Shown piece by piece: positions 1 through 64,000 of a stretch of 64,000 nucleotides of DNA (the stretch's first letter is position 1; each line of letters begins with the position of its first letter). Where the stretch lies: positions 620,001 to 684,000 of the forward strand of contig NC_135248.1 in assembly GCF_947623445.1 (NCBI RefSeq), read 5' to 3'. The position numbers and the translations under genes were made by a program. The notes beneath the pieces are model-generated. The model did no database searches. It was not told the origin of the DNA and saw nothing but the letters and a program-made list of their open reading frames with translations. The DNA comes from Clavelina lepadiformis. Lineage: Eukaryota; Chordata; Ascidiacea; Aplousobranchia; Clavelinidae.

Positions 1-61
1 TCGTAGAATAATAGATATTACACACATACACGTAGCAACGATAAAATTAACATGGCGTTAG

Positions 62-90
62 CTGATTGGCTGACGTGTATGATATAAAAG
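62..90 (+). promoter_or_regulatory. Candidate core promoter (inverted CCAAT box, CRE-like site, TATA box)
   Basis: An ATTGG (65-69) is followed at once by CTGACGT, then by TATAAAAG at 83-90. The TATA box lies about 385 bases before the first ATG of the TPR frame at 475. The arrangement resembles an RNA polymerase II core promoter, but no transcript evidence exists, so the link to the TPR gene is inferred from order and strand only. Confidence 0.35.
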
Positions 91-474
91 TTTAAGCTTG
101 GTTCAAATCACCCCCTGGATGCTCTGGCCGGCGAGTCTCTGCAAGGGCTTGTCCCTTCAGGACTTGCTAGTACTTCTCTGGGCTCTTGGAAATTCTCTCT
201 TCTCTGAGTTATTTCCCTTGTTCTGCTGAATTGAAGTTATTACTGAATTATTAAGAAAGTGGGATCATGGTGTAAATATTGCTAATTCGATACAACTTAT
301 TCGGACAATATAACAACTAAACTTTATGAAGTTGGTGTTGGTTTAAGAAGCAATATAGAGACAGTAAACGCAACGGAGTCAAAGACAATTAGCGGAGTCA
401 ACAGTCAGACTTGGCCTAGGCCAGTCTAAAACTAACACCACCACCCCAAATCCCATATCGCAATCGACCAATTC

Positions 475-852
475 ATGGAGATTTGTGGATATTATGCTCG
501 TGTCGATCAACATGGTGCGCAGACACAGGAAATTATCAGAGCAGATTGCTTTTATAACATCGGGCTTTGTTTATATGAGCTCGGTGATTATGACGCAGCA
601 ATATATGAAGCGGAGAAAAGTCTCCAACATTATGAACAACACAATGGTCCTGTGGATGACAGATGTAAATGTTATTCGTTGCTAGGTCGGTGTCATCTTG
701 AGAGAGACGAATACGACGAAGCTTTAACATATTTTCAAACTGAACTTGATTTAAGGCTTCAGTTCGTTCCAAGCGGGAAACAAGATTCTGATAAAAAAAT
801 CAAACTCGCCAGAAGCAATATTCAGATTTGCCAAAACTCGTTTACTCAGTGA
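475..852 (+). CDS. Small tetratricopeptide-repeat (TPR) protein or last exon of one
   Basis: The 125-residue frame contains two clear TPR-type helix pairs. The first (about residues 23-52) has the pattern A-x-x-x-x-N-I-G-L-C-L-Y-E-L-G-D-Y-D-A-A-I. The second (about 62-95) has Y-S-L-L-G-R-C-H-L-E-R-D-E-Y-D-E-A-L. TPRs are protein-binding scaffolds, so a partner-binding role is likely, but the specific family is not recognisable. The frame is open upstream of the first ATG only to about 436, after an in-frame stop at 433-435. It may therefore be a complete single-exon gene starting at 475 or a terminal exon with an acceptor near 400. A polyadenylation signal AATAAA lies at 880-885, 28 bases after the stop. 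Most large TPR proteins have more repeats, so this is short for the class. Confidence 0.5.
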   Translation: MEICGYYARVDQHGAQTQEIIRADCFYNIGLCLYELGDYDAAIYEAEKSLQHYEQHNGPVDDRCKCYSLLGRCHLERDEYDEALTYFQTELDLRLQFVPSGKQDSDKKIKLARSNIQICQNSFTQ

Positions 853-1890
853 TATGCGAGAATAATCTGTTGCTGCAGAAATAAATATGAACGTGTATAT
901 ATTACGAAATGATCCATTGTCTAATTTTATCGTCATACTTGCTTGTGATGCAATAACACTATTCAATATTTTACATCGTTTGTTCAAACTCATCTGCGCT
1001 AAACCTAAAAATCGTTCATCAGCGTCAATACATGTTTTGTGATTTCATAATTAAGCTTTTTTAAACATTGTTCTACTGTAAATATTTCTGGCTCTTTCAC
1101 GCATTTCACTTATTTTCTCATTGGTAATGCTAACTGTATTATGACGTCATAACAACAATTATGTTGAATTACTCCAAAAATTATCCGCATTATCAATTTT
1201 TTAAATAGTTGAAACTTGCTATTTACACGCTATGATTCATGATGATGATGATAAAATCTGCTTTGAAACGTCTGTAATTGGTGATAAATATCGATAGATG
1301 GCCAACAACAAAAGTGCTGGTACCTTACTACAATGAACGGATCACAAGTTGAAATCCTATTAAAATCTGCTTGAGAAGAAAGCATTGTATCAGGTCCTAG
1401 CATAGTGGGACATGTTAAATAATGAATTAGCCAATACTCACAATTTCTAGCAAGATGCTGGCACTTACACGTTTTCGCTTCGAATTCAACTTGGAGCAAA
1501 TTCTGTACTTCTCTAATCAGCTCTGGAATTTGCGCGCGATTCTCGAACCTTCATTGCCAGTGTTCGTCCTTCATTCATTTGCCTTGTGTAGTTAAAGTGG
1601 TTGATTGGTAGTTAAGAGAATGTGAAGAATAATGTGGGTGACTTACAATTTATAAAGTGGGGTTGACTTAAATAGTGTCCAGTAAAAGTTTATTGAAAAA
1701 TGCGTTAAATAATTTACCGTGAACTTAACGTTCTACTACCACACGCGAATATTGGCAACCTTCGTTTTATTTTATCAGGTGTAAAGAAGCAGCCAAGAAT
1801 GTTTCAATTCCGTTAATTGCTGGAGCAGTTAAAACCGTTCTGACATCCATGTTTGATTGTAATTACACGGCGGCTATTTCACCGCATTTA
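853..1890. other. Non-coding spacer
   Basis: After the poly(A) signal of the TPR gene this stretch has only short open frames without family motifs or coherent splice sites. A TGACGTCA palindrome lies near 1142. Nothing else is recognisable. Confidence 0.5.
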
Positions 1891-2105
1891 TAGGTCGCGC
1901 AGCCTGTTGTTAAAGATAGGAGGTTAAGTTAGGAGAATGGGAATGCAAAAAGTTGATTTTAGCTATTGAAGATTTTATTGGAGTTAGATTAAGATTAGAA
2001 GGTAGATTTAAGTTACTATGTAATAACATTTAAGTTAGATTAACAAGAAACTGTGAAAAACAGCTGCAAACTAGCGATATATTCCGGTGAAATAATGACA
2101 GCTTT
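1891..2105 (+). repeat. Dispersed repeat family 1, copy 1
   Basis: This block of about 210 bases aligns by eye along its length with 12742-12935. Shared landmarks in order are GGTCGCGCA, GGAGAATGG, AAAAAGTTGATTTTAG, TTTTATTGGAGTTAGATTA, TGTGAAAAACAGCT and GAAATA. Parts also match 7546-7660 (first half) and 32415-32515 (second half). All copies run in the same direction. It has no obvious terminal inverted repeats or coding capacity, so a SINE-like or other non-autonomous origin is possible. Confidence 0.55.
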
Positions 2106-3633
2106 AAAATTATGGTTTATTAAATTATTAAAACTAATTACTCATAACCTTTTTGCTTGTAGATTCCTTTGCGTAGGTGGGCTGATAAATTTGAAGATTT
2201 CTGGACTAATTGTATTTATCAACTGATTTACTGTGGGCGTGTGATCTAATCTTAAGGTGGATTGTCGAGTAACAGCTCGTTTGAAAAGCTGTGTGCAGAA
2301 AACAAAATGATTTGACGTTGCCATGACTAGACTTCATTGTTATTGTTTGAAGTGATTAATATAAACAGCGGCAGCTAACGGACGCAACATGCGCAACATG
2401 CGCAGTACTTTCTCGTGGGTTTGCATATTTGACATTGATTAGTAGGCTACTATATAGATTAACAATAGCTGTTTGTGATATCACAATATAACGGTGGTCG
2501 GTCAATTCAACCCAAGGAGTTGGGTCGTTCTGCATCAAATCGACCTTGAAGCCAACCTAACATTTTGTTATAAATGCAGTGATTTGCGATTTTTTTGTTT
2601 AACCTGTTGTGTGAAAAGAGTGACAGTTTGTCAGTGCATAACAATGCTAACTAATGCTAACTAGATGCATAACAATGCTAACTAGACAGAGTAGTTTCAA
2701 TTGTTGGTAATATAGAGGTGACGTCATGCGGTACAGCGGTGTATTAGTTTTTCTTATCACCATTCATGTTGTTTATATGAACAGGGCGACATGTGCAATG
2801 ACTTTGCGGCCCATCTTGGTGTGGTCCGTGTGCTATTTGTCAGCTCTCACCAGAGATGAACACGCTCGGTTGCCTGAACTGAGTTTTACATCGAGTCTCT
2901 CTTCACGATTGTTGTGGAAACAATTTTCGTGCGAAGTGTGTTATAGTTGTGATGACGTACGTACGTCCGGAATCACGAGATCGTGTTATTTCATTAACTT
3001 ATTCCATTCCTGCCAGAGTCACGTGCCCACTTCACTGTTATTCTTGTGTGTTCTTGTATGAAATTTGTTTGTTTTGCAAAAAATTTGCCTTTGTGTCTGA
3101 ATCGATGTGCATTGTTAAATGACAATAAAAACTATTGAAGACGTCGTCGTTAGTATTTGCATCATGTGACAAGGCGTTCATATTATGCATGGACATCAAA
3201 TCATGCTCAAATAATAATTGTCTTCCTGCAAGACAAAAAAGTTGTAAGTTATATTAGAAGCTAACCATTACATGGAAACAGTTTTTTTAATTGTGCATGT
3301 AACACAATCTCCGTACATCAATGATAAGCCCCTGATTGCAGCCATAGAATCCCTTGATACAATCTTGTCTCAATCGCTCCGTGCATCGGGTCTACTACTT
3401 AGGCTACGTCAGCACCAAATAATTCTCACGTCATGATTTAGGGATAATTACTTCAGTACAAAGTCGCAAAATCAGGCTTTCATCAGCGATGGTCCGAATA
3501 AGCAAATTGTTGATTCAATTTGACCTTCTGCTATAGAAGCCCCAATTACTTTCATTTTTCAAGAATCAATAACTGATGCATGGTTAAATACGTTAATTCC
3601 TTCATCTACAGTCCTTCCATTCTTTATCAACAG
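2106..3633. other. Non-coding spacer with one doubtful ORF
   Basis: A 111-residue frame at 2726-3061 begins with a hydrophobic signal-peptide-like stretch and is followed by AATAAA near 3123. It matches no family known to me and lacks other coding signs, so it is not called as a gene. The rest shows no recognisable structure. Confidence 0.4.
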
Positions 3634-3712
3634 TTGCCACTAAGTAACTCGCGTCCTTCGACCCTGCACTCGGTGCGATAGGTTCCAGGTTCGATTCCCG
3701 GCCATTAGCCAC
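3634..3712 (+). repeat. tRNA-like SINE head (fragment)
   Basis: The stretch carries an internal promoter B-box, GGTTCGATTCCCGG at about 3691-3704, preceded by a weak A-box-like segment (CTAAGTAACTCGCG) at tRNA spacing. Acceptor-stem pairing is absent, and the flank repeats the phrase GCCACT/CATAAGCCACT. This fits a decayed tRNA-derived SINE rather than a working tRNA gene. Confidence 0.35.
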
Positions 3713-3803
3713 TCTAGCCCAATTCACGGCCATAAGCCACTTTAAAAATCATACGTTATAAGCCAGTCGTCACGTGATGAATTAAAATTTCCAATGACAG
3801 TTT

Positions 3804-4062
3804 TCCTATTTTAAGACTTGTCTGGAAAAAGTGCTTTCTCTAGTTTTAGAACTTGTCGTGAAATTGAAGAAAACCCCTAGTTTTCAGATTTGTCAACAAA
3901 TTAGGGAAAATCCCTAGTTTTAAGACTTGTCGAGAAATTAGGGAAAACCCCTAGTTTTCAGATTTGTCAACAAATTAGGGAAAACCCCTAGTTTTCAGAT
4001 TTGTCGAGAAATGAGGGAAAACCCCTGTATTTCAGAATGTTTAGAAATTGGGTACATTCCTT
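3804..4062 (+). repeat. 37-base minisatellite, about six to seven units
   Basis: Successive TAGTTTT starts lie at 3841, 3878, 3915, 3952 and 3989, with a degenerate unit at 4026 and another weaker unit before 3841. The spacing is exactly 37 bases. The unit core is CTAGTTTTCAGATTTGTC followed by a GGGAAAACCC-type segment. Two alternating variants (CAACAAA and GAGAAA) suggest that pairs of units may have expanded together. Confidence 0.85.
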
Positions 4063-5287
4063 TTGTCACGTAATTAATTGGAATTCCCAATGGAAATTTC
4101 GTTATTTTCATAGCCAAGAAATTGCGTACTTTCTCATTTAGTAGTCACCCGACTACATACAAGTATTGTACATGAGAAAGAAAAGAAAGCAGTTGAAAAA
4201 TTCACGTTTACAGAAATGACTGACTTTAATCAACCACTTCTTATGGTGACTGCAATTCTTAGGACAAGCAAACTGGCCTTTGAGCGAAGCGCAACTTCTC
4301 ACACGCCTGGTTCGTCAGCCGTTTTGACTTTCAAACTTAAGAATTTCTCATCTGTTTTCGCTCGGAAGGGAATCAAACCACCATCTCTACCGTCTGTCTT
4401 GGCCGTGCGAAAGTTTAGTTGGATTAGTATTGACTCGGTGCTGACTCGGTGCTGACTCTGATGATTGCATTGACTCGGTGCTGACTCTCGCATTTAACAA
4501 TCGGTGACTCATAAAATCATTTCGGTAAGAAAGTTCACATTCAAAAACTAAAATAAGGGGAAAACATTCGCTTTATAAGTAAGCTTGAAAATCAATGAAA
4601 ATAAGAGACAATTGTACACAACCAGGCCATAGTGCAGCGGAAGCAAAAGAGTTAAAAATACAAAAATGGCAGGTTAAGCATCAACACCCGCCCCCTTTGC
4701 AAACGTCTGATTGAGTAGGAGTTTTCTTAGCAAGCAATTTTCAAGTTTTGGTCTTCGGTTAAAAGAACAGTAAAATGAGTCTTTGTGTTACGTTTTGTTG
4801 TCCTCACTCTTAGAAGTACAGGCACATCTTTTATTTAAAAGCAGTTAAGTCAAGTTTCTGTTCACACAGCTCATTTCAGGAGCTCCAATACCAAACTGTC
4901 AGTCCAACTACTTGTCGGACACACGTCGATAAAAAGACACATGTGCTTAATTAACCACGGAAACGCGCAATCGGCCGCAAGGGAGAAACGCAACAGATAC
5001 CGGGCAAAAACAAGTGTAACATTTGTATTCTCGCCATTGGTTCGCTCTTCATACTTTGGATCACTGTAGCGTCACATCGTCGTTTGTTGGGCGTGTTGAC
5101 GAAAATCTTTCTCGTAATTCGGCTAACACTGAAAAACAAGCAGCTGGTATTAAGGATTTAAGACAAGGTAGACCGGGTAAATGTTGCTACAACTTACCAA
5201 CAAGTGAGACCACTACAATCATGAACAGACCAAGGTCTGAAGCAGGGTTTTAGGAATTAGGCTTTGTCGTTTAACGTGGACAGTACT
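4063..5287. other. Non-coding spacer with a short GACTCGGTGCT repeat
   Basis: Around 4431-4488 the 11-mer GACTCGGTGCT recurs three times, twice in tandem. Open frames on both strands around 4216-4493 and 4951-5253 show no family motif. No gene is supported. Confidence 0.45.
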
Positions 5288-5647
5288 ATTATACGCAGGG
5301 TTGCCATCGGTCTGGACTCAAAAATAAGGACGAACTCGAAACAGAAGAAGAATACTACCTTAAACAGTGCACAACAGGAGAAGGCAATCAATGTTACAAA
5401 AATGAAAAAACGAGATACTATTTGCATGTTCTCAATTTTTGTATCTGTGTGATACAAAATGGTATACAAAAGGTGTCAAAATGCCCAAAATACGAACCTC
5501 TGCCCTAAGTATAAGACAAAACTAAGGACGCAAGTGAAAATAAGGACATTTCTTAGGAAAAAGGACAAAAACATTTTCTAAGACACGGACCTGTAAAATA
5601 AGGACAAATCTTAAAAATAAGGATGGTATGGCAACCCTGATTATACG
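5288..5647. mobile_element. hAT-type MITE with perfect 8-base target duplication
   Basis: The element runs 5296-5639 (344 bases). Its ends are the 12-base inverted repeats CAGGGTTGCCAT and ATGGCAACCCTG. It is flanked by the identical 8-base direct repeats ATTATACG at 5288-5295 and 5640-5647. Terminal CAGGG and 8-base duplications are typical of the hAT superfamily. The inside is rich in AAAATAAGGAC-like phrases and has no transposase frame, so it is non-autonomous. The perfect target duplication suggests a fairly recent insertion. Confidence 0.9.
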
Positions 5648-8561
5648 GTTAAAGTAGTCACGTGATTAATATGAAAATTGGTGATTATATTATATTCGCT
5701 CAGCAAAACTACGGTTTAAAATTAAAAAAAAAACACCAACAGGTTGAATTGTTCGTTGAAACATAAGGAGTGGCGTTATATTGCGCACTTTGGGCTGATA
5801 TGTCGAAAAATGTTAAAGTAACCTTCACATTTAGAGTGATAACTTCTTAGTGCGTTTTTTAATAAAATTGTTGCCACCAATTACACCAGTTGTCGCCATA
5901 TATATTAATTTTTGCCACCAATTGTTAAAGTTTTTTACCAATATCTGAAAGCATAAAGATATATCAGATGCCAAAAAGTGGTTACTGGTATTTTCAAAAG
6001 TTTTTTGCAATTTCCTATTAAAATAGTCATGTGATTTATCTGAAAAAAGTGAATACGTTACTTACAATCAAACTAATAAATTTATACAATAAAATTGTTA
6101 AATATGGTCTTAAAATTGTAGTGGTAATTTTTGTCGAAAAAAATCAACTTCTGGTTAAAAATTCCGAATCGAAAAACATTTTCTGATTTGACCCAAACCC
6201 ATCAAGTTTCAAGAAAATTGAACAAAAACCGCAAAAATATTAAACATAGAAATTTTTTAAAGTTACGGAATTAATCCCCTATGAATATGTATAAAAGAAA
6301 ACTGTGTTCTTGTCTGCATGTTTATGGGAAGTGCGTTTGCTACAAGTAGCTTTGATTACAATTTAAGTAAAGAATTCAGTTTAAACTTGCGAAATTGTAT
6401 GGTCAAATCAGAAATATTGTAATATTTTCATAATTTTACTCTCTCTCCGCATTGAAGGGAATCGTTTACGTTTACTCTTTCACACACCAATAACTCGACT
6501 AACTATTCTCTTGTCTTCTCTTCTCGCGGTCAATGGTTTTCTGAACAGCGGGGGCTCGGCGTAACAAGAAAAACTTCTAGAAAGTATCACTTGTAGAAAT
6601 ACTTAATTTACACTAAATTCACTTTCTTTAGTTTTACAATAATGATGTATACAGGAAGCCAAATGTTTTTGCTACTAACCTGTAAAAATCCGATCAGTTT
6701 ACGACGTATAATTTTCGAGTAATTAACGGTTGAAAATTTGTGTGCAGTGTCGGCCACACATAGTTAAAATAGTAATGTCACGCCCCCAGTTTGCTTAACA
6801 ACGTACTACTACTTTAAAAACAATTCATGTCAGTGGCGGGGGTGTTCCCCGGCCGATTGAAAGTTGGGGATTTCCCGAACTAAGACCAACTATTAAGTCG
6901 TGCTACCTTTGGCACAACGCAATGATTTATTAACGTAATTGTAGCTTGAATTATGTTGTCAGAGCTAATGCGGGTGGATTTATTATGTAAAAAGAGTAAC
7001 AAGCTAGTGCATACTGACGGAGCCGATTTTCATATTTCTTGGTAGATTTAATGTCAACTAAAAGCTTTAGCTAAGTTACCACACGTTGTGACGTCATCAA
7101 AGTACCGGTAATTACAACGTCAATTCGCACCGTACTGGTTTTTAATTCAACGAGCCTAAATGGAAGGTTAGGCTGTGTAATTAAATTGGTCAAGGTAGCC
7201 GCTATCTTTTGAGAACCCGGTAACTTATTAATTTGCTGAAATAAAATACTACTGTGTATGACAAGTATGTTAAACACCATCTGTTGCTTATTATCTGCAT
7301 TTGGCTATCAATCACTTTTATAGCGGCACACATGCTCGAATTTAAAGCTGGCAGTAACGCATTTATTGTGACATCACAAAAAATATCGATCACTGCACGA
7401 CAGAACGTGGCAAGTTTACTGTAAACGATAAATAAAGCGATAAAGTGTTGCTCCAACTAGTGGATTGTTCATTTCAATTTGTTCATATTTTGTGCACTTG
7501 TTTTAACTCTATCCTCCTACGTTAAATGAATAAAGTTACCGTAAGTGGGTCGCATAGACCGGCGTTGAAAATAAGGGATAAGGCTTTAAAAGAAAGGATG
7601 TGTTAAAAATTGATTTTAGTTATTTAGTGTTAAACTAAATCTAACTTAGATAAAACTTACGTTTAAAATCCAGCTGATAAGAGAAGAACTTGAAATGTCT
7701 GCAAATAAAATGAGTTTTAAGTTATAATGGTAATTCTTCGAATAACTTGCGGTTGCTAAAACTTTGCTGTTAAGTGGCGTTCTTAAATTAATAGTTTTAG
7801 CATGTTGCGCAAAAGCGATATAAAACGTTTGTTACATGATGAGGTTGTATCGTTGTTCTGAATAATTTAAAGCTAGGAATTGGACAAATTGCACAAAAAA
7901 ACAAGCACATTCCCGCCGTTTCACTGTTTGAAACCGGGGATTAATCAAAATAGGCGTTAAATCAATCATAGACGTTTACAAGCGTGCCAATGATTAAAGG
8001 ACGTTGCTTTGTTTGTTTATAAAATTTGTCTTTTTTCCGGTTTACATCGAGTTAATCGGGATTGTCTGTTATGATTGTCGCGGGATTCATGTCGAGATGA
8101 TAAAACAATGAATTCGTTTTTTTCACATATTAGACAGGTTTGGGCACATTTGTCCTTTTTCATTTTATGATTACTGTATAATTAAAAGTATCAATGGCGT
8201 TAAGAGATGGATAATAGCATGACAATAAAACAGGTCTTTTCCCTAAGGGGCGTATTGCAACACCCGCGCCTAGATTCGCCACTAATTGATAACAATCTTT
8301 TCTTTGTAAGTCATGAAGTCTGCAAACATCAAGACAAAGGCTTCAGGTTTAAACTCTGGAATCTGTATCATGCAAACCCAGAATTCGGTAAAAACATTCT
8401 TTTTTGCCTTTTAAATGTTGAATAAAAAATTTGATCTCCCTTCATAGAACTACACTTTACAGTATTTTTGAAAAAAAATAAGTCCGTTGTGTTAATAAGA
8501 TGTTTATGCAAAGATTTCTATGTCATACAACAACATTTGTGACGAATATCCGTTTCGCGAA
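5648..8561. other. Long AT-rich non-coding region
   Basis: No open frame here has recognisable motifs. The block at 7546-7660 (starting GGTCGCATAGACC and including AAAATTGATTTTAGTTATTTA) is a partial copy of dispersed repeat family 1. A TGACGTCA palindrome lies near 7089. The far end presumably includes the upstream region of TMEM115. Confidence 0.45.
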
Positions 8562-8891
8562 GGTCCGGTTTGAGATGCAGCAATACAGGTCAGCACTTAA
8601 CACTTGAACAATGTCGCTGTGGACATTGTTTTTTGACTGGGATTGTCAGTAAGTCTGCATTTTACGTCTGAACAGTTACTTAATAAGTTGGTCACATAGA
8701 GTCTACGTGGCCGCTACAGTCATTTCAGTTGGATTAGCCATGGATGTGTGACTGATGAACCTGCACAGCGCGTACTTTGATAGGCTTACAAGTGCCAGTG
8801 ACACATGTTAGCAAAGTGACCATTCTTTTGATGTTTTGCAGCTGTAGAATTAATACTGATGAAGTTTTGACTGGTTTAATCAAGCTTTATT

Positions 8892-10136
8892 ATGGCGAAC
8901 GGTCTTTTTGTGAATGTGAAAATGGCGACTCTGAACTTCGTAAGAGAGACTAGCATCACAGCTAAATTGGGTTGTGTTGTATTGAGCCTGTTTTACACGT
9001 TGTCCTTCTTATTTAATCCCCTTAAACCACTGGGAATAACCCCAGGAAACCTTATACCACCCAATTTCTGGATATGGACAATTTTTACGCATCAGTTTAT
9101 AGAAACTAATTTCATTCTGCTCATTGTAAGCTGCACAATTCTCATAATTTCATCGAGAATATTGGAGCCTGTTTGGGGAATGATTGGATTTCTTGTTTTC
9201 TTTGGAATCACAACTGTTTTATCTGGACTCTTGGCTGGAGCCTTCTATCTTGTATTCTATATGCTCACCTTCAATATAAAGTATTTGTTCGACGTAAGTA
9301 TTTATGGACTGGCTGGATATTTAGCCGGCTTCCTGGTGGCGGTTAAGCAGTGTCGAGGGGACCAGATGCTCGTCGGTTCCATCGGACTTTATTCGAAACA
9401 TCTTCCATTGCTTTATGTCGGGGTTAGCGCCTTGTTAAAACTAATCGGAGTTCTTTCTGGAGGATATCTGTCATTGGTTGTGACCGGGACCTTGGTGTCA
9501 TGGGTTTATTTAAGGTTTTATCAGAGTCACAACCGAGGTCGCGGCGACGGTGCGGAGAGTTTCAGCTTTAAAACATTTTTCCCTCCCCCACTAGATAGAG
9601 CTGTTGGTGTTGTGTCCGACATCACATACAACATTCTGCTTAAGCTGAAGATTTGTCACAAAACATCGTACCGCTATGATGTGGGTGCTCCAAGCAAGAT
9701 CACGATCACGTTGTCTGGAGTTGATGCACTGGATGCAGAACGACGCAGGTTTAACTGTTATTATTTTTGAATTGAATTTACTTGAAATTTAGATAACTGA
9801 AGAGATTGGCGGCCATACGTTATATATTGATGATTTAATAGTTTAATTTGTAAATAACTTTTGGCCAAGTTTTACATGCAACAAGATTTCTATCGAGCGT
9901 AAAATTTTTGCTGTTTTAGAAACAAGGCTATCAAGGCACTGGATGAAAGATTGCAGAAGTCTCAATCTACGGACGGCGACTCGACTGAGTGGCCTGACCT
10001 AGCAGGCGAAGAACAGAAGAAAGCTCCCAATCCAAGATCTGTTGATGATACAGTATCGACATCATCAGCTACATCATCACATTCTGACATCGTCAGGATA
10101 GATCTTGAAACATCAGATGGCAACACTTCCCATTAA
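8892..10136 (+). CDS. TMEM115: TMEM115, Golgi multi-pass membrane protein
   Basis: Two exons, 8892-9748 and 9920-10136, joined in phase with a 171-base intron (donor CAG|GTTTAA, acceptor TTTTAG|A). They give 357 residues; human TMEM115 has 351. Family landmarks are P-P-N-F-W-I-W-T (about residue 55), L-E-P-V-W-G (about 95), S-W-V-Y-L-R-F-Y-Q-S-H-N-R-G-R-G-D (about 208), K-I-C-x-K-T-x-x-R-Y-D-V-G-A-P (about 255) and D-A-E-R-R-R. About five to six hydrophobic segments fill the first 210 residues; the C-terminal tail is polar and Ser/Thr rich. The family is a Golgi protein linked to the COG complex and retrograde transport. A second ATG at 8925 could also serve as start. It lies tail to tail with CYB561D2. 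Confidence 0.93.
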
Positions 10137-11017
10137 CAGACACACGAGACCTTTATTCAGAAACGATGAGATTTGCAGAGACATTGTCTGACACCAGGTT
10201 GTAACTTTGCGTGGTGTCAAGAACCAAACCATTGCTTGCTCCTCAATAGAGCAAATATGTACTAAGCTTAACGCTGTGATCTTCGTGGTTTGTTAAGGAT
10301 ACCCTATTACACTTATCGGATGTTTATGTGGCATATATACATGTAGAGGGAAGCCTTTTCGTTGTTTGTTTGTTCATAGTTTACTAACGCACTTTATCTT
10401 TCTGCTTTTACATTATACAGCCCTTGTATTTGATACGCAGTTTTCGCCAATGCAGTTGCCACGGTAACTACTAAATGATATCCACTTTGTATCCACAACG
10501 ATACATACAAAGAGAAGTTGAAGTTGGGTCAAAATTTGATTTCGACCAAAAGTTTTACTATAGCCCTATTTAAAATGTGCTGTGTTAATAAACTATTTAT
10601 CTGATCAATGCATAATGATTTGAATGTCACAAATAATCGATTCTTTGCCATTTTAAGGTCGGTGAAAATAAAGTTGTTTTGTCATCTCTGAGTGAAATGC
10701 CATTGATATCATCAGCCCACTATACCAGATTATTAGCTTTACTACAACACTTACTACAGATCACAGCAAACATCTTTAAAACCTCGCCCATATAACTATT
10801 CTCTTAGCACCTGCATATAAAGAATGGACACTACAAGATAGCAACAAGCTAGAAATGCAAAAAATAAAGACCAAATTTGTGAAAAATGCAATATTTATCA
10901 AAGCATAATATAATGGCTCTAAAATACCCGCTTCATTTGGAGCATAGTTGACGATATAAAGGCTTGTTTATTGACACAGGTTTTATGTCTACGAGCTGGT
11001 TTATTTCTTGAGACTCG
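10137..11017. other. Shared 3' region of convergent TMEM115 and CYB561D2
   Basis: This 881-base interval lies between two stop codons facing each other. It must hold both 3' untranslated regions; AATAAA-type motifs occur near 10588 and 10665 on the plus strand. No further gene is visible. Confidence 0.6.
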
Positions 11018-13222
11018 TCACAGAGGCGCAGTCCTTCCCGACCGTCTAGTTATCGGCAGGTAGGTGTTGGTGACTTGATTCATGACTATGAGAATGCACC
11101 ACGCCGGGCAGAAGAAGCAGAGTCCCCAGAGGAAACCTTCCACATTGTTTGCGACGAAATTTGAGAAGAGCGACAAGATGATGGTGACGGAGACAAGCGT
11201 GAACCCGAGAAGTCCGAATGTAGCGTGGTACACCTTCAATTGGATGAGCTTCCAGTTCCATTTCTTCGCAACTTGAGGGTAAAGCAGAAAGACTCCGAAA
11301 CCAGCTTGCACCACGCAGTATATGATGGTTATGAGACCAAACATGCCGTGCCATGATTTAAAATGTTCTTTGCTGTTTTGAATCTTGTTGAGAACAATTG
11401 TTACAAAGCCGAGTAAACCACACACCACAGCACATGTTTGTAGGGTCCAATGCACACGGACCTGCACGCAACTCAACAATTAAACAATTTTGCCATGGAA
11501 CCTCCTGTAGTAACTAGACTGCAGTGTTTGGTGGTGACGACACGGCTAGACTAGATTATTTGAAGTTTTGAACCGAGTAATAAAAGAAACTTCTGCAAAA
11601 GAAAATTGAACTAACTTTGGTTTTCCTCGACGCTTTCAGCAACAAACTACTCTCCGGGTTGAAAACAAGGATCGCTTCAACCATGAGGCACATGAACGAA
11701 AATGACATCAATGCTGGGTGCCAAGAGAATAAACCTGCAAAAGAAATACATGAAGTTGCCGTATACGCAGCATATGCGGCACGCGCAGGAAGTGGTTTTG
11801 TTTTCTTTCGAATAATTCTTTAAAATTGCTTGAACACTTTTATATTTGCTTGATTTTTTCCCAAAATATTTATAGAATTTTTCACCAAACCCACTGAACA
11901 AACACAATGTTACTGCCCAAAAGCATAACAGTATGAAAAGTTATGCAACCAAGGAATTGTCCAACACACAGAACCCATCACATTCTCATTACTAACAGAT
12001 ACAGCCAACATTTGCCATATGTCACAAATCAATATCTTTCTCCAACTGATAATCCTCGTAATTACTAGCTCTCCTCAAGTGAGATCGCCACATCACAATG
12101 GAATTGATTTATCTGGTGCGTGTCGTTTCATAATTAATGGGTTTTCTTTGACATTTTATTCTCTGTCTTTTTCCCTCTCAAGTCTCTCTTTTCTCTTCTA
12201 TTGACACTTTCCTTTTATTTTGTTTAATATAATAATTGGCAGAGGTTGATTTCAGGTGAATTGCATACGTGGTACATTTTATACTAGGGATATGGGTTTA
12301 ATTTGACAAAGACTAGAAGATACCAGTAAGCAGGTTTACATTATTAAAGCTTAGTGCACAACATCACACCAAAATTGCGTCTTTGCACACACGATTTTTC
12401 ATTGAAAAATGCTGCATATATTTAAAAAATTTTCAGTCGATATTGTAGGTAAGACAAATGACATCACAATTAGGGCAGGAGCCTCAATGGAAAGTTTTCT
12501 TTTAGTTCGCCGGATAAGTGTGCCAATAAATATAATGCCAAAATTTGTGCCACGCCAACGTATAATACTTACAATAAAGACTATGGGACAAAACGGCAAA
12601 TTCGCACCGGAAACTGGCGCATCATATAAACTTTCCAGTAGGGAGTAGCAGGGGTCTAGTATACAAATACGTCTTGTAGATGTGCACTACTGCATTACAA
12701 ACGACAAAACACTAAGAGAGTAACTATTTTACCGAAAATAGGTCACGCAACAAGTTGTAGAAATAGTCGGTCAGGAGAATAGGTATCCAAAAAGTCGATT
12801 TTGGTTATTTAAGGTTTTATTGAAGTTAGATTATAAGGTAGGTGTAGTTTAAGTTGTAGCCTATGTTATAATGATTACGTTTGGTTAACAAAACTTGTGA
12901 GAAACAGCTTCGAACACACGAAATAGTGGCGGCTAAGCATTAACCGTATATACATTGCATATATGCTGGCTAAAATAAAAAACAGACCACATAACTTACT
13001 TGTCCCCGGCTTTGAGATGTAAAACATGAAAAGCGTGAAGCCTACTGCTGCGACGTGGGCCACCATTCCGCTGAATGTACGAAGTGCAGCTAAAATTTTA
13101 TCTCCTTTTCGATGGTTTTCCTTCATTAACTTTTCCTTGCTATGCCCCACTGCCACTTCACAGTCAACCGAATCCTTAGAGTGCTTAGACATTTTCATCA
13201 GCAATGTTTGTCTTGACGCCAC
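11018..13222 (-). CDS. CYB561D2: CYB561D2, cytochrome b561 domain protein
   Basis: Three exons on the minus strand: 13222-13000, 11734-11616 and 11461-11018. All phases agree and give 261 residues; the human protein has 222, the excess being N-terminal. A start at a later in-frame Met is possible. The middle exon is short and was found by its F-S-W-H-P-A-L-M motif and the N-P-E-S-S-L-L stretch matching the vertebrate protein. Cytochrome b561 proteins have six membrane helices and carry two hemes on conserved His; candidate ligands are in W-H-P, V-H-W, S-W-H-G and V-Y-H-A-T. The family moves electrons across vesicle or ER membranes, commonly from ascorbate to ferric iron. The C-terminal [10 protein letters not shown] matches the human V-M-N-Q-V-S-N-A-Y-L. 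Dispersed repeat copy 2 sits in intron 1. Confidence 0.93.
12742..12935 (+). repeat. Dispersed repeat family 1, copy 2 (in CYB561D2 intron 1)
   Basis: It matches 1891-2105 in the same order of landmarks: GGTCACGCA, GGAGAATAGG, AAAAAGTCGATTTTGG, TTTTATTGAAGTTAGATTA, TGTGAGAAACAGCTTCG and GAAATAGTGGC. The identity is visibly high over the full block but neither end shows a clear target duplication. Confidence 0.55.
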
Positions 13223-14077
13223 CGCGTGGTGTATGGACTCGTTGAATAAAGATTGAAAATAGGATTGACTTCAGATGTTCGAAGACAAAAAATTAATTAT
13301 AACCTTTTTCCTTTAAATTTGTTGATTGCCTTAGCACGGTATTAAAGACGACTAATGCTGCTATCACTTATTCTATCACTAGTTGCTCTGTCGACAGTAT
13401 TTTAAAGCAAATTTTTCACAGCTCCCGTAACACTTTGCAATGAATCGGCCAATAAAATAAGATATTTATATGACAATTTGTACGGTGCTTCTTGCCTTCA
13501 ATAAATTGCCCTGGGCCATTAACAACTAGTGGTATGTCGAAACGCCACTTTGTATCTTTCGACGCGGCACCCAAGTAAGCAACGTTGTGTCGCCGCTGGA
13601 ATAACCTGAAGAAATCTCACATCCTATCAAATCAATCATTTTCACTAGGAACCGGCCGTCGGCAGCGCGCGTGTAACGTCGCAAAACAAACACTTGGTCG
13701 ATACTGTATTAGTTAGTTCTTTTATAATAATCTATAACACAGCTTTCGTGCAATCCAACCATCGCTTAACCAATGCACGCGTTCACGGTTCCGTACAACA
13801 TTATCACGCCAGCCTATTGTCGTGCCATGACGTACAAGTGAAAGAAAACACTTTTTTTATTACGAAAGATTCTGTCGTTTGTTGACAAATAAGAGACTTA
13901 AAAATAAAAATTCGTCCAAGAATTGTGATCTCACAATGGCAGTGCTGAGCAAATAGGTATTCAGAGGCAGCGCGAGATATCTCTCGCGTTTGCTGCCAAA
14001 CTTTGCACCACAGCATCAGAGCACAAACGAACTTATTTCTAAACAGAAATATTTCTATTTGGCGGCGAACGTCATCT
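13223..14077. other. Spacer between CYB561D2 5' end and WDR82 3' end
   Basis: Both neighbouring genes are on the minus strand, so this interval should hold the CYB561D2 promoter and the WDR82 3' untranslated region. No coding signs are seen. Confidence 0.5.
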
Positions 14078-17000
14078 TTATTCTTCGACGGTTGGAAGCC
14101 AGAAGGCCATGTTGAGACAGGCCGAGGCGAGCATCATAAAGCGAGGGTTGAACTTGACACACTGCAAGGGACTGGGGTGCTTGCCGTCCAACACAGCGGT
14201 CTTGCTGCCTGTCTCCGAGTTCCAAACATGGATCTGACCGTCTTGTGAACCTGCATGGAATATGAGACGTCAAATAAAATCATAATTGGTCAAGCAGTCA
14301 AGGGTCTGCTGCTATACACGAGCAGAGTTACGTGTGTGTGATGTGTTTTGACGCTGTGTAACGTTTTGAGTACAAGTTGGTCAAATTACCAAAGCAGTGA
14401 GTATGAGTGCATAGTTTGAAGGAAATTAAACAAGTGATTGAGACAAGATTCACGAGTTATGATTCGCCAGAAAACACAAGCAACCACGACACTGGCACAA
14501 TTCCATCGCTTAAGTTGGAAAAAACCTCAAGAACAGTTAAACTTCGATTTCAATGGCTAGATTAAGGCTTGAATGAGTTAAAGTGGTTGGTTAGGATTAA
14601 ACCGAGGTTAACTTGCAATAACTTCCTGGTTAAGTTGACATTTATGCAAGGAAAAGCAACGTTCATATTTCGCAGGTGAATTAAAAGCCAACCAACGTAA
14701 AATCTCAGATAAATGGTAAAGACCTAGCAGAGTACTTTAGTTTACAAAAGCAATAAAATACATGATCGTTTACTTCGGGCACGAAGAACAACCTGTTTAG
14801 CAGATGGTTCACATCAAAACTATCCAATTAGTCTTTGGTGAAAACCAAACAATTACAGGAATGCACAAGGTCTGGTGCGATTACTTCGGTTTGAATTTGT
14901 GCACAATATTTGAACTAGCTCAAAACTTCACCTGAAAGTACGTATTGTGCGTCAGGACTGAAACTTGCTTCCAACGGAATTCCTTTAGTGTTGAGATGTC
15001 CCATGAATGATTGAAGCGGTTGGCCGTGGAACGCGTCTATCAACCTGCGTGAACATTCATATAAAACACACCTTCCAGGAAGATAACATTGATATTTAAC
15101 ACTAGCACATTTCTAACTCGAGGCAATGTGTGAAATGACCGCACAAAGCTGACCTTGTCACAGCGCCGTTCGTAGAAATCAAAATTAATTTTCCATCGGG
15201 GCTAAACTTCAAACCGGTCCAGTCGCAATCTTTGTCTTGCTGCAACCGGAACGTGGTGAAAGGTCCCTGGGTATGACGTGGAATGAAGAAGTAAGTGGAA
15301 AAGCAAAGATCAATTTCACATTTTGAATTTCTATACCAATGCTATGCACCATTATATCAACATATTGCAAGAAGTCATGCATATCAATAATCATACCAAC
15401 AGCAACTCGCTACGTCACATCAAAGCTTTCTTCTTTTACTGCTCTACTTTATAACTTCTACCACTGTCCTCTCACCTTGTCAAAAGACCTCAGGTCATAG
15501 AGTTTGATCATCTCTGAGTTGATCCCAGCCGCAAATATCAGGCCTTCGGGGTCAAACGAGGCCACAGGTCGACCAGGCATGTGCATTATGCCTTGACAAT
15601 TCTGCGACCTTAAATCCCACAATCTGATCGTCTTATCGAGGGATCCAGAGAGAAACGTGTCATCAACTGGCGACATGCACAAACAAACGACCCGCTTCGT
15701 GTGGCCGTTGAAATATCGGAGGTATTTGTTGTCATGGATTGATTGGTATCGAATCGCATCTGTTCAATTTTGTATGTTAATAACATATAGATAAATTAAC
15801 ATTATGTCTTATACTTCATAGCCTAGATATGCTTACTTAATGTATGCAAATTGTTAATATATTTTAAACAAATGAAACAACTTGCAGTGTTTCCAACATA
15901 CCAAGCAAAAAGAATGTATTTTTTTATTTATTACACATATTTATCAATTCTCTGACAATGAATCGAATTATTTAATTATACACAAACCACAACCAAATAC
16001 TCACCATCAACCTTGTTGGAAGCGTAAATAACCGTGTTTCCAGCGTGAGTGTAGTTGATGTGGTCCACACCATATTTTTTACTGTACACAGTGCGCTTTG
16101 GCCTGAAAGTTGAAACAAAATAATAAATAGTCAACATTTTCAACTCTATAATATTCAAATTTGCATTCAAAGAATAGACTAATACATTGCTTCCTCGATC
16201 ATTCTTGCATCGTTTAACCGGCACTCGATTATACGCCCACCTGATAAAGCTGCTTTATGAGTTAACAATAGAGCAACATTAAAAATATGAAGCCTCCTGC
16301 AGCTACAGAGTGTGTTTGATATTGTGTATTCTCATTAATGGTATTGAACTGTTGTTCGTTGTTAAACATTAATTCGTATACCGTATTTTTAAATTTGGCT
16401 TCATGTTCAAAAGAAAACATGAAACGTGAAAGAACTGTTTCATCTCTTGAAGATAAGAATTCAATTATCCGATATTTTTTTGTTTATCCGCTCAAATTTC
16501 TAAAACCGAATAATCAAGGAAGGACCATAATTTGTTTTTACGGTGTCAATTTATAAATATATGCAATTCCATTTTTTTTTTTCAACAAGAAATCGTACAA
16601 AGACAGAGTGTAACAGCAAGAGTGCACAAAAACCTCATTTTTTGTTTATTTATTTCATTAATCAGTGTGAACATGAATGAGTCTCTAGCCTGTTTCATAC
16701 TTTCCACAATGGATAATAATCTGTTGTGCAAATTGTAAAAAAAAACTGATACACATTTATGTACACATTTCGCTACAACTTTGCAATTTTAACAGTCTGG
16801 GTGTTATCACATCAAAAATTTTCCATTTGCATGAACCAAATTGCTAAGTCTATCACGTCTAACCCCGAATGGAAAGTGCGGCAGTTTTTGACAAGAAATC
16901 ATTCGTGCAAATGGTGTGCACTTAAGCTTCAATTCTTTGTTTACTTGTTACAAGTTGATGTTCAAGTCAACCAGCTTTTCTTTGTTTATTTATTATAAAC

Positions 17001-17484
17001 CGGCGTGAAGATAAAAAAGTTCGGCGTGCACGTTAATGAACTTCACGCGTGGACTTCAGTGCGGCACTTTCTGTTATGGTGCCTGAGCAAGCAAAGAAAT
17101 CTTTCTTGTGCACTCTCACTTTGCAAGTGCATCATAACAATCCAAACCGGAAATAATTTTTACAAATACTTTGGAAACTCAGCAGCCGAGTATTTGAATA
17201 TTTTCTTATCAGTGATCACAAACATCTTTGATATGTCAGATGAGAACGGCAATTAACTTTCTAACCAATCAACTCAAATTTATACAAAATGTTTATCGAA
17301 AAAGTGGATGTCAGACTTACTTTCCTTCATTAGCGCAGTCGTATATCACAATCGAGTCATCGTCACTGCCTGAAATCAGACTTTCTCCGTTTGGGGCAAA
17401 GTCAATGCTATTCACTCGATCAGAATTTTCACGAAAGACCTTAGCAACACGAAAACTTTTCACAACACCGTCACCAAGTTTCAT
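14078..17484 (-). CDS. WDR82: WDR82, WD40-repeat subunit of SET1/COMPASS and PP1 complexes
   Basis: Six exons on the minus strand: 17484-17321, 16102-16005, 15759-15476, 15266-15154, 15044-14932 and 14250-14078. All phases agree and total 314 residues; human WDR82 has 313. Nearly every segment matches the vertebrate protein: [13 protein letters not shown] at the N terminus, [40 protein letters not shown], and the end [10 protein letters not shown] repeats make a beta-propeller. In animals WDR82 recruits SETD1 histone H3K4 methyltransferase to RNA polymerase II and is also part of PNUTS/PP1 and transcription-restriction complexes in the nucleus. The start ATG at 17484 was chosen by alignment to the human M-K-L start; upstream in-frame Met codons exist. 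Confidence 0.95.
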
Positions 17485-18480
17485 TTTGAGGGAGGCATAA
17501 GATGACCGTCGCAAAAACAAACAAAGTTTCCCCTAAAGTACAACTTCCAGTTTATTTTCAATCCTACTCTTGTTTCCTATAATCTGGAATTGAAGTGCTG
17601 AAATGCAATGAGAAAAAGGTCTATATTTAATGCTATGTCAGTATCTCCTCTTTAGCGTATAGGCTAGAGTAGACTACCGGAATACAAATCAGATGCATTA
17701 ATCGCAATTCTTTGGTGCTGCCTGCTTGGAAAGCCTAGGCCTACATTCTGAATTTATTTCCTCAGTTCGAGGATAAAAATTATGATATTATACATTTTTA
17801 CCTTTCCTTGCAGCTAAATTTTCCAATCAGGCTATCGCTACCAACAATGCAACAAACAAAGACTCAAAATCTGACAATTCGTTACAAACAAACTTGAGTT
17901 AATCCCTAAAGCACTACACGCTACTGCATCACTACGCACTGTGCTGGGATTAGTTTTGCTAAACTTGTCTCACGAGCTCCATTCAGCTACCAGTGTTGCC
18001 AAATCAAAAACATAAAAACGCCAACCTTCTTGAGAAAAAGAATTAAATCATTTTGCAGTATATAATTATCAAATTAACTGAAGAGATTGATTTAAAATAA
18101 AAAGACTTATTAAACTATTATTTTTGCAATAGTAAACCAATTAAGCTATTATTTTGAAACTCTTTAAAAGGAGATCTCAGAGATATTCAAGATCATTAAT
18201 TAATCTTATTCGTGTCACGTTGCATCTTATTATCTCCGACCCAATTGTCCTTGCGCTAAGTCTTTAGCAAGGCGCAGTTGTGACCTCATAACTTCATTGT
18301 TCGGAATCCAGGTTATTGTTTTGTGTCGTTCTATTTCTTTCCCACGATCTTGCCCCATTTTGGCAGAAAAAGATTTTAAAGCAAAACCATTGTTCCGACA
18401 TCTTGTTATCAAGTGTACTAGACCAATTTGCAAGTCCATATATTATGACTAGTTCCTACTTGAGTAAAACTTCAAGATAT
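17485..18480. other. WDR82 upstream region and spacer
   Basis: It contains the presumed WDR82 promoter and untranslated leader. No open frame with family features is present. The far end marks the outer limit of the inverted-repeat left arm. Confidence 0.5.
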
Positions 18481-19550
18481 TTTCGTGCCAAAGTTGCTGA
18501 CGACATTTGAATAAATCGACTTCTCCAATTCTAATTATGCAGTAGCTTCGGAAGACGCTGTTTCCATTGTCTTCCAAGTTGTGATGTTGTAATTACGCAT
18601 CTGTTATTTGCCGTCCAATGATTGCACAACGTTATGTTTACTATAAATCATTCTCAGCTCACAATATAATTATTATCCACCTGAACAATAGTTGATTGAC
18701 AACTAGTCCGACAACATGTTTCTCCATTGCATCATGTGATTGCCGAATTCAAACAAACCCCTGTGTGATTAACGAGTTAATGTGTTAACATGTCTTTTGC
18801 ACGATTAATAACCGCATTGTTGTTTTCAAATAGATAGTGTTGATTGATCCTTTTCTTATTTTCATTTAAGATTCCATTGTTTGAGTTAACACAATAAACC
18901 CTTCAAACCAAACTAATTCCTGTTTATTAAGAGCATCGCGACCCAGCATAGAACTTTGCTTCTTTATTGCATCCTTCAGCGTGTATATAATATACCATTG
19001 CATGCTATCATTTAGCAGTAGTAATAAGAATTTTGAAGAGGAAGTTCTTATCTGTTCTAAAATCAATCTCCTCGAGAAGTTGAGTAATGCAAGGAGATGC
19101 GCTTGTCGAAAATTAGGTTATTAAAACTCTTTTTACTTTTAAAATTATATATTTCCAATCTAACAGGTTGGGCCAACAGCCGAAAGATCTCTATTTCACA
19201 ATCTGACAACTTTCATTGCTGAGTAAATTTATGCGATGCCAATTGCCAGCCCAACCACTCTGCCGTCTCTATTTTACTTGAAGGTGCTCACAACTTTGAA
19301 CTCAAGAATTATATATTTGTGAAGTCACAGAACACACAGCGTTATTGCTATATTGAACAGTGTCGTCACAATTAAAAATAATGCATCACAAAAGGCTCAA
19401 AGCTCTAAAAATAAAATAAAATAAAATTTGGAATTTGATCACAGCGTCATCCAAGCAATGCTGGATTCCGACTTTTACACACTCGCTACGACATTCAACT
19501 GCTTGGCTCCGTCGCCAACTGTCAATCTTGTTCATATTCTGACGACATCA

Positions 19551-21712
19551 TCACGACACAATGCAGCTTTTCTCTTCAGGTAGGTTGCCATCTTGTCTTT
19601 CTATTTCCATTATGATTCCGTCGAAGATAGCCTTGACGTCCTGAAATGTACAATATAGGTAACATAATTGCAACTTTGACGTCACTGTCCCAAACAAAAG
19701 CATTAACGTATTCAGATGAAATAAAATTCAGGTAGAATTATTTTAAAGAGCAAAAAATATTTTTGAATAGAAATTTGGCATTACCGCGAAGCATAGTTTA
19801 ATGCTTTAATGAGACGGTAATTTGCTGAGTCAGCAGGAAACTGAGCACTTTTTCTCACAACTCTCACCGAGTCTTCCTTTGCCGAGGTCTCGAGAAATAT
19901 CACTTTCCAGCTTTGAGCAAGTTCTCTTCCCTCCTCTGTGCTCACTTTCCTCTCACGATCGAGATCAGTTTTGTTCCCGACGAGGACGATGGGGATCCTA
20001 GACATAAATCTTGTCATCAGTTTTATCTTACAAGTGACCGGTAAACACAACACAGCTGTCAGGATAAAATCATGTTAAAATATCCGGTCAAATTTACTTG
20101 ATTCTTCCGAGCACGTCCATGAGTTTGTCGTGGATCACTTTCACGACCTCGAAGCTGAAAAAAGTGAATACAAAGATGAATTTGGAGGCAACATTGACAG
20201 CCTGGCACCGGTGTGTTGCCATAGGTAACCACCCCCACTCTAAATTAAGAGTTGAAGTTTTGATTGATTTGATATCACAATTAAACCTATAATTAAGTTT
20301 CACCGTGTTTAAGTTTTCTACAATCAACCCACGGTGATAGTGACGTGCATACCAGCTAACAAAACCAGCACAAAAGGTATGGTTCTTGCTGATATGGTGC
20401 CAGTTTCGAAAAGTTTATTTAGCCAGTTTATATATTCTTATAAAAACGACCACGTGTATGTATATTATGGCATGAGGTATATTTGAATCTCACTTGCACA
20501 CACATTGTGATGTAACAATAACACAGTCCTGAAAGAACAATCGCCAAAAGAAAGTTGCTCACCTTTTAACTGATGTGACCGAGTAGACAAGAACGTAACC
20601 ATAGACATCCAATGAACATGAAACGGGGAAGAGAGAATAATCTTCCTGGAATGACACAAAATTAATTCAAACTTTATCGCAACTGACCTATGTTGTGTAA
20701 CTTGGTGTTTAAATACGAAGCCAGCATTGAAATATTTAGCCGTCGTTTGTAAAGCAAAGTGACGTCATAATTTCAAATTTAAGTAGAAGCTAACTGCCAG
20801 GGCGATCGCCTCCTTAATTTTTCTTTAGATTAGAATTTTAACAATTTCAAAATTAAATGTCTTCCGTCATGGCTAAGTAATTTTTAATTAACAAGATTTC
20901 ATAAAAAGTTTGATCAAAACAAGAGGCGAATATTCCAAACAATCAGACACTGCCAGGACAAAGCTGAAAGTAATTTCATGAATTCTCGTCCTCACCTGCC
21001 CAGCCGTATCAACGATGTCAAGTTCGTAATTTTGCTCGTTCAATGTGTATTTTTTATAGTAAGCTGCAAAAAACAATTTTAATCTTGAATAAGTTTTAAA
21101 TTTAAGCTTAATTTGTGATCTATGAGGAACTCATAAGAAAGATATGATTTCGACATATCAAGACGATTGTAACAAATGTAAAATTCATAATCAAAGAAGT
21201 GCACAAAGAATATTTTTACTTACTGTCTTCAATTGTAGGGCGGTATGACGTCACAAACTCATTCTTTACAAACTGGACAGTGATGGCTGTTTTTCCTGAA
21301 GAGAATAAATATTTTTATTCAAAAAGCTAAAATTACACAAAAATAGGAAAACGTTAAAACAAGAATGAGGAACATATTTTAGCCAGGAAAGCAGATGGCA
21401 TCAAAATTTTGCTTTTATGCAAATAAAAAAAAATATGTCAGAATCGAAACTTGCGCAAAGACGAGCTCAGTAACAGAGATTGGAGCAATTCAACGTCATC
21501 GCCGAGTTTAAGTCGCGCAAAGACTTTCCTCGGTCCAACAATAAATGATGCGATGCACCGCCGTTCATATGGAAGGCTGAGAAGTGCGACTCGTTCTGTT
21601 CGTAAAATGACCAGCAAGGCGACATAAAATTAAAATATCAACCTTCTGAAGCTCATTTACCTGCTGTCCGGTATCCCAAGATGGCCAGTTTTCTTCGACG
21701 AGTTGGCGCCAT
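19551..21712 (-). CDS. Rheb-like small GTPase A (divergent effector loop)
   Basis: Seven exons on the minus strand: 21712-21661, 21295-21224, 21063-20996, 20645-20563, 20154-20098, 19997-19868 and 19640-19551. All phases agree and give 183 residues; human RHEB has 184 and the numbering is the same through the switch regions. Motifs present: P-loop G-Y-R-T-A-G-K-T (13-20), Arg15 kept, D-T-A-G-Q (60-64), N-K-T-D, E-T-S-A-K and a C-terminal CAAX box C-I-V-S for farnesylation. The effector loop reads Y-R-P-T-I-E-D-T-Y-Y where RHEB has Y-D-P-T-I-E-N-T-F-T, so positions 36, 41, 43 and 44 differ. RHEB-GTP activates mTORC1 on lysosomes. Whether this copy does so is open. Its mirror twin is at 25063-27136. 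Confidence 0.9.
20155..20222 (-). other. Conserved intronic block next to Rheb-A exon 5
   Basis: The 68 bases just before the exon 5 acceptor, including GTTGCCTCCAAATTCATC and GTATTCACTTTTTTCAG, are nearly the same in Rheb-B (26546-26613) and Rheb-C (30454-30521). This is about as similar as the exon itself. It may be a splicing or transcriptional element, or a tail of gene conversion. Confidence 0.55.
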
Positions 21713-22221
21713 TGAGCTTATCTTCGATGACGTCAGTGTAATCAGATTGTTCAAAATTTACAACGAGTTGCAGAAATCTGACAAAAATACAAAAAAATGA
21801 GAAAATAATGAAATACTTTTATAAAAAGTTAACGCGTGGGAGGAATATCCGCACGAACTTAGCAGTGAAACAAGATTTCTCTCAAGTCCATTTTAATTTA
21901 TTATTTTATTATTTTATTTTATTTTATTTATTGCCGCAGCAAATTCCTAATTGAGAGTAATGATGACAAATACAAAATGACAAAAGCGACACCACTCGTT
22001 CATAGACATCTTACATATACAACTTACACCCACCATTTAAGCTTAGTATTTAAGTATAGCAAGCCACCTCTGAGGTTGACTTGTATTGAGTTGCCACTGA
22101 CCTGTCCGCACACTCATCATCTCACTAATGCGGCCACAACCTGACCCTGTGCTCGGTTAAGACCTGTGAGTGGCTTTTTTATCTCTCAGCAAACAAAAGG
22201 CCTCCACCTGCCTTTTATGCA

Positions 22222-22720
22222 TTATCTCTGTCTTCCTAATCTGCACAATAGCAGGTTAAGTGCAATCAAAGTCACGATTGATGTTGACGGAACTTGCAGG
22301 AATTTGTAGGAAATATCAACCTGGTAATTAATGGTCGAAACATCATCAGGATCTGGTATGGAAATGATTTTTGCTCTGAAGTTTGTTTTTATACAACCCT
22401 CGATCACTCCTCCCAACATTTCGCTTCCAAATTGCTTAAAAATGTCAAAGTGTTTTCAACACTGCAGTGAATATATGTATCATGACGTAGTTCACTTCGC
22501 TAAACATTGTGCTTCGAGGATGTTTGAAACGTCAGACTTTGGTTTCGTTCGTGTCTTGCGCCCGCGTTTTATAATATCTTAATTCTTTCTCCCGTTTGTT
22601 CGTCAATCAGAGCAAAAATATCTGAATTATTGCGAAACTTTCCCTCAAAACATTCACCTTGTTTTTGGAGACGACTTTCCCGACCTGAAACTAATTCCTT
22701 GCAGTTACGAATGAACCTGA
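22222..22720. promoter_or_regulatory. Nearly identical upstream block of Rheb-A
   Basis: By eye only about three or four bases differ over roughly 500 between this block and its mirror at 24057-24557. That is closer than the coding exons of the two Rheb copies. It lies 0.5-1 kb before the Rheb-A ATG and contains ATGACGTAGTTC near 22483. A shared promoter or enhancer, or a recent conversion tract, would explain this. Confidence 0.45.
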
Positions 22721-22910
22721 ATCCGCATTAAACGCGGCAGCAGGAAAACTTTTCACCAAAAAAGCAGATCGCGGCCTCTATACCAAGCAATAGATTTCAC
22801 GAGAGAGGGCAAGATATGATCCAAGTGCAACGACCAAGGAGCGATAATGAGGTAACAATAGTGATTGTTGCGATCGTTTGGAACGCACGATAAGGCTGAT
22901 GAAAAATCGC

Positions 22911-23839
22911 CCGCCCCATCGCAACAAAGACCCCCGCAACTTGTCTTTTTTCCTGCAAATAGCATCCAGCGTGTTGCAGCTATATCGGGAGAGATCGCGA
23001 GGTCGCGACACCAGAAACCGCCGCTGTCTTTGCATGAGCTTGGTGAAGCAAGATGTGGTCATTGTGACGCGTAAATAACAACAATAGTGACGTAAAGTCT
23101 TCACCAAGCAAAGAATATACAACTACACAGCAGGTGTTAACAATTAATCAAGGAACACAACTATACTATTAACAAGCAATCTCAATGCATTTTCAGAAAT
23201 TACTTTTTAAATGTCCATTGTAAAAAGAAAACTTTGCAAAGTGCAGCCACATTATACTTGTACAAATTGCTATAAGTATAATTGGATTTTCATCCACCAA
23301 AAAACAGAGTTCTTAAAGAGCAAATAATTATTGCCAGTTTATTACCAAAAAATTACTTACACAAAACAACGATATGATAGCGAGACCATCTACATTGTTG
23401 AAACAAGTCTTCACTTCTGCACATGCGCGATGAAACATGCGAGGTTGGATCGTTGTCAAGACAACTTGGAAACCAAAGCTCACTCGCAATATGGCACAAA
23501 ATACAAAAACTCAACAGACAGGTAAAATACTGAAGAAATGTAGAATTGGCCACGATGACAGGATTCACAAAGTGCTGCTGATTAAACAGTGACAGGGTGA
23601 CAAAATCTTCATTGTCGGATTGAAAAATTTGCACTAGGTAAACTCGGCGATGATTTCTAATCGCTCGAACCCAGATCACCGAACTTGTTTTTGTGCAAGT
23701 TCAAACAGAAGCTCGCTTTGTCTGATTGCGAGTCCGTCCATCTAATCGTCCCTATCAAGTCGATAATTACATCCGTAAAAAAACAAACAAATTCGCGCAA
23801 ATTGCGCGTTCTCTCTGCTGGAGGTTTTTGATTAACTTT
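22911..23839. other. Spacer at the centre of the inverted repeat
   Basis: This unique sequence separates the two arms. Open frames such as that at 23353-23679 on the minus strand have no family features. Nothing else is recognisable. Confidence 0.6.
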
Positions 23840-24056
23840 GCACTAGCCTTATCGCGCGTTCCAAAAGATCGCAACAATCGCCATTGTCACCTCATTATCG
23901 CTCCTTGGTCGTTGCACTTGGATCATGTCTTGCACTCTCGCATCATATCTTGAAAGTAAGCGCTGAATTGCGAAGAATTACGTGAAGTCTGTTGCTTGGT
24001 TGACCGTGATCTCTTTTTTTTGTTGGAAAGTTTTCCTGCTGCTGCGTTTAATGCGG

Positions 24057-24557
24057 ATTCAGGTTCATTCGTAACTGCAAGGAATTAGTTTCAAGTCGGG
24101 AAAGTCGTCTTCAAAAACAAGGTGAATGTTTTGAGGGAAAGTTTCGCAATAATTCAGATATTTTTGCTCTGATTGACGAACAAACGGGAGAAAGAATTAA
24201 GATATTATAAAACGCGGGCGCAAGACACGAACGAAACCAAAGTCTGACGTTTCAAACATCCTCGAAGCACAATGTTTAGCGAAGTGAACTACGTCATGAT
24301 ACATATATTCACTGCAGTGTTGAAAACACTTTGACATTTTTAAGCAATTTGGAAGCGAAATGTTGGGAGGAGTGATCGAGGGTTGTATAAAAACAAACTT
24401 CAGAGCAAAAATCATTTCCATACCAGATCCTGATGATGTTTCGACCATTAATTACCAGGTTGATATTTCCTACAAATTCCTGCAAGTTCCGTCAACATCA
24501 ATCGTGACTTTGATTGCACTTAACCTGCTATTGTGCAGATTAGGAAGACAGAGATAA
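24057..24557. promoter_or_regulatory. Nearly identical upstream block of Rheb-B
   Basis: Mirror copy of 22222-22720, ending about 0.5 kb before the Rheb-B ATG. Two overlapping frames on opposite strands (83 and 65 residues) translate identically in both arms only because the DNA is almost unchanged; they carry no domain and are not called as genes. Confidence 0.45.
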
Positions 24558-25062
24558 TGCATAAAAGGCAGGTGGAGGCCTTTTGTTTGCTGAGAGATGA
24601 AAAAGCCACTCACAGGTCTTAACCGAGCACAGGGTCAGGTTGTGGCCGCATTAGTGAGATGACGAGTGTAAGGACAGGTCAGTGGCAACTCAATACAAGT
24701 CAACCTCAGAGGTGGCTTGCTATACTTAAATACTAAGCTTAAATGGTGGGTGTAAGTTGTATATGTAAGATGTCTATGAACGAGTGGTGTCGCTTTTGTC
24801 ATTTTGTATTTGTCATCATTACTCTCAATTAGGAATTTGCTGCGGCAATAAATAACATGAAATAATAACTCACTAAATTAAAATGGACTTGAGAGAAATC
24901 TTGTTTCACTGCTAAATTCGTGCGGATATTCCTCCCACGCATTAACTTTTTATAAAAGTATTTCATTATTTTCTAATTTTTTTGTATTTTTTGTCAGATT
25001 TCTGCGACTCGTTGTAAATTTTGAACAATCTGATTACACTGACATCATCGAAGATAAGCTCA

Positions 25063-27136
25063 ATGGCGTCAACTCGTTATAGAAAACTGGCCATCTTGGG
25101 ATACCGGACAGCAGGTAAAAGAGCTTCAGAAGGTTGATATTTTAATTTTTATGTCGCCTTGCTGGTCATTTTACGAACAGAACGAGTCGCACTTCTCAGC
25201 CTTCCATATGAACGGCGGTGCATCGCATCATTTATTGTTGGACCGAGGAAAGTCTTTGCGCGACTTAAACTCGGCGATGACGTTGAATTGCTCCAATCTC
25301 TGTTACTGAGCTCGTCTTTGCGCAAGTTTCGATTCTGACATATTTTTTTTTATTTGCATAAAAGCAAAATTTTGATGCCATCTGCTAAAATATGTTCCTC
25401 ATTCTTGTTTTAACGTTTTCCTATTTTTGTGTAATTTTAGCTTTTTGAATAAAAATATTTATTCTCTTCAGGAAAAACAGCCATCACTATCCAGTTTGTA
25501 AAGAATGAGTTTGTGACGTCATACCGCCCTACAATTGAAGACAGTAAGTAAAAATATTCTTTGTGCACTTCTTTGAATATGAATTTTACATTTGTTACAA
25601 TCGTCTTGATATGTCGAAATCATATCTTTCTTATGAGGACCTCATAGCTCACAAATTAAGCTTAAATTTAAAACTTATTCATGATTAAAATTGTTTTTTG
25701 CAGCTTACTATAAAAAGTACACATTGAACGAGCAAAATTACGAACTTGACATCGTTGATACGGCTGGGCAGGTGAGGACGAGAATCTATGAAATTACTTT
25801 CAGCTTTGTCTTGGCAATGTCTGATTGTTTGGAATATTCGCTTCTTGTTTTGATCAAACTTTTTATGAAATCTTGTTAATTAAAAATTACTTAGCCATGA
25901 CGCAAGACATTTAATTTTGAAATTGTTAAAATTCTAATCTAAAGAAAAATTAAGGAGGCGATCGCCCTGGCAGTTAGCTTCTACTTAAATTTTAAATTAT
26001 GACGTCACTTTGCTTTACAAACGACGGCTAAATATTTCAATGTTGGCTTCGTATTTAAACACCAAGTTACACAACATAGGTCAGTTGCGAAAAAGTTTGA
26101 ATTAATTTTGTGTCAATCCAGGAAGATTATTCTCTCTTCCCCGTTTCATGTTCATTGGATGTCTATGGTTACGTTCTTGTCTACTCGGTCACATCAGTTA
26201 AAAGGTGAGCAACTTTCTTTTGGCGATTGTTCTTTTCAGGACTGTGTTATTGTTACATCACAATGTGTGTGCAAGTGAAATTCAAATATACCTCATGCCA
26301 TAATATACATACACGTGGTCGTTTTTATAAGAATATATAAACTGGCTAAATAAACTTTTCGAAACTGGCACCATATCAGCAAGAACCATACCTTTTGTGC
26401 TGGTTTTGTTAGCTGGTATGCACGTCACTATCACCGTGGGTTGATGTACAAAAACTTAAACATGGTGAAACTTAATTATAGGTTTAATTGTGATATCAAA
26501 TCAATCAAAGCCGCAACTCTTAATTTAGCGTGGGGGTGGTTACCTATGGCAACACACCGGTGCCAGGTTGTCAATGTTGCCTCCAAATTCATCTTTGTAT
26601 TCACTTTTTTCAGCTTCGAGGTCGTAAAAGTGATCCACGACGAACTCATGGACGTGCTCGGAAGAATCAAGTAAATTTGACCGGATATTTTAACATGATT
26701 TTATCCTAACAGCTGTGTTGTGTTTATCGGTCACTTGTAAGATAAAACTGATGACAAGATTTATGTCTAGGATCCCCATCGTCCTCGTCGGGAACAAAAC
26801 TGATCTCGATCGTGAGAGGAAAGTGAGCACAGAGGAGGGAAGAGAACTTGCTCAAAGCTGGAACGCGATATTTCTCGAGACCTCGGCAAAGGAAGACTCG
26901 GTGAGAGTTGTGAGAAAAAGTGCTCAGTTTCCTGCTGACTCAGCAAATTATAGTTTAAAGTTTTGTTTCATCTGAATACGTTAATGCTTTTGTTTGGAAC
27001 AGTGACGTCAAAGTTGCAATTATGTTACTTATATTGTACATTTCAGGACGTCAAGGCTATCATCGACGGAATCATAAAGGAAATAGAAAAACAAGATGGC
27101 GACCTACCCGAAGAGAAAAGTTGCATTGTGTCGTGA
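25063..27136 (+). CDS. Rheb-like small GTPase B (divergent effector loop)
   Basis: Seven exons on the plus strand: 25063-25114, 25472-25543, 25704-25771, 26122-26204, 26614-26670, 26771-26900 and 27047-27136. All phases agree and give 183 residues ending in the CAAX box C-I-V-S. It shares the unusual loop Y-R-P-T-I-E-D-T-Y-Y with copy A. By eye the two coding sequences differ at 16 of 552 bases, 12 changing the protein (10 residues, for example Pro3/Ser, Arg6/Tyr, a Lys/Glu in the H-D-[KE]-L stretch of exon 5, and six near the C-terminal helix). All GTP-binding motifs are intact. The gene is head to head with copy A, with about 3.35 kb between the start codons. Confidence 0.9.
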
Positions 27137-27605
27137 TGATGACGTCAGAATATGAACAAGATTGACAGTTGGCAACGGAGCCAAGCAGTTGAATATCGTA
27201 GCGAGCGTGTAAAAGTCGGAATCCAGCATTGCTGGGATGACGCTGTGATCAAATTCCAAATTTTATTTTATTTTTAGAGCTTTTTGCCTTTTGTGATGCA
27301 GTATTTTTAATTGTGACGACACTATACAATGTAAAAATAACGCTGTGCCTTCTATGACCTCACAATAATAAGTCTTAAGTTCAAAGTTGTGAGGGCCTTC
27401 GAGTAAAATAGAGACGGCAGAGTGGTTGGGCTGGCATCGCATAAGTTTGTTCAGCAGTGAAAGTTGTCAGATTGTGAAATAGAGATCTTTCGGCTGTTGG
27501 CCCAACCTGTTAGAATGGAAACCAAGTTGCATTAAGCTACTGCTTAATGAGAATTGGAGAAGTCGACTTCGTTCATTCAAGTGTAGTCAGCAACTTAGGA
27601 ACAAT

Positions 27606-29235
27606 AATCTGGTCTAAATGGGTCCATTGTTAAAGTCGCGTGAAATGGGAAAAAGTTATACCTAGCATTTATTTAACTTGTGAAAATACAAAAAAATGCG
27701 CCAAGTATAATGACAAGAGTTAAAGCGACGAAAAACTAACACTTTGTGTCTTGCGGAAATCTGTCATTATTTCAACGACCGCATGTTGGCGCCAGAATAT
27801 CGCATAAAATGAAAGTGCAACTTAAAAGTTTAAGAATCAGAAAAATTTACAATTTTGTTGTTCATTTTCTGTTGTTGAATACAACCGAAGTTATAATAAA
27901 AAGATAATTACCAGAAGTAGTGACACTTCCTGTCAGCTATAGCGACATATTTGAAATCAACAACAACAGAACTTGCAAGATCGAAGCTGTAACTAAAGTT
28001 GTCCCTTATATTACGTCATAAAATGTTTTTACCGCCATCCAATCATCGTCGTCTTGTTAATATTGTCCGAGTATTTACAACATGCTTACGTATAAGCTGA
28101 TACAAAGTCCGACGAAATCGGCAATGTTTTGTTGCAAAAGTAGGCCAGCATGTGAATGTCCTGGTAGTCGGCAAGAAAGTACTCCGGGAATATTATCAGG
28201 GCAAGCTCTACTTACTGCGCCTACCACTAGCTATGCCTCATTATAATTTATCTTACTCTACAGTAGTGCCATAAACCTTAGTTAAGGATTCCAAAGATTT
28301 TACGCCACAAAAACTGATTATCAATGCCAGATTGCGATGGAATGTGACACAACACGTGTTTTGTGGTAGCACTTCGCATGCTTATTTGTCATGTTAAGTT
28401 AATTCATTATGCCATTACATAACTCAGTCTGTGTTACAGACGTGTTACAAAGACGTTCAAACAATTGGATTAAAATTGAATGTCAAACCAAAACATACTC
28501 GCTTTATTTAAAAATTCCCAATTTACTGCATACAATTTTGAAACGCCGTTTTATTCGCCTAACCTTCTATTTGCATTATGGTATAATCACTGGGTCGGGA
28601 GCAGTCCTATAGTTGGCTAATACCTTTGACAAATGCGGAGACATGTGAAGGTAAATTGCAAATCGTAGCCAACATTCCCCAAACAGCTTGCACACTTTTG
28701 CCAATTTGGTTGAGGTTTTGCATTGGTGCTAGTAATAGCCCAAGCATTGAGCCTATGACGCTTGTATACCGGCACACGTTGGTCTTATTCTTGATCTGAT
28801 ATCAGAATTCTTATCCTCGGACCGAAAAAAGCGGTTTGGGAATTAAGAGATGCCAAAAACGTAAATCACCTTGTTCTGAAGTCAAAATGGCAGCGGCCGA
28901 ATAAACTTCAATGTCACAAATGTTCTGGCCTTTCACCAACTCTGCCAGTTGCTTGCAGTGCCGCTACTTTTCCAACTGCTCCTTGCTCAAACCAACACTC
29001 AACTTTGAACTCAGGAACTGTGATTGTGACGTCACAGTAAGCACAACATCGATCGCTTCGCAGATATCGTCACACTTACGATTAACAGACAAAGAAAAAC
29101 TCAAATGAAAAAATATGGGAATATGATCACATATATCACAACACCGATACATGCTAACTTTTGCACGCTCGCTACGACATTCAACCGCGCGGTTCGGTCG
29201 CCAACTGTCAATTACGCAATTTTGTGACGTCATCA
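27606..29235. other. Spacer between inverted repeat and Rheb-C
   Basis: Short open frames at 28409-28612 and 28911-29108 have no recognisable features. The end near 29160-29235 is the Rheb-C 3' untranslated region; the phrase CTCGCTACGACATTCAAC there is shared with the 3' flanks of the other two Rheb genes. Confidence 0.5.
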
Positions 29236-32169
29236 TCACGACACTATGCATTTCTTCTCTTCAGGTAGGTTGCCGTCTTGTCTCTCGATTTCCATAATGA
29301 CTCCTTTAAAGATGGCCTGGACGTCCTGAAATACGCAAAGGTTAAGCAAGTGTAGCAGCTTCAAGCCGCAAAGCTTTTTTTATGACGCAATAATCGCAAT
29401 TAGTGTGCGTCATCTCGTATAAACTCACATTAAAAACTGAAATGTTTCTGACAATCATATGCCCCGTTCCAAAGTATAGCGTATACACCAGATAGACACA
29501 AACTTCACTTTTCAGAAGTCGATAAAAAGGGATACATGATTATATGCAACATATCAGCTTTTAATTAGAATATACATTAACTTGGCTGCATCAGTTGCGG
29601 CCAACTGGTGCTTGAAGATATCAGGGCTGCCGACTTAACATAACACAAATGTGATTTGACCTGCAACAGGGGAGCAAGAATATCTTAAATAAGACAAGTA
29701 CATCAACGGTGGCAACTCATGAAAAGCTGATGACAAATGTAAATGTTTGAAAGAATAACTACAAGTTGTTCAGATGCAGCTGGATCGTATAGGTTCGTTG
29801 ATGTCTATGTTGTCTAACTGTGCTTTTATCTGGTCAAATTCTATGGCAGAGCTATTTCAAAGCAAAATAAACTTGGACAAAATTTTTAAATTTATTTTAG
29901 TAGAATTTTTTAGAATTGAAACCAGAAACCACCGACTCTGAATCAACACTGTCTGACTTCATCAAAGAAATAGACTCTTACCAGGTTATGTTTTGCCGAA
30001 GTCTCGAGAAATATCGCGTTCCAGGTTTGAGCAAGTTTTTGTCCCTCCTCCGTGCTCACTTTCCTCTCAAGATGAAGATCCGTTTTGTTCCCGACGAGGA
30101 CGATGGGGATCCTGGAGAAACAACTCATCAATTTATCATTCTAGAAAAAAGCAGCTCTCGAGAAGAACCACTTCACATCATAAACCTTAGCATTATGGGG
30201 AGCAATCTGCAAATTTTCATTAATTCTGGCTGAAAAAAGAAATGGCTTTTGACCAAGACAGCTTCCTATTTAGACGGCAATACTTGCCTATACAAATACA
30301 TGTTCACAAGCCAGATGGTAACTATGACACAAGTGACCGGCAAACACAACACAGCTGTCAAAATAAAATCATGTTAAAATGTGTTGGAGTACTCACTTGA
30401 TTCTTCCAACCATGTCCAGCAGTTTGTCGTGGATTACTTTCACGACCTCGAAGCTTAAAAAAGTGAATACAAAGATGAATTCGGAGGCAACATTGACAAC
30501 CTGGCACTGATGTGTTGCCATAAATGTGCACCCCACACTGGGCCTGTGGTTGAATTTGAACCCCAGTGATATTAACAGCTCAACCGGCTTGTTCAGTATT
30601 AAATCATGTAAAAACCGCGCAACGTTTGATTTTGTTTTATAAAATTTCAAGCCCAGCTTACTCAGCTTGCACATTTGTCCGATGAAAACATTTTGCAAAT
30701 ATTTTCTAGAAATTTTTGTGATCTTGTCCAAGGACATCGAAGCAAGTTCACATAAACATGGATGAATCTCGAAAACTGCAAATCTTAGTCTTCTCTAATC
30801 GCACTTTTAGTCAAACTAAGTTTTAAATCAAAATGTAGCACGATGGCCAAGTGGACAGATCATGACATTAAGCTCATTTGTCTCTCGATCCTTTAAATAC
30901 CAAGTTAAACACCTTTTAGCTGACGTGACAGAGTAGACCAGGATGTAGCCATGGATGTCCAAGGAGTAAGAATCAGGAAAAAGGGAATATTCATCCTGAA
31001 ATAAAAAAAGAGTTGAAAAGCCACAGATGTTTTGTTTATGCCAACATCTAAATATTTACTTTTCCACTTGATAGTATTCATCCCAAAAAATATTCCACTT
31101 TAAAATTTAAGATTCAATCTAAACCTCTTGGTAATGAATGAATTGGTAATTTTTGTCATTAATTATATTTATGACTTCATAAAAAAAGCAGCTGAATCAA
31201 TAAACCGAAGCAAAAGGAAGCGTTTATTTCTCATCTTTCACCTGTCCGGCAGTATCAACAATATGAAGTCGATATTCCTGGTTGTTTAATTTGAATTGTC
31301 GCGTGAAAGCTGCAAGTATGAATTCAGCAGGGAAGTGCGTGTTTAAACGTAAAGATAATGCCATTGAGCATCAATTACAAGTCTAACACAAGCACGGAGT
31401 CAAATTTATGAATGAACAGCAGACGGAGCTATTTGACTCACTGTTTTCGATGGTCGGGTCGTAGGATTCAACAAACTGATTGTCAACAAACTGAATAGTA
31501 ATGGATGATTTTCCTAAAGACAAGAAAGTTTATTATTAGAAGATCATCTCAATGTAGTGGCTGACGACAACATCATCATGTGTGTAAGAAGTGTCATAGA
31601 CTTGTGGTGGTCGCCGTAGCAACACACGACGACTTTGCAGTCACCAGACGGACATCTCACATTAAAAGCTGTGTTTGCGCTGATTGATTTAACGATGGCG
31701 TACATGGTACTTGCCCGACAATATGTGTCTGCGTACCAGCCTTCAACATACGAGTATTGCAACACCGCAATAAAAATCAACCTCAGCAAATCGTTTCACT
31801 TGGGACACTTTAGTGCTAGCCGGGAAAAAACATGCGTCGTCACAAATCCTTGAGTGCCGCAGACTGATGCCGAAAGGAATGTTGTTAGATAGGAAAATTT
31901 TAATAATAATAAAAGAATACTTTTTTTGACAACTCATTTTATACATTGAACTACTCCCGTTGATAAAACAATCTTAGTTATAAGCACAGACAAAATGTGA
32001 TGTTGGTAAATAAGAGCATTTAATAAACTAGTTTTCAAGCAGCCACAAGAAATAAACACAATATATGTGTTATATTGATGATAGTGAAAAATACTATACA
32101 TTACAAATCTCACGCACCTACTGACCGATAACCCATGATGGCCAGCTTCCTGTCACGAGGTGGCGCCAT
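29236..32169 (-). CDS. RHEB: RHEB, conventional copy (mTORC1-activating GTPase)
   Basis: Seven exons on the minus strand: 32169-32118, 31513-31442, 31309-31242, 30995-30913, 30453-30397, 30111-29982 and 29325-29236. All phases agree and give 183 residues. Motifs match human RHEB closely: G-Y-R-S-V-G-K-S-S (13-21), effector loop [32 protein letters not shown] and the CAAX box C-I-V-S. RHEB-GTP binds and activates mTORC1 and is switched off by TSC2. This copy keeps the standard effector residues and is therefore the best candidate for the ancestral function. Intron positions equal those of copies A and B. The G5 region reads S-A-K-H-N-L instead of S-A-K-E-N-Q. Confidence 0.95.
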
Positions 32170-32414
32170 GGAGCTTCTCTACAACAATATCACCAGAACA
32201 TAAATATTCGTAAAAACACAGCAAGTTTTAGAAACCCGAGAGATAGAAGGAATCGAAATTGATTAAACCCTAAGAATGTTGTGTCTATTCTGATGGAGAC
32301 AAAAACTTCATTGTCTTCGTAAAAAATTGATTATGGCAAAAGTAAATATCTAAGACCATTTAAAGACATCTTGACCAGCCAAAGGTATTCTTCATTATAA
32401 AGACAGAAATCACT

Positions 32415-32515
32415 CATAATTAGGTTTAGTTTGCTATGTTACAACATTTAAGTTAGGAAACTGTGAAATTTAGCTTTGAACGCACACTTTTTCCAGTGAA
32501 ATAGTGGTAACCAAA
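32415..32515 (+). repeat. Dispersed repeat family 1, partial copy 3
   Basis: It matches the second half of the copy at 1891-2105: ACAACATTTAAGTTAGGAAACTGTGAAA, here spaced over 32437-32470, then CCAGTGAAATAGTGGT. Same orientation as the other copies. Confidence 0.45.
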
Positions 32516-32585
32516 AGTTATACATAGAAGCAGGTTAGTCTATATTAAAATTCCGCCAACTTAAAAAAACAAAAATGTATGTATT

Positions 32586-33010
32586 AAGGATGTGCCGCGA
32601 GGAAGATTATTCGGGTTCGTGCGAATCCGAATATCATGAAAGTCGACATGAACGAATCCCGAATCTATTCGTATTAGAACCAAACAATAAAATTTCATTC
32701 AAAAGTTGTCAAGTCTTGTTTCTAAAATGACGTAATCGATAAACAAATCGCTTTCTTTCGAAAAATAGTGTTTAAAAAACGATGGAAAAAGCAAAATCGT
32801 TAGGAAAACGACCTTCATTGTAAGTACTGCTGACTCTAGTTTAGCTTTGTCGGGAAACTAGATCATCATTTTTTACGAAAGTCAGTAAATTTATAAGTAA
32901 TATTGTATTCGGGTTCGCCATTGTTGGTATTCGTGTTCGCCCGAATCTTCCATAAAGGCGATATTCGGCGAATCTATTCGGGTTTGGGTTTGTATCGGCC
33001 CATCCCTATT
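32586..33010. mobile_element. Probable DNA-transposon MITE with GGGATGGGCC-type ends
   Basis: The left end reads AGGATGTGCCGCGAG and the right end, on the other strand, AGGGATGGGCCGATAC. Both ends continue into inverted-repeat-rich phrases such as TATTCGGGTT and CCGAATATC. No target duplication is clear. The ends resemble those of several animal non-autonomous DNA elements, but the family is uncertain. Confidence 0.45.
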
Positions 33011-33807
33011 CCCTAGTATATATACATCGAAAGTTTACATGGCCAATGCCAAAATCCACTGGCGTAAAAATTAGTTTTTGCCGTACTTCTTCAGCGATAA
33101 GGTGCTAGTTTCCAGTCTGAACCCAGCTTTAGCGCAGCAGTACATAAACGATTTCTGTCAAAAACTTCCATTTCTGCCGGGCGTGTTGGAGAAAGAGAAA
33201 CAGCCATAATGTCTGAACCAAGTGAACCGGAGCAGTGGATTAGACATTCAGACCGCACGTTACCAGATAAAGAGGATAACTTGCGTATCTGAAATATGCA
33301 TAAGCAAGCATGGTAGTAAGGTGTTCTTAACCTTATTAACTTCGCTCACCCGGAATCTGATAACATAACCGGCAAATTAGACAAATACAAACGCTGCTTA
33401 CAAAACTACACCAGTCTGGGCTAATTGAGAAGGTGCTAAGAAGGTAAAAATGTTTTGCGGAGTGCGTGGGTAGTATTTAAATGGCGGATTTTCTTACTGC
33501 AAAAATGCCTTACACTAGCGACGGATATGGCGCTGGGACGATTACACAAAACCAGTGGACGCACGTAACTTGGCGTCTTCCAAACCACTTGCAGTCTGAG
33601 TAAGTAGGCTAAATAATCGTCACAAGTTGGGCAAATTATACAGGTCATAATTACAAACACGCCGCAGGCCCGGCGTCATTAAAGGAAAATCGGCCATAAC
33701 TACCAACAAACCGTTTAAGTGATTGATGGGGATAAGCGTAAAGCTAAAGTTCTACAATTATTGTACAAAAAAAAAGAAAAAGAATAAAAAATGCTATTGT
33801 GTTGGTT

Positions 33808-33972
33808 TTTGTTGTTTATTTTTCGCCATTAGCTGTACGGAGCGAAAGTTAGGATGCTAACCGTTGTAGCTATAGCACAATAAAATACATGCTCACGAAC
33901 AATTAACGAGCAGGAAACAGTGGCAAAGCCCAAGGGCCTAAAACATGCAAGATGGCAGTAACAGAAATGTGT
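33808..33972 (+). repeat. Dispersed repeat family 2, copy 1
   Basis: It aligns by eye with 56787-56942. Shared landmarks in order: TTTATTTTTCGCCATTA, TAGGATGC, ACATGCTCACGAACAATTA, GAGCAGGAAA, GCCCAAGGGCCT and AAACATGCAAGATGGC. Both copies are on the same strand. The family is not recognised. Confidence 0.55.
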
Positions 33973-35000
33973 TATGAGATGTTATACAAAAATTCAAATA
34001 TACGTACTCGATTAAATTAAATCGTAGCCATAACATATATATACCATTCGCCAGAACTACGGCAGATTGCACTATTTCATTTCTTGATCACAACATATGT
34101 ATTCATTGACGTTTTTTTATTTATTAACAAACCTGTAATTTACTCTTGTACGCTGTACGCAAAGCTTGTGTTGTAACAAAGTCAACTTTTTCTTACCTAA
34201 GTCATGTCGAATCAATTGAAACTGTGATTTGAGTCGATCCAATGCTCACTAACAGTTTAACTTTGAAAATGTTTCTGACGATACACAGGCTTCTTAAAAT
34301 TAATCTGGTTAATTGGTATATGTCTATAACAAGTTTTTTCGAAAAATAACACATCCATTTTAAATGTTTACAAAGCTACACATTTTGCTTTCACATCGGT
34401 CAGCAGGTGAAATGGTGAATAGAGCCAAGTAATCATCGAATCTTTTTACGCTCTAATGAACTATTAAATCTCTGTGTTTACTATTGAATTGAATATTAAA
34501 ACTCTAATGAAAATAATTGACTCTAATGAAGTCAAAGATTCGAGTCGTTGTAAGACTGTGTAAAGCTGTTCTGGGTTTCCACTGTGGTCTTTATCCTATC
34601 AAGTCTTTCACTGATAGTAAACAATCTCCTTCTGTATGCCGCCTCACAACAACCAGAACAACCTTGACAGGTTGAAACCATTGGAGGGAAAATAGAAACT
34701 GAAACTGTGGTCTTGGGAATAAAGAAAAGAAATCCTGGAAATTATATAAAACTCATTTATAGTTTATTTATGAAAAGTTTTGCTCCAAACAAAAATAACA
34801 TTATCGAATAAAATTTGCCGCGTAATCTACACAGAATGAATATTTTTGGTCGAGTCAGCTTTTGACGCAATGGCCACGTTGACCACTTTGTAAACGTTGA
34901 TAACTTCTGCTGAGATTGCTGAGATCCTCCAAGCAAGGTCCTATCCCATCTGGTCATTCTTCGAATCATCTGAAGTGAAATTTCTGATCGTTGGAAAACG

Positions 35001-38000
35001 TCAAAGACCAGAGAGCAGTCGCCGCAGCCCAAGCAACCTGACAATGTACAAGGACGGTGCAATTGCGCAGTGCAACAAAATAAAAGATGACGTAATTGTG
35101 ACGTAAGTAGTACCGACTCTTGCAGCTTTGCGAAAGTTGGAAGACAAGTGACCATATTCTGAACTGCTATCTGTTAAAATGTCTGACTGATTCTGTCCAC
35201 TTTGATTCTTGCCATCGATGGTATCACGTGACCTGCTTGGCTCATACAGCGGTGCGGAAAATACGTCATCACCTCCCACAAGATCGATGACGCAAAGTGT
35301 GACGTAAGGAGCTGTCGAAGCCAGATGGAAAATAGCGTTAAAAAAAATAAACCGCCAGAGAGCGCTGCAGCGCACGAACACGTTGCTGGAATGTTTGCGC
35401 AGCCACAAGAGGCGCAGTGCGCTGGAGAAGGCAAAGATCCAAGAGCAGGTGATGAGGAGGACGCTGAAGAGAAGTTGCGCCTTGCTAAGGCTCGGGAACA
35501 ACGTCGAACACGTGGCGCAAGTCGGCGCTATTTCGGTCGACATTCGTTCGAGATTGAGGAAATCTCGCTCATCAAATACGACAACGTTCTCACGGTCGTG
35601 TAATATCCCGGAAGTATTACTTTCCGGTAGTTGGTTCTGACGTTTCTTCTTGAGCAGTTGTGAAGAAACATTTTGAGACGACTCTACTCCATTAAGTTCT
35701 GAAAGAAAATGGGAATTGCGAAAGTTTTGGCAGTTCTTCAATTAAATAAGGGCGACCTCACCTTGAACCTTGGTGTTTTCATTTCCGGTGTGGCTTAGAG
35801 GTACTTCCCCGCTATTTTGGACGCTTATTGGTCGAGTGACGTAAAACCATTTCATTTCAAATGAATCATTGCGACCTTAAAAGGCAGCGGTTTCATTTTG
35901 ATGTAAAGAATAGAACATTGTCTGATCATTGCAACATGATAATTGAGTATTGTCAGAAATTTCACACCATTGTTAAGGGAGGATTACATTTTTATGAAAT
36001 GATATCCATTCTTGAAATTACCTTGATTTGTGACGTAATTTCCCGGGGATTGTTCGTCACAGTCCACTGGACATACGAAGAAGTCCAACAGCGACAAATT
36101 TTGCCTGGAAAAGACAAGAAACGTTACAACCTTTTTCGTCGATTCATGTTGAAACAGTCATGCGGCTGCAAAACCCCGAAACATTAGATTTTCAAGCTTC
36201 ACCAGATGACTCATACTTAGTCGCCATACTTAATCGTGACGTCACGAAAGCTTACTCGGGTCGTCGGGTCACAGATCGTGTGAGGAGTGGGACGAACCAC
36301 ATGACCAGGAAACACGTCCAAGAGAAGAAGAGGACCAGGAGAGTCGTCCGGATGCTCACCACCGAATTGCTATGGCGACCGATGTAGGAGGAGTGCGAGC
36401 TCCGCTGGAAAACCGATCCTCGGCGAATAAAAGTGCTCGATCCTGATAACGTCATAATCGATATGAAACAGCACGATTTCACGTGTATTACGTCATCACA
36501 AAAAACTGACTTGACCACCAGGTGGACTTGATCTTGGAGATGGGGAGGGTCCTGGACCGCTTCTTCTCGATTCTAGAATTGTCCTTGTCTGGTCGGGAGT
36601 TCTTGTTCTGGGTGGGGGGATCTAAAATGACAGATGACGTAATAAACGTTCGCCCCGGATTTTGAAATAAATTGGTTTGTCTCAGCCAATCAGATTCTTA
36701 CAGCCTGTCCGCGTTTTTGTCAATTTTTCCTGCTGTTCAATTGGATTCTCTGATTTAGCATCAAACGTCCCCACATCTGTGAACGAATATTCAATGACGC
36801 TCGACCTTCTGCATGACGCCCTCTTCTGTCGGTCTTGCTTGGAATCGCGCGGAAATTCTCTCTCCTTTTGAAAAAATCCGTAAAACCTTCGTTTATGTCT
36901 TCATAATTGTCCTGGCGGTGCGAATAATTGAATTGTGACGACATTATTCAAGTTCAAAGCAAAAGTTGACAGACAAGTTCACCTCAGAAGAGTGACGGTT
37001 GAAAACCTTCATGATAGTCTCAAAACCTGGCCTATGCAACCCACTGGCGCCCTCTCCGTGCAGAGATGACAGTGAAGAAGAATCCGTGCGGTGGCGCCCC
37101 ATACTAATGGTCCGCTTGTAAAGAGCGTAAGTGAGAATGATGACGTTGCAACATGAAAGCGTGATTGAGGACAGCTTGAGACCTGAAACACGCGATGGAC
37201 CATTATTACCTGACAATGACGTAATCAGTAAATAGACGATAAGCGTTTGATAAAGTCTATTGGTAATTGGTATGTAATTGAAGCAACAATCACGTGAGTA
37301 AAGGACAGAGTTTACTTGATGGCACAGGATCGTCTTCACTCTAACAGTACAGAGAAAGAATATTTTTGTTTAAATATCGATCAAAGCAACATCAAAGCAA
37401 CCAAAGGAATCGCAACATTTGAGGTAAGAATCGTAACTATGGCAACGGACAAGCACTTAGCTTTTATTTGAGAGATATTGAATTTTCCTGCAAAGTTGAT
37501 GGTAAAAAGCCCGGCTCATTAATTATGTAAAACGCCCTCAGTTTAACACGAAAATCCACTCTGTTGTGACGTCAACGTTGCTTTGGCAACAAGTTCACCC
37601 TGATTGTTCACATGAATTTTCCTTATAAGGAAAATCGGAAATCGTGCGTCGATTAAAAATGGCAAAAAAACGGTGATGGAACTATTTATAGCATTTGTGA
37701 CGTAAGAAAGGTAACCCTGGACCACTTGGGCTCACATATTTACTAGGAAATGACTTTGTAGCCAACGCGGGTCCAACGTAAGAACGTCAGTAATGTCTGA
37801 TGGTGGGGACTTGCTGATTTTAAATCACTTAATGTGATGCAGTGATGATGATAATTAAACCAAGTAACAACCTGACGTCATTAAGCTTTGCTTTGCTGAT
37901 ATTTTGACCGAAACATTCTCCTTCGAGATCAAATTGAGAAATAAATCTGAAGAACTTATTCGCGCAGAATAAAAGCTGAATTGTTATTTTTGTTTTGGTG

Positions 38001-38572
38001 TTTAGCAGCGCAGCGCCAATAACGCAGTGGCATTGGCCTAATGCCGGCCCTGGCTATGCCAATATACCGGTTATTATCAAATTGTTGTTATTATGAAGAG
38101 TATCGCGGTTTGAAGCTTCATAGACACTTTTTGTTGTCATGAAACCATCTTGGTTGTTGCGGAATAAAGTTAAAAAAATAAAATTAAAGAAATAGAATCA
38201 ATTAATTCATATTCGACCTTCCAAGACAGTTTCAACATGTCTGTGCCCATCAGTTGGTCTGCCCAAGTCTTTCGTCATAATGACGTCATGATGACGAAGT
38301 GTTTTCACGATGACGTCAGAGATAAACGCTAAACCGACTGTGACGTCGACAGCTGTTAGGCTTATGACGAAAAGAAACATTCTCTGTCGAAGTCGTCTAC
38401 GGAAAAATGACGTCATCATCAGTCAGACGTTCAACTAATATTGAGCACAATGTTATATAATTATGATGTCACAATCTTACCTGTAATTCCTTATCAGTGA
38501 TGTCATAACCAGAATGTTGATGACGAGGACAAGACAGGACAAGAGAAGAGTGATCACGTCATCGATCTTCAT
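35001..38572 (-). CDS. Divergent seven-transmembrane (rhodopsin-like) receptor candidate
   Basis: Proposed exons on the minus strand: 38572-38481, 38396-38218, optional 37730-37599, 37182-36983, 36621-36516, 36442-36256, 36104-36022 and 35698-35001; all phases agree. Without the optional exon the product has 514 residues and seven hydrophobic segments. TM2 reads V-I-S-L-T-A-V-D-V-T-V-G-L, like the L-x-x-x-D of rhodopsin-like receptors. TM3 ends L-T-Y-A-L-Y-K-R where DRY is usual. The second cytoplasmic loop is very long and Pro/Ser/Arg rich. TM4 has F-F-S-W; the next loop has Cys and N-glycosylation sites N-V-S and N-T-S; TM6 keeps a Pro; TM7 ends A-P-S-L-Y where NPxxY is usual. The optional exon would add an eighth segment and has a weak acceptor. 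Ligand unknown. Confidence 0.5.
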
Positions 38573-40362
38573 ATTAACCAAGACAAAGCAGAATTAAAAT
38601 TCTAGAATCTGAAAATTTTATGGATTTTGTTTAGCAGGTGACATATTAATAACTACGTCATTAAAAATCCCACAACTACGTAATAGCGGCAAGTTTCACA
38701 CTCCCAGCCTCATATAACAGTTCCTACAAATTCCGACCCCTTTGTATTACTGCCAATATTCTTGTTGGTTACGTAAGAAAGATCTATCCTCGTCCTGGCA
38801 AGATTTCAAATAACGCAAACAACTACGTCACAGCAATTTTCAACTATCAGCTTTTATACATGCCCAAAGCTAATGGGTTTCGGTGCTTTACCGCGCGCTC
38901 ATCCAGGTTAACAAGTTACGTAAATGACGTTACACGTCAGTGTCAAGTTTTAGATTTCAACCAGATCGAAGTTCCCTCGAGTCAGATCAAAAGAAATTTG
39001 GGACCTTCCCCAACGACCTTTTTCCGGTTGATTGTTGCCAAGTGCTCGGTCTTGATCGCTGGTGTCGCGAATTGGGCCAATACTCCCCACAATTGACCCA
39101 GATTTGGCGACAATTAAAGAAACCATGCGCTTTGGTCGTCAAAAGTGCGACAAAGTAAGGCGACCGTTCGCGAAACGAACTGCTCTTTTTTAAAGCGTCT
39201 TAAAATCATTACATCATGATTATAATTATGACAGCATAGTCATTTGAAACCGCTCAAGTCAGGAAGCCGGTTCGGTTCGACCCCGGTTGACCCGCTTTAG
39301 TCACAGCTGGTGATAATAATGTGTGACGTAGCGATGAATACGAACTTTGTTTGCTTATAATTGTCCATTGCTTCGACATAATCGGTCGGTGAAGATCTTC
39401 CAACATCTTCGAACAAATTCCAACTAAATTATTAATCGCGTGACGTAGTGACGTCCCAAAACTGATGAAACGAGCCAGAAGTTGCTGCCGGCACACACGC
39501 TCTATGGCTATATTGCAAGTTATTCTCTCATTTTTTCCTTATTTCTCAGATAAGAACTTAATCATTCCCTATCTAATGAAACTTGAAATTTTCTTGCCCA
39601 GCTCAATATTTCTTGGTTTGTTTCTTTTCCAGTTCACTGAGTTAACACAAACCTGGAAGACTTCAGTGAACAAAAGCTGTTAATTGTTGATAAACATGTG
39701 CGCTATTACAACATGTGCGCTATTACAACATGATGTGCTTTTACTTGTCTCATTTAAAAATACTTCAATGCAACACAAATGACAAGTTCCACTGCAACAC
39801 ATTCTTATGCTGGTCTGCTGCTGAACCTTTATAGGAGATTCAAATGATCTCAGCAACTTCTTATAAAGATGAAGTAAAAAACAAATGAAACAAAATGTTC
39901 AAGACGACCTCAGCTACAAACCTATTCTGTGTCTCCTCTCCACTTCAAGCCACTCAGCGCTCTGGTCGCGACTGCAGCGCAAAACATTTTAACCTCGTTT
40001 GCCGGAAACCCACAATGCCTCTGTTGATCACCTGACTGAAGCGGTCGAGTCGCTATCAACTGTTACGTCATAACTACGATCGCGCTCTTCTATTTCTGTG
40101 ATTCGGCAAAATTTAATGAAATTTGAGGAATCAACAGAAATCTTTCGCGTAATAATTAAACATAAAGACATTATGACATCATTATAACGGCATTATTAGA
40201 CCACTCCTAATCTTCCCAATCACGCATTCATCTTTTTAACGACAAATGGTTTTTGTTGGAATCTTTTTTCTCGATTATAATGCAAGAAAACAAGCTTATT
40301 GTGACGTATTAGACACGGTCATTGTGAAGTCAAAAACACAGGACTTGACTAACAGGGTGAAG
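38573..40362. other. Spacer upstream of the receptor candidate
   Basis: No coding region is supported. TGACGT/ACGTCA sites are frequent here (for example near 38656, 38918, 39325 and 39440). Frames at 38860-39158 and 39254-39683 have no motifs. Confidence 0.45.
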
Positions 40363-40845
40363 GTTTAGCACAGCGGTTCCCAAAGTTTTTCGAGCACGAC
40401 CCAAATCCGAGTTTGGTGAACGACTCGCGACCCAAGTCTCAAACAGCGATTTTCTCACAATCAGCATATTGAGATCGAGATCACGTACATATTTTAACAT
40501 TTTAACATCTTAACTTAATTAACCCTTTAACAAAACACAGTAAAAAGAAGAAGCTTTATAACTTTACTTCAAAATAGTACCGTGATCAACTAATCTTGAC
40601 TTGTAAGTTGTGAACTTATAAAGTTAAAAACCATGTTATCTTTTACTACACAGCTGTTAAAATCATCGGAGGAAATGTCTATGATGCAATACGTCAGTCT
40701 ATTATTGCATCATACATGAAAGAACTTGAAAAGAGGAAAAAGAACGTTGAAAATACACAACACGACCTATCTTTGACCTTTGTGACCCAGGTTCGCATCG
40801 CCGCGACTCCTTTCGACCGGTACTGTGGGAACCACTGGCTAAGCA
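40363..40845. mobile_element. hAT-like non-autonomous element
   Basis: The element runs 40371-40837 (467 bases). The left end is CAGCGGTTCCCAAAG and the right end, read on the other strand, CAGTGGTTCCCACAG, a typical hAT terminal repeat. Flanking 8-mers GTTTAGCA (40363-40370) and GCTAAGCA (40838-40845) match at six of eight positions, as expected for an aged target duplication. GCGACCC/CGACCC phrases recur inside. No transposase frame is visible. Confidence 0.75.
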
Positions 40846-42269
40846 CATGCACGGTGTTGCAGAAGTTACGCAGTTATGTCCTAATAATGGTGAATTGAGT
40901 TCAATTGTTTCGTCATTAGAGTTAACACTCGGTGCAAAATCTTGAGTAAGGGTTTATGGAAGTGGCGACGCCACAGAAAGTAGATCACGCCACTTATTGT
41001 ATGTGATGAACGTTTGAGTGAAAGCAAATGGTTTCAAATGAAATAAATTAAATGTAATAAATCATTTAGAGATTTCTCTAATTGAGGAATTACGCAATAT
41101 GGCAGAGTAACCACGTCACTGGAATGGCATGAGGCATTAATCAGTTGCCATTGTTCAAACATCATGCGTCAATATATCGATTATTCTTTCACAAAGCCAT
41201 GAATTTTAGATAAGATCTCGTTTAACCGGCTGCAGCCTGACTGTAAATAATTAGTTGAATTTTGCCGGGTCTGTGCTTGGTAGGCGAGAAGCAAAGTCGT
41301 TTTGATGACGTAACAATTCTTAAAGACGACAAATGTTTGCTTGAGAAAATGTCCATGAGAGAATTTATTTTTACTGACTTTGTAGGTGGTTCGAGCGCTG
41401 GAATCGCATTGATACAGTCCGTGTTCGATACCCGGTGGCGCCACACCGTTGCAATGCACTTGAGCGAGGCATTAACGACACTTGCTGCTGTTCAGTGGGT
41501 CTGGCAGACTGTTACAAATTCAGGCAATACAATGTAAAAAATCCAAAGTAAAGCCTGCGTGACAATCGGAACTTGTGCAAAGGCTGGCTCGGCAACCGGA
41601 GCTCGAGGGATTGACTGGTTTAAGATTTGCAAAGTCCGAGGATAAAGATTGTCATACCAAGTAGCTCTCTTCGGCACAAAATCGACAGATCCAATTCCTT
41701 TGCAGATATCTGAAAACATGGCTCCATAGCGCCAACGAGCGTTTTTACACGAGATTTCATTCGCGCAAGAGGTGGCGCTAAATTTAATACAGTTACAACG
41801 CACATTAACGTTGAAATGAATGCTTTCCAGTACAGTAATAACTTCATGTAAAAAGTGTAATCACTTGTGACGTAACAAAGTTTTAAATAAAATCTATCAA
41901 CAAAATGCGATTATGAGGTCACCATCCGATCCGCGTTTGGATTTAACTAATTTTTAATAAACCTGAGGTTCTACAGGTTCATGAAAATATGACGTCATAA
42001 TTCCCTTTTATTGATTTCAAAGTCAGGCGCCGATTAATTTTCTCCAAGTCATCGCATTGTGACGTCTTAGTTAACTTGTCGACTGTCACCAGACACAGTT
42101 GACGCTGGTGTCCAAGAACAAGGTCGACGTCATCGCTACTCGCTCTTTGGGCTCGATTTATCATTGTTTTGTCACAACCGAGCGAGCTTGCTTTAAATTG
42201 TGAAGGAGTGTATTTTGGAAGTGTGTCTCCCCTCCACCCACCTCGACTAGATCTGCGGAATCTGCGGCA
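40846..42269. other. Spacer with doubtful minus-strand frames
   Basis: A tRNA-like segment at 41385-41447 (B-box GTTCGATACCC, A-box-like GTAGGTGGTTCG) lacks a paired acceptor stem and looks like a SINE fragment. On the minus strand, a frame starting at 41847 begins with a signal-peptide-like hydrophobic stretch; another at 41803-41492 ends in a hydrophobic segment. They could be joined only through an intron of about 41 bases, so no gene is called. Confidence 0.35.
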
Positions 42270-43282
42270 ATGATGTCTGCAAAATACGGTGAGTTGTGAA
42301 AATTTTTTCCATGATTGTAAAGTAGAATACACTGGTAAGGTTTATCGCGCCCAGCATCGAGTCGTTATGCATGAACGCACATCTAATCGTCACAATAACA
42401 ATCGCCATCAGTCATCACAAATCGGTAGTAGCCAAAAGCTGGAAACGAAAAGTTGGAACTCGTAAAATAGTTTCGACCAATGGGTGACCGTGACGTGACA
42501 TCATCGATGAACAAGATGTAGTTTATGACGTTAAATATGACGCAATTAATCAGTATCAACAAAAGTGAAATTTACTTTAAAAGCAATTACGCTTTATTCG
42601 AGGATTATTACATCACAGAAGACAGCAGAGATTAGGTGGCTAGAATAGGTGGCAGAGGAAGGAAGCGAGATGGCGATTGTTCTGTTTCTTGCAACAGACG
42701 CTGATAATAATAACGCAGGTTGTTCCAGATTTTCAATACAATACGAGTGGTTCATACCTTGCAGTTTACTGTAAACCATCGCAGTAGTTTGCGGCTGTGT
42801 TTGTTTGTATTTAGTAGGTCACAAACTGCTTTGTGACGTTACACATTCGACAAGCTGAGCTTAGGCGTGACAGGTTGTTTATATGAAGTAGAAAGTGTAC
42901 AAGTGATTGCTATGAATTATTCAACGAACCATCATCCTTGATCAACGATTGAGACCGATCTAGAAAGAAGTGACACTCTTTTTGCGCAGGAAGTTCAGAA
43001 AACGACAATCGACGTCACTGGTTGTTACGTCATCAACTCTTACCAGGACCAATCCAGTTTGATGCTAGATTCGGGGAGGGGAAGTACCTGATGACTGACT
43101 TTGCCAAGTACCGGTTGAGGGGATATCTCCGCACATTCCTCTACATGTCCGGATGCGGGCTGTTCCTCATCTTAGGTGGAGCGATCTTCTTCTTACACGA
43201 GGGCGCCACCATGCAGACACACAGGAGGCAGGAACAATACAAAGAAGATGTCGCTAAAAGTTACAAGATGAAGGTGAAATAA
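42270..43282 (+). CDS. Small single-pass membrane protein, family not recognised
   Basis: Two exons, 42270-42288 and 42990-43282, joined in phase across a 701-base intron (donor ACG|GTGAGT, acceptor GCGCAG|GA). They give 103 residues. A short polar N terminus is followed by Y-L-M-T-D-F-A-K-Y-R-L-R-G-Y-L-R-T, a 22-residue hydrophobic helix (about residues 56-77, L-F-L-I-L-G-G-A-I-F-F-L) and a charged tail H-R-R-Q-E-Q-Y-K-E-D-V. The size and layout resemble small integral membrane proteins of mitochondria or the secretory path, but I recognise no specific family. The first exon is very short (six codons plus one base), so the start is the least certain part. It lies 0.5 kb before another single-pass protein on the same strand. 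Confidence 0.5.
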
Positions 43283-43806
43283 GTTCATGATTTTTGAAAC
43301 ATTCCTTAACTTTTGAGGATAAAACATTTTGTGCCAAACTTAGCAAACGACTATATGAGAACAACACACACTGATCGCGCGATGTTTCCGTGAATGACGT
43401 CATAAAAAATAACTATGTTTTTCACTGAAAACATCAACGTTTTGATTAAAAGTCGGCACATAGATTTCGCTTGAAAGAAACTGGCCAAAACTATTCAAAC
43501 TGTAAATCGAAGCCTACAAATCATAGTCATCATAATTTCTACCTTTTAAAACATAGAACTTATTGTGACGTGACAATGCTGATTGTGAGAGACGTGATTT
43601 TATTTGTTAAGAGACTCTGCATAAAGTTTATTAGTTGGCTGGCGACCTCTTACATAATATTTTGCAGAACCACAACAAGTTCTATGTGAAATGAACATGT
43701 CATAAAAACACAAACAATCACACAAAGTCTTCTCGAAATAGAAAAAAATTTCCTATTTCTAGATTATGACGTGAGAAAGATACTGAAAAGATTATGGTAA
43801 ATTAAT
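43283..43806. other. Short spacer between two plus-strand membrane-protein genes
   Basis: It contains several TGACGT sites (43395, 43566, 43768). The 0.5-kb gap is compatible with either separate promoters or a polycistronic arrangement as known in tunicates. No spliced-leader acceptor can be assigned. Confidence 0.4.
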
Positions 43807-45266
43807 ATGATTTCTATGAACCAGCAATCTTCCCAGAACATGTCTTCAACCGAGACGAGCAGAAGAGCAGAGAAGCAATCGACAACATACGCTCGCGAGC
43901 TCCGGCTGGTTGGATTCGTTTTCCTTGGAGTGGGAGCACTTCTTCTCGTGATCGGGATCCCGCTGGCGTATCAGTTCTGGAAGAGGTTTCTCTTCATTAA
44001 GAGCGAAAAATGGAATTTTCAATTTTTCGCGAAAATTGCAGCTTATTTTAAAATCAACCAAAACTGTCTCTGTGATAATCATAATCTCATGACGAATATG
44101 CTATCCATAGCGCTTGTTACGTCATAAATAAGCTGTGTAGTCATTATTCAAACAACAAAAAGACGTTTGTTCAGGTATAAAGCAGCAAAAGAGATTGAAA
44201 GGTTGCCGATGCTGGACCCAACCTACCACGAACAACTCAAGAAAGCTTACACCAGAGGACATAAGGATAGAAAGAAAGTTAAAAAACAGGTCAAGTTTTA
44301 TTACGTCACAAGTCATTGATTGTTACTGAACACATTTATTTTCCAGTTCTTACAAATAATGACGCAAAATGTGGCTGCGTCAACCTTAGTCTTGTCATGT
44401 AAGAGTTTCTGCAAAAAAATTTAGCCTACATTTAACTTAATCGTAGACATAGGCTACTTTTAACTGAACTAGAATGCTACCCATTGTCAATAACTTTGAC
44501 ACAAAGTCATTTTTAGCTCAAATTTGCCGCACCTTAACCTAAATAAAGATTGAGCTTTTTGAATTAAAAAACTTTTAAAACCTTAAACATTGCGTGAACA
44601 TTTTTTTGTTTCTAAATATCTTCTGGACTTCATCCTAGTCATTATAAAACTCTTCTTGCACCAGAAGTCTGATGAAAAACAACCGACGACTGGTGACAGG
44701 TCGAATAGTGACGACAGGAGTCAAACGAGGTCACCTTGCGGTGGAAAATTTTGGCTATTTGGCCGGCAGAGAGGAGTCACCGCCGAAGGTTTCAGGTAAT
44801 TTTGGTTCAAAATCAGTGCAAACCGCCTTAATTATTTAATTGAAAATGATCTCATCCGTTTTATAGAATCGCCTCCCATCATCACCCCTCATTCAATTTA
44901 GTGCCCATCGAAGGCCTTGCTGCACTAACACGTGACCAGATGGGGGAAGTCTCTCGATTTTGTATCATTGAATCACAATCGTAAGTTTTCACTTCTTGGA
45001 ATGTTTAAACATTATGACGTCACAAAGAAATAGAACAGTATTTTTGCAGGGAAGAGGAGACGACAGAGAGCGGAGATTGTTCCTCAAATTCGTCAAGCAC
45101 GCGGGGAAGGATAGGAAGCGGATGTTTCCGCAAATCCATCCGCATTCGGAACGAAGTGGATAATCCCGGGGTAGAAGAGGACAGCGACCTTGATGACGTC
45201 ATAGAGGACAACGCGACAAACGAAACGCCACAACCGAGTAACAATGACACGAGAGAGAAACATTGA
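43807..45266 (+). CDS. Single-pass membrane protein with acidic Ser-rich tail, family not recognised
   Basis: Five exons, 43807-43985, 44175-44289, 44665-44795, 44867-44980 and 45050-45266, all in phase, give 251 residues. The N terminus is polar and rich in Ser/Gln. One hydrophobic helix (about residues 34-56, V-F-L-G-V-G-A-L-L-L-V-I-G-I) is followed by a strongly basic segment (W-K-R-Y-K-A-A-K and K-D-R-K-K-V-K-K). The rest is polar, with S-P-C-G-G-K-F-W-L-F-G-R-Q and an acidic C-terminal tail E-E-D-S-D-L-D-D-V. Basic residues after the helix suggest a cytosolic tail (positive-inside rule). The five concordant splice phases are the main support. Start could be either of two Met codons, at 43807 or 43816. 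No function is assigned. Confidence 0.6.
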
Positions 45267-46157
45267 AGCTGAATTTGTTCCAAAAACCCTCACTTAGTTG
45301 CATGAACTGGTTTGAGCCGGAATCAAGCGCTCATTATCACACCGGTTGATGCGAAACACACATGACCTGGTGTTACTTTGTTTTCATTTATTTGTTCTAA
45401 GAGCGATTACGACGCTTTTTTGCGATGAAGCCGACGCCACTATCGGGCGGGCCGCGGCCTGCCATGAATGCTCAAGATTAGAAAATAAGAACCTCGTCGC
45501 GTTTCTCAAACATCGTCCAACGACCCGTCGTTAAAGTTATGTAACGACCGAGTTATGTTTACGACGACCGCTCATCTATGGACGTGCCTCGTCAAATTCT
45601 TGCAACTGTTTGTTACCGGCGGCTGGCTGGCTACTGGGCAACTCAATTGTGATGTAAAAAAAAAGTGTTCCTAGAAATGATTATGACGTTATAAATAAAT
45701 TAAGTCTTATTGCTGTCGACATCGTTCTACTTGTTCAATAGCAGCTGAAGCTGATTAAAAGTAGGTGACAGCGACACCCAGTGCTAAGCCTGCTTTGACC
45801 CACAAACATAACTTAACAACATAAAAGTTTTTATATTAACAAAACAAAAAACCAAGAAACACAAGTCATTGTATACTGAGAAAAAGAATCAATAGATTTC
45901 AAGTTGAGATGGGCGCAAGCTATTTGCTACGGTATAAGCACATCGGCCTAATATGTATCTTTTGTTACTTCTAAATGTGCTACTATTTCATCACAAAGCT
46001 ATTTATACATCAAAACTGCCCCAAATTCATGTAGTAATTTATGATTTTCTTCGAGGAACTTATGGTGCCGGGGATATCACAGTTGTAAGCGTAAATATAC
46101 AGCGAACTACTTAATATGTCTATGTAGAAAACGAGATGTGCAGAATAGGACGATCAG
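45267..46157. other. Spacer between membrane-protein gene and SKP1 3' end
   Basis: Convergent genes end on both sides. No coding signs are visible. It should contain both 3' untranslated regions. Confidence 0.5.
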
Positions 46158-47952
<1,795 letters not shown>

Positions 47953-50900
47953 TTTCAACTTCAATTTATTTAATTTTAAATAAATACGTTAACGCTTTTA
48001 GGACCTGCAAAATCTAGGAGCAAGTCAGCTAAACACAATTTTAACTGGGAGTAATTTGGTTTAAATCAGGGAGGTTAAAGATACGGCTGAGGAGGTGACT
48101 AAATTCGAAAACACAAAAAATCACGTGTATACAACTATACATGTGCAACACATTGTTAACTTGTAACTAGGGTTGGTCAAAGCAGAATCCTAATGGTTTA
48201 TAGAATTGAGATAGCAAATCTAGAATTTCGAATCTAAATGTTTCATATCTAGTGAGTTGCAACAATGTTAACAAAATGCAATTTAATTCAACTAAAACAA
48301 TCTCAAGTCCTGAATAACCCAGCACACAGGAGCAGATTTTTTAAATTTTGTTTTTTGAAAACCCCAAAAGTACTGTAGACCTGTAAGCCTACTTATGCAA
48401 GCCCAAAAAGCAGCAGTGGGCTTATATGGCGTTCCTATTTCTATCGTGCAAAATTGTTACCATACACACTACAGTACTTTGAATAAAGTTTGGCAATTTG
48501 CTTTGGAAATTTAGCGACAGCTGACCGAATTAAAATGTGTTTATTGTAGACATCAACTTTGTTATTTGCGTTCGTTTACAAACTACAGATGTCCTGAACA
48601 GTCAGCACAGGTCTTTCTACACTTGTTGAGCAGATGAGAAATGACCAAAATGAGCTTCAGAATCATATATTTATGAACAAAACTAAAAATCTGGTAAACT
48701 CTCTGTAAACGTGCAATTTTTTTGATCTGAATATTAACAACCATAGTGCAGGTGCCACACTTTCCAGTATGGGCCACAGCAAGACTGCAGTTCACAATGT
48801 GATTAAATTGAAACGTCATGTATTTGTAATATTAATCTTAAATACAAAGTGAAATAATTTATTTGAAGATAAATAAGAATTAAATCATTCAGTTAAACTA
48901 AATCAGAATTTCGATGGATGGTCTAAAACTTAGGGTCACAATTTAACCAGTTAACATCGTCCATTCCAAACTGTGTTCTAAATGTGTTCTTAATCTAACT
49001 TAAATGGTATAATATAGGGCGATGACCCTGTATTAAAAGTTTGTTTGATAAATAACACCATTGTCACAACAAGCATGCAAAAATAGCAAGCCAATGACTG
49101 TCTAATCATTCAAGCCAAGAATTAATCTAAGCCTAGTTGCAGCCGAAAATAATTTAACATTGACGTGGTGTAAAACACAAACCCAAATATTTTTGGCATA
49201 ATCTTCGTGCTAATATACAAGCTTTTTATACAGAGCGGTGCCCTATAAACCAACCATAAATCTACTTTCTACTCTAAAACTATCCTAACCGCCTATCTTT
49301 ACCAACGAGCTACTTGACCTAGTCCTATTCCCCAAAATGGAAAGTATGGTACTTTTCGATGAAATCTTGGGGGCACAGGAGGGCCAAAATCGGGTTGTCC
49401 GAGTGCAGAATGTTAGCCAAACGAACGGGTTCTCTTTTCTGGATGTAATTGTGAAACAGTGAGGTGTAGCAACCAGTCTTCAAAAATCTCAAGGGTGCAG
49501 TCGTCATGCTTTCCACGGCCTAGGCCTATACCTCGGACTGGAAAGTAAACGTTTTGACGAGAAATCGTGTGTGCAGATTTAGCGAGATAATGTGCACTGA
49601 AGACTTTATTCTTTGTATAATTAATATAAATTAGCGTTAAGTCACATCCAGCCGAACAAATTAACAACCTGTCCACTCACCGTTTTCAACGAAGTCCAGT
49701 AGAAAGCAAGTACTGTCACTTCCAACGGAACCTTTAAATAAAGAAAAGAATGAATGATTGACGTAAATATTAAACTGCATGATGGTAAGGTGTGCATATT
49801 TAAATTATGTAATTCTAGTATGCAAATACAACATTATATAATTCTTCAAAAAATGATGTTAAATCAAATAAATTAAAGTTTTTAATAGCATAAAAAATTC
49901 TTTCACACGTGAGTATAAAATTTAGGAAATTTCAGGCTCAACTAATCAAGTTTTTGAATCAATATTTAGAGTTTTTGACTTTCGATACACTGCCTCCAAA
50001 AAGATGGTAAGCAACAAAAAATGTAAAATAAGTAGTTCACCATTTTACCAAACTTCCAGACATCGGGAACTGTTGTGTTAACTCTTTCTTTTTTAAGCTC
50101 AATTGTCAATTTGCTCTGATTAAAAATAGAAATTTCTCGATATTGGCCGTCTGCGCATGTTGTATAGAACCGACCGCTGATCTTTCACTTCTTCATTTCC
50201 TTTGGACCGTAGAAACTTGCCTCTCCTAGTGTCATATTTGGCCAAGCCGAAAAGGCTATGAGATTGGGGTTTCAACCTTTCGGGTAAACTAAGGCTGGGT
50301 TATTTTGAAGTTGTTGTAACTGGAATTTTTTTAATGTTACGAGTAGCTTGACCAGAACGGGAATTTCGATTAATAACTGAAACCTAGAGACGTTTGTTGT
50401 TGGCCGACGCTAAAGGGGCGTGTTTTACCCAGCGTGAAATCGGCAGACTTCATCCGCCGACGATTTACACGTCAGCAATCACAATATCTAGCGGTTAACG
50501 CCAACATAAGAATGTAACATAAAAAAGTTTGATTCAAAGTAGTTTATTTAGAAAATCTGCTGATCTCACTAAAATCCTGAAAGGCTAAAACGAAGAGAAT
50601 TGGCAGGTAGGCCTAAGCCTAGGCCTAGTTGGGAAACACTGTTTTCAATTTCAGGCCCTTCAGGTCTTTAGTGTGTTCTAAATCTAAATTATAAATTGGT
50701 AACTTAAAAATCAAGGTCTCTTTTACTTTTACACTTCTATATCCGGATCGTATTAAGGAATTATCCTGTCATAATTTCTTTTCTATTGCCTCATAACTTC
50801 TTCCCATTCAAGCCAGAGAGCAAAAGTATAAAAGACCGCAAAAAACTTGTAGGCTATGTACGTCAAAAGTATACAGTTGCCGAAATTCACTGGCTTAAAT

Positions 50901-51412
50901 ATTGCGTGTGGTTTCCTAAGGCTTTAGATTCCAATCTGGTATATTGCCATAGCATATCACCATCTATATTATTCTTGGATTGAGTCTTTGTACAGATTAA
51001 ACTTGACAATGATTCCTGATGGCTCGAATCCCAATTACCAGGCTAACCTTTGTGCGAGTTTCAATGCACACACATCTTTTTTGTTCTTTCCTTGTGTGAT
51101 AGTTATCCTAGGATTGAGTTGACATATTGCACCGAAGTATTTATGAAAGAAATGAGTTATAGAGCCCCTTTTTGCACACATGCACATTTTTTCCTCTGTG
51201 TGTATTTAAATTTTCACGGAGCTGTCGTTTTGGCATATATTTTATAGTTACAAATGTACGTTAGTTTTAAATTACTCGCCAAAATTAACGTTATTTACTC
51301 TCGTTGAATGAAAACTTTCAGGATAAAGTTTTTAGTGTTTTTTCATTACTCTTGCCATTGAATTCAGTGGCGGCGTGTTTGTATATTTTACATGTTGTGG
51401 TGATTTCACAAA
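47953..51412. other. Long AT-rich spacer
   Basis: It lies between divergent SKP1 (-) and UBE2D (+), so both promoters should be here. Open frames at 48583-48819, 49325-49676, 50786-50983 and 51050-51247 carry no family motifs. A short TAGGCCT/AGGCCTA cluster occurs near 50609. No gene is supported. Confidence 0.5.
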
Positions 51413-52785
<1,373 letters not shown>

Positions 52786-53677
52786 CTCCAGAATTTTATT
52801 AGTTAAAAAATGTTCTGTGGGACTCTTAATGGCCCAAAGTCTTGTATTTGTGAAACAACCTGTAGCTTGCTTCTGACCTTTGACCTTCGATAACTAAAGC
52901 ACATATTGCAGTTTAACATTTTCGTCTGTAAATAGTCAATGACTTTTAAAACTTTGAAACGGTCGTCATCAAATTTATCTCCCACTGCATGCACCAAGCT
53001 TAGCATGTTGGTGTTGATGCATGTATCCTAGAAATAATTTTGAGTAAGATTTCTCGCTTTCGTTCCTCTAGCATTATTTGAGCAAGATTTTTTACCCGAT
53101 AAAGTATCTTTCTTTGCCATGGTATTGTTTGAAGTACACCTTGATTAAGGCGCTCGACCATGCCAATTTAATTGCTGTAATTCTTATAAACTAAATAAAG
53201 TCAGCCTATGTAGTATTACTCTGGTTCTTTTTGCCTTGTTCAGAGGCCGACAAAAAATCTTAACTTGGTGGGTAATCCAGTCTCCAACAGTTTAATCCCC
53301 CGCCCAGCAAAGTTAGATAAACTGTTGGAAATTTAGTGTGTAATGATGTGATTGATGTTATAACCTTCTCTGGATGTGTTTGTGTTAATTTTTCTTGGGT
53401 GATTTGCTTGCAATGTCGGTAGAATTTGAGATATAAATTTGAACTTTCCGCTTTATGTCGCCACATTTTCTGTTCATTTTGTCACCAGTTCAAATGTTTC
53501 ATGAGTTCTTAAAATAGAACATCTTTGGCTTAATTCAATGATTTCAACCAATTGTCTTTTGTGTTTTTTGATCTCTGGCGCCATTCATAAGTTGCGTTGT
53601 ATCTGACAGATAATTAGATTCCCACATTAACTGATAACACTGAGTGGGTTGACTGGATCTTACACAGACTCCCCAGC
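52786..53677. other. Spacer between tandem UBE2D genes
   Basis: The first 400 bases are the 3' untranslated region of copy 1, ending near AATAAA at 53194. The remaining 480 bases must hold the promoter of copy 2. No other gene is visible. Confidence 0.55.
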
Positions 53678-54757
<1,080 letters not shown>

Positions 54758-56193
54758 CTTGTCACACGATTGACCAATCAAAAGACAGCTTAAATGTATC
54801 TCTTGACATCATGAAGAAATCAGTTTCTTCAGTCGTTAATGTCGAAAAATCCAGATTCATGCTGCATTTACCGACTGCGTTGAGTCAAAAGTGTGGTTTG
54901 TGGCCAATTTGCATCATCCTCACATCTCCCACTGGTAATGGCCGATGACAAAATTCCAATGAACGTAAGCATGGAACTCTTTAACCTCATTTTTGAGACT
55001 GTGTGGAACTCACCTCTTCTGCCCCACATTGATACGTCAACACACTGTTTTAGGCGGCTTTGCAGTAATAAACCAGATGAGCCGTTCAAGGGTTGGTAAT
55101 GAACATAGATTTTGCAAATTTTATATCAATTTCCAAAGTATGTGTTCTTGTATAACCCAGTATAATATCCAATGCTTCTGTTGTTCTTCCAATTTAAGGA
55201 ATATTACTGAGTGCTTTTTAAAGGAGGAACAACTTAATAGGTATTTTGCCTTTTTAGCTGTATGTAGTGTTGTGTCTTAGTGAATATTTATGCTTGTTCT
55301 ATGCTTTTCCATGGAGCTTAGTAAATTATTAAACTAATTGTGTATGTGTAAGCAGTGGCTTCCGCAAATTTTTGGAAAAAATCCCCAAATTTTGGAAAAA
55401 ATTATCTTTGTCTGAAGTTACGAAGATGCAATCACTCCATTCATTAACCTCGTTAGATTTGAATTAGATCTTTTCAAAAGATTTAGGACAGTTTAAAGCA
55501 AAACATATTCACAGACAGTCGCAAGATTGTGGCAACCAAGTTGGCACCTGCGAGCTCCATGGACCAAACTGTGCTTACTCGAATTGGAATATTTTGGCTC
55601 GACCTTCGCCTTGCCAACCATTTAAAAACAATTCTTTCTAATTGACACAGACAACATATTACTACATAACCACCCAGTCGTGTGATTATGTACGGCACCA
55701 ACCACTTGTAATTTCCTGTGAAGAGTGGCACCGAACCCTGCCGCACATTCTAAGGCCTAAGAATAAAAACCAAATCATTCCAAAACTTGAAAACATGTTG
55801 CTTTTAAAAAAGGCACAAAAATAACAGCACTGAGAAAAAATATCAAACCAAAGGCCGTTTGTGCAATGTATGTAATTAAAATAATAGCTTCGTTATACTC
55901 TAACTATTCCAACAAGTTGCTGATGGGGAATGAGGTCAGCTTAGACGTGGAAATGGTTGAAAACAACCCATACAAACAGCACATTACATATAGTTGCTGT
56001 CGGCAAGACATTTGAAACTCATAATCACTTCGACAAAATTAACGCAGAGTATTTGGAACTACTTGGATGACTGACGAACGTCTATTTATAACATGGCAGT
56101 GGAATTTTGCATGAGAAGTCAGTAAGCGGGGCTGACATAAAATCACAGTAAAACCTGAAATAAAACTAAAACTTGGCAACAAAACGTCCGACT
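54758..56193. other. Spacer between UBE2D copy 2 and caspase-2 3' end
   Basis: The genes converge here. Frames at 54893-55280 and 55483-55746 lack motifs. No gene is supported. Confidence 0.5.
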
Positions 56194-59100
56194 TCACTGC
56201 ACTTGATGCTGCCCTGGGATGAGGAAGAGCTTCTTGCAAAGAGTCGACTGGAACTCCGACATCTCCTTGCACCTGGAAACGAGAAACAAAATCAAGATTT
56301 GGCCGCAATGTCCAGCCACGAGTTGGGAATATTGTCACCTGTGGTTGACAGAAGATGGACACCAGCCCTCCCTCTGCTTGACCAGGTTGTTGACCATAGT
56401 CATCATCTCTATTAAGTGCTTTTCACAGGAGTGGAATGCTAAGACCTGAGAAAATCAAGTTTTAAAAAGTCCTAACTTAGATTCTAACCAGATGTAGCTA
56501 AGGCCAGCATGAAGCAATGAGCAGTCAATCAAACAATGCACATTAACAGTCAGTTGATTGCATCATAGTCAACATAACAAGCCCGGTATGTCCAATAAAC
56601 AATGAAGTTAATAAGTAACTATGATGGTAATAATTACCACAACACGCCAAACGTCATTTTCGATCAGCAATGAAATTTATCAAATGTAAAATATTAACCA
56701 ATGTTGGAAATTACAAAACTTATCAAGTGCTTGAAGACAATTATTTGCAAATCGCTTAATTTATGATGAAATTTTGATAAACAGAGATCGTATCATTTAT
56801 TTTTCGTCATTAACTGTTTGGAATGAAAATTACGATGCGAGCGCAACGAAACACATGCTCAAGAACAATTAGGAATCAGCAGGAAAAAGTGATTGAGCCT
56901 CAGGAGCTTGAAACATGCAACATAGCGATAACACAATCTTGCCAGGATATGGTAGGACAACCATGGCCACCAAACCCATGTCCAAAATTTTAAGTAAAAT
57001 AATGACCTTTGGTGCATTTTAAAATAGGAAAAAGCAAGTTTTCTGGCTAATTTGTAAAAGTTTTCCATTTTTTCAGATCAGATTTAAAATAATTCCCAAC
57101 TGCTCAAGCCCATAAAAATAAAATAGATAACTGAATCCTCAAACACAATTCAATTTTAAAAAATTCCCCAGAAAAAACTGCGACAAGACTCACCCTGACG
57201 AGAGCTTGAATGTACCAGCTTCCCTGCTTCGTGTTCCGCATCGCTGCATAACCCTTCACTGTTGCGTAACCAATCAGCATGTCCGAACGTGCGGGAAGCT
57301 TGTTTCTCACAAAGTTGCTGTAAATTGACGATTGCGATGATGCACGAGATATGATGTCGCTTTCTGGCATCTGAAATGCGCAGTGTAAGATGCAATAATT
57401 TGGTACAGGCATAAAACAGTTTGTTTTTTATAAATCACTGTGAGGCTTCTCAAATATTGCAGACTCTATTCTAACAACTGACGACTAACAACGCGAACAT
57501 ATAACTACAAGGATGGGTAAATAACAATCGAACCATTATTCGGTCAGAGTTGACCCTTTCGCTCCTCGTAGGGGCGTCCATTTCATCCACTCCTTTGTCA
57601 GGGTTTGACCCGCGACAGCATTGAAAAAGAAGGATCTAAAATAATATCGTTAGCAACGTACACATTTCACACCCATGGTGTTCTGCTTCCTCACCTTCGG
57701 TTTGTTCTGTAGCCCTGGGCAGTTTTCATTGCCGAACAATTGTAAGACGTGTTCGATGTCCACCTTATTGCCGTCACGGCCAAAAAAACAGCCTTGTTCA
57801 CCATGACTCATTACTGCCACCATGCAGCAGTCTGCATATCGATGATCTTCCAACGCCGTGAATTTCTAACAACAGAAACACAAAATCGTTGTAAACATTT
57901 TTCAACAAAAACTTCAATAAATTAGCAATGTTTCCACCTGCAGAACATTCCAGATTTCTTTCGCTGTTCCGTCAACTAAAGAATAACATTTGAAGCCGAT
58001 CTGTCGAAGGACGAATTCCAGACGAGCTCGATCAACATCTCCCGCCTGAAAACCACGATATATGAGATGTCTGTGGCTACTTGAACTCACACGTAGAAAA
58101 AAAATTTCATTTCAAAAATAGCGTCTTAATATCTGATTCAGCCTCTTTCAGCTAACCATTAAACAATAACCGTGACATAACTCAAATCTACAGTCAAAAG
58201 CAGTCAAGCATAAACATTGAGACTCTAGTCCAGTGGTCGGCAAACTTTTGCTACGATGGCTCAAATTTTCACTTCATTAGTAAATGAAGGCCCAGCATTA
58301 CATGCGAAATATACTTAATGCAGTAAATATTACTTGCTCACTCATAATTTCAATTTGCTTTTCTCTTTTCCGCAGCCGACATTATTTGTTGAAGCTATTA
58401 GGATAACTTCAATTAACTTTTAATCTAGTTACATGTTTTCCACAGGTTTTGCAATATGCGGTAACCTGCAATTAACAGAATGAAAAACAAATGAAAATAC
58501 ACTCGCGCCACTGATGTTAAGTTGCATTGCGGCCTAGAATCTAAAACGTACATTGGTTTGTGCGAGCGTGGGTTGAAATCCCATTGGCTGACTATATCAG
58601 TTAGTTCTGACTACCTTAAATTTAAAATGTTGATTGTGAGATATGAAATTTAGATTCAGCTTTCACATTTTGTTGGAAATTATTGTTTCATCGATATAAT
58701 AATACTTGAACCTCTGTATATAACCTTTCACTGACTGAAGTGTGACTTAGATATCGTTCGAACACTCATTGTGAATTATTCAACTATTGTCCAAGTCACA
58801 AATGCTAAAGATGGAGGGCTAGGGGATAGATAGCTAGGGTAGTGAAGGATTAGTGTTATAAAAAAAATAGACTTGCATTCTCAATATGATATAATAATTA
58901 ACACTATGTGAGTGGAGGTTACTGGTTGTGTTTTCCAGATGTTTGCTGTTATAGCTATAGTTAACCTTTACTTAAGATGGAAATAACATCAGGAAGTGGA
59001 TTGCTAGCGCTCCAAGTTAACCAGGATGATAGAAAAAAAGCTCTGAAACTGTCACTCAGCCCACGTTTACTTGGTCACATGATACAATATGCGGCTCATT

Positions 59101-62100
59101 ATGTTTTGCTTGAAGGCCCACAGTTTGCCGACCACTGCTCTAGACACTACAACAACAGGTTACAACCACTTAGTAAGCAAACAAATGATGCAAAGCAGCA
59201 AATTCCAACCTCTCGGTTCTCCAGGCAGGTTGAAGGCTCAAACCTGTCGACACTAATTATCAAGGCAAGGCCTCTTGGAGAGCTGCACATCTCATAGCTA
59301 TCCATGAAATGCTGATGCTGAAACTGCAAAATAACAATAACAACAAAACTATAAAGAAATTAGGTTCCTAGCAGCACTGCTTTACCTGAAATGTTGATCT
59401 GCGCACGACGAGGTCATCCTGTGTGGGTCCATCAGTGAGGTCCATGCTTCCAATATCCAGGGGCACACGCGGTTGATTTACAGCATCAGGTAAAAATTGT
59501 AGTAGGGCAGCTTTTGATGAAGACTTAGCGGCAGTGGCAGCAAAGGTTGAAGCAACATTTTGTGACTTGGGCAGTGACAGATTGGCAGCAGCAACGAGGT
59601 CATCGGTTGACGAGGTGCATAAAATATCGTCAAGTTCATTACAAGGAGAGGGAACAGTGTAGGTTGATGATTGTGATGTCATTTCCTCTGTGCATCTTCT
59701 TTTGGCCGGTGAGGATGAGTGAGAGTCGTCTCCGTGGGCATCAGGAGAGCGATCTACATTTTCAGTTGGTCTTCGTGGTGACACATTTTTTCCCCTCGGT
59801 GGAGGTGAAGAACTCACAGAGGAACTAAACTTGGGGAGAAATCGGGAATTTTCTGGAGAAGAAAAACTGAAAGTCGTGGCGCTAAAGGAAGCAGATGTGC
59901 TTTGGTGATCCGGGCGGGTGCAAGGGACAGCATCGCCTCGCTCAACATCCGCATCCTGGAGTAAAAGGGCCAGATGATGCTGATCAGTGGACATCAGAGC
60001 ATCCACAAATGTTCGGAACGCTTCTGGGCCTCTCTTTGTAAGAGTACTGAGTAGTTCAACCTGCACAAGTTTTAATATGAGTTTGTGATTTTTATAAATT
60101 TGTGAAGCTTTTTAAGGTGCTATGTCACTGTTAGATTCCTTATTCATATTGCGCATAAGTCTAGTATTATGAAACTGCCACAGGAAATATGCACTTGAAT
60201 AATTTAAATATTAAATTAAATGCAAGTCTATATTTTTCAACAGAGATAGACAAATAGACAATCGGCGTTATTTTGTGAATCAAATCCAATCTTAAAGTGA
60301 GGGGCATTTACAAAAACAAATTATCCTTAAGTCAAAGAGTAGTTGTCGGCCATACTGGTGAAAAGATTATTTGTAATAATACGTGGTGGTTATTTATGGT
60401 TATTGCCATAAATTAGCGGAAAAATACGCAACTTCATCGATTAATTATGATGAAGATTCTTATAATGTCACAATAAAAGAAACAATAGGCATGACTCAGG
60501 TATTTGGATCAAGTATGAATAGAATGTTTCCTGTGACAGACAAGTAAAGAGTAATAAATGTAATTATAGCGTACATAAGTTCATAACAGGAACATTTCGT
60601 GTTGAATAACCCTAAACTAGCTAACGATTTGTGTATTTGCAATGGTTAATGTAAATGCTAACCTACAATACACTTCAGTTTTGGCTGCTGGCTCTGGCCT
60701 AGTCCAGTAACTGCAGTAAAAACAAGAATGTTTTACCAGTTTAACTACTGTCTTCTGTGACATTCTTTAACTGAAAATAAACATTACCTGCTATCAAGGT
60801 TGCAGAGTTTGGCATAGACGCACTTGTAGTGGCCTGGGTGGCATTTTTAATACCATTATATCATTCTTGGGAAAGTGTTCGCCAGTTATTTATTAGAGTC
60901 TTGTTTATTGATAACACTGCAATTCTCGTTTAATATTTGGAAACTTGCTCTAAATAACTTCATGTGAAAACGCTGTTTAGTACGTTACCAGGTGATTTTA
61001 AAACGCCCTAGTTTTAACTGAATGTAATCCCCATTGCCAACGCTTTATTTTTATCGTTCGCACGTTCTGAAATGTTCGTGTATTTTATGTCGGATATTTC
61101 CGCTCACACCGCTCCACGCTGTTATAAGCTCAAACTTCTACGCAAGTAACCGCCCAGACGGAGAGATACAGAGTCGTACGAACGTATTACGTTAGTCGTG
61201 TTAATTGCAATTCTTTAGACCTGTTTTAAACGGTGATTACTAAGTTTGTGATTGTGTGTAATATTCGGAACCTGTACAGTTCCTACAATAAAAGGACCGT
61301 TTCTGATAAACTGTATCTGTAATAACGTAAGAGCTTTCGGCTGACAAGAGGTTAGAGAATTCTAACCGCACGCAACCACAGAGTCAGATCATTAATTCGG
61401 CAGGTAAATTAAGTCTAAATAACAAGTTAAGACAGATAAGCTGTGCATCTGCCGCATCAACCTCTGCACACTCAATCCTGCTTTTCATGACCTTTAGTGC
61501 CACACTTATGGCGCTTTAATTTGCACTTAGTGACTTGGGCAGAACTTCTTTGCACTCAATTTTCAATTGATTTGAAGATTGAATACTTCAAACCGTGCAC
61601 ATTACGGTGTAATTGAGTCCGAGCAGTTTTGCGCGTCGCACTTGTCAATTTTAGTGGTTTGCCACACCCAAGGTCTTGCTGAAAACGACCGTGCTCTGCA
61701 GTCCAGCCTGCTACTAATCATCTATATTAATTATGGAGGCGTATTCCGTTCAAAACATGTTAGCTAGCCTACTATAGGGTACCTACTACAAACCCCAGTC
61801 ATCAGGCATATTGTTTTTACATTGTGATGTCATAATAGGAGACAAAAATGATACAATTTCGGAAACACTCTTTGATCAGATACTTTAGGGTCAAGTTGTT
61901 TTTGGACTTGCCCCTCACTTTGACAAACACTCAAGACATTAAAGCAATCAAGAATCAAGTAAAACAGGGCTTCTTAAACCATCGGTTGCGACCCCGGTTC
62001 TTTGGGGTCGAAAAATGTAATTTTGGGTCGTAAAACAAATTAAATTTTTATAAGTTCAATTGTTTTCATTAATTTTTAATTCGTTTTACTGTTTCAATTA

Positions 62101-62537
62101 CACGGTTCTTTTATCACTACAAGCTACTGTTAATGTACTTTGGTGGATTGTGTGCATTTGTATGATTTTGCCACAGACAAAAATAGCATTTGAGATTTGT
62201 AATTGGACGTATATATATTGTTTTAATATTATTAACATATAGGTTATCCATCAAGGGGTTGCATCGAAATTTTTTTTCTAAAATGGGGTCGCAGAAGTTA
62301 AAAGTTTGAGAAGCACTGAAAGTAAAATACAATCACACTTATTATAGCAAATTTGTAGAATTGCATTCTTACATTTTTGTCAAAGTTGGTGGCTCTTGAA
62401 GCTATTTTATCAAACATGACGTCGTTCAATATCCCATTCGCAATAAGCACTTGCAGAACTTCTTCGGAGATCAACTCCTTTGCAAGTTGCACTCGATGCT
62501 TTTTCAGTGTGTTCTTGTTCCGATGTTCCATCGTCAC
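56194..62537 (-). CDS. CASP2: Caspase-2-like initiator protease with CARD
   Basis: Nine exons on the minus strand: 62537-62373, 60060-59386, 59323-59210, 58045-57938, 57865-57695, 57635-57555, 57370-57194, 56445-56339 and 56272-56194. All phases agree and give 558 residues (human caspase-2 452). The CARD (about 8-90) reads [14 protein letters not shown], then [15 protein letters not shown], diagnostic of caspase-2. A long Ser/Thr-rich linker (about 95-280) includes A-K-R-R-C, a possible nuclear signal. The large subunit has P-R-G-L-A-L, catalytic His375 in M-S-H-G-E and Cys418 in Q-C-C-R-G, where most caspases read QACxG. The small subunit has [18 protein letters not shown] and [12 protein letters not shown]. 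The gene looks functional. It would act in stress or DNA-damage apoptosis if the role is conserved. Confidence 0.95.
56787..56942 (+). repeat. Dispersed repeat family 2, copy 2 (caspase-2 intron 7)
   Basis: It aligns by eye with 33808-33972 over about 155 bases, with TTTATTTTTCGTCATTAACTG, ACACATGCTCAAGAACAATTA, CAGCAGGAAAAAGTG and GAAACATGCAACATAGC-type segments in the same order. The family is not recognised; no coding capacity is seen. Confidence 0.55.
58223..59145. mobile_element. hAT-like element in caspase-2 intron 3
   Basis: The element runs 58231-59137 (907 bases). The left end is CAGTGGTCGGCAAACTTTTG; the right end on the other strand is CAGTGGTCGGCAAACTGTGG. The flanks CTCTAGTC (58223-58230) and CTCTAGAC (59138-59145) match at seven of eight positions. 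These are standard hAT marks. A plus-strand frame beginning at 58977 overlaps the right end and is not recognised as transposase. The element ends only 65 bases from caspase exon 3. Confidence 0.85.
60061..61956. other. Large first intron of caspase-2, unexplained part
   Basis: No coding exons are visible between the two CARD exons. A GC-richer segment near 61080-61400 stands out from the AT-rich surroundings but has no assignable structure. Together with 61957-62372 this makes a 2.3-kb intron splitting the CARD. Confidence 0.45.
61957..62327. mobile_element. hAT-like MITE in caspase-2 intron 1
   Basis: The element runs 61965 to 62318 or 62319. The left end is CAGGGCTTCTTAAACC; the right end on the other strand is CAGTGCTTCTCAAACTTTTA. 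Both continue into GCGACCCC phrases. The 8-mer AAGTAAAA is present at 61957-61964 and again at 62320-62327, with one extra A at the right junction. It lies just 45 bases from the CARD exon donor. Confidence 0.75.
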
Positions 62538-64000
62538 AAACCAACTTATTACGGGAAAATTATAGAATTACACAAATCTTTCAAAAACAGCGAACTGATT
62601 TAACGATCTTTTACATTGAATCTAGATGAGGCAAGGTCACCAAGTAACTGGAATTCCCAATTCACATTTCTTAATTTTTCCTCTGTGAAAACAGATCAAC
62701 TCATTTAGCATTGTGCTCCAGAAATACAAAGACCTCAGTGAATAAGTAAAGGATAATACGTAAGACAAGAGAATGCAATTTCACAAAAAATAGCTGAAAG
62801 TAGGCTGTGGTGCATATTGTGAGAAATCCACATTCGTTTTGTCACAATTTATGTTCCTAACTGTGCCTGCACTAATGCGTGGGAGAATGAATAACTCATG
62901 TTTCTATGCTGCCAGACTGTTGTGGCATTTCTCTCACCGTGTGATGTATTTCGTCCGGCCGTGGGCGAAACGCTGGGTTGCCAATAAAAGTTTCTTATTT
63001 TATAATAAAATGACTTTAACAACAATCGCATATCTGTGTAAAGTTATATGATAGGCCTAGGCCTACTAAAAATAAAGTAATTTTGGCGCATTACAATGCA
63101 TTGTTTTAATGGCCAAAATTACTGCATTAACATAATTCTCTGAAGTCGTAGAGTGTTTTGTTGAATATACAGAAATGTGCAAGAATTCTCATGATTGTGT
63201 GAGACATCCCTGAACTATTGATTCGCACAGTTTGTTCGAACTCAGAAGCCAGCCCAGGCGTAACAAAATAAACCTGTCTCGTCAAAACACAGCCTTCCTG
63301 GACTGCTGTATCAGACCATAAACTAGTGTAAAATAGTTGTCTGTGATGTGAGCTACCAAAATCTAAGGTGCGAACACGCATCTTTGTGCAGAGGTTAGTT
63401 TTTGAAGACCTGAAGTTTACGCATGGGGTTCTGGAGCGTTTGTTACTCTGTCCGCTAGGAGGCGGTACTGCGGTAAGACAGCACTTCGATTTTTAGAAAA
63501 AAAGATTCAATTGCGTCACGCGTCATGCTTGTTTCATTTATCGCGGTTCGTTTAATGGCAATATGATAGTCGTCGTTTGGACAAGAAGGCACACTGGATT
63601 TCTTCACAAAGAAAGATATTGTAAGCTCCATGTTCCGCTGCCCAAATATGGAAGTTTAATAATAAGAACGTTTTGTTTTTTCAGCTCTTGTTGAGTTGGT
63701 TTCGTCAGATTTGCGTTTTCCTTTCGAAGACGTTTTTCTAGTTTAAAAGGACAGTCAGTGAAAGGAGGATAGAGTCAGAACTGCAAATATTTTACACGCA
63801 TTTGACCTTTGATATTACGATTGATTTTTAGTTTTGTTTTTTTGAATTTCGTTATAAAATATTTTTATCATTTTTCACAATACAAAAGTGGTAACAAGTT
63901 ATGGCGGGAAATTCAAAGTGTCCATAAACATATTACACAGGAATCAGGATAGGACGATAGCTAAAATTCTTGGTTATCGTCTTATAGGCGCTAATACTGA
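62538..64000. other. Caspase-2 upstream region to window end
   Basis: The first part should contain the caspase-2 promoter. Frames at 62839-63051 and 63127-63381 have no family features. A TAGGCCTAGGCCTA cluster lies at 63053. Nothing else is recognised up to the end of the window. Confidence 0.45.

Follow-up and report, generated by a model that had tools for sequence, protein, structure and literature searches.

The Rheb-mTORC1 pathway of animals is usually served by one or two Rheb genes. In the ascidian Clavelina lepadiformis, three Rheb-like genes (A, B and C hereafter) are clustered on one contig, and two of them, A and B, occupy the opposite arms of an inverted repeat. This raises the question of whether such a gene-bearing palindrome is a genuine feature of the genome and, if so, how it arose and what has kept its arms alike. 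We analyzed it within a window of 64,000 nucleotides (C9:620001-684000, where C9 is contig NC_135248.1), to which all positions below refer unless prefixed with C9, and searched the 209-Mb genome (95 contigs) for related sequences. We consider it probable, with some room for doubt, that the pair arose through an inverted duplication of the A/B ancestor, which followed an older gene duplication, and that its arms have since been partly homogenised by gene conversion.

Anatomy of the inverted repeat

Self-BLAST, a repeat search of the window and global alignment recover a gene-bearing inverted repeat in the assembly, and together with the gene models they bear out the claim of an earlier note on this DNA that a structure of about 9 kb holds an intact gene in each arm. 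The left arm (18479-22899, minus strand), which carries gene A, spans 4421 bp, or 3833 bp without a repeat inserted in it, and the right arm (23843-27608, plus strand), which carries gene B, spans 3766 bp. In the global alignment the homology ends near 18479 and 27608 on the outer side and near 22899 and 23843 on the inner side, and the flanks beyond these borders do not align. By self-BLAST, 19818-22801 matches 26950-23981 at 97.2% over 2989 columns, 19152-19726 matches 27521-26961 at 91.3%, and 22803-22897 matches 23939-23845 at 92.6%. The arm pairs in the repeat search (n = 9) are collinear, and the match between the arms is far beyond chance. Setting aside the arms and the pairs formed with gene C, we found no inverted match longer than 91 bp, at E-values up to 1e-20, in 134 contiguous kb of the chromosome, a span insufficient for deriving a rate of palindromes in the genome. 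The centre between the arms (22900-23842), formerly described as a unique 0.93 kb, measures 943 bp and is single-copy with the exception of one dispersed element: parts of the interval at about 23589-23709 recur, over 64-124 bp, at 39 other genomic places (best 40 of 103 candidates).

The largest difference between the arms had been taken for a simple left-arm indel of about 595 bases; it is instead a dispersed genomic repeat of 588 bp (18550-19137), delimited by a genome search and by alignment against two copies. This sequence matches two genomic places over its full length at 82-83% and many others partly. The two aligned copies share a sharp common edge with the insert at 18550 and extend beyond 19137; these edges resemble what a truncated non-LTR element would show, and inspection of the alignment revealed no clear target-site duplication. 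With the insert left out, the alignment of the arms contains 13 gaps: about 81 bp in intron 6 of A that are missing from B (19729-19809), 40 extra bp in the right arm (23941-23980) and eleven others of 1-9 bp each. None of the 13 lies in coding sequence, an outcome with a chance probability of 0.12.

These differences bear on the possibility that the palindrome is an artefact of assembly, in which two haplotypes or a fold-back read were joined head to head. Alleles of an outbred ascidian may differ by 2-3%, and the overall divergence of the arms, likewise 2-3%, falls within that range. However, it rises to 7-13% at the ends of homology, the arms are further distinguished by the 588-bp repeat and the 81-bp insert, and a fold-back would yield near-identical arms. 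The 943-bp centre is crossed without a gap, the window as a whole containing no Ns, and, gene C exons and the dispersed repeat aside, no third copy of an arm appears among the best 40 of 458 candidates. Moreover, the assembly, kaClaLepa1.1, is described as a 117x HiFi assembly with a contig N50 of 8.3 Mb from which haplotypic duplicates were purged (PMC10884593). We accordingly hold a misjoin to be highly improbable. A separate reading of 17500-32700 in terms of structured RNA or tRNA was rejected, as an Rfam gathering search gave no matches and ARAGORN no tRNA genes in this interval.

Three Rheb-like genes in a cluster

Gene A (19551-21712, minus strand) is composed of exons at 21712-21661, 21295-21224, 21063-20996, 20645-20563, 20154-20098, 19997-19868 and 19640-19551. 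Its counterpart in the right arm, gene B (25063-27136, plus strand), has exons at 25063-25114, 25472-25543, 25704-25771, 26122-26204, 26614-26670, 26771-26900 and 27047-27136. The third gene, C, is also complete (29236-32169, minus strand), with exons at 32169-32118, 31513-31442, 31309-31242, 30995-30913, 30453-30397, 30111-29982 and 29325-29236. Each model encodes 183 amino acids with the CAAX box CIVS at the end, and the exon lengths (52, 72, 68, 83, 57, 130 and 90 nt) are common to all three. A and B additionally have identical splice positions, GT-AG introns and intact frames, in keeping with the earlier description of seven exons alike in both arms. They are arranged head to head with their start codons 3.35 kb apart, and C lies 2.1 kb past B and is convergent with it, so that the three Rheb-like genes previously reported within about 13 kb are all represented by intact models.

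Two minor features concern the region of exon 5. The acceptor of this exon in gene C is AAG (30454-30455), and in A and B it is CAG. In A (20155-20223), B (26545-26613) and C (30454-30522), which are similar here, intron 4 is open at its 3' end in frame with exon 5, such that a peptide like MATHxCQxVNVASxFIFVFTF precedes SFEVV; this may mark an alternative start of the exon or be the trace of a conversion tract.

With B as the query, the best PDB match is Rheb (221 bits), followed by RhebL1 (178 bits) and, at 127 bits, the next Ras-family protein; the entries matched are human Rheb 9ed4, 6bcu and 3t5g and RhebL1 3oes. Scores against PF00071 are 160-168 bits across the three proteins. Over residues 3-179, identity to human Rheb is 99/177 for A and 101/177 for B (56-57%) and 115/177 for C (65%), C being the nearest of the three and A about level with B. 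The G motifs (P-loop, DTAGQ, NKTD and ETSAK) are intact in all translations, and the P-loop, GYRTAGKT in A and B and GYRSVGKS in C, includes the Arg at position 15 (GYR rather than Gly) that is diagnostic for Rheb. The three proteins resemble Rheb and RhebL1 in length, G motifs, Arg15 and CAAX end, and to judge from their sequences they are most likely farnesylated Rheb-type GTPases. A and B depart from human Rheb in having R36, D41 and E65; the corresponding residues are D, N and D in both human Rheb and C.

Screening the 209-Mb genome with the proteins of B (39 matches) and C (33 matches) detected no other Rheb-like locus. We judged the other matches by identity (all those listed) and by P-loop (five of them). 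The best match outside the cluster reaches 51% identity, over 35 residues. Eight non-cluster stretches were translated; five of them extend to the P-loop, where their sequences are GGGGVGKS, GDTGVGKT, GDSGVGKS (twice) and GASSTGKT, with GYR in none of these five Ras-like loci. Candidate Rheb loci outside the cluster were thus rejected, on identities of at most 51% and on the lack of GYR in the five P-loops.

Uneven divergence of the arms and probable gene conversion

The arms mismatch at 115 of 3644 aligned columns, a count that omits right-arm positions 23940-24016, 26950-26964 and 27513-27534, where the alignment beside indels is unsure. The comparison of the core of the arms with their ends further omits 26965-27136 (the end of intron 6 and exon 7; 9/172 differ). 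Here, non-coding mismatches amount to 50/2468 (2.0%) in the core and 46/542 (8.5%) in the ends, a 4.2-fold difference (Fisher P=8e-12). Because the mismatches cluster, we also merged changes up to 10 bp apart into single events, on which the excess is 2.7-fold (coding sequence included, 38/2930 in the core and 19/542 in the ends; P=7e-4). A concentration of divergence at the ends of homology is what conversion predicts. The longest identical runs are 487 and 367 bases, of which the former is improbably long for the whole arm on merged events (P=0.0045). A scan located the block of lowest non-coding divergence at 24120-25571 (plus strand), with 9 events in 1325 bases as against 45 in 1767 elsewhere; it survives permutation (P=0.003) and overlaps the 487-base run (24112-24598), and we tentatively read it as the most recent conversion tract.

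These patterns have to be weighed against one recent inverted duplication without any conversion, in which the uneven divergence would be due to chance, local mutation rate or constraint. The 2% divergence of the core, taken alone, fits such a single event. On merged events, dispersion gives P=0.06 for the arm as a whole and is not significant in the core alone (P=0.30), where the longest run (P=0.037) and the three longest runs (P=0.02) are also weaker evidence than the measures above. The A-B coding sequence likewise holds no significant changepoint (P=0.13 and 0.05). What a single event leaves unaccounted for is the excess at the ends by either count, together with the quiet block picked out by the scan. 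Moreover, a search of 9 kb surrounding C gave no convincing match for the 5' flank and intron 1 within that block (best E 0.03), whereas the exon 5 region, as a control, matches there at E 2.6e-63; since the quiet block has no recognisable counterpart near C, long-term constraint is a weak alternative. We therefore regard a history free of conversion as unlikely. The earlier remark that palindromes of this size are usually short-lived or kept by conversion finds support in this conversion-like pattern, seen in the quiet block and in the contrast between ends and core, but not in the dispersion within the core.

It is also conceivable that the inverted arrangement is itself under selection, for instance through shared regulation of a divergent pair, which would be compatible with conversion. 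The head-to-head orientation of A and B with their start codons at the above distance, as well as the position of the longest identical run in the 5' flank, would suit this idea, but the 5' flank showed no conservation with C, the CpG ratio of 1.00-1.06 in the centre and flanks, against 0.93 for the window, indicates no island, and conversion accounts for the same pattern without selection. Such a selected arrangement seems to us very unlikely as the explanation.

Under the preferred scenario of inverted duplication with partial homogenisation, a Rheb gene would first have been duplicated at the DNA level, along with its introns and some of its 3' flank, to give C and the A/B ancestor. An inverted copy of this ancestor would then have arisen on the far side of a 0.9-kb spacer, yielding A and B head to head. 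The arms would subsequently have exchanged sequence by ectopic gene conversion, so that the core stayed near 2% divergence and the ends of homology moved apart to 7-13%. The dispersed repeat would have entered the left arm after the inverted duplication.

A possible older exchange with gene C

The relationship of the pair to gene C also varies along its length. Among codons that specify the same amino acid in A and C, 29/57 differ before coding nt 265 and 15/75 from nt 265 onward (maximum chi-square P=0.005; B-C behaves similarly, P=0.006). The maximum chi-square changepoint lies at coding nt 264-265, close to the boundary between exons 4 and 5 (nt 275), with P of 0.005-0.007 for A-C and B-C, in a test that allows for the choice of point and on two pairs that are not independent of each other. 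Synonymous differences between A and C stand at 31/48 sites in exons 2-4, 17/58 in exons 5-7 and 9/41 in exons 5-6. In self-BLAST, a segment of C comprising exon 5 and about 70 bp of each adjoining intron (30329-30522, minus strand) is 86-88% identical to A and B, and constitutes a candidate old conversion tract; exons 2-4 of C gave no self-BLAST match to A or B. The pattern is not cleanly two-part, in that exon 1 is also fairly similar (dS 0.43-0.52), with exon 7 in between (dS 0.73-0.88). Together, these observations suggest that C and the A/B ancestor exchanged much of the 3' half, from exon 5 onward; this would have been an earlier round of homogenisation, preceding that between the arms.

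Divergence of the pair and predicted roles

The coding sequences of A and B differ at 16/552 bases, compared with 50/2468 in the non-coding core (P=0.20), and their dN/dS of 0.68 is not distinguishable from 1. Coding divergence is thus not below that of the non-coding core, and neither measure gives evidence of continued constraint on both copies, the intact frames notwithstanding. Using human Rheb as the outgroup, unique changes number 23 in A versus 7 in C in one comparison and 22 in B versus 8 in C in the other; by these counts, the A/B lineage evolved faster than C.

The changes on the A/B stem include D36R, N41D and D65E. Consequently, switch I reads YRPTIED in A and B, and YDPTIEN in C as in human Rheb. 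All three proteins carry Leu at positions 69 and 76, where human Rheb has Ile, and retain Y35, Y67 and D77. According to a review, D36A, P37A and T38A lowered mTORC1 activation in one assay; another study is cited there as finding little effect of switch I changes and a loss with Y67A/I69A and I76A/D77A, and Asp65 is said to aid hydrolysis (PMC10855792). Of the three genes, we infer C to be the likeliest to serve as the ordinary mTORC1 activator. A more speculative possibility, which we entertain with considerable reservation, is that A and B form a divergent subfamily whose switch I has been rewired (D36R and N41D, with E65 close to the catalytic site) and which has ceased to behave like ordinary Rheb; C would retain that function, and the palindrome, together with conversion, would hold the pair together during the change.

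Relation to known mirror-image gene pairs

The A/B pair belongs among the known mirror-image gene pairs subject to conversion and is not a new kind of system. First, in Drosophila, Hsp70Aa/Ab, Hsp70Ba/Bb and Amy-p/Amy-d are described as palindromic pairs homogenised by ectopic gene conversion (PMC3924832). They share with the Clavelina pair closely linked paralogs, mirror-image orientation and, probably, homogenisation by conversion, but the genes differ, and the Drosophila case is built on shared polymorphism and species comparison whereas ours draws on divergence patterns in one assembly. Second, C. elegans hsp16-1/hsp16-48 is likewise reported as a short inverted repeat whose arms carry genes and whose single-copy centre is small (416 bp), and conversion has been proposed for it; its modules are 100% identical and hold two genes each, whereas the Clavelina arms are 2-13% diverged and hold one gene each (PMC3966223). 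Third, the human Y palindromes, such as P6 and P8, are similar in having gene-containing arms, a spacer and, on our reading of the Clavelina pair, arm-to-arm conversion, but the arms of P8 measure 38 kb and the Y palindromes are >99.9% alike and lie in a non-recombining region, the Clavelina palindrome being smaller and more diverged (PMC3723533, PMC6790999). The accessible part of the Clavelina genome paper names no sex-chromosome role for chromosome 9 (PMC10884593). Judging by titles and the opening lines of abstracts in the accessible literature on tunicate, ascidian and invertebrate Rheb, Clavelina duplication and Ciona conversion, we found no publication on the A/B/C locus, and one such paper mentions Clavelina once in its available part, for orthology (PMC12373286). 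If the above history is correct, this small tunicate gene palindrome would offer one place in which to follow conversion, repeat insertion and functional divergence, and would allow one to ask whether palindromic orientation preserves duplicates beyond sex chromosomes.

Other repeats in and near the window

Several further repeats lie at a distance from the cluster. A 403-bp direct repeat, with 100% identical copies about 4.2 kb apart (C9:615526-615928 and C9:619756-620158), straddles the start of the window, its second copy extending up to window position 158. Another direct repeat, of 243 bp and 97.5% identity (51982-52224 and 54221-54463), is accompanied by a weaker pair at 75% (52642-52775 and 54611-54744). 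Finally, a short tandem array occupies 3805-4052, with self-match offsets of 37 and 74 bp.
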